Assembly (NCBI RefSeq): GCF_000478605.2
Contig: NZ_ASHX02000001.1
Location: forward strand, 3,511,895-3,575,894
Direction: 5' to 3'
DNA: 64,000 bases
Origin: Streptomyces thermolilacinus SPC6
GTDB lineage: Bacteria; Actinomycetota; Actinomycetes; Streptomycetales; Streptomycetaceae
Shown: in pieces, positions 1 to 64,000 of the stretch
Layout of the letters: each line of letters begins with the position of its first letter
How positions within the stretch are numbered: the stretch's first letter is position 1
Notes under the pieces: generated by a model
Database searches by the model: none
What the model was told of the DNA's origin: nothing
Seen by the model: the letters and a program-made list of their open reading frames with translations, nothing else
Made by a program: the position numbers and the translations under genes

Positions 1-28
1 GCAAGGGCCAGTAATAGGGGAGTTAGGC

Positions 29-232
29 ATGGCTCAGGGCACCGTCAAGTGGTTCAACGCGGAGAAGGGGTACGGCTTCATCGCGGTCGACGGTGGTGCG
101 GATGTTTTCGTGCACTACAGCGCGATCCAGATGGACGGCTACCGCACCCTTGAGGAGGGCCAGCGGGTCGAGTTCGAGATCTCGCAGGGCCAGAAGGGTC
201 CGCAGGCGGACATGGTCAAGATCGCCGTCTAA
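29..232 (+). CDS. Cold-shock protein, CspA family (short form)
   Basis: A 67-residue single OB-fold nucleic-acid-binding protein that melts or coats RNA and single-stranded DNA in the cytoplasm. Both RNA-binding motifs are present: [12 protein letters not shown] (RNP1-like, about residues 7-18) and DVFVHYSAI (RNP2-like, about 25-33). Length matches the common streptomycete cold-shock proteins. The start is ATG after a GGGGAGTT purine-rich site. It is monocistronic, with a hairpin terminator just downstream, and precedes groEL2 by about 930 bases, an order I recall from other streptomycetes. The promoter is outside the window. Confidence 0.96.
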
Positions 233-261
233 GCACGACGCGTTCCGGCCAACGGCATCGT

Positions 262-302
262 ACGAAGGGCTCGTACTCCACCCAGGAGTCCGGGCCCTTC
301 GT
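262..302 (+). terminator. Terminator hairpin after the cold-shock gene
   Basis: ACGAAGGGC (262-270) pairs perfectly with GCCCTTCGT (294-302), with partial pairing further in. It lies 30 bases past the stop codon. There is no T-run, as usual for streptomycete terminators. Confidence 0.75.
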
Positions 303-975
303 CCTGCCCGGCCCCCGCCGCCCCTGCCCTGCGGGCCACCCCCACGAGCCTCGCGCCCGCGGGCCCACGCGCCTGGCGCCTCGCGCCCGCGGGCCCTGTG
401 CGTCCCGGTACGCCCCGCGCGTGCCCGCCCCGCGCCTGCGGGGCCGCCCTGGTGCGCCACGCTCTACGCGCCCGCCCCTGCGGGGCCAGCGTGTCCCGCC
501 GCCGCGTGCGTCCGCTCCGCTGTGGGCGTGCGTTCCTCCCGCAAGGCTTCGTCCAGGGAGGACCCCCCAGGGCGGAACGGGTGGGCGCGGCGGACCTGGC
601 GGGTGCCCGTTCCAGCGCCCACCGCACAGGTGCGCAACCTGCCGGGCGGGGCACCCCGTTGTGTCCACCCGTTCCGCCCCTTGCGGAACGCCTGGCCACA
701 ACGCGGGCGGCGGCGCCGTTGTCCTGAGCCGCAGGCGCGGGACGTGGGGCACCCGGCCGGGGGCGGCAGGCCGGCGTGGCCCGCAGGCAGTGCGTTCCTT
801 GCGGTGGGGCGCGGGCCGGGGCTCCTGGCCGGTGCGGGCCGTGGCGCGGCGGGGTCGGGGCCCGGCGGCAGGGGCCTGAGCCAGGGGGCCTGATCGGGCG
901 TTGGGCGCGGGGCCTCAGTGGGGTGCCGTCCAGGCACGGAGCGGGAGGTTGCCGGACCCCGGAGTGCGGGAGGCG
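303..975. other. Long non-coding gap between cold-shock gene and groEL2
   Basis: About 670 bases with no convincing gene on either strand: the open frames give Arg/Pro/Ala-rich products in all phases and have no ribosome site. It holds short direct repeats, such as CTCGCGCCCGCGGGCCC twice around 350-400 and GTGCGTTCCT twice at about 528 and 789. It looks like decayed spacer plus the upstream promoter region of groEL2. Confidence 0.5.
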
Positions 976-1002
976 CTTGCACTCTCATAGGGCGAGTGCT
1001 AA
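976..1002 (+). promoter_or_regulatory. CIRCE operator 1 (HrcA site) of groEL2
   Basis: Half sites CTTGCACTC and GAGTGCTAA are separated by exactly nine bases. The consensus is TTAGCACTC-N9-GAGTGCTAA; the right half is perfect and the left half has two mismatches. HrcA repressor bound here would hold groEL2 off until heat shock. Confidence 0.93.
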
Positions 1003-1011
1003 TCATTGGCG

Positions 1012-2787
<1,776 letters not shown>

Positions 2788-2825
2788 TCCTCGCGGATCG
2801 GACCAGTCCGGCAGCAGGTAGTCAC

Positions 2826-2863
2826 GGAAGGGCGGTATCCCCGGTGGGGGTGCCGCCCCTTCC
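2826..2863 (+). terminator. Terminator hairpin after groEL2
   Basis: GGAAGGGCGG (2826-2835) pairs with CCGCCCCTTCC (2853-2863), a stem of about ten pairs with one bulge, around 40 bases past the stop. Confidence 0.8.
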
Positions 2864-2901
2864 GCGTTCCCAGGCCCGCGGCGGTCGCGTCCGCCGCGGA
2901 G

Positions 2902-2940
2902 CCCGTACGGGTACCCGGACGGCCGCCCGTACGGGCGGCC
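2902..2940. repeat. Two perfect palindromes downstream of groEL2
   Basis: CCCGTACGGG (2902-2911) is followed by GGCCGCCCGTACGGGCGGCC (2921-2940), a perfect 20-base palindrome sharing the same core. They lie in the 340-base gap between groEL2 and the symporter gene and could be a protein-binding site or a loop-less cruciform. No protein gene is present in the gap. Confidence 0.6.
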
Positions 2941-3130
2941 CGCGGCCCGTGCGGCGGCCCCGTACCGGTGGCTCCACACCGGCCCGTACCCGTGGCTCGT
3001 ACAGCCCCGGACGCAGTGGGGCATTTCACGTGGCGGATGGCGTGGTTACGGCGGATTGCCGCTCTATGTGACGATGGGGCGGGCTTCCTTCCGGGGAGGC
3101 CCTTGTGCAGCCGACCCCACAAGGATTCCC

Positions 3131-4576
3131 GTGCAGACCCTCGACTCCCTGATCCTCGACGTCAACGACGTCTTCTGGACCTATCTGCTCATCCCGGTCG
3201 TCGTGCTCGCGGGCCTCTGGTTCACCCTGCGGTCCCGGGGCGTGCAGCTGCGGCTGCTGCCGGAGATGTTCCGCGTGCTGAAGGACCCGGCGCCCGCGCC
3301 GGAGGGGGACGAGCGCCGCAAGCCCGTCTCGTCGTTCCAGGCGTTCACGATCTCGGCCGCCGCCCGAGTCGGCACGGGCAACATCGCGGGTGTCGCCGGC
3401 GCCATCACGCTCGGCGGCGCGGGCGCGGTGTTCTGGATGTGGGTGATGGCCCTCGTCGGCGCCGCCTCCGCGTTCGTGGAGTCCACGCTGGCGCAGCTGT
3501 ACAAGGTGCGCGACGCGGACGGCACGTTCCGGGGCGGACCCGCGTACTACATGCGGCGCGGCCTGAAGAAGCCGTGGCTCGGCCTGCTCTTCGCCGTCAC
3601 CATCACGGTGACCTTCGGCTTCGTCTTCAACGCCGTCCAGTCCAACACGATCACCGCCGTCGTCAGCGGCTCGATCGGCGCCGAGAACACGGGCGGGGTC
3701 GCCCCGGCGATCGGCGCGGTCGTCGCCCTGCTGCTCGGCCTGGTCATCTTCGGCGGCGTACGGCGCATCGCGACGGTCACGCAGTGGCTGGTGCCCGTCA
3801 TGGCGATCCTGTACCTGGTGCTGGGCGCGATCGTCGTCCTGATGAACATCGGTGACGTCCCGCGCGTCCTCGCCGACATCGTGGGCGGCGCGTTCGGCTT
3901 CCGCGAGGTCGCGGGCGGCGCGGTCGGCGCGGCGATCCAGAACGGCATCCGGCGCGGCATGTTCTCCAACGAGGCGGGCCTCGGCTCCGCCCCGAACGCG
4001 GGCGCCACCGCCCAGGTCACCCACCCGGTGAAGCAGGGCCTCGTCCAGGCGCTGGGCGTCTTCTTCGACACGCTGCTGATCTGCTCGATGACCGCGTTCA
4101 TCATCCTGACGACCAACCCGGCGCTCGGCGGGCGCCAGGGCGCGGACCTGACGCAGTCGGCGCTGGAGTCCACGCTCGGCTCGTGGGCCGGGCACACGCT
4201 GACGGTCGTCGTGTTCCTGCTGTGCTTCTCGACGCTGATCGGCAACTACTACTACGGCGAGTCGAACATCGAGTACATGACCACCAGGCGCTGGGTGCTG
4301 CCCGCGTACCGGACGCTGGTCCTGGTGACGGTCTTCCTCGGCGCGCTCGGCACGGTGAGCGTCGTGTGGAACCTGGCGGACGTGTTCATGGGCTTCATGG
4401 CGCTGGTGAACCTGGCGGCGATCGTGCCGCTGTCGGTGGTGGCGTTCCGCCTGCTGGAGGACTACCAGGCGCAGCGCCGCGAGGGCCGCGACCCGGTGTT
4501 CACGGCGAGCCGCCTGCCGGACCTGACCGGCGTGGAGTGCTGGCCCGACGAGGTCCCGCGCGACCGCGTCGCCTGA
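3131..4576 (+). CDS. Sodium/alanine (AGCS family) symporter
   Basis: A 481-residue polytopic membrane protein of the alanine or glycine:cation symporter family, importing small neutral amino acids with Na+. Family marks are GTGNIAGVAGAITLGGAGA (about residues 80-98, substrate and sodium site) and FSNEAGLGSAP (about 278-288). About eleven hydrophobic segments are visible. The GTG start was preferred to an ATG 75 bases earlier because AAGGA sits six bases upstream and the extra 25 residues do not look like coding sequence. It is monocistronic, with terminators on both sides. Confidence 0.94.
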   Translation: MQTLDSLILDVNDVFWTYLLIPVVVLAGLWFTLRSRGVQLRLLPEMFRVLKDPAPAPEGDERRKPVSSFQAFTISAAARVGTGNIAGVAGAITLGGAGAVFWMWVMALVGAASAFVESTLAQLYKVRDADGTFRGGPAYYMRRGLKKPWLGLLFAVTITVTFGFVFNAVQSNTITAVVSGSIGAENTGGVAPAIGAVVALLLGLVIFGGVRRIATVTQWLVPVMAILYLVLGAIVVLMNIGDVPRVLADIVGGAFGFREVAGGAVGAAIQNGIRRGMFSNEAGLGSAPNAGATAQVTHPVKQGLVQALGVFFDTLLICSMTAFIILTTNPALGGRQGADLTQSALESTLGSWAGHTLTVVVFLLCFSTLIGNYYYGESNIEYMTTRRWVLPAYRTLVLVTVFLGALGTVSVVWNLADVFMGFMALVNLAAIVPLSVVAFRLLEDYQAQRREGRDPVFTASRLPDLTGVECWPDEVPRDRVA

Positions 4577-4593
4577 CCGGTCCGTACCCCTTG

Positions 4594-4626
4594 AGGGCGG
4601 TGACTCCCGGCCGGAGCCACCGCCCT
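4594..4626 (+). terminator. Terminator hairpin after the symporter
   Basis: AGGGCGGTGACTC (4594-4606) pairs with GAGCCACCGCCCT (4614-4626), with a G-C-rich stem and a 7-base loop, ending in TTT. It is 18 bases past the stop codon. Confidence 0.88.
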
Positions 4627-4787
4627 TTGGCGTTCCCGGGGCCGGACGACCTGTTTCCCCGCCCGAAGACGATCTTCGTGATTATGCTCGGCACCGCGTT
4701 GACCGCGCGGCGGACCGGACCCGGGACCGAGCCGGTCCGCCCCTCAGAGGGGGACGGACCGTGTACGGAGCAGGGGGGAAGCGGGGG

Positions 4788-4823
4788 CGCACGCCGCGCA
4801 CGCCGCGCACGCCGCGCACGCCG
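4788..4823. repeat. Four-copy 9-bp tandem repeat
   Basis: CGCACGCCG is repeated four times without change. It lies in a gap of about 540 bases (4627-5164) that has no gene I can support; an open frame through it would encode Arg-Thr-Pro repeats but has no homology-like features. Confidence 0.8.
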
Positions 4824-5164
4824 TGCGCGAGGGGGGCGTCCATCCGCGCCGACTCCACCGCGGGCGCTGCCGCCGCCGTGACCGCGCCGGGCCGGGGCCG
4901 GGGGCCATGCGCCCCCACGCACAGCGGACTTCCTGTTCGGCCAGACGAAGTTCGTCCGCCCCTACAGCGGCTGACGGCACGCGACACGCGCGGGACGACA
5001 GGCCGGTACGGGATCACCGTGCCGGCCTGTTGACGTTCCGCCGGGCGTGGCGCAACTCCCGTTAGTCAGAAGGGGTTGTCGGGCCGCCGACTGCGTTCGG
5101 ACCGCCCGCTCATCGACCACGCTGTGTATGTAGACGGATACCCACAGTACGGAAGGTGCGTGTC

Positions 5165-5371
5165 ATGCAGGAGCGGCTGCGGGCGGCGGAGCAGACGGTG
5201 GAACGGCTGCGGGAGGAACTGCTCAGGGCGGGCGTGGTCCTGCCGTCGCTCCGGGTCGACCTGGTGACGGTGACGAGCGAGGCCCCGTACCCCCTGGTGG
5301 AGCTGGGCCGCTGCAACCTCGACACGGCGGCCCGCCTGGCGACGGCACTGGAGGGGGCGGCGCGGGAGTGA
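5165..5371 (+). CDS. Small conserved-type hypothetical protein
   Basis: A 68-residue acidic soluble protein that I cannot assign to a named family. Residues 1-25 (MQERLRAAEQTVERLREELL) are predicted amphipathic helix or coiled coil. They are followed by a short beta-like segment (SLRVDLVTVTSE) and a second helix (CNLDTAARLATALEGA). Codon use is normal for the genome. ATG was chosen over a GTG nine bases earlier because GGAAGG lies about ten bases upstream. It converges on the immunity gene across a strong hairpin. Confidence 0.65.
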   Translation: MQERLRAAEQTVERLREELLRAGVVLPSLRVDLVTVTSEAPYPLVELGRCNLDTAARLATALEGAARE

Positions 5372-5415
5372 GGGGGTGCGCGATACGGCGGGTGGGCGGA
5401 GCGGTGGCAGGAGAC

Positions 5416-5452
5416 GAGGCCCCTGCCACCGCGGCAGCGATGCAGGGGCCTC
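5416..5452. terminator. Bidirectional terminator
   Basis: GAGGCCCCTGC (5416-5426) and GCAGGGGCCTC (5442-5452) form a perfect 11-pair stem between two convergent genes, so it can serve both directions. Confidence 0.88.
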
Positions 5453-5459
5453 CGCGGCT

Positions 5460-6125
5460 TCACAGGCGGAGGTTCAACTCCTCCTGGACATACTGCGGTG
5501 AGAGGCCGAAACGTGCCCCGGCGGAGGCCAGAGCATCAACGGTCTCCCTGCCCACCGGCACGCAGTAGGACTTCAGGGCGCGCAGGAACAGGCGATATCC
5601 GAGGCCTGGGCACACGTCACCGGTCACCTGTTCAAGAGCCGGCACGAGACCGGTGAGCGGCAGCGGATAGGCATGGCGCTCCGCCTCGAAGGCCAGGCGT
5701 GGCCCTACCGTATGAATCACCCCGAGAACGGCCCGGCGGCCTGCCTCGTCCCTCACCGGCCGCGCGGTCGGCAGCACCAGGCCGGGATCAGTGCGGCGGG
5801 CTGCGGTGAGCCATGCCTCCTCCAGTCGTCCCAGCCAGTCGCGGGCGCTGACGCCGTCCCGCACGGGGTCGAAGATGTGGTCGGTGGCGCCGAGCCACAC
5901 CGTACGAATGGCCTCGTCCGACAGCGGGGAGTCCCGGAGCAGTCGGACGTCCTGCCACAGAGCAAGCGACGCCTCGGTGCCGAAGGCGGCGACCGACCGA
6001 TCCGCGATACGGGCCGTGGCGGCGACCGGGCCTTCCTCGGCCAGGCAGTCGAGTTCGGCCACGGGCAGTTCCTCCGCGGCGTCGCACTGCGCGGCCATCC
6101 ACGACAGGCCGATGTCCCTTGCCAT
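5460..6125 (-). CDS. Probable immunity protein for the adjacent RNase A-like toxin
   Basis: A 221-residue cytoplasmic, mostly helical acidic protein with no signal peptide or membrane segment. Its start lies two bases after the toxin stop codon, and its ribosome site (GGAGGG) is inside the end of the toxin frame, so the two are translationally linked. That position directly behind a C-terminal toxin domain is the standard place for immunity genes. RNase A-like CdiA toxins are paired with dedicated CdiI-type proteins, but I cannot assign this one to a named immunity family from the sequence. The role is inferred from position and architecture. Confidence 0.72.
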   Translation of the reverse strand: MARDIGLSWMAAQCDAAEELPVAELDCLAEEGPVAATARIADRSVAAFGTEASLALWQDVRLLRDSPLSDEAIRTVWLGATDHIFDPVRDGVSARDWLGRLEEAWLTAARRTDPGLVLPTARPVRDEAGRRAVLGVIHTVGPRLAFEAERHAYPLPLTGLVPALEQVTGDVCPGLGYRLFLRALKSYCVPVGRETVDALASAGARFGLSPQYVQEELNLRL

Positions 6126-6127
6126 GG

Positions 6128-7995
6128 TCAGCCCTCCAGGTATGCGGTGTAAACAACATACTTGGACGGCTTGTGCTTGCCTGCGTACCTCAGCTTGATG
6201 ACGACGGTGTTCCCGGCCGGTACCTTCTGCGGACCGTTCGCCACCCACTTGTACCCGAGCGAGCTCTGGCCGGCGAGCGTCATGCGGACGGTGAGAAGGT
6301 GCTTGCCCGGATCGAAGATGACCTTCTTGCCGATCCGCCGGGGCTCGTCCGTGAGCCATTTCTGCATCTTCTTGGCGTTGCCCGGCTGCTTGATCCATTC
6401 CCGCATGGCCTCGTCCACGGCACGTGCGGCGGTCGCCTCGTCGAGCCACCTGGTGGCCACGCCGCCCTTGGCGGCGAGAGCCTTGGCGGCCATCTGCTGA
6501 TCGGGGATTCGCACGTGCTGTTCCAGCGTGTGGGCGCCCTCGATGCCCTCGTCGGCGATGATGTCGGTGCAGTTGTGGACGAGGACGTCACGCGGGCGGG
6601 TGCCCTCGGTGCGCACGTAGAAGGTGTGCGGGCCGCCGACGGTCAGGTCGAACACCTCGCGCGGCGGCAGTCCGTCCCGGTCGCGCAGCGCTGTCACGGC
6701 GTGGAGCGTGCCGTCGGGGGTGCGCAGCCTGTCGCCGGTGCGCAGCTCCGAGACTCGCGTCCAGCCACGTCCGTCCACGTGGAAGAGGTGGCCAGCCGTG
6801 CTGGTCAGGCGCCCGTCGGCCAGGGTGATGTCCACCAGTCGACGTGTCGGGTGCCGGAACGTGTCCGTCACCGGGTGCGCGGTCGGCTTGCCCTTCCCGG
6901 CGTCGCCGGCGAGCAGCCGGTCCCCCACGCGGACATCGCGGATCGCTTTGTGGGAACCGTCCGCCATCAGCACTCGGGTGTCCCCCGGGAAGCTGTTGAC
7001 CTTGCAGGCGGTCACCACGTCCTCGTACGCGTTGACGGTCCCCTGGATCGTCGCGAGGGTCGCCGGGTCCAGGTCGAGGGCCTTCAGCGCGTTGAACGCG
7101 TCGCGGATGCCGACGCCCGTGTGCATGGCGGCGTCCAGGGCGCGGATGGCTTCCGCGACCTTGGCGAAGGCCTTGCCGGGGATGAAGTTGCTCGCGGCCC
7201 AGGCGCAGCCGCTCGCGCTTCCCCGCCAGCAGTCCACGAAGTCCTGGACCAGGACAGCCTTCAGGATCTGGTAGACGACCGTCTGCTTGATCAGGTCCAG
7301 CTTGCTGAAGTACTGGGTGACGTCCTTGGTCAGGCCCTTGAAGGTCTCCGTGCCCAGCGGCACCGTGTCCTCGGACGGGCAGCCGGAGGCGCTGGCGGGC
7401 ACGTCCGGGTTGGCGCACAGGAAGAAGTCGACCTTCGCGAAGAAGCGCTCGCTTGTCCAGCCGATCAGGCCGGTCTGCTCGTGGAAGGTCGGACGGTCGT
7501 CGCTCGGCCACGTCCCCGGAGGGGATCGGAAGTCGATGTCGCCGATGCCGCCCGGCTTTTCCAGCCCTCGCAGCGGCTGCTCCCAGACTTCTCTCTGGGC
7601 GCGCAGGGCGCTCGCTGAGCGCTCGTCGGCCTCACGGTCCTGCTCGAAGGCCACGGCGAGTGGTGTCTTGTCCCAGTACTCGCGGTTGGCAAGGACGCGC
7701 AGCCTTTCCGGCGGCTGGTTGAGGCCGTCCTGGGCGATGGCGCCCGTGGCCTGCCCGCCGAACCGCAGCACCTCGGACGTCAGGCACTGGTCCAGCCTGA
7801 GGTACTCCTCCGGGGTCGTCCGGAACCAGTCGCCTAGTTGGCGGGTACGGCGCGCGGTGCGGATTCCCTCACCAGCGCATGCGCCGGGGGAGCTATGCCG
7901 CCCAGCAGGGCGAGCGCCGTCACCGATGTGACGGCGGGTGCGAGGAAACGGCTTCTTCGCGGTCGGGCCGCGAACAGCCCACGTCTGAGACGCAA
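6128..7995 (-). pseudogene. Secreted Hint/RNase A-like polymorphic toxin, apparent frameshift behind the signal peptide
   Basis: The body (6128 to about 7840) encodes an N-terminal region of about 270 residues, a Hint autoprocessing domain at 6569-7006 (starts CKVNSFPGDTRVLMADG, ends VLVHNC), and a 146-residue C-terminal toxin at 6131-6568. The toxin carries GAHTLEQHV, a central KWL and a terminal YVVYTAYLEG, the layout of bacterial CdiA-type RNase A-like toxins (His/Lys/Thr active site), so it should cut RNA in target cells. The body frame has no signal peptide. A textbook one lies upstream in another phase: TTG at 7995 after AAGGGA, an Arg-rich start, AVTSVTALALLGGIA, and an AHA cleavage site. 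It stops at TAG (7834-7836). Restoring one base would join the two. Either the gene is newly broken or the base is an assembly error; the intact immunity gene argues for recent change. It is also short for a polymorphic toxin. Confidence 0.8.
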
Positions 7996-8340
7996 GGGGA
8001 CATCCCTTCATGGAGCGGAGGCAGACGGGGATGTCCCTCGGTCGAAGCGGAGGCCACGGGAAAGAACGCATGCACGGTCGCAGGGCACCGCGGACCGGAG
8101 CCTGCCGTGACGGCGGGCGCGCGGTGCCGTCGGCGCGGCGCGACGAACTGTCCTTCCCCCGTGGCGGTTGTGTCCCCCCGGCCGCCGGTTGGTGTCGCCC
8201 GCCGGCGGGTGGAGTGGTCAGGCTCCACGAGGCGGACGGCGATCACCCTAGGCTCAGGGCGATGTCTCGTACCAGCGCCTTTCCGGGCGCCGTGCGGGCG
8301 ATTGGCGCATTGTCATGGCTGCCTGCCGCCGCCTGTGTGA
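7996..8340. other. Gap upstream of the toxin gene
   Basis: About 345 bases between the toxin signal-peptide start and the end of the DUF4239 gene. I see no supportable gene. It should contain the toxin promoter, on the minus strand, but no clear -35/-10 pair stands out. Confidence 0.4.
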
Positions 8341-9126
8341 TCAGGGCGACGGGGCGCGGGCGTTGTCGGGGATGGCGAAGTAGCGGGTGAAGGGGTCGGT
8401 GCCGACGCCCGCCACGTCCCCGAACGGCATCGACAGCTGGTGGATGAGGTAGCCCAGGAACACGGTCAGGGCCACCATGCCCATCGCCATCACCAGTTGG
8501 CTCGGGCTGCGGCCGATGCCGAAGAAGAACAGGATGCACACCGACAGGACCGCGCCCACGACCAGTCCCGCCCACAGGACGGGTGACAGGGCGTCCTCGG
8601 CGTTGGCCTCGCGGCCGCGCCGGGCCTCGTCCAGGTCGCTGAGCTGGGTGAGCACCTCCAGGGCCGTGACCTGCTGGGCGGGGGTGGAGTCGGGCGCGGC
8701 GGCGGACGCGGCGCGCAGGCGGCCGAGGATCTCCCAGCCCGTCGGGCCGAGTTCCTGGCGGCGGTTCATGAGCGGCCACTCGTCGCGTACGACATGGGCG
8801 GCGTACTCCTCCGTCAGTGCCTCGACGCGGCGCCGCTGCTCGGCGGGCAGGCCGTCGGACAGTACGGCGATCTGGTGGAGGGCGCCCGCCTCCTTGGAGG
8901 TGTTGCCCTCGGCGTCGGCGCGCATCTCCCACACGTTGACGAGGGCCAGGCCGAGGAGCATCGCGTACAGCAGGGCGATCATCATCGACATGTACTCGGC
9001 GGCCTCCTCGCCCCGGTCGCCCTCGTCGGCGTCCTGGGGGCGGAAGCGGTGCCAGGCGAGGACGGTCCCGGCGGCTATGAGCGCGCCGACGAGCCCGATG
9101 GCGAGGGCTTCCACGACCTGGTTCAT
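8341..9126 (-). CDS. DUF4239 (bestrophin-like) membrane protein
   Basis: A 261-residue membrane protein. Two hydrophobic helices at about residues 7-24 and 46-65 and two more near 182-202 and 209-232 flank a soluble helical middle. The motif MSMMIALLYAMLLGLALVNVW and the late pair of helices fit DUF4239, a family related by fold prediction to bestrophin channels; its role is not known. It lies 31 bases behind the surface-protein gene on the same strand, so the two are probably co-transcribed. Confidence 0.82.
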   Translation of the reverse strand: MNQVVEALAIGLVGALIAAGTVLAWHRFRPQDADEGDRGEEAAEYMSMMIALLYAMLLGLALVNVWEMRADAEGNTSKEAGALHQIAVLSDGLPAEQRRRVEALTEEYAAHVVRDEWPLMNRRQELGPTGWEILGRLRAASAAAPDSTPAQQVTALEVLTQLSDLDEARRGREANAEDALSPVLWAGLVVGAVLSVCILFFFGIGRSPSQLVMAMGMVALTVFLGYLIHQLSMPFGDVAGVGTDPFTRYFAIPDNARAPSP

Positions 9127-9157
9127 GCGGGGTCACCGTCCGGTGCGAGGCCGCGTG

Positions 9158-10975
9158 TCACAGGCGGCGGGCCGCGAGGGCCACGACGACGACAGCGGGG
9201 AGGAAGAGGAGCAGGAGGTACAGGACGAGGGGGTGGCCGTCGTCGTCGGGGCCGGAGGCGCGGTATCGCGCGGCGAAGAGGGCGTTGGGGTCGGCGGGGG
9301 TGCGGTTGGCGGTGGGGGTGCGGTCGCGGTCGGGAGTGCGGTCGGGGGGTTGGGCGGTGTCCGTGCCGGTGCCGGTGCCGGGGACGGTGCCGGTGTCCGG
9401 GGTGGCGCGGCCGGTGCCGGGGACGGTGGTGCCGGGGACCCGGCCCGGGAGGGTGCCGGTTCCGGGGAGCATGCCCGTGCCGGGGGCCGTTCCCGGAGGC
9501 AGGCCCGGGAGGGTGCCGGTGCCGGGGGGCAGGCCCGTGCCGGGGAGGGCGCCGGTCCCGGGGGCGGCGCCCGGGGGGACGCCCACGCCCGGGGCCGGTA
9601 CGCCCACGCCCGGGGCCGGTACGCCCACGCCCGGTACGGCCGGTGCGGCGGCGGCGCCGGGGGCCGTACCGCCGCCCGGGACGAGGCCCGGGACGAGGCC
9701 CGGGACGAGGCCCGGCAGCGCGCCCGCGCCCGCCGCGCCCGGTACGGCACCCGCACCCGCAGCACCCGCACCCGCAGCACCCGCGCCCTCCGCGCCCGGT
9801 ACCGCGCCCGCCGCCGCACCAGGAGCACCGGCCGCACCAGGAGCACCGGCCGCACCAGGAGCACCGGCCGCACCGGGAGCACCCGGAGCACCGGCAGCAG
9901 CACCTGCCGCAGCCACCGCGCCCGGAGCCGTACCGGCCGCCGCGCCCGGAGCCGTACCGGCCGCCGCGCCTGGAGCCGTACCGGCCGCCGCGCTCGGCGG
10001 AACTGCCGCGCCCGGCGGACCGCCCGCGCCCGGCGCCCCCGCTCCCGGCCCGGGTCCAGGCGCCGGACCCGGTGCGGCCGGCGTGCGCGGTGCCGTCAGG
10101 CGGCGGACCGTGAACGGCACCGACGCCCGCGCCACCAGGCCCGGCGGCGCGACCCGCTCCCCGGCCGGGCCGAGCGTCGTGAGCCGGTCGGTGCCGCGCA
10201 CGACGGGCGTACTGCGGTACGTGTCTGGGCGCAGGGACGGCAACCGCGCGGCGCACACGGCGCGGGTGCCCGGCGCGAGCGCGGCCGGGGGCGCCGGGCG
10301 GCCCGCGCAGTCGAGGCGGGTGCCCGGCGGGAGCAGCGGGTCGGTGAGCCGGGCGCCGTACACGGGGACGTTGCCGGGGTTGGCCACCTCGTACCGGAGG
10401 ACCGCGCTCGGCGTCGGCCCGTTCCGGACGGTGACCGTGACCGAGAGGGCGAGCGCCCCGCCGACCCCCCGGTACCCGGCGGTCACCGTGGCGGTCGGGC
10501 GCAGGCCCAGGGACGGGATGTCGCCCCGGACGCGGGCCGTCGTCGTGTGGCGGCCGGGCGCGGCGGGCACGCGGGACGTGCAGACGACGCTCGTCATGCC
10601 GCGCATCCAGAAGCGGGGCCCGCCGGGACAGGTCAGGGCCCGCCCGGGGGCGGCCGGGTCGGTGACGGTGACGCGGTGGAGGTCGGCGCCGGAACGGTTC
10701 GTCACCACGTACCGCTTCACCACGGGGTGGCCGACGCGGATGCCGGGGCGTTCGGCGCCGCGCCCCGGCAGGCCGTTCACCGTGACGGACACGGTCAGCG
10801 CGCCGGAGCCCACGCCGTCGGCGGCGGCGGGCGGCGCGGCGCGCACGGCCACGAGCAGTACCGCCGCGAGGAGCACGCCCACGAGCAGGGCCGCCACGAG
10901 CGGCGCCGCCGAGAGCAGTGGAGGCAGCGAGCCGACGAGCGCCCCGCGCCAGACCGCCGTGCGGGCCACCGCCAC
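9158..10975 (-). CDS. Membrane-anchored surface protein with DUF11-like domains and a long Pro/Gly/Ala repeat stalk
   Basis: 605 residues. A hydrophobic N-terminal segment (about 15-45) is followed by two Ig-like domains of the DUF11 type, each with a Cys-containing loop ([18 protein letters not shown] and [18 protein letters not shown] are the repeated strands). Then come some 240 residues of low-complexity GAPGA/PGTG repeats, and a C-terminal membrane helix ending in ARRL. I chose GTG at 10975 because GGGAGG lies seven bases upstream; the longer frame to 11095 has no ribosome site. It probably projects from the membrane through the peptidoglycan. No enzymatic motif is visible. Confidence 0.72.
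9814..9867. repeat. 18-bp tandem repeats inside the surface-protein stalk
   Basis: CCGCACCAGGAGCACCGG occurs three times in a row, with degenerate copies on both sides. It encodes Gly-Ala-Pro repeats on the minus strand. Such tracts change length by slippage. Confidence 0.8.
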
Positions 10976-11146
10976 CTTCCACCTCCCGCGAGAGTTCCGC
11001 GCCCGGCGCGGCCGGAGCGTCCGTACGTCCCCACCACCCTCGAAGGCCCCGCCGCCCCGCGAAAGCCGGACTGCTCCACCCGTGCCGTCGGCCACCCGGT
11101 CGGCCGATCACCGCCCGCGCGGGCACCCGGGCCCGCGCCCCGCGGC

Positions 11147-11425
11147 CTCGGGCGGGACGCGGACCTCGTCGGTACCGTTGTCGTAGGCGGCCGTCCGGGG
11201 AAGGACGGCGAGTACACCCACGAGGTGCGCTCCGCGTTCGGGGACCCCGTGGATCTCACCGGCACCCCCGTCGGGCCGGTCCTGGCGACGGAGGACTTCG
11301 CGACCGAACAGGGGCCGCGCCGGGCAGCCGGGCCGGCCCCGGACACCGGTCCCGTCCGGCAACGGGCCTTGCGCCGTGCGCCCTTGCCTGGAGTGGACTC
11401 CAAGGCGTTGGCTTGGGTGCCATGA
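11147..11425 (+). pseudogene. Possible remnant of a Uma2-type nuclease C-terminus
   Basis: In one plus-strand frame the gap ahead of the aldo/keto reductase reads like real protein: GKDGEYTHEVRSAFGDPVDL followed by TGTPVG and an LATEDF end. This resembles my recollection of the C-terminal strands of Uma2 (DUF820) family proteins, which are abundant in streptomycetes. There is no start codon, catalytic core or ribosome site, and the frame runs into the neighbouring gene. It is a remnant at most. Confidence 0.3.
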
Positions 11426-12420
11426 AGTACACGCAGCTCGGACGCACCGGACTCAAGGTCAGCCGACTCGTCCTCGGCACGATGAACTTCGGACCGCAGA
11501 CCGACGAGGCCGGAAGCCACGCCATCATGGACGCGGCGCTCGACGCCGGTATCAACTTCTTCGACACCGCCAACGTCTACGGCTGGGGCGAGAACAAGGG
11601 CCGCACCGAGGAGATCATCGGCTCCTGGTTCGCGGGCCGCTCCGACCGCCGCGACAAGGTCGTCCTCGCCACCAAGGTGTACGGGTCGATGGCCCCCGAC
11701 GGGGAGGTGTGGCCCAACCACGACCGGCTGTCCGCCGTGAACATCCGGCGGGCCGTCGAGGCGAGCCTCAGGCGGCTGAACACCGACTACATCGACCTGT
11801 ACCAGTTCCACCACATCGACCGCCGGACCCCGTTCGAGGAGATCTGGCAGGCGATCGACGTACTGATCCAGCAGGGCAAGGTGCTGTACGCCGGGTCCAG
11901 CAACTTCCCCGGCTACAAGATCGCCCAGGCGAACGAGGCGGCCGCGCGGCGCGGCATGGTCGGCCTGGTCAGCGAGCAGTGCCTGTACAACCTGGTCGAG
12001 CGGCGCGCCGAGATGGAGGTCGTCCCGGCCGCCCAGGAGTACGGCCTCGGGGTGATCCCCTGGTCGCCGCTGCACGGCGGGCTGCTGGGCGGTGTCCTGC
12101 GCAAGGAGCGCGAGGGCGGCAGCTCACCGCGCGCGGGGTCGGGCCGCTCGGCGGACGCGCTGAAGAACACCGACATGCGGGAGAGGATCCAGGCGTACGA
12201 GACGCTCCTGGAGAAGCGCGGTCTGGAGCCCGGCGAGGTGGCGCTGGCCTGGCTCCTCACCCGGCCCGGTGTGACCGGCCCGATCGTGGGGCCCCGCACG
12301 GCGGACCAGCTGGCGTCGGCGCTGCGGGCGGTGGAGCTGGACCTCGACGAGGAGCTGCTGACCGAGCTGGACGGCGTCTTCCCCGGTCCGGGGCCTTCCC
12401 CGGAGGCGTTCGCCTGGTAG
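11422..12420 (+). CDS. Aldo/keto reductase
   Basis: A 332-residue NADPH-dependent oxidoreductase with the TIM-barrel fold. The catalytic Asp and Tyr are visible in INFFDTANVYGWGENKG (about residues 46-62), the Lys in VVLATKVYG and the His in YQFHHIDR. The NADPH loop near VGPRTADQLASAL (about 291-303) is also present. This is the YghZ/Tas-like AKR group that reduces aldehydes; the physiological substrate cannot be read from sequence. The ATG start gives MKYTQLGRTGLKVSRLVLG, as in the family. Confidence 0.92.
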   Translation: MKYTQLGRTGLKVSRLVLGTMNFGPQTDEAGSHAIMDAALDAGINFFDTANVYGWGENKGRTEEIIGSWFAGRSDRRDKVVLATKVYGSMAPDGEVWPNHDRLSAVNIRRAVEASLRRLNTDYIDLYQFHHIDRRTPFEEIWQAIDVLIQQGKVLYAGSSNFPGYKIAQANEAAARRGMVGLVSEQCLYNLVERRAEMEVVPAAQEYGLGVIPWSPLHGGLLGGVLRKEREGGSSPRAGSGRSADALKNTDMRERIQAYETLLEKRGLEPGEVALAWLLTRPGVTGPIVGPRTADQLASALRAVELDLDEELLTELDGVFPGPGPSPEAFAW

Positions 12421-12504
12421 GGCGAGCCCGCTGAGGGACGGGGCGGCGGTGTACGGCGGAGGGTGCGGCCTTCGTGCGTACAGCCGCGTGCGTACGGTTC
12501 GGGG

Positions 12505-12594
12505 CTACTGGCCGGACGCCGCCGCCACGGTGATGACGGCGAACATCAGCACGAGGACGGCGGCCATGATGCGGTTACGGGTCTTCGGGTCCAC
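12505..12594 (-). CDS. 29-residue single-helix membrane peptide
   Basis: A very small gene, GTG start at 12594 and TAG stop at 12505-12507. It encodes MDPKTRNRIM followed by AAVLVLMFAVITVAAASGQ. A charged start followed by one hydrophobic helix is a classic small membrane protein, and I recall near-identical short peptides annotated in other Streptomyces. An in-frame TAA sits just upstream, so it cannot be longer; the alternative start is ATG ten codons in. It lies between the aldo/keto reductase and thpR. Function unknown. Confidence 0.6.
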   Translation of the reverse strand: MDPKTRNRIMAAVLVLMFAVITVAAASGQ

Positions 12595-12603
12595 CCTTCG
12601 AGG

Positions 12604-13185
12604 TTAACCGCCCGCCGGGCGCGCCCCGCCCAGGGGCCACGTGGCGATCGTCTCGTACCGGGGTGCCTCGCCCGGCACCCCGGACACGGGCAGGTTGCTG
12701 CGGACGAGCGCCAGCTCCTCGACCTCCCAGCCCACGCCCTTGAACCGCTCCAGCTCCGCCACGAACGGCCGCAGGTCCGTGTCGGTGCGGCTGCGCGCGA
12801 GCGTCAGGTGCGCCTGGTACCGGCGGTGCTCGTCCATCGGGACGCCGGCGCGCCGGGCCGCCGCGTCGGAGCGCTCGGCGAGCAGCCGCATGTCGTCGAG
12901 GCCGCCCGCCGCGCCCGCCCACAGGGCCCGGCGGCCGAACCGCCCGCCCCCGTGGACGCGCAGCGGGAACGCCGGGGTGCGGTGCGCGGCGCGGGCGAGC
13001 CGCTCGGACAGCTCCGGCAGCAGAGCCTCGTCCACCTCGCCCATGAACGCGAGCGTGTAGTGCCAGCCGGGGCGGCCCGTCCAGCGCAGCCCGTCCGCGC
13101 CCGGCATCCTCCGCAACTCACCGACGACGATCGCCAGTTCCTCGACCGCCGCCGGAGGCGGCAGCACGGCGGTGAAAAGCCTCAT
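12604..13185 (-). CDS. thpR: RNA 2',3'-cyclic phosphodiesterase (2H family)
   Basis: 193 residues. Both HxTx catalytic motifs are present and correctly spaced: HYTL (His42) and HLTL (His126). The family opens 2',3'-cyclic phosphate ends of RNA and was first known as a 2'-5' RNA ligase. The N-terminal MRLFTAVLPP is also characteristic. Soluble and cytoplasmic. It follows the MFS gene on the same strand after an 82-base gap. Confidence 0.93.
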   Translation of the reverse strand: MRLFTAVLPPPAAVEELAIVVGELRRMPGADGLRWTGRPGWHYTLAFMGEVDEALLPELSERLARAAHRTPAFPLRVHGGGRFGRRALWAGAAGGLDDMRLLAERSDAAARRAGVPMDEHRRYQAHLTLARSRTDTDLRPFVAELERFKGVGWEVEELALVRSNLPVSGVPGEAPRYETIATWPLGGARPAGG

Positions 13186-13267
13186 GACGGCGAGTCTGTC
13201 ACGCCGTCACAAGGCGCACGCCCGCGCCGCCGCAGGGCACGGGATCACGCCGCCGCGAGGCGCACGC

Positions 13268-14665
13268 TCACGCCGTCGCGGCCAGCCGGGCGCGCTCCTG
13301 CTCACGCCCTTCCCTCGGTACGAACCGCACCTGCGGGTGCCGTACGTGGCGGCCCGGCCGCAGCTCGACGCGCAGCCGCACCCCGACGGCCCGGGACAGC
13401 AGCGCCCCGATCACCACGGCGGCCACCAGCGACACGGCACCGCCGGTCGCGAAGCCGACGCGGGCGCCGTACGTGTCGGTGACCCAGCCCAGCAGCGGCG
13501 CGCCCAGCGGCGTACCGCCCGCGAAGACCATCATGTACAGGCTCATCACCCGGCCCCGCATCATCGGGTCGGTGGCGAGCTGCACGAACGAGTTCGCCGT
13601 CACGTTCACCGTCAGGCCGAACATGCCGATCGGCACGAGCAGCAGCGTGAACAGCCAGAAGCTCGGCGTCACCGCGGCGACGATCTCCAGGACGCCGAAG
13701 ACCGCGGCGGCGCCGATCAGCAGCCGCAGCCGGGAGGTGCCGCGCCGGGCCGACAGCAGGGCGCCCGCGAGGGAGCCGACGGCCATGAGCGTGTTGAGGA
13801 AACCGTACGTGCCGGGGCCGACGTGGAAGACGCCGTCCGCGAAGGCGGTCAGCCAGATCGGGAAGTTGAACCCGAACGTGCCGACGAAGCCGACCAGCGC
13901 GATCGGCCAGATCAGGTCGGGCCGCCCGGCGACGTACCGCAGGCCCTCGCGGAGCTGGCCCTTGCCGCGCGGGGCGCGGGCGGACGGGTGCAGCTCGGCG
14001 GGCCGCATCAGCAGCAGCGCGGCGAGCGGCGCGAGGAACGACAGGCCGTTGACGAGGAACGCCCAGCCGCTGCCGACGGACGCGATCAGCAGACCGGCGA
14101 CGGCGGGCCCGACGAGGCGGGCCGACTGGAAGTTCGCCGAGTTCAGGCTGACGGCGTTGCGCAGCTGGCCGGGGCCGACCATCTCGGACACGAACGACTG
14201 GCGGGCCGGGTTGTCCACCACGGTGACCATGCCGAGGAGGAACGCCACCAGGTACACGTGCCACACCTGGACGTGCCCGGACAGGGTGAGCGCGGCGAGA
14301 CCGATCCCGCACAGGCCGAGCGCGGCCTGGCTCACGACGAGGAGGCGCCGTTTCGGGTACCGGTCGGCGATGACCCCGCCGTACAGGCCGAACAGCAGCA
14401 TCGGCAGGAACTGGAGCGCCGTCGTGATGCCGACGGCGGCGGCGGAGCCGGTGAGACTCAGGACCAGCCAGTCCTGGGTGATGCGGGCCATCCAGGTCCC
14501 CGTGTTGGAGACGATGGCCCCGGTGAAGAAGAGGCGGTAGTTCCGCACCTTCAGCGAGGCGAACGTGCCGCCTGCCGCGCGGCGCGGGGCGCGGGTGGTG
14601 GGGTGGGGGTTCGGGGGATGGGGGTTGTGTCCGGGGGCGGAGGGTTCTCCGGTTCCCGTACTCAA
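13268..14665 (-). CDS. MFS efflux transporter, controlled by the adjacent MarR protein
   Basis: A 465-residue major facilitator with about 11-12 membrane helices. It has the loop motif GGVIADRYPKRRLL near residue 99 and the MFS_3 (EntS-like) pattern NPARQSFVSEMVG near 150. The long N-terminal tail is Pro/His-rich. It starts 30 bases after the end of the MarR gene, so the two form an operon in which the regulator probably senses the exported compound. The substrate is unknown; relatives export siderophores, macrolides or other drugs. Confidence 0.9.
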   Translation of the reverse strand: MSTGTGEPSAPGHNPHPPNPHPTTRAPRRAAGGTFASLKVRNYRLFFTGAIVSNTGTWMARITQDWLVLSLTGSAAAVGITTALQFLPMLLFGLYGGVIADRYPKRRLLVVSQAALGLCGIGLAALTLSGHVQVWHVYLVAFLLGMVTVVDNPARQSFVSEMVGPGQLRNAVSLNSANFQSARLVGPAVAGLLIASVGSGWAFLVNGLSFLAPLAALLLMRPAELHPSARAPRGKGQLREGLRYVAGRPDLIWPIALVGFVGTFGFNFPIWLTAFADGVFHVGPGTYGFLNTLMAVGSLAGALLSARRGTSRLRLLIGAAAVFGVLEIVAAVTPSFWLFTLLLVPIGMFGLTVNVTANSFVQLATDPMMRGRVMSLYMMVFAGGTPLGAPLLGWVTDTYGARVGFATGGAVSLVAAVVIGALLSRAVGVRLRVELRPGRHVRHPQVRFVPREGREQERARLAATA

Positions 14666-14695
14666 AAGGGGTCGCCTCCTTGGCTTTGGGTCGTC

Positions 14696-15154
14696 CTACA
14701 GGTGCGCGAGCTTCTCCAGGACGGGTGCGGCGGCGCGCAGCTTGGCCCACTCGTCCTCGTCCAGACCCTCGGCGAGGGAGGCCAGCCAGGCGTTCCGCTT
14801 GCGGCGGGACTCCTCCAGCATGGCCTCGGCCCGCTCGGTCCGGCTGACCACCTTCTGGCGGCGGTCGTCCGGATGCGGCTCCAGCCTGACCAGGCCCTTC
14901 GCCTCCAGCAGCGCGACGATGCGCGTCATGGACGGCGGCTGCACGTGCTCCTTGCGGGCCAGCTCGCCGGGGGTGGCCGAGCCGCAGCGCGCGAGGGTGC
15001 CGAGCACCGACATCTCGGTCGGGCTCAGCGACTCGTCGACGCGCTGGTGCTTCAGGCGCCGGGAAAGCCGCATCACGGCGGAACGGAGCGCGTTCACGGC
15101 GGCTGCGTCGGCGTCGGCTTCGTTGCCGGGGCCGCCATGGGACAGGTCAGACAT
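14696..15154 (-). CDS. MarR-family transcriptional regulator
   Basis: 152 residues with a winged helix-turn-helix at about 50-115: MSVLGTLARCGSATPGELAR, then VQPPSMTRIVALLEAKGLV and the wing DPHPDDRRQKVVSRT-like segment. It is the first gene of the MFS operon. An imperfect inverted repeat lies between its start codon and the upstream gene and is the likely autoregulatory operator. Confidence 0.94.
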   Translation of the reverse strand: MSDLSHGGPGNEADADAAAVNALRSAVMRLSRRLKHQRVDESLSPTEMSVLGTLARCGSATPGELARKEHVQPPSMTRIVALLEAKGLVRLEPHPDDRRQKVVSRTERAEAMLEESRRKRNAWLASLAEGLDEDEWAKLRAAAPVLEKLAHL

Positions 15155-15158
15155 GTTG

Positions 15159-15186
15159 TTTAGCCTAACTCATTACTCTGTCTAAA
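15159..15186 (-). promoter_or_regulatory. Likely MarR operator/promoter of the MFS operon
   Basis: Reading the minus strand, TTTAGACAGAG-N-TTAGGCTAAA contains the inverted repeat TTTAG...CTAAA over 28 bases and the near-palindrome TTAGGCTAA right before the start codon. It is A+T-rich against the background. The site overlaps the tail of the upstream disrupted gene. Confidence 0.5.
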
Positions 15187-15838
15187 GACCAGTCCGATGA
15201 ACCGACGACGCCGCGTCGTGAGCGAGCTCACGTCGAGGGCTCGGCCCGCCGTGGAGCCGGGTGCCCCGCAGGCCGGGGGTCGGTACGCGTTGAACCGCCA
15301 GAAGACGCCGACTTCCCGGGACGACACGACGACCACGCCCAGGTCCATGAGGAGCCTCGTGGCGCCGGGTCCGCCGCGGGGCTTCTCCCGGAAGAAGTCG
15401 GCGCGCGGGTCCGTCCGCGCCGCGGCGGCGCTGGTGTGGCGGCAAACGCCGTCGGGGAGGTGGCGGGCGAGCAGGGTGCGGGCGTCCGCCAGCAGCTCCT
15501 CCCGGCACGCTCCGGACCTCGAACCACTCGTCCACCAGGGCCACCAGCAGATGCGCCGCCGAATCGGGGGCCACCTCGTGGAGGATCTCCCCGCGCCGCT
15601 CCTCCGTGGAGACGGTGAACGGGTAGGAGGAGCCGCGCCCGGGGTCCGCCGCGATCTCACCCTCGTCCCACCGCAGCGCCGCCCGGCCACGCGGGTCCGG
15701 GACGGCTCGGGCCATGACGGCGAGCACGTCGGTGCGCCAGTCCTCGTGGGCGCGCGGGCCCGTGGCCACGAAGGAGTACTCGTCCTCGTACAGGCGCCGC
15801 GCCGCCGCTTCCCCCGCGTCCCGTGAGGGAGGGTTCAT
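15160..15838 (-). pseudogene. Hypothetical protein gene with a single frameshift
   Basis: The first half reads normally from ATG at 15838 (MNPPSRDAGEAAARRLYEDE through LVALVDEWFEVRSVP). At about 15501-15510 sense passes to the next frame (REELLADARTLLARHLPDGV through GVVVVSSREVGVFWRFNAY). Beyond the switch the original frame becomes Arg/Pro-rich nonsense, and before it the second frame is nonsense. A +1 shift at GTGCCGGGAGG joins them into a protein of about 215 residues. I do not recognise the family; the first half is acidic and helical. Whether it is a true mutation or a sequencing error cannot be told here. Confidence 0.72.
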
Positions 15839-16028
15839 CCAGCGCTCCGCGATCTCCGTGTACGTGCCCCGTGGCGCCGGGGCGCGGCGGGGGCCGGCTG
15901 CTCGTACCGCCGTACCGAGGCCGCCGTACCGGAGGCCGCCGTCCGGCGGGAGGGCGGGTCACCCGTAGGAGTGATTATCCGACGAAAAGCGGCGCGTGGG
16001 CGGAGCGTGTGCCGCGACGCTGGACGGC

Positions 16029-16211
16029 ATGGGATCGACAGTGCTCAGCCTGCGGATGGACGGGGAGCTTCTGGACCGGCTCCGGCAGCACGCGGCGAGA
16101 AGCGGAATGAGCGTCCAGGACTATGTCGTCCGGACGCTCGTTCGCGAGGATTTCGACGAGCGCTTCAACGCGGCCGTCGACGAGACGGAGAGGTTCTACC
16201 GGCCCTCCTAG
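16029..16211 (+). CDS. Small ribbon-helix-helix protein
   Basis: 60 residues. VLSLRMDGELLDRLRQHAAR followed by SGMSVQDYVVRTLVRE is the strand-helix-helix pattern of Arc/MetJ/CopG DNA-binding proteins, with a short acidic tail (DETERFYRPS). It could be a stand-alone regulator or an antitoxin; no toxin gene is next to it. The ATG start is chosen over an upstream in-frame GTG because the domain starts right after it. Confidence 0.7.
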   Translation: MGSTVLSLRMDGELLDRLRQHAARSGMSVQDYVVRTLVREDFDERFNAAVDETERFYRPS

Positions 16212-16264
16212 CCGGGCCCGGACCGTGCCGGCCCCTCTGGCCGGGCGCCCCGGACCGTGCCGGT

Positions 16265-16311
16265 CCTCCTGGCCGGGGCCGCGAACCCCGTGCGGGGCCC
16301 CGGCCAGGAGG
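16265..16311. terminator. 16-bp perfect inverted repeat between convergent genes
   Basis: CCTCCTGGCCGGGGCC (16265-16280) and GGCCCCGGCCAGGAGG (16296-16311) pair fully around a 15-base loop. It lies between the ribbon-helix-helix gene and the permease, so it is probably a two-way terminator. A second partial copy of CCGGACCGTGCCGG lies just upstream. Confidence 0.85.
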
Positions 16312-16319
16312 GATGCGGA

Positions 16320-17768
16320 CTACGTGAGGCCCAGGGCCGGCATGGCGTAGTAGAAGACGAACACCGCCGACACGACGTACATCGCGGCGGGCACCTCCCG
16401 GCCGCGCCCGGCGGCGAGGCGCAGGACGCTGAACGCGATGAAGCCGATGCCGATGCCGTTCGTGATCGAGTACGTGAACGGCATCATCATCATCGCGAGG
16501 AACGCCGGTACGGCGATGGTGAAGTCGCTCCAGTCGATGTCCTTGACCGACCCGGCGAGGATCAGGAAGCCGACCGCGATCAGCGCGGGCGTCGCCGCCT
16601 GGGACGGGACCATCGTCGCGAGCGGCGTGAGGAACAGCGCCACGGTGAACAGGCCGCCCGTCACGACGGAGGCGAGGCCCGTACGGGCGCCCTCGCCGAC
16701 CCCGGCGGTCGACTCGACGTAGCAGGTCGTCGCGGACGACGAGGTGGCGCCGCCGGAGGCGACGGCGAGGCCGTCCACCAGGAGGACCTTGTTGATGCCG
16801 GGGAAGTTGCCGTCCTTGTCCATCAGCTTCGCCTCGTCACCGACGCCGAGGATCGTGCCCATGGCGTCGAAGAAGCAGGACAGCAGGACGGTGAAGACGA
16901 ACAGCGAGCCGGTCAGCAGGCCGACCTTCTCGAAGCCGCCGAGGACGCTGACCCGGCCCAGCAGGTCGAAGTCCGGCGTCGCGACCGGGTTGCCCGGCCA
17001 GGTCGGCGTGGTCAGGCCCCAGGACGGGACCTTGGCGACGGAGTTGACGATCATCGCCACGACCGTCATGACGACGATCGAGATGAGGATGGCGCCCGGC
17101 ACCTTGCGGATGATCAGCGCCAGCGTGAGCAGCGTGCCGACCGCGAAGATCAGCACCGGCCAGCCGCCGAGGTGGCCGTCCGCGCCCAGCTGGAGCGGGA
17201 CGGTCGTGTGGGCGGCGTCCGGGATGCGCGAGACGAAACCGGAGTCCACCAGGCCGATCAGCATGATGAACAGGCCGATGCCGATCGCGATGCCCTTGCG
17301 GACGCCCACCGGGACGGCGTTCATCACGCGCTCCCGCAGGCCGGTCGCGACCAGCAGCATCACGATGAGACCGGCGATGACCACCATGCCCATCGCGTCC
17401 GCCCACGCCATGCGCGGGGCGAGCTGGAGGGCGACGACCGTGTTGACGCCCAGGCCGGCGGCGAGGGCGATCGGGACGTTGCCGATGACGCCCATGAGGA
17501 GCGTGGAGAACGCCGCGCTGAGCACGGTCGCCGTGACCAGCTCGCCGCTGTCCAGCTGGTGCCCGTACATGTCCTTGGCGCTGCCGAGGATGATCGGGTT
17601 CAGGACGATGATGTAGGCCATCGCGAAGAAGGTCGCGAAGCCGCCGCGTACCTCACGGCCGATGGTGGAGCCACGCTCCGAGATCTTGAAGAACCGGTCC
17701 AGCGCACTGCTGGAGCCGGCCGGCTGCTGCCCGGGCGCAGCCGGGGGAGCGGTGACCGTGGAGGGCAT
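16320..17768 (-). CDS. NCS2-family purine permease (AzgA-like)
   Basis: A 482-residue membrane transporter, about 12-14 helices, importing hypoxanthine, guanine or adenine with protons. It matches the AzgA branch: RGGFATFFAMAYIIVLNP near residue 40, GLGVNTVVA near 105, and STAGVGEGARTGLASVV near 350. I start it at 17768 because GAGG lies eight bases upstream; the frame continues 36 residues further but that stretch is low complexity. It is divergent from the DUF2530 gene. Confidence 0.92.
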   Translation of the reverse strand: MPSTVTAPPAAPGQQPAGSSSALDRFFKISERGSTIGREVRGGFATFFAMAYIIVLNPIILGSAKDMYGHQLDSGELVTATVLSAAFSTLLMGVIGNVPIALAAGLGVNTVVALQLAPRMAWADAMGMVVIAGLIVMLLVATGLRERVMNAVPVGVRKGIAIGIGLFIMLIGLVDSGFVSRIPDAAHTTVPLQLGADGHLGGWPVLIFAVGTLLTLALIIRKVPGAILISIVVMTVVAMIVNSVAKVPSWGLTTPTWPGNPVATPDFDLLGRVSVLGGFEKVGLLTGSLFVFTVLLSCFFDAMGTILGVGDEAKLMDKDGNFPGINKVLLVDGLAVASGGATSSSATTCYVESTAGVGEGARTGLASVVTGGLFTVALFLTPLATMVPSQAATPALIAVGFLILAGSVKDIDWSDFTIAVPAFLAMMMMPFTYSITNGIGIGFIAFSVLRLAAGRGREVPAAMYVVSAVFVFYYAMPALGLT

Positions 17769-17953
17769 GCGGGAACCTCGTGATGCGGGATGGCGGGGTG
17801 GGGGTGGTGCGGCCGTTGCGGAGGTGTTTCCTTCTGTCTCTTGTGGATTCGCACGAAGGAAATCGGTCAACGGCAAACGGTTTCAGTATGAACATATAAG
17901 TCGAAGATCGCTATCTCCGCGCGTAGACCCCGGCGCCGCATACGATGTGGGAC

Positions 17954-18238
17954 ATGGCCAAGTGGACCCCCAAGTACGAGGCGCCCGAACCCCTGGAGGG
18001 GCCGGTCGTCGCCACCATCACCGGCGGCACGATCCTCTGGTTCGTCCTCTTCCTGGCGCAGGTCCCCTTCTACGGCTGGTTCGCCGACCGCGACCTCGAC
18101 TGGTGGGTGTGGACCTGCCTCGCCGGGGCCGGGCTCGGACTGATCGGCATCTGGTACGTGCGCAAGCGTGACGCCGCGATCAAGCGCGCGGCCGCGGCGG
18201 CGGCCCCGGCCGGCCGCGAGGGCGAGGCGGGCGCCTGA
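17954..18238 (+). CDS. DUF2530 membrane protein
   Basis: A 94-residue protein with two membrane helices (about 24-44 and 54-72). The family signature is MAKWTPKYEAPEPLEGPVVA at the start and WYVRKRDAAIKR at the end. It is an actinobacterial family of unknown role, commonly near NCS2 permease and MarR genes as here. An ATG nine bases upstream is possible but the family starts at MAKW. Confidence 0.9.
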   Translation: MAKWTPKYEAPEPLEGPVVATITGGTILWFVLFLAQVPFYGWFADRDLDWWVWTCLAGAGLGLIGIWYVRKRDAAIKRAAAAAAPAGREGEAGA

Positions 18239-18529
18239 GCCTCTGCCTCGGCGGCGTGGCGGGTGCCTGAGTCCGCGCCTCGGCGGCGTGGTGGGGGGCC
18301 GGAGGCGGGGCGCCTGGTGGGGGCTTCTGTCTGTCGGGTGCCGGGAACGGTGCAGGGGCCGGGTGGGCCTGTGGTGCCTGCGGGGGCGCCCCGGGGGCGG
18401 GGCCTGTCCGGGACGCCCCCCCGCCTCGTACCCCTGTGTAGTGCCGCGGGAGGGTTCTTGTCCTACCGGGGTCGGATCATGTCGCCGTTCGGGGGGTGAG
18501 GGCCCCGTTCCGGCCGTACCGTCGGAGGC

Positions 18530-20935
<2,406 letters not shown>

Positions 20936-20944
20936 GCGGGGGCG

Positions 20945-21036
20945 GCCGTACGAAGCGGCCTCCACGCGCGCGTAGGCCGTACGAACCGGTCCCCACGCGC
21001 GCGTAGGCCGTACGAACCGGCCCCACGCGCGCGTAG
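20945..21036. repeat. Three-copy 31-bp tandem repeat between convergent genes
   Basis: Units 20945-20975, 20976-21006 and 21007-21036 each run GCCGTACGAACCGG, three to five bases, then CACGCGCGCGTAG, with two or three mismatches between units. Each unit includes the palindrome ACGCGCGCGT. It lies between the ends of the P-type ATPase and the sacsin-like gene and may act in termination. Confidence 0.88.
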
Positions 21037-21060
21037 GCGCCCCGCGCCGCCCCGTACCCC

Positions 21061-24000
21061 TCAGTCGAACCAGCGGTCCCGGGCCAGCTCCTCCGTGCGT
21101 GACGGGTCCTCCAGGAGTGCCGCGACCTCGAAGCGGCGCGGCCACTGGCCCGCCGCCCACGCCAGGCCCGCCGCCACACCCTCCAGCGTCGCCGCGTGCA
21201 GCGTGCCGTCCGGGGTGATCCGCCAGTCCAGCTCCACCCCTCCGGCCACCAGCTCCTCGTGCTCCGCGTACGTCTCCGGGGTCGCCGGGCCCAGCAGCGC
21301 GTGCACCGACGCCGGGACCTCGTGCTCCTCGCCGTCCGTCGTCACCTCGGCCACCACGGCCTCGCTGAGCCGCCGCACCTGGAGCAGCTCCGCCAGGTCG
21401 CCCGCCCGCGACGGGGCGACCGGCAGCAGCGGCAGCCCGCCCGCCAGCGGCAGCAGGTCCGGCGCGTCCGCCACGACCGCGTCCGCCGCGTCCACCACCC
21501 GCACCTCGCCGTCCACCACGGCCCGCAGCTCGTCCGGCAGGGTCACCTGCTCCGGGTCCAGGTCCGCGAGCGCCGAGTACAGGCCGTGCAGCTGCGCCCC
21601 CGTCACGTCCCGGTCCGGGTCGGCGAGCCGCCCCAGCAGCTCCGCCGCGCCGCCCGGCTCGTCCAGCAGCGCCGCCACCGACGTGCGGACGCCCAGCGCC
21701 CGCAGCACCTGCGCGTCGTCGAAGCCCGTCGTGTCCACCGACTCGTACAGGCCCTCCAGCAGCGGGTCGGCGCCCGCCGCGCGCAGACCCGCCGGGCGGC
21801 GGCCGCCCAGCACCGGGTGGTCGCGCAGCCACCACGCCGTGTACGGCCGTACCGTCTCCGTCGTGCCGTCCGGCAGCAGCACCCGCACCGGCTGCGTCAG
21901 CGCGTCCCGCAGCGGGGGCCGCGACAGCAGCGCCAGCGCGCGCGGCCACGCGTCGTCGTCCACCAGGTCCAGGTCCCGCACGGCGACGACCTCCGTCGCG
22001 ACCGGCGGCACCGGCGCGTCCGGCAGCCGGTCCAGCACGTCCTCGCACCACACGTCCACCGCGTCCAGCAGGCCCACGTCGCCCGGCTCGGCGTAGTCGG
22101 AGTCGCGCGGCTCCAGCTCGTCCGGGTCCAGCACCACGTCGGACGCCCGTACGAGCGCGAAGTCGGCCAGCACCCCGCACGCGGCGAGCGGCTGCTCACC
22201 CCAGCGGGCCGCCAGCTCCTCGTCGCACAGCGCCAGCTCGCCCTCCCGCATCACGGACGCGAACGCGCTGCCCGGCAGGACCAGTTCACCGGCCGGGGCC
22301 AGCTCCCCGTCCTCGTCCGGCAGGGCCAGCGCGCCCAGCCACGGCTCGTCGCCCGGGCCCAGGCCCGCGTCCCGCACCAGCGCGAGGACGGTCTCCGCCA
22401 GCTCCTCGGCGTCCACCCCGTTCTCGTCCCACACCTCGTCCGCGTCCAGCGACGCCGCGACCGCCGCCCGCACCTGCGGGGTCGTCAGCACCGCGCGCGG
22501 GGTCGCGGGGAGGGCGCCCAGCTTCTCCAGGATCGGGTGCGCGGCGTCCGGGTGGGCGACCTTCAGGCCCAGCCGGGCCAGGTCCGCCGGGGTGTCCGGC
22601 AGCGGCAGCAGGACCTGCCGGGGGCCGATCGTCGTCCGGTTGTCCGCCAGGGGCACCGGCAGGCCGGTCAGCCGGTCGGGGTCCACGCCCGCCAGCGAGT
22701 CGTACAGCCGGTGCCACCACTCCGGGGCCCGCTCCGCGCCCGCCAGCCGGTCGATCGCGTCGCCCAGCGGCAGCCGCGCCACCCCCAGCGCCCGCAGTTC
22801 CGCGCGCCGCTCCAGACCGGCGGGCAGCAGCGTCGGCAGCACCTCCGCCAGCACCCGTACGGTCTCCGCGCCCGCGCCCTCCACGACCTCCGCCTCGAAC
22901 GGGCGCAGCGCCACCAGCTCCTCCGACGGCGCCGCCGGGGCGAGGAACGGGACGCGGGGAAGCAGCTCCAGCACCGCACCCCGGATCGCGCCGTCCAGGA
23001 CGCCCTTGCCGAGCGGGCCCGGCACCAGGTCGATGGTGCCGGTCGACACGGGCCGCCACGCCGTGAGGAGCTCGGCGTACGCCTCGGCGGCGCGGGCCAC
23101 GATGAAGTCGGTGAGCGGCCCCGGCGCCGGGTGGCGGCGCGTGGAGTCCAGCGGGAAGGACGCGATGAGCAGCGCCGGTACGGTCAGCGGCTCGTCGGTC
23201 GGCGTCGGCGCGTGGACGACGGGCGCCGTGTCCGGGCGGGCGGGCGCGCCCTCCGCGTCCACCGGCACGGCCCAGGTGACCGACCAGTGGGGGCGCAGCC
23301 GCTCCTCGACCGGGCGGTCCTTCAGCAGCTCCGGCGTGATCGGTCCGGTGCGGGTGACGGTCCGCCAGCGGGTCGTGCCGCGCGCGGAGTCGTCGACGAT
23401 CGTGTACTCCTCGTCCCGGCCGCGCGTGAGGGTGCGCGTCCCGTCCGGGGTCTCCACGACGATCTCGGCGAGGCCCGGCAGGGTGAGCAGCAGCGTGTCC
23501 CCGATCCCGGCGAGGAGCCGTTCCACCAGGTCCACGGCCCCGGCGTCGCGCAGCGGGAGGACCACCACCGTGTCGTATCCGGAGGGCGGGGCGCCCTCGG
23601 CGGGCAGCGGCAGGCGCAGCAGCGGCACGTGCCCGTCGCGGCGGCGCAGTTCGTCGCCGAGGCCGGGACTGGCCTTCGCGGCCCGCGCGGCCATGTCGCG
23701 GGCCTCGGCCAGGGACCAGCGCACGCCGCCGTGCCGGCCGATGACCGCCGGTTCGTCGGTGACCGCGAGGACCGCGGCGAAGCCGACACCGAACCGGCCG
23801 ACCGCGCCCTCGTGGCCCTCCCGCTTGGCGGACGCGCGCAGCGTGGACAGCGACTCGACGCCGGTCGCGTCCAGCGGCGCGCCCGTGTTGGCCGCGGCGA
23901 GGACGGCGGGTCCTTCCGCGTCGGCCGGGTGCAGGGTGAGCCGGAGGCGGCCGGGCGCACCGGCGCGGGCGGCGGCGTCGGCGGCGTTCTGCGCCAGCTC

Positions 24001-24168
24001 GACCACCAGCCGGTCGCGGTAGCCGCCGAGGCTCAGCTCCTCCTCCGCGTTGGCGTCCTCCCGGAACCGCGCGGGGCCCGCGCCCCACGCGTCGAGCACC
24101 CCGCGCCGCAGCCGCGCGGTCCCGAACGGGTCGGTGCCCTCGCCCGCCGCCGTCGCCCTCACGCTCAC
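21061..24168 (-). CDS. Large GHKL ATPase, sacsin N-terminal / Hsp90-like
   Basis: 1035 residues. Residues about 1-300 form a GHKL-type ATP site like that of Hsp90 and the sacsin repeat: ELAQNAADA (N-box Glu/Asn, near 56), AANTGAPLD in place of the usual DxGxG, GRFGVGFAAVLAV (G2 loop, near 123) and a GYDTVVVLP strand. The remaining 700 residues are acidic, helical and unlike Hsp90 middle or C-terminal domains. Public annotations call such actinobacterial proteins molecular chaperone Hsp90, which is loose. It has its own promoter region and no operon partner. Substrate unknown. Confidence 0.85.
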   Translation of the reverse strand: MSVRATAAGEGTDPFGTARLRRGVLDAWGAGPARFREDANAEEELSLGGYRDRLVVELAQNAADAAARAGAPGRLRLTLHPADAEGPAVLAAANTGAPLDATGVESLSTLRASAKREGHEGAVGRFGVGFAAVLAVTDEPAVIGRHGGVRWSLAEARDMAARAAKASPGLGDELRRRDGHVPLLRLPLPAEGAPPSGYDTVVVLPLRDAGAVDLVERLLAGIGDTLLLTLPGLAEIVVETPDGTRTLTRGRDEEYTIVDDSARGTTRWRTVTRTGPITPELLKDRPVEERLRPHWSVTWAVPVDAEGAPARPDTAPVVHAPTPTDEPLTVPALLIASFPLDSTRRHPAPGPLTDFIVARAAEAYAELLTAWRPVSTGTIDLVPGPLGKGVLDGAIRGAVLELLPRVPFLAPAAPSEELVALRPFEAEVVEGAGAETVRVLAEVLPTLLPAGLERRAELRALGVARLPLGDAIDRLAGAERAPEWWHRLYDSLAGVDPDRLTGLPVPLADNRTTIGPRQVLLPLPDTPADLARLGLKVAHPDAAHPILEKLGALPATPRAVLTTPQVRAAVAASLDADEVWDENGVDAEELAETVLALVRDAGLGPGDEPWLGALALPDEDGELAPAGELVLPGSAFASVMREGELALCDEELAARWGEQPLAACGVLADFALVRASDVVLDPDELEPRDSDYAEPGDVGLLDAVDVWCEDVLDRLPDAPVPPVATEVVAVRDLDLVDDDAWPRALALLSRPPLRDALTQPVRVLLPDGTTETVRPYTAWWLRDHPVLGGRRPAGLRAAGADPLLEGLYESVDTTGFDDAQVLRALGVRTSVAALLDEPGGAAELLGRLADPDRDVTGAQLHGLYSALADLDPEQVTLPDELRAVVDGEVRVVDAADAVVADAPDLLPLAGGLPLLPVAPSRAGDLAELLQVRRLSEAVVAEVTTDGEEHEVPASVHALLGPATPETYAEHEELVAGGVELDWRITPDGTLHAATLEGVAAGLAWAAGQWPRRFEVAALLEDPSRTEELARDRWFD

Positions 24169-24273
24169 GATGTGCTCCGCTCTCCTCGACGTACGAACCG
24201 GTCTGCGGCCGAAGGTACCGCGCCCCCCATCGTCACCCTGAACCCGCAGGTCAACGGGGGTGCGCGGGGGTCG

Positions 24274-24287
24274 CGAGAACTTTCTCG
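24274..24287. promoter_or_regulatory. Palindrome in the divergent promoter region
   Basis: CGAGAA-CT-TTCTCG sits in an A+T-richer stretch between the sacsin-like gene and the surface-protein gene. It could be an operator for either; no regulator is known. Confidence 0.35.
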
Positions 24288-24448
24288 AAAAACTTTTGAG
24301 GTCACCTGCAACCCCGGAGGGGGCCGCACGTCTATCCCAGTGAAGGCAGCGATACGGCCGACGGGACCGGGGGGACCGGGACGGGAGCCGAGCAAAGCCC
24401 GATCACCGAAATTCCTGAGGCCGCGTACTCCCTGGGGGGATCTCCGTC

Positions 24449-26188
24449 ATGCAGAAGCACCTTTCGTCCCGTATTGTCCGTCGCTCCGTCGTCTCCGCCC
24501 GCTCGGCCGTGACCGCCGCCGCGGTGCTCCTGACCGTCGTCACCCCGGTCGCCGTCGCGGCGGCCCCGGCGTTCGCCCAGCCCGCCGCCGCGTCCGCCGC
24601 CACCACCGCGGGCATGGGCGTGAAGGTCGACCTGATGGGCGGCTTCGCCCTCGGCCAGCGCGCCCACTTCTCCGCCGAGATCACCAACGGCACGGGCGCC
24701 GACCTCCAGGGCGTCCGCAAGGGCCTGGTCACGGTCGCCTACGGCAAGCACGTCAACGCCGCGCTGGAGCCGATGACCGCCGACCCTTCGAAGATCATCG
24801 TCGAGCACCTGAAGGACGGCGTCTGGCAGCGCCTGCCGCTGACCACGGGCGCGAACGGCGCGGTCCAGGCGGCGTTCCCGCTGCCCGAGGGCCTCGCCAA
24901 GGGCGCCACGGCCAGGGAGCGCTTCGTGGTCACGATCCAGCGCTCCGTCCCGGCCGAGGCGAACATGGGAGAGGTCGGCGTCTCCGGCCACGCCGACGGC
25001 ACGGGCATGGACACGGTCGGCTTCGGCCTGGGCAACCGCCAGGCCGCCGAGCACCCGGAGGTCGCCATCAGCGGCCTCGGCGGCCGCCCGGAGCTGGTCA
25101 CCGGCGGCAAGCCGGTCACGTTCACCGGCACGGTCACCAACAACACCGGCAAGGACATCGCGTCCGCGCAGGACTTCTTCTTCGTCGGCGCCGCGAACAA
25201 GGGCGGCGACCTCGACCCGCAGTACGTGACGCTGGAGCGCCGCGACGCCTCCGGCGCCTGGAAGCCGGTCCGGATCGGCGAGCAGGGGAGGGCCCTGACG
25301 GGGAACCTCGACGGCGGCCCGCTGAAGAACGGCCAGTCCCGCACGTACGAACTGCGTCTCGGCCTGACGAAGTTCACCCCGGCCGCCATCACGGGCGGTG
25401 GGTTCACCCTCGCCAGCGGGGACGGCGCGGCCAACTTCGACTTCTCCGTGAAGTACGTCGCCCCGGACGTCACCGACCCGGAGGTCAACCGCAAGCTGGC
25501 CGTCACCAGCAGCCTCAAGGGCACCACGCACCTCAAGGCGGGCGGCGCGGCCAAGGAGTTCACGGCCACCATCACCAACAGGGGCAACATCACCCAGAAG
25601 GTGGAAGCCCTCATCGAGCTGGGCGACGGCACGTCCAAGCGCGAGGTGTCGGCCGACGAGTTCCGCGTCGAGCAGTACGTGACGGCCGCCGCGGACGGCT
25701 GGAAGTCCGTGAAGCTGACCGACTCCACCTGGACGAACGACAAGCTCCGCGTCCTCGCCTCCCCGGTTCGCGTGGACCTGGCCCCCGGCGAGAGCGTCAC
25801 GTACAAGCTGCGCGTCGCCGCCACGACCGCGGTGAAGGGCAAGGCGTTCGACGTCGCCGTCACGGGCGCCGCCGAGCGGTCCGTCGCTGCGGTGGTCCTC
25901 CCGTTCGCCGTTGACGGCGCCCCCGGCGCGGGCGCCACCGGCGCGACGGGCTCCACCGGCGGCGGCACCACGGCGTCCCCGTCCCCGGCCACGTCCGCCA
26001 CCCCGGCCGGCGGCTCGGGCACCACGGGCACGGGCGCCGGCACCGGCACGGCCAACACCCCCGCCCCGACCGGCGAGATGGCCAAGACGGGCAGTGACAC
26101 GACCACGCCGGTGCTCCTCGGCGCGACGGGCGTCCTCGTCGCCGGTGGCGCCGCCGCCCTGCTGATCGCCCGCCGTCGAGCGCTGTGA
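24449..26188 (+). CDS. Secreted, sortase-type cell-wall protein
   Basis: 579 residues. Signal peptide: RRSVVSARSA, then the hydrophobic AVTAAAVLLTVVTPVAVA, with cleavage near AFA-QP. Several beta-sandwich repeats follow, marked by AEITNGTGADLQGV, GTVTNNTGKDIASA and ATITNRGNITQKV. Then comes a Gly/Thr/Ala/Pro linker, and an end with MAKTG (from residue 544), a hydrophobic helix and RRRAL. MAKTG resembles the LAXTG signal of class E sortases with Met in place of Leu. It is the first of three genes and probably linked to the sigma factor 97 bases downstream. Confidence 0.82.
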   Translation: MQKHLSSRIVRRSVVSARSAVTAAAVLLTVVTPVAVAAAPAFAQPAAASAATTAGMGVKVDLMGGFALGQRAHFSAEITNGTGADLQGVRKGLVTVAYGKHVNAALEPMTADPSKIIVEHLKDGVWQRLPLTTGANGAVQAAFPLPEGLAKGATARERFVVTIQRSVPAEANMGEVGVSGHADGTGMDTVGFGLGNRQAAEHPEVAISGLGGRPELVTGGKPVTFTGTVTNNTGKDIASAQDFFFVGAANKGGDLDPQYVTLERRDASGAWKPVRIGEQGRALTGNLDGGPLKNGQSRTYELRLGLTKFTPAAITGGGFTLASGDGAANFDFSVKYVAPDVTDPEVNRKLAVTSSLKGTTHLKAGGAAKEFTATITNRGNITQKVEALIELGDGTSKREVSADEFRVEQYVTAAADGWKSVKLTDSTWTNDKLRVLASPVRVDLAPGESVTYKLRVAATTAVKGKAFDVAVTGAAERSVAAVVLPFAVDGAPGAGATGATGSTGGGTTASPSPATSATPAGGSGTTGTGAGTGTANTPAPTGEMAKTGSDTTTPVLLGATGVLVAGGAAALLIARRRAL

Positions 26189-26284
26189 CCAGGAGGAGTA
26201 GCCTGCGCAGGCTGAAGATCACGGGGGTGGGGATCGCCGGACGCTCCAGCACGCACCGTGTGACGCTCCGGAGGAACCACCGCC

Positions 26285-27034
26285 ATGACCACTCTGACCC
26301 TCACACCCACCGCCGTCCCCGCACCCCGCGCGCTGTGGCGGCTGCTGCTCCGCTCGCTCGGGACGGAGCCGGGCTCGGGCAGACCTCGGTTCCGGCTGCT
26401 CCCGGGCGGCCGGGCCGGGGACGCCCCGCAGCACACGACGGACGCCGCGACGGGCGGCCCGGGCGGCCCGGACCCGGCGCCCGACCGCCCCGGCTCCGGC
26501 TCCGGCTCGCGCTTCGGCCGCGCTGCGGGGCAGGAGCCCGGGCAGCGGCCGACCGTCAGCGACCTGTACCACTCGCACCGGCTGAGCATGGTGCGCCTCG
26601 CCCTGCTCCTGGTGGACGACCGGGCGAGCGCGGAGGACGTCGTGCAGGACGCGTTCGTCGCGCTGTACAAGCGGCACGGCGAGCGGCTGGACGACGTGGA
26701 CAACGCGCTGGGCTATCTGCGCACGGCCGTGGTGAACACCGCCCGGTCCGTACTGCGCCGCCGCAAGACGGCCCGCGAGTACGTGCCGCCGCACGAGGCG
26801 GACGCCCCGTCGGCCGAGGACCACGCCCTGCTGGGCGACGAGCACCGGCAGGTGATCCAGGCGCTGCACGGCCTGACGAGCCGCCAGCGCGAGGTGCTGG
26901 TGCTGCGGTACTGGTCCGACCTGAGCGAGGCGCAGATCGCCGAGACGCTCGGACTGTCCCGAGGCGCCGTCAAGTCCACCGCCAGCCGGGCCCTGGACGC
27001 GCTTCAGCGCGTCCTGAAGGCCCAGGACCGGTAG
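26285..27034 (+). CDS. SigE-family RNA polymerase sigma factor
   Basis: A 249-residue ECF-type sigma factor. Region 2 is at about 92-160 (SDLYHSHRLSMVRLALLLVD, then ASAEDVVQDAFVALYKRHG) and region 4 at about 185-245 (LTSRQREVLVLRYWSDLSEA, IAETLGLSRGAVKSTASRAL). It has an unusual 90-residue Gly/Pro/Ser-rich N-terminal extension. A strong GGAGGAA site precedes ATG. The next gene, a single-pass membrane protein, starts 22 bases later and is a candidate anti-sigma partner, so the sigma factor may respond to an envelope signal. Confidence 0.92.
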   Translation: MTTLTLTPTAVPAPRALWRLLLRSLGTEPGSGRPRFRLLPGGRAGDAPQHTTDAATGGPGGPDPAPDRPGSGSGSRFGRAAGQEPGQRPTVSDLYHSHRLSMVRLALLLVDDRASAEDVVQDAFVALYKRHGERLDDVDNALGYLRTAVVNTARSVLRRRKTAREYVPPHEADAPSAEDHALLGDEHRQVIQALHGLTSRQREVLVLRYWSDLSEAQIAETLGLSRGAVKSTASRALDALQRVLKAQDR

Positions 27035-27056
27035 CAGGGCCGAGGAGGACCAGCCC

Positions 27057-27893
27057 ATGACGAACGAGCTCACGGAGGTCGAGGAGCGCCTGATACGGGC
27101 GCTCGCGGCCCGTGCCGAACAGGTCACCCCGCACTCCCTGCGGCCCGCCGCCCCGCCCACCGGCAACTGGGCGGCCCGCGGCCGTGCCCCGCTGGTCCTG
27201 GCGCTGGCCGCGTCGGTCGCGTCGGTCGCCCTGGTGGGGACGGCGGCGGTGAGCCTGCTGACCCCGCGGGAGCAGGGGTCCGTGGCGGGCACCCCGTCCC
27301 CGGTGCCGGAACCCCCGGCGCCCGGCACGCCCAGCCCGTCCGCGCCGAAGGCGAGCGGCAAGCCCGTGGAGCCGTCGGCCCCCGGCACGTCCCCGTCCCA
27401 CCTCCCGGGCACGCCCGACCCGGCCACGGACAAGGACGCGGGTGCGGACCCGGGCGCGGGTACGGGCGCCGGTCCCGGTACGGTCCCGGGTTCAGGCTCG
27501 ACGCAGGCGCAGCCCCGCGAGGTCGGCCTCTTCTTCCAGGGGTCCAACGAGACGCGGACGCTCCGCCCGGGCGGAGCGACGCTTACGTTCACGGTGACGG
27601 TCCTCAACACGATCGGCCACACGGTCGAGAACGCCACCGACGACCTGTCCATCACGGCCGACGGCGCCACGCTGGGCGCGGGCGACCTGAACGTCTCGCT
27701 GCTGGGCGAGGACGGCGTATGGCGGCCCATCAGCCCCACGGCCCGCCTCACGACGGCGACGCTGGCGGAGGGGGAGTCGCGCGCCCACAAGATCCGCCTC
27801 TCCCTGGCGGAAGGCTTCCCTGCGACGGTGGACCGCCTCCAGGTGACGGCCTTCAGCAACGGCGGCCAGGAAACGGTGACACCGGCCCCGTAG
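27057..27893 (+). CDS. Single-pass membrane protein, candidate anti-sigma partner
   Basis: 278 residues. The cytoplasmic N-terminus (1-40, EVEERLIRALAARAEQ) is followed by one membrane helix (about 44-66). Then comes a Pro/Gly/Ser linker of about 85 residues and an outer domain (about 155-278). The outer domain resembles the repeats of the sortase-type protein upstream: LTFTVTVLNTIGHTVENAT and VSLLGEDGVWRPI compare with AEITNGTGADLQGV and EHLKDGVWQRLPL. It has no clear zinc anti-sigma motif. Position and topology suggest it holds or senses for the sigma factor; this is inference. Confidence 0.7.
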   Translation: MTNELTEVEERLIRALAARAEQVTPHSLRPAAPPTGNWAARGRAPLVLALAASVASVALVGTAAVSLLTPREQGSVAGTPSPVPEPPAPGTPSPSAPKASGKPVEPSAPGTSPSHLPGTPDPATDKDAGADPGAGTGAGPGTVPGSGSTQAQPREVGLFFQGSNETRTLRPGGATLTFTVTVLNTIGHTVENATDDLSITADGATLGAGDLNVSLLGEDGVWRPISPTARLTTATLAEGESRAHKIRLSLAEGFPATVDRLQVTAFSNGGQETVTPAP

Positions 27894-28057
27894 TCCCCGT
27901 GAAGGCCCGCCCCGGGCCGCGGGGCGCGCCTCCCCGGGGGCCCGGGGTCCGGGGCCCCAGCACGCGCGCCCGTCCGCCCGCCCGCAAGGGCCCGCGCCCA
28001 GGCTCGGCCCCAGGGGCGCGCCCCGCGTGCGAGGGCGCCCCCGGGGGCCCGTACCCG

Positions 28058-28981
28058 CTACGAGTGGCCCAGGTCGTCGGAGGACGGGTCCGGGGACGTC
28101 GTGGGCACCGAGCCGGGGGACGGCGTCGGGTGCAGGGGGAACTCGTCCGCCGCCATCGAGTCCAGCACGGGCCCCGCCGGACGCGGCGGCTTCGGCATGA
28201 CCGCCGCCTCCGAGTGCCCCCCGCACCCGTACTGCAGTGACACGACCCGCCCGTCGGCGGGCGAGTACTCGTTCGCGCACACCCCGAACGCCTGCCCGAG
28301 CGACCCGCCGATGGCCATCAGGAACCCGCACGACACGCACGACGCGGGCGCCGCCTGCGCCATCGGCGTCTTCGCCCCGTACGCCTCCTCCCACCGGTCG
28401 GCCGCCACGTGCAGCCCGTACCGGGAGAGGACCCGCGCCCGCCGCACGCCCAGCTCGTCCGCGACCGCCGCGATGGCGCCCCGCGACGGCGTACGGGACA
28501 CGAACTCGGCGTCCTCCGCGTCGGCCCGGTCCGTCATCTCCTCCGACACGGCGGAGTTCGGCAGCGGCTCGTCCTCGCCGGTGTAGCCCGGCTCCAGACG
28601 CAGGTCGTCCGCCTCGGTCGGCAGCAGGTCGCCCGGACCCATGTCGCCGGGGCGCAGCCGCTCGCTCCACGGCACCCACTCGGGCGCCAGCAGCGCATCC
28701 GGGCCCGGCAGCAGGACCGTCTCGTCGAGCGTGACGTTCTTCGCGCGCGACGCGCGCGTGAGGGTCACCGCCCAGCGCCAGCCGCGGTAGCCGGGCTCGG
28801 CGCACTCGAAGAAGTGCGTGACGACCCGGTCGCCCTCGGCCACCGCCTCCACGTACTCGCCGACGACGCCGGGCGCCGCCGCCTCTTCGGCGGCCTCCCG
28901 GGCGAGGTCCACCGCCTCCGCGCACAGGCGGTCCAGGGCCGGGGCACGCCGGGCACGGCTTCGCGTCGTCGCAGCACTCAC
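28058..28981 (-). CDS. DUF3027 protein
   Basis: 307 residues, soluble. The actinobacterial DUF3027 pattern is clear: an N-terminal alpha/beta part with TLTRASRAKNVTLDETVLLPG-type strand region, a long acidic middle, and a Cys cluster (CVSCGF near 228, then GVCANEYSP and YGCGGHSE) that could bind zinc. The helical VLSRYGLHVAADRWEEAYG precedes it. The family is near-universal in actinobacteria without an assigned role. It is divergent from the MFS gene. Confidence 0.88.
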   Translation of the reverse strand: MSAATTRSRARRAPALDRLCAEAVDLAREAAEEAAAPGVVGEYVEAVAEGDRVVTHFFECAEPGYRGWRWAVTLTRASRAKNVTLDETVLLPGPDALLAPEWVPWSERLRPGDMGPGDLLPTEADDLRLEPGYTGEDEPLPNSAVSEEMTDRADAEDAEFVSRTPSRGAIAAVADELGVRRARVLSRYGLHVAADRWEEAYGAKTPMAQAAPASCVSCGFLMAIGGSLGQAFGVCANEYSPADGRVVSLQYGCGGHSEAAVMPKPPRPAGPVLDSMAADEFPLHPTPSPGSVPTTSPDPSSDDLGHS

Positions 28982-29259
28982 AGGTTCGCTTCTCTCCTAC
29001 GCCGTCTTAACGGTGCGCCGGCCGATGCGCGACTGCACGGGCGGCGGACGGAGCGGACCCGGGGACCGCATCGACGTTCGCGCCCGACGCGCTCGGGCAC
29101 ACCTCATGTCATCCATTCTGCGGGATGCCGAAGAGGCGCGTGGCCGAGACCTTTTCCGCCGGTGGCGCGCTAGGCACGCTACCCCCTTCGCAGCCCGCCG
29201 CCCACACGGCCGCCCCAAGTAACCCGCCACGAACGGGACGGGTGGGGCAGTATGGCGAC

Positions 29260-30666
29260 GTGGCAACCGCGCGGTGGTCCCGGAAACCGTCGGCGCAGCG
29301 CCCCCGCCGGTACGGGCGCGCTGGGCGGTTCCGCGCGGCGGGCCGGCGCATCGGACGCGCCGCCCACCTGCCGTTCACCTCCACCGCGCGCGGCATCCGC
29401 AAGGCCACCCACGCGCAGGGCGCGGGCGAGTCCGGCCTAGGCAAACTGATCGAGCTGCACGCCGTGAACGGCGCCGGTGACGTGATGATCACCGTGGCGC
29501 TCGCCTCGACGGTGTTCTTCTCCGTGCCGACCGACGAGGCGCGCGGCCGGGTCGCCCTGTACCTGGCCATCACGCTCGCCCCGTTCACCCTCCTCGCGCC
29601 CGTCATCGGCCCGCTCCTCGACCATGTGCCGCACGGGCGGCGCGCGGCGATGGCGGGCGCCATGCTGGTGCGGGCCCTCCTCGCCATCGCCCTGTCCGGC
29701 GCGGCCGCGACGGGCGGTCTCGAGCTGTACCCGTCGGCGCTCGGCGTGCTCGTCGCGTCCAAGGCGTACGGGGTGGTCCGCTCCGCCGTCGTACCGCGCC
29801 TGCTGCCGCCCCGCGTCTCGCTGGTGAAGGCCAACGCGCGGGTCACCCTCGCGGGGCTCCTCGCCACCGGCGCGGCGGCGCCCGTCGCGGTCGGGCTGCA
29901 CCGGATAGGGCCGGAGTGGCCGCTGTACGGGGCGTGCGCGCTGTTCGTGGCCGGTACGGTCCTGGCGTTCACCCTGCCGCACAAGGTGGACTCCGCGAAG
30001 GGCGAGCGCAAGGCGCACATGCTCACCCACGGCGAACGCAAGCCGAGCCTGCGCACGGTCGGCCCGGCCGTCCTGCACGCCCTCCAGGCGAACGCGGCGG
30101 TGCGGGGGCTGGCCGGGTTCCTGATCTTCTTCCTGGCGTTCCTGCTGCGGGTCCACCCGATCGGCGGGCAGAGCGCGGCCGTGTCGCTGGCGATGGTGGG
30201 TGTCGCGGCGGGCGCGGGCAACGCGTGCGGTACGGCGGTGGGCGCCTGGCTCAGGGACCGCGCGCCCGAGGCGATCATCGCGACCATGCTGGTGCTGGTG
30301 CTGGCCGCGACGGTCACGGCGGCGGTCTTCTTCGGCGGCGTGCTGGTCGCCCTGCTGGGCGCGGTCGCCGGGCTGGCGCAGGCCCTGTCGAAGCTGTCGC
30401 TGGACGCGCTGATCCAGCGGGACGTGCCCGAGTCGGTGCGCACGTCGGCGTTCGCCCGTTCGGAGACGCTGCTCCAGATGGCGTGGGTGGTGGGCGGCGC
30501 GATCGGCATCGTGCTGCCGCTGAACGGCACGCTCGGCATGTCGGTGGCGGCGGCGATCCTGGCGGCGGGAGCGGTCGTGGCGGGCCGGGGCCTCCTCGCC
30601 GCGGCCCGCCACCACCCGCACCCGGCCCGTCCCCGCCCGGCGCACGATCCGGGGCCTGCGGGCTGA
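29260..30666 (+). CDS. MFS transporter
   Basis: 468 residues, about 11-12 membrane helices. An Arg-rich N-terminus leads to GAGESGLGKLIELHAVNGAG, strongly conserved in actinobacterial relatives, then VIGPLLDHVPHGRRAAMAGA, the inter-helix 2-3 motif. GTG at 29260 is chosen because the frame to 29125 adds low-complexity sequence running through a promoter-like region. It is close to the DUF2771-mqnB genes. Substrate unknown. Confidence 0.85.
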   Translation: MATARWSRKPSAQRPRRYGRAGRFRAAGRRIGRAAHLPFTSTARGIRKATHAQGAGESGLGKLIELHAVNGAGDVMITVALASTVFFSVPTDEARGRVALYLAITLAPFTLLAPVIGPLLDHVPHGRRAAMAGAMLVRALLAIALSGAAATGGLELYPSALGVLVASKAYGVVRSAVVPRLLPPRVSLVKANARVTLAGLLATGAAAPVAVGLHRIGPEWPLYGACALFVAGTVLAFTLPHKVDSAKGERKAHMLTHGERKPSLRTVGPAVLHALQANAAVRGLAGFLIFFLAFLLRVHPIGGQSAAVSLAMVGVAAGAGNACGTAVGAWLRDRAPEAIIATMLVLVLAATVTAAVFFGGVLVALLGAVAGLAQALSKLSLDALIQRDVPESVRTSAFARSETLLQMAWVVGGAIGIVLPLNGTLGMSVAAAILAAGAVVAGRGLLAAARHHPHPARPRPAHDPGPAG

Positions 30667-30688
30667 CGCGACGCCTCCGGGTGCGTCC

Positions 30689-30752
30689 GCCCTGGACGCG
30701 TGCGGCCTGGGGGCGTGCCGCCCTGGACGCGTGTGGGCCCTGGGGGCGTGCC
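30689..30752. repeat. Two-copy ~32-bp direct repeat
   Basis: GCCCTGGACGCGTG followed by CCTGGGGGCGTGCC occurs at 30689-30719 and again at 30720-30752, with a two-base length difference. It lies in the gap before the lipoprotein gene, which has no other content. Confidence 0.7.
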
Positions 30753-30894
30753 GCGCTGGGTGCGTGTGGCGGGACATGTCCGGCGGGCGGGGCGGGACCG
30801 GGCCGCCGGTGCCGCGGCGCCGGTGGGTGAGCGTGCGCGCGTCGGGCGAGCCCCGCCCGTGCCCGCGGCGGCCGGGACCGATAGCCTTCGGCCC

Positions 30895-31389
30895 ATGACC
30901 GTTGCGTTCTTCTCCGGAAAGGCCCGCCGGGCCGGCGTCGCTCTGGGTGCCGTCTCCGCCGGCCTGCTCGTCCTCTCCGCCTGCGGCTGGGTTAAGCCGA
31001 CGCCGATCGCGACCGTGACGGTCGGCTCCGACTCGTACAACACCGAGGCGGCCGAAAACTGCTACGACGAGAAAGGCCTGAAGGAGTCCCGCGTCCAGGA
31101 GTGCCTCAGCGCCAAGGGCGGCAAGGACGTCGAGGTCGCCGTCGACGACCGCATCCGCTTCGGCGTCGATCCGGAGATCGCCGAGAACGGCTGGACGATC
31201 TTCCTGGACGGTGAGCGCGCCGAGCCGGAGCCGTACACGAAGACGTACCGGTCGATCAGCGCCAGCTCGTTCTTCACCGCGGGCATGGGCGGCGAGCCCT
31301 CCAAGAGCGTCCGCGTGTCGATCCTGGAGACGGACTCCAAGACGAAGAAGGCCATCGGCGTCTACCGCTTCGTCCTCAAGAAGGTGTGA
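30895..31389 (+). CDS. DUF2771 lipoprotein
   Basis: 164 residues. The signal peptide ends in the lipobox LSAC with Cys30 as the lipidation site, so it is tethered to the outer face of the membrane. The mature part is a small beta-rich DUF2771 domain (NGWTIFLDGERAEPEPYTKT, RVSILETDSKTKKAIGVYRF). Its stop overlaps the GTG start of mqnB, so the two are translationally coupled; whether the lipoprotein has anything to do with menaquinone synthesis is unknown. Confidence 0.9.
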   Translation: MTVAFFSGKARRAGVALGAVSAGLLVLSACGWVKPTPIATVTVGSDSYNTEAAENCYDEKGLKESRVQECLSAKGGKDVEVAVDDRIRFGVDPEIAENGWTIFLDGERAEPEPYTKTYRSISASSFFTAGMGGEPSKSVRVSILETDSKTKKAIGVYRFVLKKV

Positions 31390-32144
31390 CCCTGCGCGTC
31401 CTGGTCGTGACCGCCGTGGCGGCGGAGGCGCACTCCGTCGCCGGCGGACTCGTCGGCTGCGCCGCCCGCTCGTCCAGGCCGCTGCCGAGCGGTCACACCG
31501 TGACGAGCCACCTCCTGGCCGGGCAGACCCTCGCCCGGCTGACCGGGTCCGCCGCGCCCGCCGTGGACGTCATGGCGGCCGGTGTCGGGCCCGCCGCGGC
31601 GGCGGTCGGCGCCGCGACGGCGCTGGCCACCGCCCCGTACCCGTACGACCTGGTGATCACCGCCGGGATCGGCGGCGGGTTCGCGCCGCGCGCCCCGCTC
31701 GGCTCGCTCGTCGTGTCCGACAGAATCGTCGCCGCCGACCTGGGCGCCGACACGCCCGACGGCTATCTGCCGGTGGAGGAGCTGGGCTTCGGCCGTTCCG
31801 TCCACACCCCGCCCGCCGCGCTGACGGCCCGCATCGTGGACGCCGTACGCGGCACGGGCCTGCCGTGCCTGGCGGCGCCCGTACTGACCGTCTCCACCGT
31901 CACCGGCACCGCCGCCCGCACCGCCGAGCTGGCCGCCCGCCACCCGCGCGCCGGGGCGGAGGCCATGGAGGGCTTCGGCGTCGCGGAGGCCGCCGCCGCG
32001 CACGGCGTACCGGCCGTCGAGATCCGCGCCGTCTCCAACACGGTCGGCCCCCGCGACCGGGCCGCGTGGCGTGTCGGGGAGGCGCTGGACGCGCTGCGCA
32101 CGGCGTTCGAACCGCTCAGTACCGGACTCTTCAGGGAGGAGTGA
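31386..32144 (+). CDS. mqnB: Futalosine hydrolase
   Basis: 252 residues. A nucleosidase-fold enzyme that splits futalosine to hypoxanthine and dehypoxanthine futalosine, a step of the futalosine pathway to menaquinone. Marks of the fold are VTAVAAEAHSV at the start, VMAAGVGPAAAAV (about 59-71), ITAGIGGGFAPRAPLGSLVV and the substrate loop EAMEGFGVAEAA (about 196-207). The GTG start overlaps the preceding stop by four bases. mqnD follows six bases later. Confidence 0.93.
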   Translation: MTLRVLVVTAVAAEAHSVAGGLVGCAARSSRPLPSGHTVTSHLLAGQTLARLTGSAAPAVDVMAAGVGPAAAAVGAATALATAPYPYDLVITAGIGGGFAPRAPLGSLVVSDRIVAADLGADTPDGYLPVEELGFGRSVHTPPAALTARIVDAVRGTGLPCLAAPVLTVSTVTGTAARTAELAARHPRAGAEAMEGFGVAEAAAAHGVPAVEIRAVSNTVGPRDRAAWRVGEALDALRTAFEPLSTGLFREE

Positions 32145-32150
32145 GGGCCA

Positions 32151-32993
32151 GTGGTGACGCGCATCGCGTACTCCCCCTGCCCGAACGACACGTTCGTCTT
32201 CCACGCGTGGGCGCACGGCCTGGTGCCGGGCGCGCCGGAGCTGGACGTCACGTTCGCCGACATCGACCTCACCAACGGCATGGCCGAGCGGGGCGAGCTG
32301 GACGTCCTGAAGGTGTCGTACGCGGCGCTGCCGTGGGTCCTGGACGAGTACGCCCTCCTGCCGTGCGGCGGGGCGCTCGGGCGGGGCTGCGGGCCGCTGG
32401 TCCTGGCCCGCGAGCCGGGGCTCGACCTGACGGGCCGGACGGTGGCGGTGCCGAGCGACCGCTCGACGGCGTACCTGCTGTTCCGGCTGTGGGCGGCGCG
32501 GACCCTGCCCGGCGGCGGGGTCGGCGAGGTCGTCGTGATGCCCTTCCACGAGATCATGCCCGCGGTGCGGGACGGGAAGGTCGACGCGGGGCTGGTGATC
32601 CACGAGGCGCGCTTCACGTACCAGGAGTACGGGCTGCACCGCCTGGCCGACATGGGCGAGCACTGGGAGGCGACGACCGGGCACCCGATCCCGCTGGGCG
32701 CGATCATCGCGAAGCGCTCGCTGGGCGCGCGGACCCTGCGGGCCCTGGCGGACGCGGCCCGCGAGTCGGTCCGCATGGCGTGGGCGGACCCGTCGGCGTC
32801 GGCGGGGTACGTACGGGCGCACGCTCAGGAGATGGCGCCGGAGGTCGCGGAGCGGCACATCGCGCTGTACGTGAACGACTTCACCGAGGACCTGGGCGCG
32901 GCGGGGTACGAGGCGGTCCACACCCTCCTGTCGGAGGCGGCCGCCCAGGGCCTGGTCCCGCGGGTCCCCCGCGAGGCCCTGTCCTTCCCCTGA
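32151..32993 (+). CDS. mqnD: 1,4-dihydroxy-6-naphthoate synthase
   Basis: 280 residues. It converts cyclic dehypoxanthine futalosine to 1,4-dihydroxy-6-naphthoate, the ring precursor of menaquinone. It has the periplasmic-binding-protein-like fold with YSPCPNDTFVFHAW at the N-terminus, LKVSYAALPWVLDEYALLPC in the middle and VDAGLVIHEARFTYQEYG carrying the catalytic His. It sits directly behind mqnB in one operon. The other pathway genes (mqnA, mqnC) are not in this window. Confidence 0.95.
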   Translation: MVTRIAYSPCPNDTFVFHAWAHGLVPGAPELDVTFADIDLTNGMAERGELDVLKVSYAALPWVLDEYALLPCGGALGRGCGPLVLAREPGLDLTGRTVAVPSDRSTAYLLFRLWAARTLPGGGVGEVVVMPFHEIMPAVRDGKVDAGLVIHEARFTYQEYGLHRLADMGEHWEATTGHPIPLGAIIAKRSLGARTLRALADAARESVRMAWADPSASAGYVRAHAQEMAPEVAERHIALYVNDFTEDLGAAGYEAVHTLLSEAAAQGLVPRVPREALSFP

Positions 32994-33129
32994 CCCCGGA
33001 AGCACCCCTCCCCCTCCCGTTCCCGGGTCCCGTTCGCGGGGCGATGCGGCACACTGGAGAGCTGGCCGCGTCCCGGAGCCGTAGGGATCGGAGCCGTGCA
33101 GGACGGGGCCGTAGGGAAAGGGTGACCGC

Positions 33130-34773
33130 GTGAACGGACCGCTGATCGTCCAGAGCGACAAGACGCTGCTGCTCGAAGTCGACCACGAGCGGGCGGACGC
33201 CTGCCGCCGCGCCATCGCGCCGTTCGCCGAGCTGGAGCGGGCGCCCGAGCACATCCACACGTACCGGGTCACGCCGCTCGGCCTGTGGAACGCGCGGGCC
33301 GCGGGCCACGACGCCGAGCAGGTCGTGGACGCGCTGGTCGAGTTCTCCAGGTACCCGGTGCCGCACGCGCTGCTGGTGGACGTCGCGGAGTCGATGGCCC
33401 GGTACGGGCGGCTCACCCTCAGCAAGCACCCCGTGCACGGGCTTGTCCTCACCAGCACCGACCGGCCCGTCCTGGAGGAGGTGCTCCGGTCGAAGCGGAT
33501 CAAGCCGCTGGTCGGTGAGCGCATCGACCCGGACACGGTCGCCGTGCACCCCTCGGAGCGCGGACAGATCAAGCAGACCCTCCTCAAGCTGGGCTGGCCC
33601 GCCGAGGACCTCGCCGGGTACGTGGACGGGGAGGCCCACCGCATCGACCTGGACGAGGCGGGCTGGGCGCTGCGCCCGTACCAGCAGCAGGCCGTCGAGG
33701 GCTTCTGGCACGGCGGGTCGGGTGTCGTGGTGCTGCCGTGCGGCGCGGGCAAGACCCTCGTCGGGGCGGGCGCCATGGCGAAGGCGAAGGCGACGACGCT
33801 GATCCTGGTCACCAACACGGTGTCGGCCCGGCAGTGGAAGCACGAGCTGGTGAAGCGGACGTCGCTCACCGAGGACGAGATCGGCGAGTACTCCGGTACG
33901 CGCAAGGAGATCCGCCCGGTCACCATCGCCACGTACCAGGTGCTGACGACCAAGCGGAAGGGCGTCTACCCGCACCTGGAGCTGTTCGACTCCCGCGACT
34001 GGGGCCTCATCGTCTACGACGAGGTGCACCTGCTGCCCGCGCCGGTGTTCAAGTTCACCGCCGACCTCCAGGCGCGGCGCCGCCTCGGCCTGACCGCGAC
34101 GCTGGTGCGGGAGGACGGCCGCGAGTCGGACGTGTTCTCGCTGATCGGCCCGAAGCGGTTCGACGCGCCGTGGAAGGAGATCGAGGCGCAGGGGTACATC
34201 GCGCCCGCCGACTGCGTGGAGGTCCGCGTGGACCTCACCGAGTCGGAGCGGCTGGCGTACGCGACGGCGGAGGCGGAGGAGAAGTACCGCTTCTGCGCGA
34301 CGACCGACACGAAGCGGCGGGTCACCGAGGCGATCGTCCGGAAGTTCGCGGGCCAGCAGATCCTGGTGATCGGCCAGTACATCGACCAGCTGGACGAGCT
34401 GGGCGAACACCTCGGGGCGCCCGTGATCAAGGGAGAGACGTCGAACGCGCAGCGGGAGAAGCTGTTCGACGCGTTCCGCAACGGCGAGATCAGCGTGCTG
34501 GTCGTGTCGAAGGTCGCGAACTTCTCCATCGACCTGCCGGAGGCGACGGTCGCGATCCAGGTGTCGGGCACGTTCGGCTCCCGCCAGGAGGAGGCGCAGC
34601 GCCTCGGCCGGGTGCTGCGCCCGAAGTCGGACGGGCACCAGGCGCACTTCTACTCGGTGGTGGCCCGCGACACGATCGACCAGGACTTCGCGGCCCACCG
34701 CCAGCGCTTCCTGGCGGAACAGGGCTACGCGTACCGCATCATGGACGCGAGCGACCTGCTGAGCGAGGCGTAA
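33130..34773 (+). CDS. XPB-type DNA helicase
   Basis: 547 residues, superfamily 2. An N-terminal XPB/Ssl2-N-like domain (1-170) precedes the helicase core: Walker A CGAGKT (Lys208), DEVH box (297-300), TATLVREDGRE with the RED motif typical of XPB, and motif VI in QEEAQRLGRVLRP. Bacterial XPB unwinds 3'-5' and is thought to act in DNA repair. The GTG start follows a GGGAAAGGG purine tract. A partner gene carrying a separate XPB-N-like/WYL protein lies 10 kb further on. Confidence 0.95.
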   Translation: MNGPLIVQSDKTLLLEVDHERADACRRAIAPFAELERAPEHIHTYRVTPLGLWNARAAGHDAEQVVDALVEFSRYPVPHALLVDVAESMARYGRLTLSKHPVHGLVLTSTDRPVLEEVLRSKRIKPLVGERIDPDTVAVHPSERGQIKQTLLKLGWPAEDLAGYVDGEAHRIDLDEAGWALRPYQQQAVEGFWHGGSGVVVLPCGAGKTLVGAGAMAKAKATTLILVTNTVSARQWKHELVKRTSLTEDEIGEYSGTRKEIRPVTIATYQVLTTKRKGVYPHLELFDSRDWGLIVYDEVHLLPAPVFKFTADLQARRRLGLTATLVREDGRESDVFSLIGPKRFDAPWKEIEAQGYIAPADCVEVRVDLTESERLAYATAEAEEKYRFCATTDTKRRVTEAIVRKFAGQQILVIGQYIDQLDELGEHLGAPVIKGETSNAQREKLFDAFRNGEISVLVVSKVANFSIDLPEATVAIQVSGTFGSRQEEAQRLGRVLRPKSDGHQAHFYSVVARDTIDQDFAAHRQRFLAEQGYAYRIMDASDLLSEA

Positions 34774-34807
34774 GCCCGACGCGGGCGGCTCGACCGCCCT
34801 GGCGGGC

Positions 34808-35008
34808 TCAGCGTCGCCTGATCCCTGCCGCGTCCGCGTCGTAGTCGCCCAGGACGGCGACGCCGAACGCCGCCGTCGCGAAGACCCGCACCGCGTGCAG
34901 CGCGCCGCCGAGCCGCGACGCGCGCGTCGCGGGCGTCGTGGCGCCGGGCGCCTGCGGGACGCGGGCGCGGGGGAAACGGGCCGTGGGGGTGAGGGGCGTT
35001 GAGTTCAT
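34808..35008 (-). CDS. Small hypothetical protein
   Basis: 66 residues. A Thr/Pro/Arg-rich start is followed by ALHAVRVFATAAFGVAVLGD, an amphipathic or weakly hydrophobic helix, and an Arg-rich end. I recall similar short streptomycete proteins with an RAVRVFAGAAFSVVVLG core, so it may be real. The ribosome site (GGAGG) is unusually close to ATG; a start 36 bases upstream is possible. Function unknown. Confidence 0.45.
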   Translation of the reverse strand: MNSTPLTPTARFPRARVPQAPGATTPATRASRLGGALHAVRVFATAAFGVAVLGDYDADAAGIRRR

Positions 35009-35225
35009 GCCTCCATGCCGGTGCCCGGAGCACCCGGCTCTCATCGCCTTGCGGACGGAACTCCCGCCGGTCCGCGTACGACTCCAGGCATACGGCGTCC
35101 CCTACGGGGCGTACGCGTCGGGTACCGGTCGGCATCCCGGACGGCGGCCGCCCCCCGGCGGGATGCCGGACGTCCTCACCGCGCCGACGGCCCCCGCCGC
35201 CCCGCCCGCGACGGCGGCGGGCCGG

Positions 35226-36050
35226 TCAGTCGGCGGGGCGGAACAGCCGGTCGCCCCTGGCGGCGAGGGCCAGGACGCCGACGTGGACGGCGGCGAGCGC
35301 CAGGAGCGCCACCACGCCCGGCGCTCCCGTCCCCGGCGACGGCTCTCTCGTCCACAGGTAGAGGGAGTACTGCGCCTCCTCCTGGAGGCGCAGCCATGCG
35401 GCCACCCACGTCTGCGGGTGCAGCGGGGTGATGCCGTCGATGCCGACAACCGGCGCGAGTACGATCACCGGCCCCAGAGCGCCGGCCATCGTCGCGACGG
35501 TCCGTCGGGTGAGGGCGGCCGCCGTGAACGCGACCGCGACGAAGAGGGCCTGAACCACCAGGGACCTGGCCACGGCCAGCGCGGCCGCCCCCCAGCCGGG
35601 GCCGTCGCTCGCGGCGAACCCCGTGACTCCGGCGGCCGTCCGTCCCGCGACGAGCAGGACGGCGGCGAGGACGACCGTGAACGCGGCCGTCAGCAGCAGG
35701 GCGACCGCCGCCTTCAGAGCGATCATCCGGGCCCGTCCCGGCCGGCTCGCCAGCAGGGACGGCCACATGCCGGACTCGCACTCGACCGCGTACAGTGCGC
35801 CGGCCAGCGCGGCGGCGAGGACGAGACCGACGAAGGTGCCGGAGTGCTGGGCCGCCGCGTACAGGGCCCCCGCCGGGTCGGCGATGTACGTGGCGGGCGC
35901 GTCGTCCCTGAAGTGCCGGTGGGCGTTCCGGTAGCCGTACAGCCCCATCCCCGCGGCCACCAGTACGGCGCCGACCGCCGTGAGGAGGACGACCGGGGAC
36001 AGGACGGCCTTGCGCAGCTCGGCGTACCAGCAACTGAGCCACCCGGTCAT
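35226..36050 (-). CDS. ABC-2 type permease, second membrane subunit
   Basis: 274 residues. Six membrane helices in the ABC-2 layout: an amphipathic lead (WYAELRKAVLSP), a helix at about 18-36, a long outer loop, then five helices. It begins inside the stop codon of the previous permease (ATGA overlap), so it is translated with it. Together with the neighbouring permease and ATPase it forms a complete exporter. Substrate inferred only from context. Confidence 0.88.
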   Translation of the reverse strand: MTGWLSCWYAELRKAVLSPVVLLTAVGAVLVAAGMGLYGYRNAHRHFRDDAPATYIADPAGALYAAAQHSGTFVGLVLAAALAGALYAVECESGMWPSLLASRPGRARMIALKAAVALLLTAAFTVVLAAVLLVAGRTAAGVTGFAASDGPGWGAAALAVARSLVVQALFVAVAFTAAALTRRTVATMAGALGPVIVLAPVVGIDGITPLHPQTWVAAWLRLQEEAQYSLYLWTREPSPGTGAPGVVALLALAAVHVGVLALAARGDRLFRPAD

Positions 36051-37021
36051 GTGACCTCGTTCCCGCGCCCGGCGGCGCGCATGATCCACCGGATCCCCAG
36101 GGCGGTGATGAGCACGGTCGGCAGGGCGCGGACAGCAAGGGGGACGGGGCTGCCGGGCTCCGGACCCCACCAGACGTTCCACAGGACGTCGCCGGGGTGG
36201 AAGGCCATCACGTCGGCGACGATGCCGCCGGGCAGCCAGCCCCACAGCCCGGCGGCGCCCGAGCCGAGCATGAGGAGGACGAGCACGGCCCCGGAGCGCG
36301 CGATCCCGCCGGCCTGGTTGCGCGCCAGGGCGGTGAGCGCGACGGCGATGACGCTCCAGACGGCTGTGACGACCAGGGCGCCGCCCCAGAGGCGCAGCCC
36401 GTGGAGCAGGTCCTCGCCCGGTGGGAGGTGGAACGCGTGGAGCGGGTAGTCCGAGCGCCCCTTCACCAGGCCGAACACGGCCACGGCCGCACCTGCGCAG
36501 CACAGGGCCGTGGCCGTGGTGAGCCACAGCGCGGTGGCCTTGGCGAGGATGTGCGTACGGGTGCGCGGGTCGGCCAGCAGGAGGTTCCCGGCGGTCCGGT
36601 TGTCGTACTCGGCGCCCATCGACTGCGCGGCGAGAAGGAGCACGACCACGAGCCCGGGGAAGGAGGCGAAGGCCTGCGCTGCCCAGCCGAAGGCGCCGGG
36701 CACGGTCTGCGCCCGGGCGGCCTCGGCGGCCTTCTCCCGTGAGTCGGCCACCCATTCCTCGGTGCTCCGCCGCTCCATCTCCCCGATTCCGCGGCAGTAT
36801 TCGGGCCCAAGCTTCGGATTGAGCTCCAGACAGCTCCGGTACGACTCGCCGCTCTCGATGTTCCGCAGATTCTTGTGGGCCTGGTTCACGTTGCCCGACC
36901 AGTAGTCCTGGGCGTAGAACGCCGTCGTCACACAGCCGACGGTCAGGATCGCGAACAGCAGGAGCGTCAACGGGCGCAGGGCGGTCTTGCGCCACTCCGC
37001 GCGCACGTGCCAGATCGTCAC
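36047..37021 (-). CDS. ABC-2 type permease, first membrane subunit
   Basis: 324 residues. It starts IWHVRAEWRKTALRPLTLLL and has one helix, a large outer loop (about 35-110) with two cysteines (RSCLELN, EYCRG), then five helices. The GTG start overlaps the TGA of the ATPase by four bases. The length and extracellular loop match ABC-2 permeases that export peptides or give self-protection. Confidence 0.88.
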   Translation of the reverse strand: MTIWHVRAEWRKTALRPLTLLLFAILTVGCVTTAFYAQDYWSGNVNQAHKNLRNIESGESYRSCLELNPKLGPEYCRGIGEMERRSTEEWVADSREKAAEAARAQTVPGAFGWAAQAFASFPGLVVVLLLAAQSMGAEYDNRTAGNLLLADPRTRTHILAKATALWLTTATALCCAGAAVAVFGLVKGRSDYPLHAFHLPPGEDLLHGLRLWGGALVVTAVWSVIAVALTALARNQAGGIARSGAVLVLLMLGSGAAGLWGWLPGGIVADVMAFHPGDVLWNVWWGPEPGSPVPLAVRALPTVLITALGIRWIMRAAGRGNEVT

Positions 37022-37761
37022 CAGGACCCCTTCTGCCCTGTGATCCGGAAGAACCAGTCCTCCAGCGACTCGGCCCCGCCCAGGCCGATCTCGTCGAGTG
37101 CCCCGCTGGCGACGACGGTGCCGCGGTCCATGACCACGACCCGGTCGCAGATCCGCTGCACCTCGTCGAGCTGGTGGCTGGAGATTAGGACGGCGGTACC
37201 GCTGTCCGCTTCCCGCCGGATCAGCTCGCGGACCATGACGACGGCGTGCGGGTCCAGCGCGTTGGTCGGTTCGTCGAGGACCAGCAGGCGCGGTTCGCGC
37301 ATCAGGGCCGCCGCGAGGGCGAGGCGCTGGCGCATTCCCTGCGAGTAGGCGCGGATGCTCTTCCGGGCCTCGCCCTCCAGGCCGACGCGTCGGAGTGCGG
37401 CGAGCGGCTCCCCCCGGTCCGGCAGGCCGGAGGAGTTCAGCAGGCTGCGCAGCTGGGCGGGCCCGGTCATCCACCGGTAGAACGCGGGCGTGTCCAGGGC
37501 GGCACCGACCTGCCGGGCGACGCCGGGTGTGTACGGCGGGTGCTCGCCCAGCACTCGCACGGACCCCGCCGTCGGCTTGACCAGCCCGCACACCATGCGC
37601 ATGAGGGTCGTCTTCCCGGCCCCGTTGGCACCGAGCAGCCCGACCACCTCACCGGGCGCCACGTCCAGTGTCACGTCCGAGACGGCGGCCTGCGAACCGT
37701 ACGTCTTGCTGACGGAGCGGCAGGCCAGCACGGCCTGCCGCTCCTCGTCGTGGAACATCAC
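37018..37761 (-). CDS. ABC transporter ATPase (BcrA/CcmA type)
   Basis: 247 residues. Walker A GANGAGKT (44-51), signature SQGMRQRLALA (about 139-149), Walker B LLVLDEPTNALD, and the switch His in LISSHQLDE. It powers the two permeases encoded directly downstream with overlapping codons. ATPases of this type drive efflux of antimicrobial peptides or antibiotics. The gene starts 12 bases after the stop of the small secreted protein. Confidence 0.93.
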   Translation of the reverse strand: MMFHDEERQAVLACRSVSKTYGSQAAVSDVTLDVAPGEVVGLLGANGAGKTTLMRMVCGLVKPTAGSVRVLGEHPPYTPGVARQVGAALDTPAFYRWMTGPAQLRSLLNSSGLPDRGEPLAALRRVGLEGEARKSIRAYSQGMRQRLALAAALMREPRLLVLDEPTNALDPHAVVMVRELIRREADSGTAVLISSHQLDEVQRICDRVVVMDRGTVVASGALDEIGLGGAESLEDWFFRITGQKGSW

Positions 37762-37773
37762 GAAATGACTGCC

Positions 37774-38199
37774 TCAGCTGGTCGTGTAGGCGGTGCGGCC
37801 AGTCAAGTCCATCGGGCAGTTACCGCCCGGCGTGAGACAGTCCGTAGGGACCGTCCAGAGCTTCCAGTAGAACTTCCCGGACGAGGTCTTGACCCAGGAC
37901 TTCGTCTGGTCTGTGAGGGAGCAGTCGAAGTACAGACTCCCGATCTTGTCATCGGGCGCCCAGGAGACATCCCGCCACAGCTCGTACGACACGGTGCCAC
38001 CCCGGCCGCCACCAGTTCGTGTGCAGGAAGTCTGCGTCTGTGTGTTCCCCCCGAGCGAATCCCAGCGGCGCGACTCACTGCCTTTGCTGAACGCGCCCGC
38101 TGTCCAGGAAAAGGAATGGCTCGCCGCTATCGCCGTGGGCGCGCCAATAGCCAAGGTTGTGATGGCGGCTCCAAGCGTTGCCGCCTTCCTCCACTTCAC
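37774..38199 (-). CDS. Small secreted protein heading the ABC operon
   Basis: 141 residues. Signal peptide: KWRKA, then the hydrophobic TLGAAITTLAIGAPTAIA, with cleavage near IAA-SHS. The mature part is about 115 residues, rich in Ser, Thr, Trp and Gly, with four Cys (TSCTRT, YFDCSL, PTDCLT, GNCPMD) that could form two disulphides. GTG at 38199 follows GGGGGGA. I do not recognise the family; it is not lactococcin 972. Its place 12 bases ahead of an ABC exporter suggests a secreted bioactive or signal protein with its transporter or immunity pump. Confidence 0.7.
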   Translation of the reverse strand: MKWRKAATLGAAITTLAIGAPTAIAASHSFSWTAGAFSKGSESRRWDSLGGNTQTQTSCTRTGGGRGGTVSYELWRDVSWAPDDKIGSLYFDCSLTDQTKSWVKTSSGKFYWKLWTVPTDCLTPGGNCPMDLTGRTAYTTS

Positions 38200-38500
38200 G
38201 AGGTAATCCCCCCCCAAATGATCTTCCGTTCGACTGCAGGCATCATGGCGCTGGCGACGACGCCGGACCAACTGGGTGATCAGTGATCGGCTGGAATACT
38301 CGCTATCGAGCTGACATGTGGCGCATTACCGTGCCCGCCCTGCGGCGGCGCCGAGGCAGGCGCCCGGAAAACCGTTCGCGCGTCCCGCCGGGCCCTCATT
38401 ACAATCTCCCGCTTGCCCGCCTCCCCGTCGGGAGTGCCGCCCTCCGGTCGGAAACCGGACGGCCCTCAACGACCACCGTTCCAGCGCCGGAGGCACCGCC
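38200..38500. other. Divergent promoter gap
   Basis: 300 bases between the small secreted protein (minus strand) and helR (plus strand). No gene is supported. I searched it by eye for the GGGGCTTGC-type half sites of the rifamycin-associated element that precede some helR genes and found none. Confidence 0.4.
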
Positions 38501-40531
38501 ATGTCCACGACCGACACCGATCCCCTCGGCCGCGAGCGCGCGCACCTCGCCGCGTCCCGGGCCGCGCTGCGCGCCATGCGGGAGGACGTGGAAGCGCTGG
38601 ACATCCGTGACGTCACCGCCAACTGGGTGAACGCCGCGGTCCTCCAGCGCCAGATCGACGACCGCGTCAAGGCCCTCGCCGACCTGGCCCACACGCCCCT
38701 GTTCTTCGGGCGGCTCGACTACCTGCCCACCACCCAGGAGGGCCAGCGGTTCTACATCGGACGGCGGCACGTCCACGACGCGCACGGCGACCCGATGGTC
38801 ATCGACTGGCGCGCCCCCGTGTCGCAGCCGTTCTACCGGGCGTCCAGGCGCGACCCGCAGGACGTGCGGCTGCGGCGCCGGTTCGGGTACACGGGCGGCG
38901 ACCTCACCGCGTACGAGGACGAACACCTCACCGACCCCGCCGAGGCCGAGACCACCAGCCGCCTCCTCCAGCAGGAGATCGAGCGGCCCCGCGTCGGGCC
39001 CATGCGGGACATCGTCGCCACGATCCAGCCCGAGCAGGACGAGATCGTCCGCAGCGGCCTGTCCGGCACGGTGTGCGTGCAGGGCGGCCCCGGCACCGGA
39101 AAGACCGCCGTCGGCCTGCACCGGGTGGCGTACCTGCTGTACGCGCACCGCGAGCGCCTGGCCCGTACCGGCACGCTCGTCATCGGGCCGAACCGGTCGT
39201 TCCTCCGCTACATCGAGCAGGTCCTGCCCGCCCTCGGCGAGCTGGAGGTGAAGCAGGCCACCGTCGACGACCTCGTCGGCGCCCATGTCGAGGTGCGCGG
39301 CACGGACGACGCGACGGCCGCCGTCGTGAAGGGCGACGCCCGCATGGCGGAGGTCCTGCGCCGCGCGGTCCGCTCGCACGTCACGCTGCCGACCGAGCCG
39401 GTCGTCGTGGTGCGCGGTTCGCGGCGGTGGCGGATTCCCGCGTACGAGGTTGAGGAGATCGTCACCGAGCTCCTCGCCCGCGACATGCGGTACGGCGCCG
39501 CCCGCGACGCCCTGCCGCAGCGCATCGCGCACGCGGTGCTGGTGCGGATGGAGGCCACCGGGGAGGCGCCCGACGACCGGGTGCAGGACCAGGTGGCGCG
39601 CAACGCGGCGGTGAAGGCGGCCGTCAAGGCGATCTGGCCGCCCGTGGACCCGGCGAAACTGGTGCTGCGGCTGCTGTCCGACGCGGAGTTCCTCGCGGAG
39701 CACGCGGACGGGCTGCTGGACGAGGACGAGCAGAAGGCCATCCTGTGGGCCAGGCCGCCCAGGAGCGTGAAGTCCGCGAAGTGGTCCCCCGCCGACGCCG
39801 TACTGGTCGACGAGGCCGCCGACCTGGTCGCCCGCACGCACTCGCTGGGCCATGTCGTGCTGGACGAGGCGCAGGACCTGTCGCCGATGCAGTACCGCGC
39901 GGTGGGGCGCCGCTGCTCGACCGGTTCCGCGACCGTGCTGGGCGACCTGGCGCAGGGCACCACGCCGTGGGCGACGCGCAGCTGGGCGGAGGCGCTGCGG
40001 CACCTGGGCAAGCCGGACGCGCTGGTGGAGGAGCTGACGGCCGGTTTCCGCGTGCCGCGCGACGTGATCGCGTATGCCTCCCGGCTCCTCCCGCACATCG
40101 CGCCCGGCCTGGCGGAGGTCCGCTCGGTCCGCGAGAACCCGGGCTCGCTGGAGGTGCGGCGGGTGGACCCGGAGCGGCGGGACGCGGACGTCGTCGCGGC
40201 GTGCGCGGAGTTCCTGGGCCGGGAGGGCTCCATCGGGCTGATCGCCGCCGACCCGCGCCTGCCCGCCCTGGAGGAGGCGCTGCGGGCGGCGGGCGTGCCG
40301 TACCTGTCGCCGGGCGAGGAGACGACCCCGGACGTACGGCTCACGCTGGTCCCGGCGTCGCTCGCGAAGGGCCTGGAGTACGACTACGTGGTCCTCGACG
40401 AGCCCGCCGCCGTGGTGGCAGCCGAGCCCGACGACCGCACGGGTCTGCGCCGCCTGTACGTGGCCCTGACCAGGGCGGTGTCCGGCCTGAAGGTCCTCCA
40501 CGCGACCCCCCTGCCGGAGGAGCTGACCTGA
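38501..40531 (+). CDS. helR: RNA polymerase-recycling ATPase, HelR/HelD type
   Basis: 676 residues. A UvrD-like superfamily 1 ATPase: Walker A GGPGTGKT (Lys201), Walker B VVLDEAQDLSP, and late motifs LAKGLEYDYVVLDEP and RLYVALTRA. The N-terminal 170 residues (MSTTDTDPLGRERAHLAASR, PLFFGRLDY, IDWRAPVSQPFYRAS) mark the HelD/HelR family, which frees RNA polymerase from stalled complexes. HelR forms also displace rifamycin and give tolerance. GGAGGCACC precedes ATG. The split between HelD and HelR here is by general resemblance. Confidence 0.85.
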   Translation: MSTTDTDPLGRERAHLAASRAALRAMREDVEALDIRDVTANWVNAAVLQRQIDDRVKALADLAHTPLFFGRLDYLPTTQEGQRFYIGRRHVHDAHGDPMVIDWRAPVSQPFYRASRRDPQDVRLRRRFGYTGGDLTAYEDEHLTDPAEAETTSRLLQQEIERPRVGPMRDIVATIQPEQDEIVRSGLSGTVCVQGGPGTGKTAVGLHRVAYLLYAHRERLARTGTLVIGPNRSFLRYIEQVLPALGELEVKQATVDDLVGAHVEVRGTDDATAAVVKGDARMAEVLRRAVRSHVTLPTEPVVVVRGSRRWRIPAYEVEEIVTELLARDMRYGAARDALPQRIAHAVLVRMEATGEAPDDRVQDQVARNAAVKAAVKAIWPPVDPAKLVLRLLSDAEFLAEHADGLLDEDEQKAILWARPPRSVKSAKWSPADAVLVDEAADLVARTHSLGHVVLDEAQDLSPMQYRAVGRRCSTGSATVLGDLAQGTTPWATRSWAEALRHLGKPDALVEELTAGFRVPRDVIAYASRLLPHIAPGLAEVRSVRENPGSLEVRRVDPERRDADVVAACAEFLGREGSIGLIAADPRLPALEEALRAAGVPYLSPGEETTPDVRLTLVPASLAKGLEYDYVVLDEPAAVVAAEPDDRTGLRRLYVALTRAVSGLKVLHATPLPEELT

Positions 40532-40665
40532 ACGGCACGATGCGCACCTGCGGGCCCGCGCTCGTCCTGGCGAGTGGGTGCCCACCTGCGGGCCCTTGCG
40601 GTCCCACCCCCTGGACCGGCGAGTGAGGCGAAGGGGCGCGCCTGTGTCGTGAGGGAGTGGGGGTG

Positions 40666-40686
40666 CCCCCGGACGAAGTCTGGGGG
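40666..40686. repeat. Interspersed hairpin element, common Streptomyces type
   Basis: CCCCCGGAC-GAA-GTCTGGGGG, a nine-pair stem with one G-T pair and a three-base loop, lies between helR and the iron transporter operon. I recall this GTGCCCCCGGACGAAGTCTG-type sequence as a frequent intergenic element in Streptomyces genomes. It may also end transcription. Confidence 0.65.
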
Positions 40687-40769
40687 AGCGCGGAGGCCCT
40701 GAGGAACGAAGGGCTGAGCACGGTCGACCGTCGGCACAGGCCTTCAGCGCCCCGGAGCCGAACCGAGCC

Positions 40770-41579
40770 CTAAGAAAGCGCAGGCGCCGCCGGGATCACC
40801 AGGGGCGAGCCCGTCAGGGGGTCCGGGATGACCGTGGCCTCCAGGCCGAAGACCTCGCGTACGAGTTCCTCCGTGACGACCTCGCCCGGCTGTCCCGCCG
40901 CCACGATCCGCCCGGCCTTCATGGCGACCAGGTGGTCGGCGTACCGGGCGGCCTGGTTCAGGTCGTGGAGGACGACGGCGACGGTGCGCCCCCGGGTGCG
41001 GTTGAGGCGGCGCACCAGGTCGAGGACCTCCACCTGGTGCGCGATGTCCAGGTACGTCGTCGGCTCGTCCAGGAGCAGCAGCTCCGTCTCCTGGGCGAGG
41101 GCCATCGCGATCCAGACGCGCTGGCGCTGTCCGCCGGACAGCTCGTCGACGGACCGGTCGGCGAGGTCGGCGACGTTGGTGCGGGCCATCGCGTCCTGGA
41201 CGGCCCGCTCGTCCTCGTCCGACCACTGCCGCCACCACGCCTGGTGCGGCTGGCGCCCGCGCGCCACCAGGTCCGCGACGGTGATCGCCTCGGGTGCGAC
41301 GGGTGTCTGCGGCAGCAGGCCCACCACCTGGGCGATCTTCTTCGTCGGGAGGGACGCCAGGTCCCGCCCGTCCAGCAGGACCGCCCCGCCGCGCGGTTTC
41401 AGCAGCCGCCCCAGGGCGCGCAGGGTCGTGGACTTGCCGCACGCGTTGGGCCCGACGATCACGGTGACCTTGCCGTCGGGTATCGCGAGGTCCAGCTCGT
41501 CGACGACGGTGCGGTCCTCGTACGCGAGGGTCAGCCCCCGCGCCTGGAGCCTGCCGCTCGCGGTACCCACGTCGCTCAT
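40770..41579 (-). CDS. Iron-siderophore ABC transporter ATPase (FecE/FepC type)
   Basis: 269 residues. Walker [10 protein letters not shown] (about 41-49), Q-loop [10 protein letters not shown], signature [17 protein letters not shown], Walker [14 protein letters not shown], all as in ferric-siderophore ATPases. Its ATG overlaps the stop of the upstream permease. It is the third gene of an iron-regulated operon and supplies energy to the two FecCD subunits. Confidence 0.95.
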
Positions 41580-42616
41580 GCCTTCCCTCCACCCGTGCGG
41601 CCCCGCACGATCAGCCAGATCAGGTACGGCGCGCCGACCGCCGCCGTCAGGACGCCCACCGGCAGCTCGGTCGGCGAGAACAGCCGCCGCGCCAGCAGAT
41701 CCGCCAGTACGACGACGAGCGCGCCCATCAGGGCGGACCCGAGCAGCGGGATCTGCGCGCCCCGCGTGAGGCGCCGCGCGATCTGCGGGGCCAGCAGCGC
41801 CACGAAGTCCACGGGCCCCGCCGCGCCGGTCGCGAGCGACGCCAGGACGACGCCGAGCAGCACCAGGCCGAGCCGCACCCGGCCGAGCGGCACGCCCAGC
41901 GCGGTCGCGGTGTCGTCGTCCATCGACACGGTCCGCTGCGCCCGCGCCGCCCACAGCACGGCCGGTACGAGCGCGAGGAGCGCCCAGCCGAGTGGCGCCG
42001 CCTCGTCCCAGCCGCGCCCGTTGAGGGAGCCGGTCATCCAGATCTGCGCCTGCTGGGCGACCAGGTAGTCGCCCTTCGTCATCATCAGGGTCGTCACGGA
42101 CCGCAGGGCGATGGCGAAGCCGATGCCGATCAGCACGAACCGGGTGGCGTGCAGCCCGCCGCGCCACGCGAAGACGTACACGAGGAGCGCCGCGGCGATC
42201 CCGCCGACGACGGACAGGTACGGCAGCACGGCGAACGACGTCACGCCGAACGTCATCGCGGTGACCGTCAGCGCGCCCGCGCCCTGGCTGATGCCGATGA
42301 TGTCGGGGCTGGCCAGCGGGTTGCGGGCGACGGTCTGGATGAGCGCCCCGGCCACGCCGAACGCCGCGCCGACCAGCAGCCCGATCACCAGGCGCGGCAG
42401 CCGTAGCGTGCCCACCACCAGGTCGGCGGGGGACGGCTGCCCGGTCAGCACGCGCAGCACCTCGCCGGGCGCCACGAACTCCTCGCCGACGCAGAGGTAC
42501 GCCACCGACACCGAGGCCAGGAGCAGCGCGAGCCCCGCGGCGACGGCGACGGCCCGCCGGTGGACCAGGAACGAGGCGCCCCGGCCCCGTATGACCGCGT
42601 ATCCCGCAGCCGTCAC
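41576..42616 (-). CDS. Iron-siderophore ABC permease, FecCD family, second subunit
   Basis: 346 residues, about nine or ten membrane helices. FecCD marks: [39 protein letters not shown], and [20 protein letters not shown] for ATPase coupling. The GTG start overlaps the previous stop by four bases. Confidence 0.94.
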
Positions 42617-43620
42617 GCCGGTACCGCCTTCCTCCGTACGAGCGCCACCAGGAACGGCACGCCGATGAGCGCGGTCATCACGCCCGCGGGGACCTCGCCC
42701 GGCGGGAAGACGATCCGCCCGGCCACGTCCGCGGCCAGCAGCATCACGGGCCCCACGAGCGCCGCCATGGGCAGCAGCCAGCGGTGGTCGGCGCCGACGA
42801 GGGCGCGGACGATGTGCGGGACGGCGAGGCCGACGAACGCGATGGGCCCGGCCGCCGCGACGGCCGCCCCAGTCAGGACGGTCGCCCCGGCCCCGGCGGC
42901 GACGCGGACGAGCGCGACGCGCTGGCCGAGGCCCTTCGCCACGTCCTCGCCGAGCGCCAGCGCGTCCAGGCCGCGCGCGACGGCCACCACCAGGGCGAGG
43001 CCGGCCAGCAGGAACGGCCAGGTCTGCGCGACGATCACGGCGTCCCGCCCGGCGACGGACCCGGCCTGCCAGAACCGGAACTCGTCCAGCGCGGCGGCCT
43101 TCGTCGTCAGCACCCCGGTCGTCAGGGACAGCAGCAGCGCGTTGATCGCGGCGCCGCCGAGCGCGAGCTTCACGGGCGTGGCGCCGCCCCGTCCGCTGGA
43201 CGCGATGGCGTACACGGCGACCGACGCGGCGGCGGCGCCCGCGAAGGCGAACCACACGTACCCGCTGAGCGTGTGCACCCCGGCGAACGCGATGGCCAGG
43301 ACGACACCGACCGACGCGCCCTGGCTGATGCCGAGGATGCCGGGGTCGGCGATGGGGTTGCGGGTGATGCCCTGGAGGGCGGTCCCGGCGACGGCGAGGG
43401 CCGCGCCGACGAGGACCGCGATCAGGGTGCGCGGCAGCCGCAGCTCCAGGACGACATCGCCCTCGCCGCTGCGGCCCGCGCCGTGCAGCAGCGCGTCGAA
43501 CACGACGGACGGGGCGATGGGGCGGGCGCCGACCGCGAGGCTCAGCACGACGGCGACGGCGAGGGCGGCGACGGCCGCGGCGGTCGCGAGGACACGTCGG
43601 GAACGCACAGCGGCAGCCAA
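42613..43620 (-). CDS. Iron-siderophore ABC permease, FecCD family, first subunit
   Basis: 335 residues, about nine or ten helices. [38 protein letters not shown] and [20 protein letters not shown] are the family marks. It is the operon's first gene, 45 bases downstream of an iron box. The start is TTG at 43620 or GTG four codons later; neither has a good ribosome site. No periplasmic-type binding lipoprotein is encoded here, so it must be elsewhere. Confidence 0.93.
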
Positions 43621-43665
43621 TCGGAAAGGTACGGGGACGTGCGCCCGCCCGGCCGTGGCGGCCGG

Positions 43666-43684
43666 TTAGGCGAGGCTAAGTCTA
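43666..43684 (-). promoter_or_regulatory. DmdR1/DtxR-type iron box
   Basis: TTAGGCGAGGCTAAGTCTA matches the streptomycete iron-box consensus TTAGGTTAGGCTAACCTAA at 13 of 19 places, including the central AGGCTAA. It lies just upstream of the FecCD operon, so the Fe(II)-bound repressor should shut the operon in iron-rich medium. It also lies 58 bases ahead of the divergent HAD gene. Confidence 0.75.
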
Positions 43685-43741
43685 AGCAGCGGCCGAAAAA
43701 CACCCACCGGGCGTCCGGGAAGGTGCGGGCAGAATGCTCTT

Positions 43742-44365
43742 ATGCCTTTCACCGTCGGGTTCGACCTCGATATGACCCTCATCGACTCCCGCCCCGGAAT
43801 TCACGCGACATACCGGGAGCTTTCGGCGCGCACGGGGGCGTGGATCGACGCCGACCTGGCGGTGTCCCGGCTCGGGCCGCCGCTGGAGCACGAGTTGGCG
43901 CACTGGTTCCCCGAGGAGCGGGTGGCGGAGATGGCCGCCGCGTACCGTGAGATCTACCCCACACACGCCATCGGACCGTCGCTCGCGCTGCCCGGCGCGG
44001 GGGATGCGATTCAAGCCGTTCGCGCGGAGGGCGGCAGGAGCGTCGTCGTCACCGCGAAGAACGAGCCGCACGCCAAGCTGCACATCGAGCACCTCGGCCT
44101 GGAGCCGGACGCGGTGGTCGGGTGGCTGTGGGCCGAGGCGAAGGCGGAGGCGCTGCGCGAGCACGGCGCGACCGTGTACGTCGGCGACCACCTGGGCGAC
44201 ATACGCGGCGCCCGAGCGGCCGGCGCGCTCGCCGTGTCGGTGGCGACGGGCCCGTACGGCGAGGACGCCCTGCGCGCGGCGGGCGCGGATGTCGTCCTGC
44301 CTGATCTGACGGCGTTTCCGGCCTGGTGGGCGGCTTACGCGGAGGGCGCCGACTCCCGGGCCTGA
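43742..44365 (+). CDS. HAD-family phosphatase (phosphoglycolate phosphatase-like)
   Basis: 207 residues. Motif I GFDLDMTLIDS with nucleophile Asp8 and Asp10, motif II VVVTAKNEPHAK and motif III/IV VYVGDHLGDIRGA with two Asp for Mg2+. A helical cap lies at about 20-85. Soluble. The substrate cannot be told from sequence. Its end overlaps a convergent small membrane-protein gene by 31 bases. Confidence 0.9.
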   Translation: MPFTVGFDLDMTLIDSRPGIHATYRELSARTGAWIDADLAVSRLGPPLEHELAHWFPEERVAEMAAAYREIYPTHAIGPSLALPGAGDAIQAVRAEGGRSVVVTAKNEPHAKLHIEHLGLEPDAVVGWLWAEAKAEALREHGATVYVGDHLGDIRGARAAGALAVSVATGPYGEDALRAAGADVVLPDLTAFPAWWAAYAEGADSRA

Positions 44366-44592
44366 CGCCGCTGCGCGGCGATGGAACGGAGCACTCCGGC
44401 GGCGGCGACGAGGAAGCCGACACCCATCAGCATCGCCACGAGGTACACGACCGTGGGGAACGGGTCGGTCCCCAGGAAGAGTGGTGCGACGGTGACGACC
44501 GTGGCGATCGCTCCGATGATGAACAGGACGGCGCCGACCCGAATGAGCCCGTCTCCGGGAAGGGCGTCGCCCGCGTTGGTTTCACTACGCAT
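44335..44592 (-). CDS. Small two-helix membrane protein
   Basis: 85 residues with two hydrophobic helices (about 18-38 and 46-68) and an Arg-rich cytoplasmic tail. I recall similar small membrane proteins next to the long cold-shock gene in other streptomycetes, but the family has no known role. Its 3' end overlaps the HAD gene on the other strand. Confidence 0.7.
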   Translation of the reverse strand: MRSETNAGDALPGDGLIRVGAVLFIIGAIATVVTVAPLFLGTDPFPTVVYLVAMLMGVGFLVAAAGVLRSIAAQRRQARESAPSA

Positions 44593-44720
44593 TCGGCCAG
44601 GGTAGTTCCCTGGCCGGGGGAACGGACCGGCGGCGTCTTGTCACGAGGGCCGGGACCATTAGCCTTGACGCCTTGAGCCGTTTATCGCGGACCCATCGAG
44701 TACGAGGACGAGGACAGGAC

Positions 44721-45104
44721 GTGCCTACCGGCAAGGTCAAGTGGTTCAACAGTGAGAAGGGCTTCGGCTTTCTCTCCCGCGACGACGGCGGCGACGTCTT
44801 CGTCCACTCGTCGGTGCTCCCTGCCGGAGTCGACAGCCTGAAGCCGGGGCAGCGCGTGGAGTTCGGCGTGGTCGCCGGGCAGCGCGGCGACCAGGCGCTG
44901 TCGGTGACGGTCCTCGACCCGACCCCGTCGGTGGCGGCGGCGCAGCGCCGCAAGCCGGACGAGCTGGCGTCGATCGTGCAGGACCTGACGACGCTGCTGG
45001 AGAACATCACGCCGATGCTGGAGCGGGGCCGGTACCCCGACAAGGCGCACGGCAAGAAGATCGCCGGGCTGCTGCGCGCGGTCGCGGACCAGCTGGACGT
45101 CTGA
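44721..45104 (+). CDS. Cold-shock protein with C-terminal extension
   Basis: 127 residues. Residues 1-65 form the cold-shock OB fold (GKVKWFNSEKGFGFLSRDDG and GDVFVHSSVLP). About 55 more residues are helical (ELASIVQDLTTLLENITPML, then KKIAGLLRAVADQLDV). The extension is like mycobacterial CspB (Rv0871), also a long form. GTG follows AGGACAGGAC. The tail may add protein contacts; this is inference. Confidence 0.93.
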   Translation: MPTGKVKWFNSEKGFGFLSRDDGGDVFVHSSVLPAGVDSLKPGQRVEFGVVAGQRGDQALSVTVLDPTPSVAAAQRRKPDELASIVQDLTTLLENITPMLERGRYPDKAHGKKIAGLLRAVADQLDV

Positions 45105-45124
45105 CCCGCTCGTCGGATGAGCCG

Positions 45125-45155
45125 AGGGCCCGGGGTTCCCGCCCCGGGCCCTTTG
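45125..45155 (+). terminator. Terminator after the long cold-shock gene
   Basis: AGGGCCCGGGG (45125-45135) pairs with CCCCGGGCCCT (45142-45152) in a perfect 11-pair stem ending in TTT. It also separates the convergent WYL protein gene. Confidence 0.9.
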
Positions 45156-45175
45156 GCATGCCCGCTGTTCGCCGC

Positions 45176-47773
45176 TCACTCCTCGGCGAGCTCGGCCACG
45201 CCCGTGATGCGGTGGAGGGCGTACGTGCGGACCTCGTCGGCCGTGTGGTCGTACGCCGTGACGTAGCCGCCCTCCACCCGTACCGGCGCGATGACGCGCT
45301 GGCTGGCGGCGCCGTCGGCATTGACGTAACCGATCCACACCGCCGAGTTGGTGAGCGCCGCCGCCTGGACGGTGGCCAGGGTCTCGGCGGCCGACGTGCG
45401 CGGCAGGGAGCCGCCGCCCGGGGCGGGGGTCTCCGGCTCCTTGCGGGTGACGGTGGCGGCCAGGTCCCCGGCGCGGATCGCGCGGACGGCCGCCCCGAGC
45501 AGCGTGGCGTCCGGCACGGGCGGGCCGTCCGGTACGGGGGCGGGCGGGGTGCGCGGCGGGGTGCGGCGGGCGTCGGCGCGGGTGATCAGCACATCGCCCT
45601 CGGCGGACTCGGCGGCCGGGGCGAACCCCATGGACCGCAGCCCGGCCAGCAGCGCCGCCGGGTCCGCCTGGGCGGCCAGGACCGTCGGGGCGAGGCGGCG
45701 CAGGCCCAGCGGCGCGGACCGCTTGTCGGCGAGGATCTCCCCGAGGACGGCGTCGTCGTCGCAGCGTACGTACGAGGAGGCGGCGCCCACCCGGAGGTGG
45801 CCGTGGCGGCGGGCCACGTCGTCGATCAGGTACGCCAGGGGCTGCGGCACGGGCGTGCGGGAGTGCGCCGCCAGGAACGCGTGGAGGCCGGCGGCGGACT
45901 GCCCGGCGTCCAGGGCGCGGCGTACGGAGCCCGGCGTGAAGCGGTACACGGTCGCGCCGCCCTTGGACTCGACGTCCGCGAGGACCGCGAGGGCGTCGGC
46001 GAGCGGGCGGCGCAGCGGGCCGGGCGCGACGGCGGTCAGGTCGGCCTGGAGGAGGACGTGGTCGACCGGCTCGGGCAGGAGCGGGGCGAGCAGCGCGACG
46101 GCGGCGTCCTCGTGCGGGGCGCCTTCGTGCGCGCCACCGTGCGGGGCGCCACCGTGCGGGGCGCCACCGTGCGGGGCGCCCACGCCCTCGTGCCCGGCGT
46201 CCACCCCGGACGCGCCCACGCACTCGTGCCCGGCGTCCACGCCCCCGTACCCCAGCAGGGCACGCCCGTGCGCCGACAGGGCGCCCCGCCCCGTGACGCC
46301 GAGCAGCTCCGCCTCCTCCAGGGTCCAGGTGGCGAGCCGGGCGCGCAGGTCCGTACCGGCGTTCCCGGCGCCGCGCAGGGGCCGCTCCCAGCGCAGCCGG
46401 GCCAGCACGGCGTCCACCTCCGGCGCGGCGCCCGGCGGCAGCGCGGCCAGCAGGTCCAGTACCCGGCGGCGTACCTCGGGCGCGGCGCCCCGGTCCAGGT
46501 CGGGGCCGAGCGCGGACAGGGTGCGGCCCTTCGCGTCCTGGCCGCCGACCAGTCCCGGCGTGCGGGTCTGGGTGAGCCAGGCGGTGGCGAGGCGGGCCCA
46601 GCGGCGCGCCGCCGGCAGGTCAAGCCACTCGTCGTACGCGGGCGTCGGCGCGTACCGCTCGTCGGCCTCGCCGTCCGACGCCAGCAGCCCCGCCGCGTAC
46701 AGCAGCTCCAGCCAGAACGCGGCGGCCTGCTCCGTCACGTCCAGCTGCGTGGCGGTGCGCTTGAGGTCGCGTACGGACAGACCTCCGGCGCGCAGGACGG
46801 CGGGGCCGCCCTCGTCCCACTTCTTCAGCAGCTCCTCGGCGGTGGCGAGCGCGGTGTACGCCTGGCCCGCCGCCGTGCTGTCCACAACCTGTGGACGGTA
46901 CTCGCGCGCCGCCCCCACGGCCGGCGGCACCGGCTCGGCCGTCCGGTGCGCCCGCCCGCCGCGCAGGTGCAGCGCCACCTCGCGGGGCAGCGCGACCGTG
47001 CGGGCCGTGGTGGGCAGGAGCAGGCCCCGGTCCCGGAGCCAGCGGACGGGCGGCGTCGGGTTGGCGGTGACCTCGCCGTACGGCGGGCCCCACACGAGCC
47101 GGTCCAGCACGCCCAGCGCCTCCGTTGGCGCCTGGTCGAGGAGGGCGTCCATGCGGGCGCGGTCGGTGAACAGCGAGGTCAGCGCGGCGACCGCCGACAC
47201 GGGGTCGTGGGTGGTGGGCAGGCCGACCGCCTGGAGGATCTCCTGGACGCGGCCGGGCGACATCCCGGCGGTGGCCTCCGCGACGGTCGGGCCGAGCCCG
47301 GTCGGGGAGGGGTGCTGCGGGGAGGGCGCGAGCAGTTCGCGGGCGGTGCGCACGAGGCGCAGCCGGTCGTCGCCGCCCCAGACGAGGGCCTGTTCGCGCA
47401 AGGCCGCGACGGCGCCGGGCAGGGCCGCCTCGACCTGCGGGTCGCCGCCCTCGCCCGCCATGAGGGCGCGCAGCACCGCGTACGGCGCGGGGTCGGGCGC
47501 GACGGCCAGCGCCTCGGCGGTCTGGAGGGTGAACCGGTCCAGCCGTTCCAGGGCGCGGACGACGGACGCCCGCGTCCCGGCCCGCGTGGCCAGCTGGGTC
47601 AGATCGTTCGGTACGGGTACGAGCAGGTCGGGGCGGGCCCGCAGCAGCGCGGCCAGCCCCTCGTCGCCCCGGGCCCGCAGCGCCTCCGCGAGGGTGCGGG
47701 GCGCCGCCGTACCGCCTTGGTCCTCGGGCACGTACGCCTCCCGCTCGGTGTCGCCGGTCGCCATCCGCACCAC
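45176..47773 (-). CDS. XPB/Ssl2-N-like (Helicase_C_3) protein with C-terminal WYL-type domain
   Basis: 865 residues, no helicase motifs of its own. The N-terminal two-thirds are winged-helix-like repeats (TLAEALRARGDEGLAALLRA, LDRLVWGPPYGEVTA, LSVRDLKRTATQLDV) as in Helicase_C_3. Residues about 560-760 hold the XPB-N-like domain (VDHVLLQADLTAVAPGPLRR, YLIDDVARRHGHLRVG). The last 60 residues (AVWIGYVNADGAASQRVIAP, VTAYDHTADEVRTYALHRI) are a WYL-type ligand domain. A Gly/His repeat insertion interrupts it at about 525-545. The mycobacterial equivalent (Rv0862c) neighbours xpB, so a role with XPB in DNA damage is likely but unproven. Confidence 0.85.
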   Translation of the reverse strand: MVRMATGDTEREAYVPEDQGGTAAPRTLAEALRARGDEGLAALLRARPDLLVPVPNDLTQLATRAGTRASVVRALERLDRFTLQTAEALAVAPDPAPYAVLRALMAGEGGDPQVEAALPGAVAALREQALVWGGDDRLRLVRTARELLAPSPQHPSPTGLGPTVAEATAGMSPGRVQEILQAVGLPTTHDPVSAVAALTSLFTDRARMDALLDQAPTEALGVLDRLVWGPPYGEVTANPTPPVRWLRDRGLLLPTTARTVALPREVALHLRGGRAHRTAEPVPPAVGAAREYRPQVVDSTAAGQAYTALATAEELLKKWDEGGPAVLRAGGLSVRDLKRTATQLDVTEQAAAFWLELLYAAGLLASDGEADERYAPTPAYDEWLDLPAARRWARLATAWLTQTRTPGLVGGQDAKGRTLSALGPDLDRGAAPEVRRRVLDLLAALPPGAAPEVDAVLARLRWERPLRGAGNAGTDLRARLATWTLEEAELLGVTGRGALSAHGRALLGYGGVDAGHECVGASGVDAGHEGVGAPHGGAPHGGAPHGGAHEGAPHEDAAVALLAPLLPEPVDHVLLQADLTAVAPGPLRRPLADALAVLADVESKGGATVYRFTPGSVRRALDAGQSAAGLHAFLAAHSRTPVPQPLAYLIDDVARRHGHLRVGAASSYVRCDDDAVLGEILADKRSAPLGLRRLAPTVLAAQADPAALLAGLRSMGFAPAAESAEGDVLITRADARRTPPRTPPAPVPDGPPVPDATLLGAAVRAIRAGDLAATVTRKEPETPAPGGGSLPRTSAAETLATVQAAALTNSAVWIGYVNADGAASQRVIAPVRVEGGYVTAYDHTADEVRTYALHRITGVAELAEE
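46131..46175. repeat. In-frame 15-bp tandem repeat in the WYL protein gene
   Basis: GCGCCACCGTGCGGG occurs three times without change, encoding Pro-His-Gly-Gly-Ala repeats. An 18-base direct repeat CTCGTGCCCGGCGTCCAC (46187 and 46223) adjoins it. Together they make a disordered insertion between two folded domains, likely variable among strains. Confidence 0.88.
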
Positions 47774-47848
47774 GTTAGCCCCCTGGCGCCGCCCTCAGGC
47801 GCTAACGTCGGGACGTCGGCCAGGCGACGGGCGCGATGGAGGGGCACG

Positions 47849-48742
47849 GTGGGCATCGAGAGCGACCAGCTGGTCTTCGACTACCTGAGCAGGGTCGGGG
47901 ACCTGGCGCAGCAGCGGCAACTGCCGTCGAAGGCGCGGATGAGCCTGGTGGCGTCGCTGCGGGACGAGATCGACCGGCAGCGGGGGGACGGCGGCGGCGG
48001 CGCGGACAGCCCGGTGGAGGTGCGCCGCATCCTGGCGCGCCTGGGGTCGCCGGACGCGGTCGTGTCGGCGGTGCGGGACGGCGGGCTGAACGTGCCGGGG
48101 CAGCGGACGCCGGACGCCCCCGAGCCGCGCGACCCGGACGCGGGCCCCGAGCCGGACTGGTGGAGCGTGGTGCCGGGCTTCAAGGGCGGCGTGGAGGTCC
48201 CTGAGCTGCTGGCCCCGCCGAAGCCGAAGGACCCCCCGGCTGAAGCGCCCCCGGAGCCGCCCCGCCGCCGGGGCCTGCGGGCACTGCTGCCGAGCGCCGC
48301 GCCCCCCGCGGAGAAGCCGGAACCGGCCTCGGGCGGCAAGCGCCTCGCCCGAATCCTGCTCGGCAAGCGCGAGAAGCCCGAGGCGGAAGCGCCGCCCGCG
48401 GTGTCCCGCAAACTGGGCGACCCGGTGCTGCTGCTGGCGGCGGCCTGCCTGGTGCTGGGCACGGTCACCGGCTCATGGCCGGCGCTGGCGGCGGGCTGGC
48501 TCCTCGCGTACGCGACCCGGCGCCTGACGAGGACGCAGGCGAAGTGGGGCGTGCTGTTCCTGCCGGGCGCGGTGGCGGCGGGCTCGGCGGTCTGGCTGTG
48601 GGGCCGCCTCGACGGCCGCTGGGGCGACCCGATCGCCCCTGGAGCCTTCACCCAGGCGGTCTCGGAGACCTGGCCGTGGACCCTCCGAGCGGCAGCCCTG
48701 GCCACGGCGGCGTACCTGTTCTGGCAGGCGCGGCGGAAGTAG
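47849..48742 (+). CDS. Membrane protein with long acidic/proline-rich cytoplasmic part
   Basis: 297 residues. An N-terminal helical domain (ESDQLVFDYLSRVGDLAQQR and EVRRILARLGSPDAVVSAVR) looks like the HAAS/DUF1700-type helical module found in PadR-linked membrane proteins. It is followed by a Pro/Lys/Glu linker and three or four membrane helices at the end (about 185-295). GTG follows GGAGGGGC. It is divergent from the WYL protein gene with a 75-base gap between them. Role unknown. Confidence 0.78.
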   Translation: MGIESDQLVFDYLSRVGDLAQQRQLPSKARMSLVASLRDEIDRQRGDGGGGADSPVEVRRILARLGSPDAVVSAVRDGGLNVPGQRTPDAPEPRDPDAGPEPDWWSVVPGFKGGVEVPELLAPPKPKDPPAEAPPEPPRRRGLRALLPSAAPPAEKPEPASGGKRLARILLGKREKPEAEAPPAVSRKLGDPVLLLAAACLVLGTVTGSWPALAAGWLLAYATRRLTRTQAKWGVLFLPGAVAAGSAVWLWGRLDGRWGDPIAPGAFTQAVSETWPWTLRAAALATAAYLFWQARRK

Positions 48743-48892
48743 CGGTTCGGGCGTGCCGGGACGGTCAGAGCCCTTGCGCGACGCCGGTCCGGGCTCCCGC
48801 CGTCCGGGCCACCACACCCGAACCGCGGGGCTTCGCCGCCCGCGCCGTCGTGCCGGTGGGCGACACCCCAAGGCCTGAGGCGCGACGCACGG

Positions 48893-49438
48893 TCATCCGA
48901 GCCTCAACTCGTAGCGGAGGCGCTGGCGGTGGGCGGGCATCGTCATCAGGTCGGCCTGGATGGGACGGTCGTGGGCGTCGAGGGTCTGGCGGGTGAGGCG
49001 TAGGACCGGTTCGGCGGCGCCGAGTCGGAGGAGGTCCTGCTCTTCCCGTGTGGGGAGGCGTGCGGTGACTTCCTCGACGACGCGGGCGCCGGTGTGGCCG
49101 AGTTCGGCGAGGAGGGTGACCGCGCCGCCGCGGATCCTGGCCGTACCGGCGAGCGGGGTGCCTCGGGCGATGTGGGCGGGGTAGTACGTGTCGGTCAACT
49201 CGACTGGCTTTCCGTCCAGTTCGATGATGCGGCGGCGTACGGTCACCGGTTCGCCGGGTGCCAGGCCCAGGAGACTGGCGGGCTCGTCGGTGGCCGTCAC
49301 CTCTCCGGCGGAGACGATGCGCTGGGTGCCCTTGCGGCCCCGTGCGGCGGCTTCTTCCGCCCAGGCGTCGCCCCGGCCCTGGGAGCGTGGGGTGACGTAC
49401 GGCATCGACGTGCTGGTCCAGTGCTCCGTACCGCTCAT
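48893..49438 (-). CDS. UTRA-domain protein lacking a DNA-binding domain
   Basis: 181 residues. A complete UTRA ligand domain of the GntR/HutC group (about 35-178): VRRRIIELDGKPVELTDTYY, ARLPTREEQDLLRLG and VLRLTRQTLDAHDRPIQADL. The winged helix that normally precedes it is absent; the first 30 residues (MSGTEHWTSTSMPYVTPRSQ) are conserved in my memory of similar short streptomycete proteins, so it is a natural short form, not a fresh truncation. It may dimerise with full GntR proteins or bind a ligand only. Confidence 0.82.
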   Translation of the reverse strand: MSGTEHWTSTSMPYVTPRSQGRGDAWAEEAAARGRKGTQRIVSAGEVTATDEPASLLGLAPGEPVTVRRRIIELDGKPVELTDTYYPAHIARGTPLAGTARIRGGAVTLLAELGHTGARVVEEVTARLPTREEQDLLRLGAAEPVLRLTRQTLDAHDRPIQADLMTMPAHRQRLRYELRLG

Positions 49439-49856
49439 GCCGCCCTCCCGGTGCCGGTGTCTCTTCTGCCGTCACGGTAGGCGGCTTCCGCCGCCGGGGC
49501 AGCCGGTCGGCGCCCTGGCATGTGGTTTCGAACTCGGCTCTCCTTCGTGCCGCTTTCGAGTGATGGCCGGCGCTCGTCGCGTTTTCCGATGGGGTGAGCA
49601 TTTCGAGGGCGGGGGTTGCCGGGTGGGGGTGATGAGGCGGCGGATTCGCACGGGTGCGCGCTCAGTGGAGTTCTTCGCGCTTCGCTCCATCCGGGGCCTC
49701 GCGCGCATCACCCACCTGCGGATTCGCACCACTGGACGGTAGTCCCATGATGGGATCGTGTGAGTAACCGGGCGGGCCTGTCCGGTGGTTCTCCCGCGCT
49801 GTACAACGGTGACGCTCGGCCCCCCAGAGAAGACGCCCTTCACAAGGGAGATCACC
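49439..49856. other. Gap upstream of the lectin gene
   Basis: About 420 bases without a supportable gene. A direct repeat GCGGATTCGCAC occurs at 49640-49651 and 49718-49729. The lectin promoter should lie after the second copy, where an A+T-richer stretch (CCCATGATGGGATCGTG) includes the palindrome CCCATGATGGG. Confidence 0.45.
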
Positions 49857-50372
49857 GTGAGGAATCACAGGCGAGCATTCACCGCCGTACTGTCCGCCCT
49901 CGCCCTCAGTGGAATGACGCTCGCCGCGTCCGCCGCGCCCGCCAGTGCCGCGCCGCTCAACACCAAGCTGGAGGCCCACCACAGCGGCAGGTGCCTCGAC
50001 GTCGCCGACGCGAACCACGAGAACGGCGCGTTCGTCCAGCAGTGGGGGTGCTACGCCACCGCCAACCAGAACTGGACCTTCACCTCGCTCGGCAACGGCT
50101 ACTACAAGGTGAGCGCCGACCACAGTCGGAAGTGCCTCGACGTGGCCTACGCCAGTCAGGACGACGGCGGTGTGGTCAACCAGTGGGGCTGCTACAACAC
50201 CCCCAACCAGGAGTGGAAGCTCGTCCAGCGCCCCAACGGCTACTTCGGGCTCGTCGCCCGGCACAGCGGCAAGTGCCTGGAGGTCTCCGGCGGCAACATC
50301 TACAACGGCGCCGGGGTCGTCCAGCAGACCTGCCAGGCCGACCGGCCGTACCAGGAGTGGCGCCTCGTCTAG
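49857..50372 (+). CDS. Secreted ricin-type beta-trefoil lectin
   Basis: 171 residues. Signal peptide: RNHRRAF, then TAVLSALALSGMTLAAS, with cleavage near ASA-AP. The mature part is a single beta-trefoil with three clear lobes, each with HS-x-CLDV/CLEV and a QxW end: HSGRCLDVADANHENGAFVQ to NQNW, HSRKCLDVAYASQDDGG to NQEW, HSGKCLEVSGGN to YQEW. Cys pairs in each lobe can form disulphides. No catalytic domain is attached, so it is a stand-alone carbohydrate-binding protein. GTG follows AAGGGAG. Confidence 0.93.
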   Translation: MRNHRRAFTAVLSALALSGMTLAASAAPASAAPLNTKLEAHHSGRCLDVADANHENGAFVQQWGCYATANQNWTFTSLGNGYYKVSADHSRKCLDVAYASQDDGGVVNQWGCYNTPNQEWKLVQRPNGYFGLVARHSGKCLEVSGGNIYNGAGVVQQTCQADRPYQEWRLV

Positions 50373-50635
50373 GACGGGGGAAGGGAGGAGGATGGCCGGG
50401 CCCTTGCCCGTGGTCCCGGCTCCTGAGCCTGACCCTCCTGAGCCTGGCCCTCTGAGCCGCGACCCCTGATCCGCGACCCTGAGCCCCGGCTCCCGAGTGT
50501 CCGCTCCCCGCCGCTCCGTCCGTGTCCCCCGCGCCGCGCGACCGGCTCCCCTTCCGGGCCTCGCGCGGCGCCTCTCCGTAGCGCCGGGGGCCCCGCCCGA
50601 AGGCCCCGGCCCCCGGCCGCCCGGCGGCCCTGGCC

Positions 50636-51388
50636 CTACGCCACCGGGGCCACCGCCTCCCCCGCAGCCTGCGCGCCCGCCTCCACGCCCGCCTCCGCGT
50701 CCAGCGCCCGGCGCCACGCGCTCACCGCGCCCTGGGCCACCGGGGACGTCCAGCCCGCCGGCCTGGCCGCGCCGCCGATGTGGAAGGCGTCCACACCCGC
50801 CGCCAGCAGGGCCGGTACGTGGTCCAGGCGCAGGCCGCCGCCGACCAGCAGCCGGGGGCCGTGGCCCGTGCCGCCCCGCCGGGCCGTCTCCGCCTCGGCC
50901 GCCAGGACCGGCAGGCCCTCGTCCACGCCCGCGGCCGACCCGGCCGTCAGATACGTGTCCAGGCCCGGCAGGCCCGCGAGCCGGGCGCGCAGGGCGTCCC
51001 GGTCCGCGCAGTGGTCGATCGCCCGGTGGAACGTCCACCGGCAGCCGTCCAGCTCCGCCACCACCCGCTCCAGCGCCGCCAGGTCGGGGTGGCCGTCCGC
51101 GTCGAGGAAGCCGAGCACGAACTCGTCGGCGCCCTCGGAGCGCAGCTCCCCGGCCACTCGTACGAGCGCGTCCACGTCCCCCGCCGCGAAGCCGTCCGCG
51201 AGGCGCAGCATCACGCGCAGCGGCACGTCCACGGCGGCGCGGATGCGGGCGTACGTCTCGCGGGACGGGGTCAGCCCGTCGGCCGCCATGTCGGTGACCA
51301 GCTCCAGGCGGTCCGCCCCTCCGGCCTGGGCCGCGATCGCGTCCTCCGCGTCGAGGGCGATCACCTCCAGGAGTGCACGGTTGCTCAT
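50636..51388 (-). CDS. cutC: CutC-family copper homeostasis protein
   Basis: 250 residues with the TIM-barrel CutC fold: LEVIALDAEDAIAAQAGGAD at the N-terminus, ADRLELV, VMLRLADGFAAG, FVLGFLDADGHPD, WTFHRAIDHCADRDAL and LLVGGGLRLDHVPALLAAGV. The copper role of CutC is debated. It is divergent from copA across 163 bases that hold two CsoR-like boxes, which supports a copper link here. ATG at 51388 is chosen over a longer frame because the family begins just there. Confidence 0.92.
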   Translation of the reverse strand: MSNRALLEVIALDAEDAIAAQAGGADRLELVTDMAADGLTPSRETYARIRAAVDVPLRVMLRLADGFAAGDVDALVRVAGELRSEGADEFVLGFLDADGHPDLAALERVVAELDGCRWTFHRAIDHCADRDALRARLAGLPGLDTYLTAGSAAGVDEGLPVLAAEAETARRGGTGHGPRLLVGGGLRLDHVPALLAAGVDAFHIGGAARPAGWTSPVAQGAVSAWRRALDAEAGVEAGAQAAGEAVAPVA

Positions 51389-51491
51389 CGGACCCCAATC
51401 TCGGTGCACGGGCTGTTTACAGGTCTACAGGCCTACAGGTCTAGTCCAATGCTAATGCGTGGGCGGGATGAGGGCGCGGGGGTGCCCTGTT

Positions 51492-51507
51492 TACCCAGAG
51501 GGGTATA
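51492..51507. promoter_or_regulatory. CsoR-like copper operator 1
   Basis: TACCCAGAGGGGTATA: an inverted TACCC/GGGTA pair like the CsoR consensus TATACCCCCCTGGGTATA with a shorter G/C tract. It lies between cutC and copA. Confidence 0.6.
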
Positions 51508-51522
51508 CAGTGGTCCCGTTGA

Positions 51523-51540
51523 TATACCCCCCCTGGGTAT
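51523..51540. promoter_or_regulatory. CsoR-like copper operator 2
   Basis: TATACCCCCCCTGGGTAT is a near-perfect match to the actinobacterial CsoR box, ending 11 bases before the copA start codon. Cu(I) binding to CsoR should release it and turn copA on. Confidence 0.88.
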
Positions 51541-51551
51541 TGGAGTGTGAG

Positions 51552-53825
51552 ATGAGTGGTCACCCGGCCGGTCCTGTGACGGCACCCGGCACCGCCGATG
51601 TGGAGCTGGCCATCGGCGGCATGACCTGCGCCTCGTGCGCGGCGCGCATCGAGAAGAAGCTCAACCGCATGGACGGCGTCGAGGCGACCGTCAACTACGC
51701 CACGGAGAAGGCCAAGGTCACCTTCGGCGGCGGCGTCTCCGTCGAGGACCTGATCGCCACCGTCGAGGCGACCGGCTACACCGCCCGGCCCCCGGCCCCG
51801 CCCGCCCAGGACGCCCGGGCCGCCCAGCCGGAGGACGAGGGCGGCGACGAGCTGGCCGACCTGCGGCAGCGGCTCCTCACCGCTCTCGTCCTGTCCGTCC
51901 CCGTCGTCGCCATGGCGATGGTCCCGCCCCTCCAGTTCGCCAACTGGCAGTGGCTCTCCCTCGTGCTCGCCGCGCCCGTCGTCATCTACGCGGGCTGGCC
52001 GTTCCACCGTGCCGCCTGGACCAACGCCCGGCACGGCGCGGCGACGATGGACACGCTGATCTCGGTCGGTACGGCGGCGGCCTTCCTGTGGTCGGTGTGG
52101 GCGCTGTTCTTCGGTACGGCGGGCATGCCGGGGATGACGCACCCGTTCGAGTTCACCATCGCCCGCAGCGACGGCGCCGGGAACATCTACCTGGAGGCCG
52201 CGGCGGGCGTCACGACGTTCATCCTGGCCGGCCGGTACTTCGAGGCGCGGTCCAAGCGCAAGGCGGGCGCGGCGCTCAGGGCCCTGATGGAGCTGGGCGC
52301 CAAGGAGGTCACCGTGCTGCGCGGCGGCCGGGAAGTGACCGTGCCCACCGCGGAGCTGCGGGTGGGGGACCGGTTCCTGGTGCGGCCGGGCGAGAAGATC
52401 GCCACGGACGGGACCGTGGTGGAGGGCGCGTCGGCCGTGGACGCGTCGATGCTGACCGGCGAGTCCGTACCGGTCGAGGTCGCCGTCGGCGACACGGTGA
52501 CCGGCGCGACGCTGAACGCCGGTGGCCGCCTGGTCGTCGAGGCCACGCGGGTGGGCGCGGACACGCAGCTGGCCCGCATGGCGAAGCTGGTCGAGGACGC
52601 CCAGAACGGCAAGGCGTCGGCCCAGCGGCTCGCGGACCGCATCTCCGCCGTGTTCGTCCCCGTCGTGATCGCCCTGGCGCTCGGCACGCTCGGCTTCTGG
52701 CTCGGATCGGGCGAGGGGATGAGCGCCGCGTTCACCGCCGCCGTCGCCGTACTGATCATCGCCTGCCCCTGCGCCCTGGGCCTGGCCACGCCGACCGCGC
52801 TCATGGTCGGCACCGGGCGCGGCGCCCAGCTCGGCATCCTCATCAAGGGCCCCGAGGTCCTGGAGAACACCCGCAAGGCCGACACGATCGTCCTCGACAA
52901 GACCGGCACCGTCACCACCGGCCGCATGACGCTGCTGAAGGTCCACACCGCGGACTCCACCGACGAGGCGGAGGTGCTGCGCCTCGCCGGCGCCCTGGAG
53001 AACGCCTCCGAGCACCCCATCGCCCGCGCCGTCGCAGCCGGGGCCGCCGAGAGGACGGGCGACCTGGCCGCGCCCGAGGACTTCGCGAACGTGCCCGGCC
53101 TCGGCGTCCAGGGCGTCGTGGACGGCCACGCCGTGCTCGTCGGGCGCGAGAAGCTCCTCGCCCAGTGGGCCATGGAACTGCCCGAACCGCTGCGCCGCGC
53201 CAAGGACGAGGCGGAGGCCGCCGGACGCACCGCCATAACGGTCGCCTGGGACGGCGAGGCGCGTGCCGTCCTGGAGGTCGCGGACGCGGTGAAGGACACC
53301 AGCGCGGAGGCCATCCGCAGGCTGCGCGGCCTGGGGCTCACCCCCGTGCTGCTCACCGGCGACAACGAGGCCGTCGCCCGGTCCGTGGCCGCCGAGGTCG
53401 GCATCGACGCGGAGCACGTCATCGCGGAGGTCATGCCCGAGGACAAGGTCGAGGTCGTCAGGAAGCTCCAGGCCGAGGGCCGCAGCGTCGCCATGGTCGG
53501 CGACGGGGTCAACGACGCCGCCGCGCTCGCCCAGGCCGACCTTGGGCTCGCCATGGGCACCGGTACGGACGCGGCGATCGAGGCCGGCGACCTCACCCTC
53601 GTACGGGGCGACCTGCGCGCCGCCGCCGACGCGATCCGGCTGTCCCGGCGCACCCTCGCCACCATCAAGGGCAACCTGTTCTGGGCGTTCGCCTACAACG
53701 TCGCCGCCCTGCCGCTGGCCGCGTTGGGCTACCTGAACCCGATGATCGCGGGCGCGGCCATGGCCTTCTCGTCCGTCTTCGTCGTCGGCAACAGCCTCCG
53801 GCTGCGCGGCTTCAAGGCCGCGTGA
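51552..53825 (+). CDS. copA: Copper-exporting P1B-type ATPase
   Basis: 757 residues. An N-terminal metal-binding domain with GMTCASC (Cys26, Cys29), eight membrane helices, the CPC metal site (405-407), phosphorylated Asp449 in DKTGT, the SEHP loop ([12 protein letters not shown]) and [16 protein letters not shown]. It pumps Cu(I) out of the cell. ATG is placed right after the CsoR box; the longer frame would translate through the operator. No copZ or csoR is adjacent. Confidence 0.96.
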
Positions 53826-53919
53826 CCCCGGCGCCCGCGCGCCGGTGAGTGCGGGGCCGGGGTGCCCCCGTGTGCGGGTGGTCCCTGGCCGGGGTGCTCC
53901 TGTGCGCCGCGTGCCCCTG

Positions 53920-53986
53920 GGGGCCGGAGGCGGCCCGTGTGCCGCGCGACGCATTGGGGCCGGAGGCGGCCCGTGTGCCGCGCGAC
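53920..53986. repeat. 31-bp perfect direct repeat
   Basis: GGGGCCGGAGGCGGCCCGTG plus eleven further bases is present at 53920-53950 and 53956-53986, identical, with five bases between. It lies in the non-coding gap between copA and the HD-domain gene. Confidence 0.88.
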
Positions 53987-54077
53987 CCCGTGGGGCCGGG
54001 GGAGGGCCCTGCGCTGTGTGACCGCCGTGGCCGGGGTGGGGCCGTGTGTCGTGGGGGCTCGTGGGGACAATGGGCGC

Positions 54078-54755
54078 ATGGCCGCCCCCCTGCCCCCGCA
54101 TCCCGCCCACGACGAGCTGCGCCGCCGGTGGGAGGAGGCCGTCCGTGACGCGCGGGGCGGGCGCCCCGCCGACCCGGACGCGCCGCCCGCCGACCGGTAC
54201 GCCGACGATCTGCTGCGCCGGTGGGCCGAGCCCCAGCGGCGGTACCACACGACCGACCACCTGCTCGCCGTCCTCCACCGCGTGGACGAGCTCGCGGACC
54301 ACGCCGACGACCTCGCCGCCGTACGCCTCGCCGCCTGGTTCCACGACGCCGTGTACCTGCCCGACCGGGACACCAACGAGGAGCGCAGCGCCCGTCTCGC
54401 CGAGCGCGCCCTCCCCGAGCTGGACGTGGACCCGGCCCGTACGGCGGAGGTCGCCCGGCTCGTACGGCTCACCGTCACCCACGATCCGGCGCCCGGCGAC
54501 CGTGACGGCGAGGTGCTGTGCGACGCCGACCTGGCCGTCCTCGCCGGGGGAGCGGAGGCGTACGCGGCGTACGCGGCGGCCGTACGGGAGGAGTACGGGT
54601 TCGTGCCCGACGACGCGTTCCGCACGGGCCGCGCGGGCGTGCTGCGCCAACTCCTGGGCTTGCCCTGCCTGTTCCGCACACCGTACGGCGCCGAGCACTG
54701 GGAACCCGCCGCCCGGCGCAACCTCACCGTCGAACTGGGGCTGCTGGGCGGCTGA
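54078..54755 (+). CDS. HD-superfamily metal-dependent hydrolase (COG4339 type)
   Basis: 225 residues, soluble, helical. RRYHTTDHLLAVLHRVDEL gives the first metal His, AAWFHDAVYLP the HD pair, and NEERSARLAERALPEL follows as in COG4339. CDADLAVL supplies a late Asp. Members are thought to cleave nucleotide phosphates; substrate unknown. The ATG follows a short gap with no clear ribosome site; an in-frame start further upstream would be low-complexity sequence. Confidence 0.85.
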   Translation: MAAPLPPHPAHDELRRRWEEAVRDARGGRPADPDAPPADRYADDLLRRWAEPQRRYHTTDHLLAVLHRVDELADHADDLAAVRLAAWFHDAVYLPDRDTNEERSARLAERALPELDVDPARTAEVARLVRLTVTHDPAPGDRDGEVLCDADLAVLAGGAEAYAAYAAAVREEYGFVPDDAFRTGRAGVLRQLLGLPCLFRTPYGAEHWEPAARRNLTVELGLLGG

Positions 54756-54893
54756 GGCGGAGGTCCGCGCGGCGCCCTACGGCGTGCCCGCCCGGCCGGC
54801 GTGCGGGGCGCGAGGGCGCTGTGGGCCGGGCCCGCCCTCACGCGGCCCGGGCGGGCGGGAATCCTGATCGGCCCGGTGGTGTTGGCACCGGAT

Positions 54894-56237
54894 ATGCCCA
54901 CCCACGACGATCATCCCCCCTCCCAGGCGGACACGATCCCGACGAAAACCGCCCCGACCGAATCCACCGGGCCCGCCAAGGCCCGGATGCCGCTCGCCGT
55001 GTACATCCTCGGCCTGTCCGTCTTCGCGCTCGGCACCAGCGAGTTCATGCTGTCCGGGCTGCTGCCGCCCATCGCGGACGACATGGACGTGTCGATCCCG
55101 CAGGCCGGGCTGCTGATATCGGCGTTCGCCATCGGCATGGTCGTCGGCGCGCCGCTGCTGGCCGTGGCGACGCTGCGGCTGCCCCGCAAGACGACGCTCG
55201 TCGCGCTGATCACCACGTTCGGCATCGGCCAGGTCGCGGGCGCCCTCGCCCCCACGTACGGGGTGCTGTTCGCGTCCCGCGTGGTGAGCGCCCTGGCGTG
55301 TGCCGGGTTCTGGGCCGTCGGCGCGGCCGTCGCCATCGCGATGGTCCAGCCGGGGGCGCGGGCCCGCGCGATGGCCGTGATGATCGGCGGACTGTCCATC
55401 GCGAACGTGCTGGGCGTCCCCGCCGGCGCGTTCCTCGGCGAGCACCTGGGCTGGCGCTCGGCGTTCTGGGCGGTCGGCGCGGCGTCCGCGATCGCCCTCG
55501 TCGGCGTGGTCACCCGCATCCCGCGCATCCCGCTGCCGGACGAGAAGCCGCAGCTGCGGCGGGAGCTGACCATCTACCGCGACCGGCAGGTGTGGCTCGC
55601 CATCGTCGTCACCGCGCTCGCGGCGGGCGGCGTGTTCTGCGCGTTCTCGTACCTGGCCCCGCTGCTCACCGACGTGGCCGGGCTGGCCTCCGGGTGGGTA
55701 CCGACGGTGCTCGGGCTGTTCGGGGTCGGCGCGCTCGTCGGCACGACCATCGGCGGGCGGGTCGCGGACGCGCACCTGTTCGGCGTGCTGCTGAGCGGCA
55801 TCGCGGCGTCCACGGTGCTGCTGGCGGCGCTGGCGCTGTTCGCCGGGAGCCCGGTCGCGGTGGTGGCGCTGTCGTTCCTGCTGGGCGTGTCCGCGTTCTA
55901 CACGGCGCCCGCGCTGAACGCCCGGATGTTCAACGTGGCCGGCGCCGCCCCGACCCTGGCGGGCGCCACGACGACCGCCGCGTTCAACCTGGGCAACACG
56001 GGCGGTCCCTGGCTCGGCGGGACGGTCATCGACGCGGGCCTCGGCTTCCCGGCGACCGCGTGGGCGGGCGGCGCGATGACGCTCGTCGCGTTCGCGGCGG
56101 TCGTCGTGGCGCTGCGCCTGCACCGCCGGGAGGACCGTACGCCCAGCCGCGTCGTCATGGGCGCGACGACGGCCCGGCACGCGGAGGGCGAGCCCGCCGA
56201 CGTCACGCTCACACGGAAGGCGCCGGACGCCGTTTAG
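54894..56237 (+). CDS. MFS drug efflux pump, Cmx/CmrA-like
   Basis: 447 residues, 12 helices. The first helices match chloramphenicol efflux proteins of actinobacteria (PLAVYILGLSVFALGTSEFM, LLISAFAIGMVVGAPLLAV, motif A region LRLPRKTTLVALI). Late helices include LAGATTTAAFNLGNTGGPWL. A 32-residue Thr/Pro-rich cytoplasmic lead precedes helix 1. Whether it exports chloramphenicol cannot be told; similar MFS proteins are common in Streptomyces. Confidence 0.87.
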   Translation: MPTHDDHPPSQADTIPTKTAPTESTGPAKARMPLAVYILGLSVFALGTSEFMLSGLLPPIADDMDVSIPQAGLLISAFAIGMVVGAPLLAVATLRLPRKTTLVALITTFGIGQVAGALAPTYGVLFASRVVSALACAGFWAVGAAVAIAMVQPGARARAMAVMIGGLSIANVLGVPAGAFLGEHLGWRSAFWAVGAASAIALVGVVTRIPRIPLPDEKPQLRRELTIYRDRQVWLAIVVTALAAGGVFCAFSYLAPLLTDVAGLASGWVPTVLGLFGVGALVGTTIGGRVADAHLFGVLLSGIAASTVLLAALALFAGSPVAVVALSFLLGVSAFYTAPALNARMFNVAGAAPTLAGATTTAAFNLGNTGGPWLGGTVIDAGLGFPATAWAGGAMTLVAFAAVVVALRLHRREDRTPSRVVMGATTARHAEGEPADVTLTRKAPDAV

Positions 56238-56484
56238 GCCGGCGCAGCCCCGCGGCCGTGAGGCGCCGTACGAGTTCCTTCGAACCGATCTCGACGGCGC
56301 CCGCGGCCACGGCGTCCCCGTACCGCTCGGACGGGATGTCGTAGTGGTCGCCGTCGAACGCGCGCGGCGGGCACCCGATCGCGGCGGCCGCCGCGTGCAG
56401 CTCCTCGAACGACACGTCGCTGATCAGGTGCGACCACATGCGGCCGTGGCCCGGCCAGTTCGGCGGGTCGATGTACAGCGTCAT
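56209..56484 (-). CDS. DUF4031 protein
   Basis: 91 residues. MTLYIDPPNWPGHGRMWSHL and HYDIPSERYGDAVAAGAVEI are the conserved DUF4031 stretches. It overlaps the upstream zinc-ribbon-like gene by four bases (ATGA), so they are coupled. The 3' end overlaps the convergent MFS gene by 29 bases. Role unknown. Confidence 0.87.
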   Translation of the reverse strand: MTLYIDPPNWPGHGRMWSHLISDVSFEELHAAAAAIGCPPRAFDGDHYDIPSERYGDAVAAGAVEIGSKELVRRLTAAGLRRPKRRPAPSV

Positions 56485-56837
56485 GTGAGGCCGCCGACGG
56501 GAGCGACCACCACCCCGGCCCGCCCGCACACCCAGTGCGGGTCCGGGCCGAGCTCCGGCTCGACGTCCAGCGCGTGCGGGTCGCCCGCGTCGCACACCGG
56601 GCACAGCGGCCAGCGCCCGTACCGCTCCAGCAGCGCGTCCTGCACGTCCTGCGCGACGAGCCCGGCGACGTACGGGAGGCCGTCGGGCCACTGCTCGACC
56701 CACCACCGGCGCTGCGCGACCGAGTCCTCGACCAGCGACACGATCTCGGCCTCGGCGACGTCCCGGGCGGACAGGTCGGCGAGGACGAGCGCGCGTGCGG
56801 CGTGCAGCGCCTGTTCCAGGGGGTCCGGCTTGTTCAT
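56481..56837 (-). CDS. Small protein with a C-terminal CxxC cluster
   Basis: 118 residues. A helical N-terminal part (PLEQALHAARALVLADLSAR, SLVEDSVAQRRWWVEQWPDG) is followed by PLCPVCDAGDPH...HWVCGRAG, a possible zinc or structural site with only three Cys plus His. I start it at ATG 56837, since the longer frame would run into the operator region of the divergent RpiR gene. Coupled to the DUF4031 gene. Function unknown. Confidence 0.75.
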   Translation of the reverse strand: MNKPDPLEQALHAARALVLADLSARDVAEAEIVSLVEDSVAQRRWWVEQWPDGLPYVAGLVAQDVQDALLERYGRWPLCPVCDAGDPHALDVEPELGPDPHWVCGRAGVVVAPVGGLT

Positions 56838-56876
56838 ACCGCCATTCTGACGCGCGGGGTTGACGGTCACCATCGC

Positions 56877-56891
56877 TGAAAATACGTTTCA
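56877..56891. promoter_or_regulatory. Likely RpiR/MurR operator
   Basis: TGAAA-ATACG-TTTCA, a perfect five-base inverted repeat with a five-base spacer, lies three bases ahead of the RpiR GTG start and 40 bases from the divergent small gene. RpiR-family proteins bind GAAA/TTTC-type repeats, so this fits autoregulation. Confidence 0.6.
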
Positions 56892-56894
56892 AGC

Positions 56895-58016
56895 GTGACC
56901 GAGGAGCTGAAGGAAACTTTCACCGGCGGCCCGGTGGACGGCGGACCGGACGGTGCCGGCACGGGCGTCGCAGCCGGTACGCCCGCCGGCCTCGGAGCCG
57001 GTACGAGCGCCGGTAGGGGCCCGAGCCCCGCGACCGGTACGGGTACGGGCCCCGGCCCTGGCGCCGGTCCCGCCGGTACGGCCCAGGCCCCCGGGCGTGC
57101 GGCATGGGGGCACGCTCCCGGCGTGGGCGCCGCCCCCGACGCGCTCGCCGCGAAGGTGCGCACCCTCGCGCCCTCCATGACGAGGTCCATGCAGCGCGTC
57201 GCCGAAGCGGTCGCCTCCGACCCGGCCGCCTGCGCCGCGCTCACCGTCACCGGTCTCGCGGAGCGCACCGGCACCAGCGAGGCGACCGTCGTCCGCACCG
57301 CCCGCCTCCTCGGCTACCCCGGCTACCGCGACCTGCGCCTCGCCCTCGCCGGGCTGGCCGCGCAGCGCACCTCCGGCCGGTCCCCGGCGGTCACCTCCGA
57401 CATCGCCGTGGACGACTCGATCGAGGCCGTCGTCGCCAAGCTGGCCCGCGACGAGCAGCAGACCCTCGCGGACACGGCCGCCGCCCTCGACACGGCCCAG
57501 CTCGCGGCGGCCGTCACCGCCCTGGCCGAGGCCCGCCGCACCGACGTGTACGGCATCGGCGCGTCCGGCCTCGTCGCGCAGGACCTGGCGCAGAAGCTGC
57601 TGCGCATAGGGCTCGTCGCGCACGCCCACAGCGACCCGCACGTCGCCGTCACGGGCGCGGTGCAGCTCCGCTCCGGGGACGTGGCCGTCGCCATCACCCA
57701 CTCGGGCGCCACCGCCGACGTGATCGAACCGCTGCGCGTCGCCTTCGAGCGGGGCGCGACGACCATCGCGATCACGGGCCGCCCCGACGGTCCCGTCGCC
57801 CAGTACGCCGACCATGTGCTGACCACCTCCACCGGCCGTGAGACCGAACTGCGCCCGGCGGCCATGTCGTCCCGTACGAGCCAACTGCTGGTGGTGGACT
57901 GCCTGTTCACGGGCGTGACGCAGCGGACGTACGCGACGGCCGCGCCCGCGCTGTCGGCGTCGTACGAGGCGCTCGCCCACCGCCGCGCGCCCCGCCAGCG
58001 CACGAACCCGCGCTGA
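56895..58016 (+). CDS. RpiR/MurR-family transcriptional regulator
   Basis: 373 residues. A Gly/Pro/Thr-rich extension (1-80) is followed by the RpiR helix-turn-helix (about 90-160: SMTRSMQRVAEAVASD, LTVTGLAERTGTSEATVVRT) and a SIS sugar-phosphate domain (about 180-320: RRTDVYGIGASGLVAQDLAQ, ITHSGATADVIEPLRVA). It should bind MurNAc-6-phosphate or a related sugar phosphate and control murQ and the PTS genes downstream. GTG has no ribosome site ahead of it, so a leaderless mRNA or a later start (Met95) is possible. Confidence 0.88.
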   Translation: MTEELKETFTGGPVDGGPDGAGTGVAAGTPAGLGAGTSAGRGPSPATGTGTGPGPGAGPAGTAQAPGRAAWGHAPGVGAAPDALAAKVRTLAPSMTRSMQRVAEAVASDPAACAALTVTGLAERTGTSEATVVRTARLLGYPGYRDLRLALAGLAAQRTSGRSPAVTSDIAVDDSIEAVVAKLARDEQQTLADTAAALDTAQLAAAVTALAEARRTDVYGIGASGLVAQDLAQKLLRIGLVAHAHSDPHVAVTGAVQLRSGDVAVAITHSGATADVIEPLRVAFERGATTIAITGRPDGPVAQYADHVLTTSTGRETELRPAAMSSRTSQLLVVDCLFTGVTQRTYATAAPALSASYEALAHRRAPRQRTNPR

Positions 58017-58155
58017 CGGCGGCCACGGACACCCGACCCACCACCCGCCGCCCACGAACCCCGACCCACCACCCACGAGCCCGACCCGCCCACAGCGACC
58101 ACCTCCCCTCCCGCCGACCGCCCACCCCGCCACCTCGTACCGAGAGAGCCGCGCC

Positions 58156-59094
58156 ATGAGCGACCCCGTCCGGGACCCCGCCGCACTCCGCACCCAGCTG
58201 GGCGCCCTCACCACCGAGGAGGTCCGCCCCGACCTGGCGGACATCGACACGCGGCCCACGCTCGACATCGCCCGCGCCATGAACGCCGGGGACCGGGCCG
58301 TGCCCGACGCGGTCGCCGCGCAACTGCCCCGCATCGCCGCCGCCATCGACGCCATCGCGCCCCGCATGGCGCGCGGCGGGCGGCTCGTCTACGCGGGCGC
58401 GGGCACGGCCGGGCGGCTCGGGGTGCTGGACGCCAGCGAGTGCCCGCCGACCTTCAACGCCGACCCTTCGCAGGTCGTCGGCCTCATCGCGGGCGGCCCG
58501 GACGCGCTCGTACGGTCGGTGGAGGGCGCGGAGGACTCGGCGGAGCTCGCCCACGACGACCTCAAGGCCCTCGGGCTCACCCCGGACGACACGGTGGTGG
58601 GCGTCTCCGCGTCGGGCCGCACCCCGTACGCGGTGGGCGCCGTGCGGTACGCGCGGGACGCGGGCGCCCTCACGGTCGGGCTGGCCTGCAACGCGGGCAG
58701 CGCCCTCGCGGAGGCGGCGGACCTGGCGATCGAGGTGGTGGTCGGGCCGGAGTTCATCAGCGGTTCGACGCGCCTGAAGTCCGGTACGGCGCAGAAGCTC
58801 GTCCTCAACATGATCTCGACGATCACGATGATCCGCCTCGGCAAGACGTACGGGAACCTGATGGTGGACGTCCGGGCCACCAACGCCAAGCTGCGGGCCC
58901 GCTCGCACCGCATCGTCGCGCAGGCCACGGGCGCCGCCGACGAGGAGATAGCGCGCGCCCTGGAGGCGACGGGCGGCGAGGTGAAGCACGCCATCCTGGT
59001 CCTGCTGGGCGGGGTGGACGCTCCGGCCGCCGCGCGCCTCCTCGCGGAGCACCACGGTCATCTGCGCGCCGCGCTGGCAGCGGCGGCCCCCTGA
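58156..59094 (+). CDS. murQ: N-acetylmuramic acid 6-phosphate etherase
   Basis: 312 residues. It cleaves the lactyl ether of MurNAc-6-phosphate to GlcNAc-6-phosphate and lactate, in cell-wall recycling. SIS-domain marks: RLVYAGAGTAGRLGVLDASE (about 76-95) with the catalytic Glu near 95, GVSASGRTPYAVGA, and EFISGSTRLKSGTAQKLVLN with the second catalytic Glu. It lies 139 bases behind the RpiR gene; the PTS gene follows after 28 bases. Confidence 0.97.
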   Translation: MSDPVRDPAALRTQLGALTTEEVRPDLADIDTRPTLDIARAMNAGDRAVPDAVAAQLPRIAAAIDAIAPRMARGGRLVYAGAGTAGRLGVLDASECPPTFNADPSQVVGLIAGGPDALVRSVEGAEDSAELAHDDLKALGLTPDDTVVGVSASGRTPYAVGAVRYARDAGALTVGLACNAGSALAEAADLAIEVVVGPEFISGSTRLKSGTAQKLVLNMISTITMIRLGKTYGNLMVDVRATNAKLRARSHRIVAQATGAADEEIARALEATGGEVKHAILVLLGGVDAPAAARLLAEHHGHLRAALAAAAP

Positions 59095-59122
59095 CGCACC
59101 CCCCGCACGCGAGGCCACCCAC

Positions 59123-60649
59123 ATGACGACAACCGAAGACCCCCACCAGCCGGACCCGTCGAAGCCCCACCAGCCGGACGCCCCCCAGCCCGGCCCGCCG
59201 GACGCCTCCGAGCCTGCCCCGCCGGACGCCCCCCGGCCCGGCTCCTCCGAGCAGGGCTCGTCCGGTCCCCGTTCCACCGCCGCCGCGCTCCTCCCCCTCG
59301 TCGGCGGCGCCGCCAACATCGCTTCCGTCACCCACTGCATGACCCGCCTGCGCCTCGCCCTCCACGACCGCGCCGCGGTGCGGGACGCGGAGGTGCGCGC
59401 CCACCCGGCGGTGCTGGGCGTGGTGGAGGACGGGGCGTCGTACCAGATCGTGCTGGGCCCGGGGACGGTCGCGCGGGTCACCCCGGAGTTCCAGGCCCTG
59501 GTCGCGGCGGACGCACAGACGGGAGCCGCGCCCCCGCAGGGCCCGCCGGGCGCCGCCACGGGGGCGGGCACACCGCCGGAGGGCCGCCCGGTCCGCCGCG
59601 CCCTGCGCCGCATCGCGAACGTCTTCGTCCCGCTCATCCCCGCCCTCATCGGCTGCGGCGTCATCGCCGGACTGAACGGCCTGCTGGTCAACCTGGGCGC
59701 GCTGCCGTCCCTCACCCCCGCCCTGACCGCGATCGCGTCCGGGTTCATGGCGCTGATCGCGGTGTTCGTCGGCTACAACACGGCGCAGGAGTTCGGCGGG
59801 ACGCCGATCCTCGGCGGGGCGGTCGCGGCGATCGTCGTCTACGCGGGCGTGGCGAAGGCCGAGGTGTTCGGTCAGCAGCTCAGCCCCGGCCAGGGCGGGG
59901 TGCTGGGCGCGCTGGCGGCGGCGTACCTGGCGACCCGCGTCGAGAAGTGGTGCCGCCGCCGCGTGCCCGAGGCGCTGGACGTCCTGGTCACCCCCACCCT
60001 GACCGTCCTCGTCTCGGGCCTGGCCACGGTGTACGGGCTGATGTACGCGGCCGGGAAGGTCGCTGCGGCCATCGGCACGGCCGCCGACGGGCTGCTCGCG
60101 CACGGCGGCGCGGCGGCCGGGTTCGTGATGGGCGGGCTGTTCCTGCCGCTGGTGATGCTGGGCCTGCACCAGGCGCTGATCCCGCTGCACGCGACGCTGA
60201 TCGAGCAGCAGGGGTACACGGTCCTGCTGCCGGTCCTCGCGATGGCGGGCGCCGGACAGGTCGGCGCGGCGGTCGCCGTGTACGTGCGGCTGCGCCGCGC
60301 GGAGGGCCTGCGCCGCACGATCCGCTCGGCGCTCCCGGCGGGCCTCCTCGGCGTGGGCGAGCCGCTCATCTACGGCGTGACGCTCCCGCTGGGCCGCCCG
60401 TTCGTGACGGCGTGCGTGGGCGGGGCGGTCGGCGGGGGAGTGGTGGGCCTGTTCGGGATGTGGGGCGACAAGGTCGGCTCGACGGCCATCGGCCCGTCCG
60501 GCTGGGCCCTGTTCCCGCTCCTGGACGGGCCGGGCGGCGCCCTGGCGACGGTCGCGGCGTACGCGTCGGGCCTTCTGGCCGGGTACGCGGCGGGTTTCGT
60601 GGCGACGTACTTCTTCGGCCTGCGGGGGGTGACGGTGCCGGTCCAGTAG
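59123..60649 (+). CDS. PTS EIIBC transporter, MurP-like
   Basis: 508 residues. A Pro-rich tail (1-50) precedes the EIIB domain with the phosphorylated Cys72 in THCMTRLRLAL, then a linker, and an EIIC domain with about ten helices (IPALIGCGVIAGLNGLLVN, GVGEPLIYGVTLPLGRPFV). No EIIA is fused or adjacent, so it must borrow one. With murQ downstream of an RpiR regulator the substrate is most likely N-acetylmuramic acid, brought in as the 6-phosphate for MurQ. Confidence 0.92.
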   Translation: MTTTEDPHQPDPSKPHQPDAPQPGPPDASEPAPPDAPRPGSSEQGSSGPRSTAAALLPLVGGAANIASVTHCMTRLRLALHDRAAVRDAEVRAHPAVLGVVEDGASYQIVLGPGTVARVTPEFQALVAADAQTGAAPPQGPPGAATGAGTPPEGRPVRRALRRIANVFVPLIPALIGCGVIAGLNGLLVNLGALPSLTPALTAIASGFMALIAVFVGYNTAQEFGGTPILGGAVAAIVVYAGVAKAEVFGQQLSPGQGGVLGALAAAYLATRVEKWCRRRVPEALDVLVTPTLTVLVSGLATVYGLMYAAGKVAAAIGTAADGLLAHGGAAAGFVMGGLFLPLVMLGLHQALIPLHATLIEQQGYTVLLPVLAMAGAGQVGAAVAVYVRLRRAEGLRRTIRSALPAGLLGVGEPLIYGVTLPLGRPFVTACVGGAVGGGVVGLFGMWGDKVGSTAIGPSGWALFPLLDGPGGALATVAAYASGLLAGYAAGFVATYFFGLRGVTVPVQ

Positions 60650-60669
60650 CCGTCCCCGCGCCGGATTGC

Positions 60670-60703
60670 CGTACCGGCAACGGAAGTTGGCCGTGCCGGT
60701 ACG
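60670..60703. terminator. 10-bp inverted repeat after the PTS gene
   Basis: CGTACCGGCA (60670-60679) and TGCCGGTACG (60694-60703) pair perfectly around 14 bases. It may end the mur operon or serve as an operator for the cupin gene. Confidence 0.6.
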
Positions 60704-60758
60704 CCCGGCGCAGCCTGGTCGTGGCAAATGCCGGGCGACGACAACGGGAGGCCGCACC

Positions 60759-61223
60759 ATGACGTACGACACGCACACCGCGCGCGGCGGGGACGCGCCG
60801 CTGAACGACCGGGTCCACCACGTCCCGGCCGCGGCACGGGACGCGCACCCCGCGCCCGCCGGGCGGGCCGCCGTGCACACCGCCGTCAGCGGCGGCACGA
60901 CGGGCTCCAGGCGGCTGTGGATGGGCCTGGTGGAGAACCCGCCGCTCAGCGCGACCGACAACCACCACCACGGCGACTCCGAGGCGGGCGTCTACGTGGT
61001 GAGCGGGCACCCCGTGTTCGTGTACCACGACGGCACGCGGGAGGTACGGCTCCAGGGCGGGCCCGGCGACTTCTTCCTCGTACCGCCGTACGTGCCGCAC
61101 CGCGAGGAGAACCCGGACCCGGAGGAGCCCGCCGTCGTGGTCATCGCCCGCACCGCCCAGGAGCCGGTCAAGGTGTCCGTGCCGCAGCTGTACCGCCTCG
61201 GGCACGGTCCGGACGGCACCTGA
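60759..61223 (+). CDS. Cupin-domain protein
   Basis: 154 residues, a single cupin barrel. Metal-binding His are in DNHHHGDSEAGVYVVSG (first motif) and PPYVPHREENPDPEEPAVVV (second motif). The GGAGGCCGCACC site fixes the start. Such small cupins may be isomerases, dioxygenases or sugar-binding proteins; the substrate is unknown. Confidence 0.85.
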   Translation: MTYDTHTARGGDAPLNDRVHHVPAAARDAHPAPAGRAAVHTAVSGGTTGSRRLWMGLVENPPLSATDNHHHGDSEAGVYVVSGHPVFVYHDGTREVRLQGGPGDFFLVPPYVPHREENPDPEEPAVVVIARTAQEPVKVSVPQLYRLGHGPDGT

Positions 61224-61267
61224 CCGGTCCCGCGAGGACCGCGCGGCCCGGACCCTGGCGCCGGGCC

Positions 61268-62107
61268 TCAGCGCCGGGCCTCCTCCCGTTCCATCGTCCT
61301 CGCGGAGAGGTCATGGTTGCCCAGGACCGCCGTCTTCAGGTGCGGCAGCGGCAGCGGCGGGGTCGTGCGGGTGGCGTCGGCGTCCGGGGCTGGGGCGTTG
61401 TACGCGGTGATCGTCGTGAACGTCCTGCCCGGACCCGCGCCCGTCACCACCCAGCGGATGACGCCCTTGCCGCCCTGCTCCACCTTCTCCTGACGGACCT
61501 CCAGCACCGGCTCGTCCCCGGTGTTGCGCCGGGACGCGTCGGTGCGCACCTCGACCAGCCCCGGCCCGCGGCCGTCCTCGTCCCAGACGCTCTTCGGCCG
61601 GTGCGCGAACGTGGAACCGATGCGCCACGAGTCCCAGGGCCGTGTCGCTCCACCGCTCTCCTCGTCGGGCGCCTGGGGCAGCGCGCCGAGCGCCGTCTTC
61701 CACCTCGGCGACATGGCGATGGCCTTCAACTGCTCTCCCGCCAACGGCGGTTCGGCCCGTACCGGCGCGGCGTCGCCGTCCGGGGCGTTCCAGGTGTTGA
61801 CCTCCACCATGTCGCCGGAGGCGGAGACGTAGGTGGCCTGCCGCCACTTCACCCGCGGGGCCTTGCCGGTCGTCAGCTCCCACGTCTTCACCTGCGACCC
61901 GTCCGGGAGCTTCGCCCGCGTGCAGTCGCGGGTGCGGCAGGTCACGAACTGCCGGGTGCTGTACCCGTCCGGGTCGACCCGGAACAGCTGGACCGTGACG
62001 CCGGCCCGGCCCTTGCCGTCGTCGTACTGGAGGGACGCCGCCGGGCCCAGCGGGTCGTCGGTCCCGCGCCCCGCGCGGGACTGTTTCATGCCCTCCCCGA
62101 TCATCAC
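61268..62107 (-). CDS. Protein resembling the C-terminal part of a streptomycete lipoprotein family, no signal peptide
   Basis: 279 residues (GTG at 62107, or ATG at 62089). The strands RAGVTVQLFRVDPDGYSTRQ and LPDGSQVKTWELTTG, then YVSASGDMVEVNTWNAPDGD and EPPLAGEQLKAIAMSPRW, match my memory of a domain usually placed behind a lipoprotein signal in Streptomyces. Two Cys (CRTRDC) would form a disulphide outside the cell. Here no signal peptide or membrane helix exists, and an in-frame stop lies 33 bases upstream, so the gene may have lost its 5' end. Function unknown. Confidence 0.65.
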   Translation of the reverse strand: MMIGEGMKQSRAGRGTDDPLGPAASLQYDDGKGRAGVTVQLFRVDPDGYSTRQFVTCRTRDCTRAKLPDGSQVKTWELTTGKAPRVKWRQATYVSASGDMVEVNTWNAPDGDAAPVRAEPPLAGEQLKAIAMSPRWKTALGALPQAPDEESGGATRPWDSWRIGSTFAHRPKSVWDEDGRGPGLVEVRTDASRRNTGDEPVLEVRQEKVEQGGKGVIRWVVTGAGPGRTFTTITAYNAPAPDADATRTTPPLPLPHLKTAVLGNHDLSARTMEREEARR

Positions 62108-62116
62108 TCTCGTCCA

Positions 62117-62133
62117 GGGGCTTCGAAAGCCCC
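62117..62133. repeat. Palindrome GGGGCTT-CGA-AAGCCCC
   Basis: A perfect seven-base inverted repeat with a three-base centre, 10 bases ahead of the GTG start of the minus-strand gene. Half sites equal those I recall for the rifamycin-associated element, but the spacing is two bases shorter. A simple hairpin is the alternative. Confidence 0.55.
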
Positions 62134-62180
62134 TCCACTAGGACGACCGGTTGGGCCCGGGGAAACGTTTCACGCCCCGC

Positions 62181-62654
62181 TCAGCCCCACTGCCCCGGCC
62201 GGTGGTCCCCGCCGGGCGTGCGGATGACGGCGTTGACCCGGTTGTACGCGTTGATGACGGCGATCAGCGCGACCAGCGCGGCGAGCTGCTCGTCGTCGAA
62301 GTGCAGTGCGGCCTCCGTCCACGCCTCGTCGGTGACGCCCCCGGCGGCGTCCGCGATCCGGGTGCCCTGCTCGGTCAGCGCCAGCGCGGCGCGCTCGGCC
62401 TCGGTGAAGACGGTGGCCTCCCGCCACACGGCGACGAGGTTCAGCCGCGTCGGGGTCTCCCCGGCGTGGGCGGCGTCCTTCGTGTGCATGTCGGTGCAGG
62501 CGGCGCAGCCGTTGATCTGGCTGGCGCGGATCTTCACCAGCTCCTGGACCGTGGCGGGGAGCGGCGACTCGGTGACCACGCGGCCCGCCGAGTTGAGGTG
62601 GCGCAGGAACTTCGCGCCGACGGTGGAGCCGTGGAAGTCGAGACGGGCGTCCAT
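62181..62654 (-). CDS. AhpD-like carboxymuconolactone decarboxylase-family protein
   Basis: 157 residues. The redox motif ING-CAACTDMH has Cys50, Cys53 and His57 with the upstream Glu in VQELVKIRASQ, as in AhpD-type peroxidase partners. GAGGAG precedes ATG. These proteins reduce peroxides or recycle thiol carriers; the partner here is unknown. A GGAAACGTTTC palindrome lies just past its 3' end at 62161. Confidence 0.9.
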   Translation of the reverse strand: MDARLDFHGSTVGAKFLRHLNSAGRVVTESPLPATVQELVKIRASQINGCAACTDMHTKDAAHAGETPTRLNLVAVWREATVFTEAERAALALTEQGTRIADAAGGVTDEAWTEAALHFDDEQLAALVALIAVINAYNRVNAVIRTPGGDHRPGQWG

Positions 62655-62836
62655 GGTGAACTCCTCATCGGTAGGGGTCAATTGGCTGCCTCTGGCTGAC
62701 CCCCCGCGCCGGACGATCGTGACAGGGCCGGAATGTGACCTGCGCCATACCGCCCGCCGATAGGTTGTGCGGTACGGGCCGGGGGCCGCCCGCCGGAGGG
62801 CGGCCGGGGCGGGCCCCGGACGCCGGGAGGCACTGG

Positions 62837-63220
62837 ATGCGAGCGCTGCTGTACACGGTCGGCCTCTGGTACGTCGCGGTCGGCGCCCTGATGGTGTTCG
62901 ACGACGGCGGCGGGGTGCTGCGGTTCGTCGTGGGCGTGCTGTTCGCCGCCGAGGGCGCGACGGTGACGGCGCGCGCCGCGCGGGCGGCCCGGGGCGACGC
63001 GGACGCGCGGCGGGACGTCCGCTGGAGCTGCTGGGCGGTGCTGACGCTCGTCGGGGCGGTGGTCGCCGCGTGGGTCTACAGCGTGCTGTCGGGCGGCGTC
63101 CTGCCCGAAATGGCCGCCATCGCCGTGGAAGAGGGCGTCCACTGCCTGGTGGCCGTGGTGGTGGTTCCCGCCGTCATGCCGCTGCTCGTCCTGCGCCGCC
63201 GTGCCCGGATCGAGTGCTGA
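62837..63220 (+). CDS. Small membrane protein
   Basis: 127 residues with four hydrophobic segments (about 4-20, 25-45, 64-84 and 100-120). A GGGAGG site fixes the ATG start. I do not recognise the family. It lies between the AhpD-like gene and the EF-hand gene on the plus strand. Confidence 0.7.
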   Translation: MRALLYTVGLWYVAVGALMVFDDGGGVLRFVVGVLFAAEGATVTARAARAARGDADARRDVRWSCWAVLTLVGAVVAAWVYSVLSGGVLPEMAAIAVEEGVHCLVAVVVVPAVMPLLVLRRRARIEC

Positions 63221-63322
63221 TCGCCTGATCGGGTGGCGTTTGGGGGAGTTCGTTTCTCCCCGGGTGGTGTGTGCCCCATGCTGGCCGAGCCGATCGACAA
63301 GATCAACGGAAGGACTCGGCCG

Positions 63323-63874
63323 ATGACCATCGCCGCGCGGGACACCATCACGGCCAAGCTGGAGCGCCAGTTCGAGCTGCTGGACGCCGACAAGGACGGC
63401 CGCGTGAACGCGGCGGAGTTCGCGAAGATCGCGGACCGCATCATCCAGGCCTACGGGCTCGACGGGGACGACCGCCGGGCCCGCGCCCTCCGGGCCGTGA
63501 ACCAGATGTACTGGATGGAGCTCGTGCGCCACTCGGGCGCCGAGAGCGACGCGCTCACCAAGGACCGGTTCGTCATGGCCAACCGCCTGGCGGCCATCGA
63601 CACCAGCCGCATCAACGTCATGGAGGGCCTCGCCCACGCGTCCTTCGACATCATCGACGCCAACGGCGACAACGAGATCGACAAGGACGAGTTCCTCCGC
63701 TTCCAGCGGGACGTCTGGCAGGTTCAGGCGCCCGAGGCCATGGAGGTGTTCGGCAAGGTGGACATCGACGGGGACGGGGCGATCAGCCGCATGGAGTTCG
63801 TGCGCACGGTCCGCGAGTACTTCATGTCGATGGACCCGTCCGCGCCGGGCAGCATGCTCTTCGGCCGCGTCTGA
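63323..63874 (+). CDS. EF-hand calcium-binding protein, calerythrin-like
   Basis: 183 residues, soluble. Three canonical EF loops: DADKDGRVNAAE (21-32), DANGDNEIDKDE (112-123) and DIDGDGAISRME (147-158). A degenerate fourth lies near 80-95. Length and spacing match calerythrin, a calcium buffer or sensor of actinomycetes. GGAAGGAC precedes ATG. It has its own terminator. Confidence 0.95.
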   Translation: MTIAARDTITAKLERQFELLDADKDGRVNAAEFAKIADRIIQAYGLDGDDRRARALRAVNQMYWMELVRHSGAESDALTKDRFVMANRLAAIDTSRINVMEGLAHASFDIIDANGDNEIDKDEFLRFQRDVWQVQAPEAMEVFGKVDIDGDGAISRMEFVRTVREYFMSMDPSAPGSMLFGRV

Positions 63875-63901
63875 CCCTTCCGGCCCCCGGGGCCATCGCA
63901 T

Positions 63902-63930
63902 GACGGCGGCGGTGACTGTCCGCCGCCGTC
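63902..63930 (+). terminator. Terminator after the EF-hand gene
   Basis: GACGGCGGCGG (63902-63912) pairs with CCGCCGCCGTC (63920-63930) in a perfect 11-pair stem with a seven-base loop, about 28 bases past the stop. Confidence 0.9.
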
Positions 63931-64000
63931 GATTCCTCCCCGGCGGCCGATCCCCGGCACCCGGCGCCCCGCCCCCGGAGCCCGGCTGCGGGCGACCCGC

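Follow-up and report, generated by a model that had tools for sequence, protein, structure and literature searches.

Small secreted cysteine proteins paired with ABC transporters in Streptomyces: a probable antibacterial family with self-protection

A four-gene cassette of Streptomyces thermolilacinus SPC6, located in the 64,000-nucleotide stretch of DNA analysed here (the window), can be read with moderate confidence as encoding a putative secreted bacteriocin-like protein together with an ABC immunity transporter. Relatives of the secreted protein nearly always keep this pairing and therefore probably represent, as far as sequences can tell, an unrecognised antibacterial protein family with self-protection. 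The preliminary description of the locus had suggested a bacteriocin or signal system with self-protection transporters, in which the secreted protein heads an exporter operon; the bacteriocin-like and self-protecting part of that proposal seems to be the best reading, whereas the term exporter is disfavoured.

The cassette and its secreted protein

The operon comprises the genes of the secreted protein, the ATPase, permease 1 and permease 2, in this order and all on the minus strand. The secreted protein (38199-37774, minus strand, GTG start, stop codon at 37776-37774) has 141 aa, and its gene is separated by 12 bases from that of an ABC ATPase of 247 aa (37761-37018, minus strand, GTG start), which matches Pfam ABC_tran with 98.3 bits. 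A GTGA overlap (37021-37018) couples the ATPase gene to that of an ABC-2-like permease of 324 aa and about six transmembrane (TM) segments (37021-36047, minus strand), which is coupled in turn by an ATGA overlap (36050-36047) to that of a second ABC-2-like permease of 274 aa and about seven TM segments (36050-35226, minus strand), both TM numbers being hydropathy counts. Thus, the tight four-gene layout of the preliminary description, with its short gap, two overlaps and two ABC-2-like permeases, was found in full in the sequence; the interval it gave, 37018-38199, holds the first two genes, and the operon extends to 35226. The permeases match ABC2_membrane_2 and ABC2_membrane_4 below the curated cut-off (best 25.9 and 20.8 vs 27.2), and permease 1 contains, after its first TM segment, a long loop with two Cys residues, whose side of the membrane we infer.

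Comparison with the cassette of genome G290 by the Nei–Gojobori method gave dN/dS values of 0.19 for the secreted protein, 0.12 for the ATPase, and 0.35 and 0.38 for the permeases. The four genes are thus under purifying selection relative to G290 and are real genes, and diversifying selection was not seen in this one pair. Within 33000-41000, the segment of lowest GC content lies in the secreted gene (63.0%, the other segments having 64.7-77.7%). A second ABC operon lies nearby (40770-43548, minus strand), with an ATPase and two permeases of 8-9 TM segments; by its look, we take it to be an ordinary importer unrelated to the cassette.

Up to about residue 25, the secreted protein is a Sec-type signal peptide; the mature part of about 115 aa has the conserved pattern ESRRW...C...PD...C, and Cys stand at positions 59, 93, 121, and 128. 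In an alignment of 32 family members with start codons chosen by hand (A1), W46, C59, and C93 are invariant, and A26, G40, E42, S43, P82, D83, G108, and Y111 are almost so, while an extra pair of Cys near the C terminus is common to the window's protein and its G290 and G327 relatives. All 32 N termini show positive charge and then a hydrophobic stretch, A-x-A occurs in 31 of 32, and a lipobox in 0 of 32, all according to a simple rule of our own (not SignalP) applied from the hand-chosen starts; the members look Sec-exported and not like lipoproteins.

The statement that this secreted protein falls in no known family was borne out, as neither Pfam nor NCBIfam has a family for it: the window's protein has no match in Pfam up to E 1 and none in NCBIfam, and the 32 members have no credible match to a known family in either library and match no solute-binding family. 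Matches of four of the 32 to TIGR01480 (best 0.00059) were rejected as probable signal-peptide similarity. Sequence searches of the PDB returned best E-values of only 0.14 and 0.057. The family is unrecognised in the family libraries and literature searched, and in the latter nothing was recognised as describing it.

The window's protein and the L042 member were modelled with AlphaFold2 from the same 32 sequences in differing order; the two models have a mean pLDDT of 83 each and agree on an eight-strand beta-sandwich. The PDB structures matched by both models with Foldseek and VIA are tied, generic beta-sandwich folds, the best by VIA (Z 9.1 and 8.9) including an endospore appendage protein, PirA, Pgp3, CBM6, and GOLD domains. 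With Foldseek, the first model had three matches at E ≤ 0.001, to a phage cement protein and a SEC14-like protein and with low TM-scores; the second had none at this threshold. Being tied and generic, these matches were set aside as evidence of function, and the predicted fold suggests no target. The matches listed do not include a lactococcin 972 structure, which excludes nothing.

Linkage, transporter lineages and mobility

A single-sequence search matched 32 of 392 Streptomyces genomes, the window's own included; matches other than those in the own genome and G290 (about 72-73%) are 29-40% identical. With the A1 profile, members were found in at least 73 of the 392 Streptomyces genomes and in at least 15 of the 394 genomes searched from the class, seven of these lying outside Streptomyces in seven genera; both counts are lower bounds, since ten candidates were scored per genome. 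The median pairwise identity among members is 28%, and clustering at 40% identity yields 35 clusters. Tandem paralogues occur, with two to four copies per locus and some on the opposite strand; the secreted gene is present three times at L123 and four times at L137, in the latter on both strands. The secreted family is patchy, diverging, partly plasmid-borne, and without a library model.

The neighbourhoods of 103 distinct members from 78 genomes, three of them scoring below 35 bits, were scanned with profiles for the family and for ABC ATPases. In 92 of the 103, an ABC ATPase gene follows downstream within 2.4 kb and on the same strand, and in 99 one lies within 4 kb on either strand, whereas a random position would meet the same-strand criterion in about 2.4% of cases, a rough rate derived from a density of 131 ABC domains per 6.45 Mb. 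The four members without an ABC gene within 4 kb are L148, L167, L176, and L134, the last a very weak member. Among the 92, 47 show a gap of at most 200 nt and the order secreted protein–ATPase–permease, 37 have the ATPase about 1.9-2.3 kb away in the order secreted protein–permease–permease–ATPase, seven are intermediate, having either several secreted copies in tandem or a wider gap, and one is of another kind. A member near an ABC gene is present in 32 of the 35 clusters, and all eight loci outside Streptomyces (L126-L133, of which L133 is a weak member) have an ATPase downstream. L061 (G036) was excluded as false, since it does not match the family profile, and weak or partial matches in G145:C13, G364, G359 (two), G203:C14, G271:C74, and G387 were left out; those of G100 and G052 (internal stop), L316 and L317, both have an ABC gene and stand outside the 103. 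The search for homologues beside the transporter, which the preliminary description had proposed as a check, thus came out in favour of linkage: homologues lie nearly always beside ABC genes and match no family, so that neither homologues that never co-occur with ABC genes nor a strong match to a housekeeping family was found.

The commoner cassettes have a different transporter from that of the window. Both of the commoner-type transporters scanned carry a DUF7224 (PF23866) permease, and DUF7224 matches occur at many further loci of the secreted family, whereas the window's cassette has permeases of another, ABC-2-like lineage; thus, one secreted family is served by two transporter lineages, and the window's cassette is one rare variant within a larger modular group. 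Its ATPase subgroup (window, G290, G327, G330, G054, and G135) carries the motif 'ALD[T/A]PAF', and in the window's ATPase Asp replaces the Q-loop Gln (ALDTPAFYRWMTG), as it does in six of six cassettes of the subgroup; nearly all other cassettes have Gln, and the excerpt of L165 stops short of this position. Transporters of the window's lineage were found in five of 150 genomes, those of G038 and G113 without a detectable secreted gene.

DUF7224 is present in 57 of 199 Streptomyces genomes, and no paper with this word was found in the literature searched. The 35 DUF7224 loci read comprise 33 without a listed family member and two with damaged members, and two weak matches (G000:C1:5651042 and G052:C1:7130076) were left out. 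For 31 of them with a clear transporter start, that is, excluding L285 and L309 (ATPase not found) and L316 and L317 (damaged members), a small Sec-type ORF lies directly upstream at 11 according to a rule that recovers 82 of 93 known members and also fires on 26 of 293 control genes; three more were recognised by eye (L302, L308, and L313), and at 17 of the 31 neither rule nor inspection found an upstream secreted gene. Such DUF7224 'orphans' could be pumps of an unrelated kind, or the detection rule may have missed their secreted genes. Diverged family members precede the transporter at L283, L299, L305, and L306 (E 1.6e-4 to 5.8e-6). Secreted proteins of about 110 aa resembling 'GCRGYWY..GHGYC' were seen upstream of DUF7224 at L297, L302, L303, L307, L308, and L311, that of L303 being a borderline family match (E 0.009). 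Other small secreted Cys proteins precede DUF7224-like transporters at L310, L313, L314, and L315, the DUF7224 match of the last three being below the curated cut-off.

The window's cassette occupies a slot between two conserved genes that we take to encode an XPB-like helicase (33130-34773, plus strand) and a HelD/UvrD-like helicase (38501-40531, plus strand); one edge is marked by a small ORF (34808-35044, minus strand), of which relatives have a counterpart. The HelD orthologue region was read in 23 of 24 other genomes of the genus, G017 (66% match) being left out, and the cassette is absent from the slot in all 23: the XPB gene lies within 1.5 kb of the HelD orthologue in 17, and the slot holds other genes or a longer gap, without a match to the window's ATPase, in six. 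The sequence read next to the cassettes of G290, G327, G330, G054, G038, and G135 contains none of the window's flank genes (search at E 1e-20). A search for the flanks at 143 loci brought up one, L290 (G129:C1:4801000-4807500) of another species, where a DUF7224 transporter sits in exactly the window's slot, between HelD and the small ORF and XPB; a secreted gene was not found there, and insertions may recur at the HelD/XPB slot. The window's own genome has a second cassette at about G000:C1:2913216-2916417 (about 2717-5918 of L283, G000:C1:2910500-2917300), in which an ATPase, a DUF7224 permease, and a second permease follow, in that order, a diverged member of the secreted family (E 5.9e-6). 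As for transposon-like ends, only short imperfect repeats were found.

Two other members, used as queries, matched 9 and 11 plasmid records, 18 different ones in all, and the window's secreted protein (P0001) had no match. At 12 of the 15 Streptomyces plasmid loci opened, out of these 18 records, which may overlap the genome set, the pairing with ABC genes is repeated. Those three that lack an ABC gene nearby comprise one truncated gene on a circular plasmid, one gene close to the end of a 36-kb plasmid, and one match without annotation. Where a gene is annotated at the match (14 of the opened records), it bears the name 'hypothetical protein', and so do the permeases. One plasmid cassette (L249, NZ_CP108144.1 44447-51779) lies beside two ScbR-family autoregulator genes, and a regulatory link to gamma-butyrolactone signalling is possible for it. 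With the cassette absent from the slot in the relatives read, different flanks elsewhere, and copies of the family on plasmids, such cassettes are accessory and mobile.

Known systems and the proposed function

The cassette shares with lactococcin 972-type systems a small Sec-type secreted protein directly followed by ABC transporter genes, and the lactococcin 972-type protein is a beta-sandwich. In the lcn972 operon, orf2-orf3 have been described as immunity genes and as possibly coding for an ABC transporter (PMC4055356), and secretion of streptococcin B (scbABC) is reported to be consistent with Sec (PMC11796350). Further traits of the lactococcin 972 family are binding of lipid II and inhibition of the septum. 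Homology was rejected: none of the nine families matched by the 32 members at E ≤ 1 is PF09683, the lactococcin 972 family, and an hhalign comparison of A1 with 12 PF09683 proteins of Streptomyces (alignment A3, several of them partial at the N terminus) gave a probability of 4.5% over nine columns. PF09683 was found in 10 of 101 Streptomyces genomes (L226-L236). At four of the 11 Streptomyces PF09683 loci read, the order is secreted gene, permease of about 700 aa, and ATPase; these loci have that single permease, whereas the cassettes described here have two separate permeases of ABC-2-like or DUF7224 type.

A second likeness is to LanFEG and BcrAB, which also join an ATPase with two ABC-2 permeases in one operon, although the window's permeases fall below the Pfam cut-offs; LanFEG consists of an ATPase plus two short ABC-2 permeases. 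Among NCBIfam models, the window's ATPase is nearest to drrA (171.2 bits) and to the lantibiotic protection model TIGR03740 (170.4 bits), but it fails the curated cut-offs of both (312.45 and 309.75, respectively). In LanF, another acidic residue, Glu, replaces the Q-loop Gln, and the window's subgroup has Asp. LanFEG act on peptides, whereas the partner in the cassette is a protein predicted to be folded, and no lanthipeptide-synthesis gene was recognised within the four-gene operon. LanFEG transporters protect by releasing the peptide into the supernatant (PMC7038271). Binding-protein-dependent importers, whose secreted partner is a lipoprotein or a solute-binding protein, differ from the cassette, in whose family the 32 members show neither a lipobox nor a match to a solute-binding family. 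Overall, the cassette seems reasonably likely to resemble lactococcin 972 systems and LanFEG in its working, while belonging by sequence to neither.

A Sec-type partner, repeated linkage, many-to-many pairing, tandem copies, transporters for which no partner was detected, and patchy and partly plasmid-borne spread together form the pattern of bacteriocin–immunity modules. In the proposed mechanism, the secreted protein would leave the cell by Sec, be stabilised outside by disulfides, and bind an envelope target of related actinobacteria, which it would inhibit, while the ATPase and the two permeases would pull the protein off the membrane or the target and so protect the producer, as LanFEG do with peptides. 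The transporters without a secreted gene (G038, G113, and 17 of the 31 DUF7224 loci) would fit the orphan immunity that such a system predicts. Against it speak the generic fold, the four of 103 members and three of 15 plasmid loci without ABC genes, and purifying selection, and the bacteriocin-like reading is held, with these points counted, at a fair degree of confidence.

Tight operon coupling could point to export, and bacteriocin operons often carry an exporter; the ABC-2 transporter might itself secrete the protein, as the phrase dedicated exporter in the preliminary description implied. The Sec-type signal peptides (A-x-A present in all but one of the 32 aligned members) and the occurrence of both transporter lineages without a detectable cargo gene fit such a role badly; moreover, the ATPase and permeases have no Pfam match to the C39 peptidase domain that one type of bacteriocin ABC exporter carries, and export by this transporter appears very unlikely. 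The divergence of the secreted protein runs parallel to that of the ATPase (Mantel r 0.79, a value that none of 2000 permutations reached), in a test that counted tandem copies sharing an ATPase separately and for which shared ancestry alone can give such an r. This correlation would also be expected if the linkage reflected the vertical descent of one operon and nothing functional; two transporter lineages, two gene orders, differing surroundings, and plasmid copies make mere hitch-hiking the most improbable of the explanations considered. The same parallel divergence and the very tight linkage would suit a non-toxic accessory subunit or ligand-catcher, that is, a binding protein, chaperone, or sensor for another, expelled compound. 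However, the family lacks a lipobox, has up to four copies per locus with some on the opposite strand, and is replaced by other secreted proteins, or by none found, in the same position; multiple copies and alternative partners fit a binding subunit badly, and such a role is rather unlikely.

A signal or developmental function, in which a matrix or signalling factor would be handled or sensed by the ABC transporter during mycelial growth, would agree with a secreted, Cys-containing protein, with the origin of most loci from Streptomyces (also the most sampled genus), and with the two ScbR-family regulator genes beside one plasmid cassette. Nevertheless, the distribution is patchy and includes plasmids, no recurring regulator was seen by eye beside 30 listed cassettes, transporters occur without the secreted gene, and identity among members is low, so that such a function is unlikely, if slightly less so than that of an accessory subunit. 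Under the bacteriocin-like reading, the cassettes might be modular conflict systems that combine several secreted Cys families with at least two lineages of immunity transporter, move between chromosomal slots and plasmids, and leave persisting orphans, making up a large unrecognised actinobacterial class; for this broader proposal, the case is close to evenly balanced and it is offered tentatively.

If the proposed function is correct, about one-fifth of Streptomyces genomes (at least 73 of 392) would encode a protein-based competition system that family libraries have missed. The secreted protein would add a new scaffold to the Sec-exported bacteriocins, and a function would be suggested for DUF7224. 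Moreover, the recognition of a folded protein by an ABC immunity transporter would become directly testable, since natural pairs of secreted protein and transporter, as well as natural orphans, are in hand.
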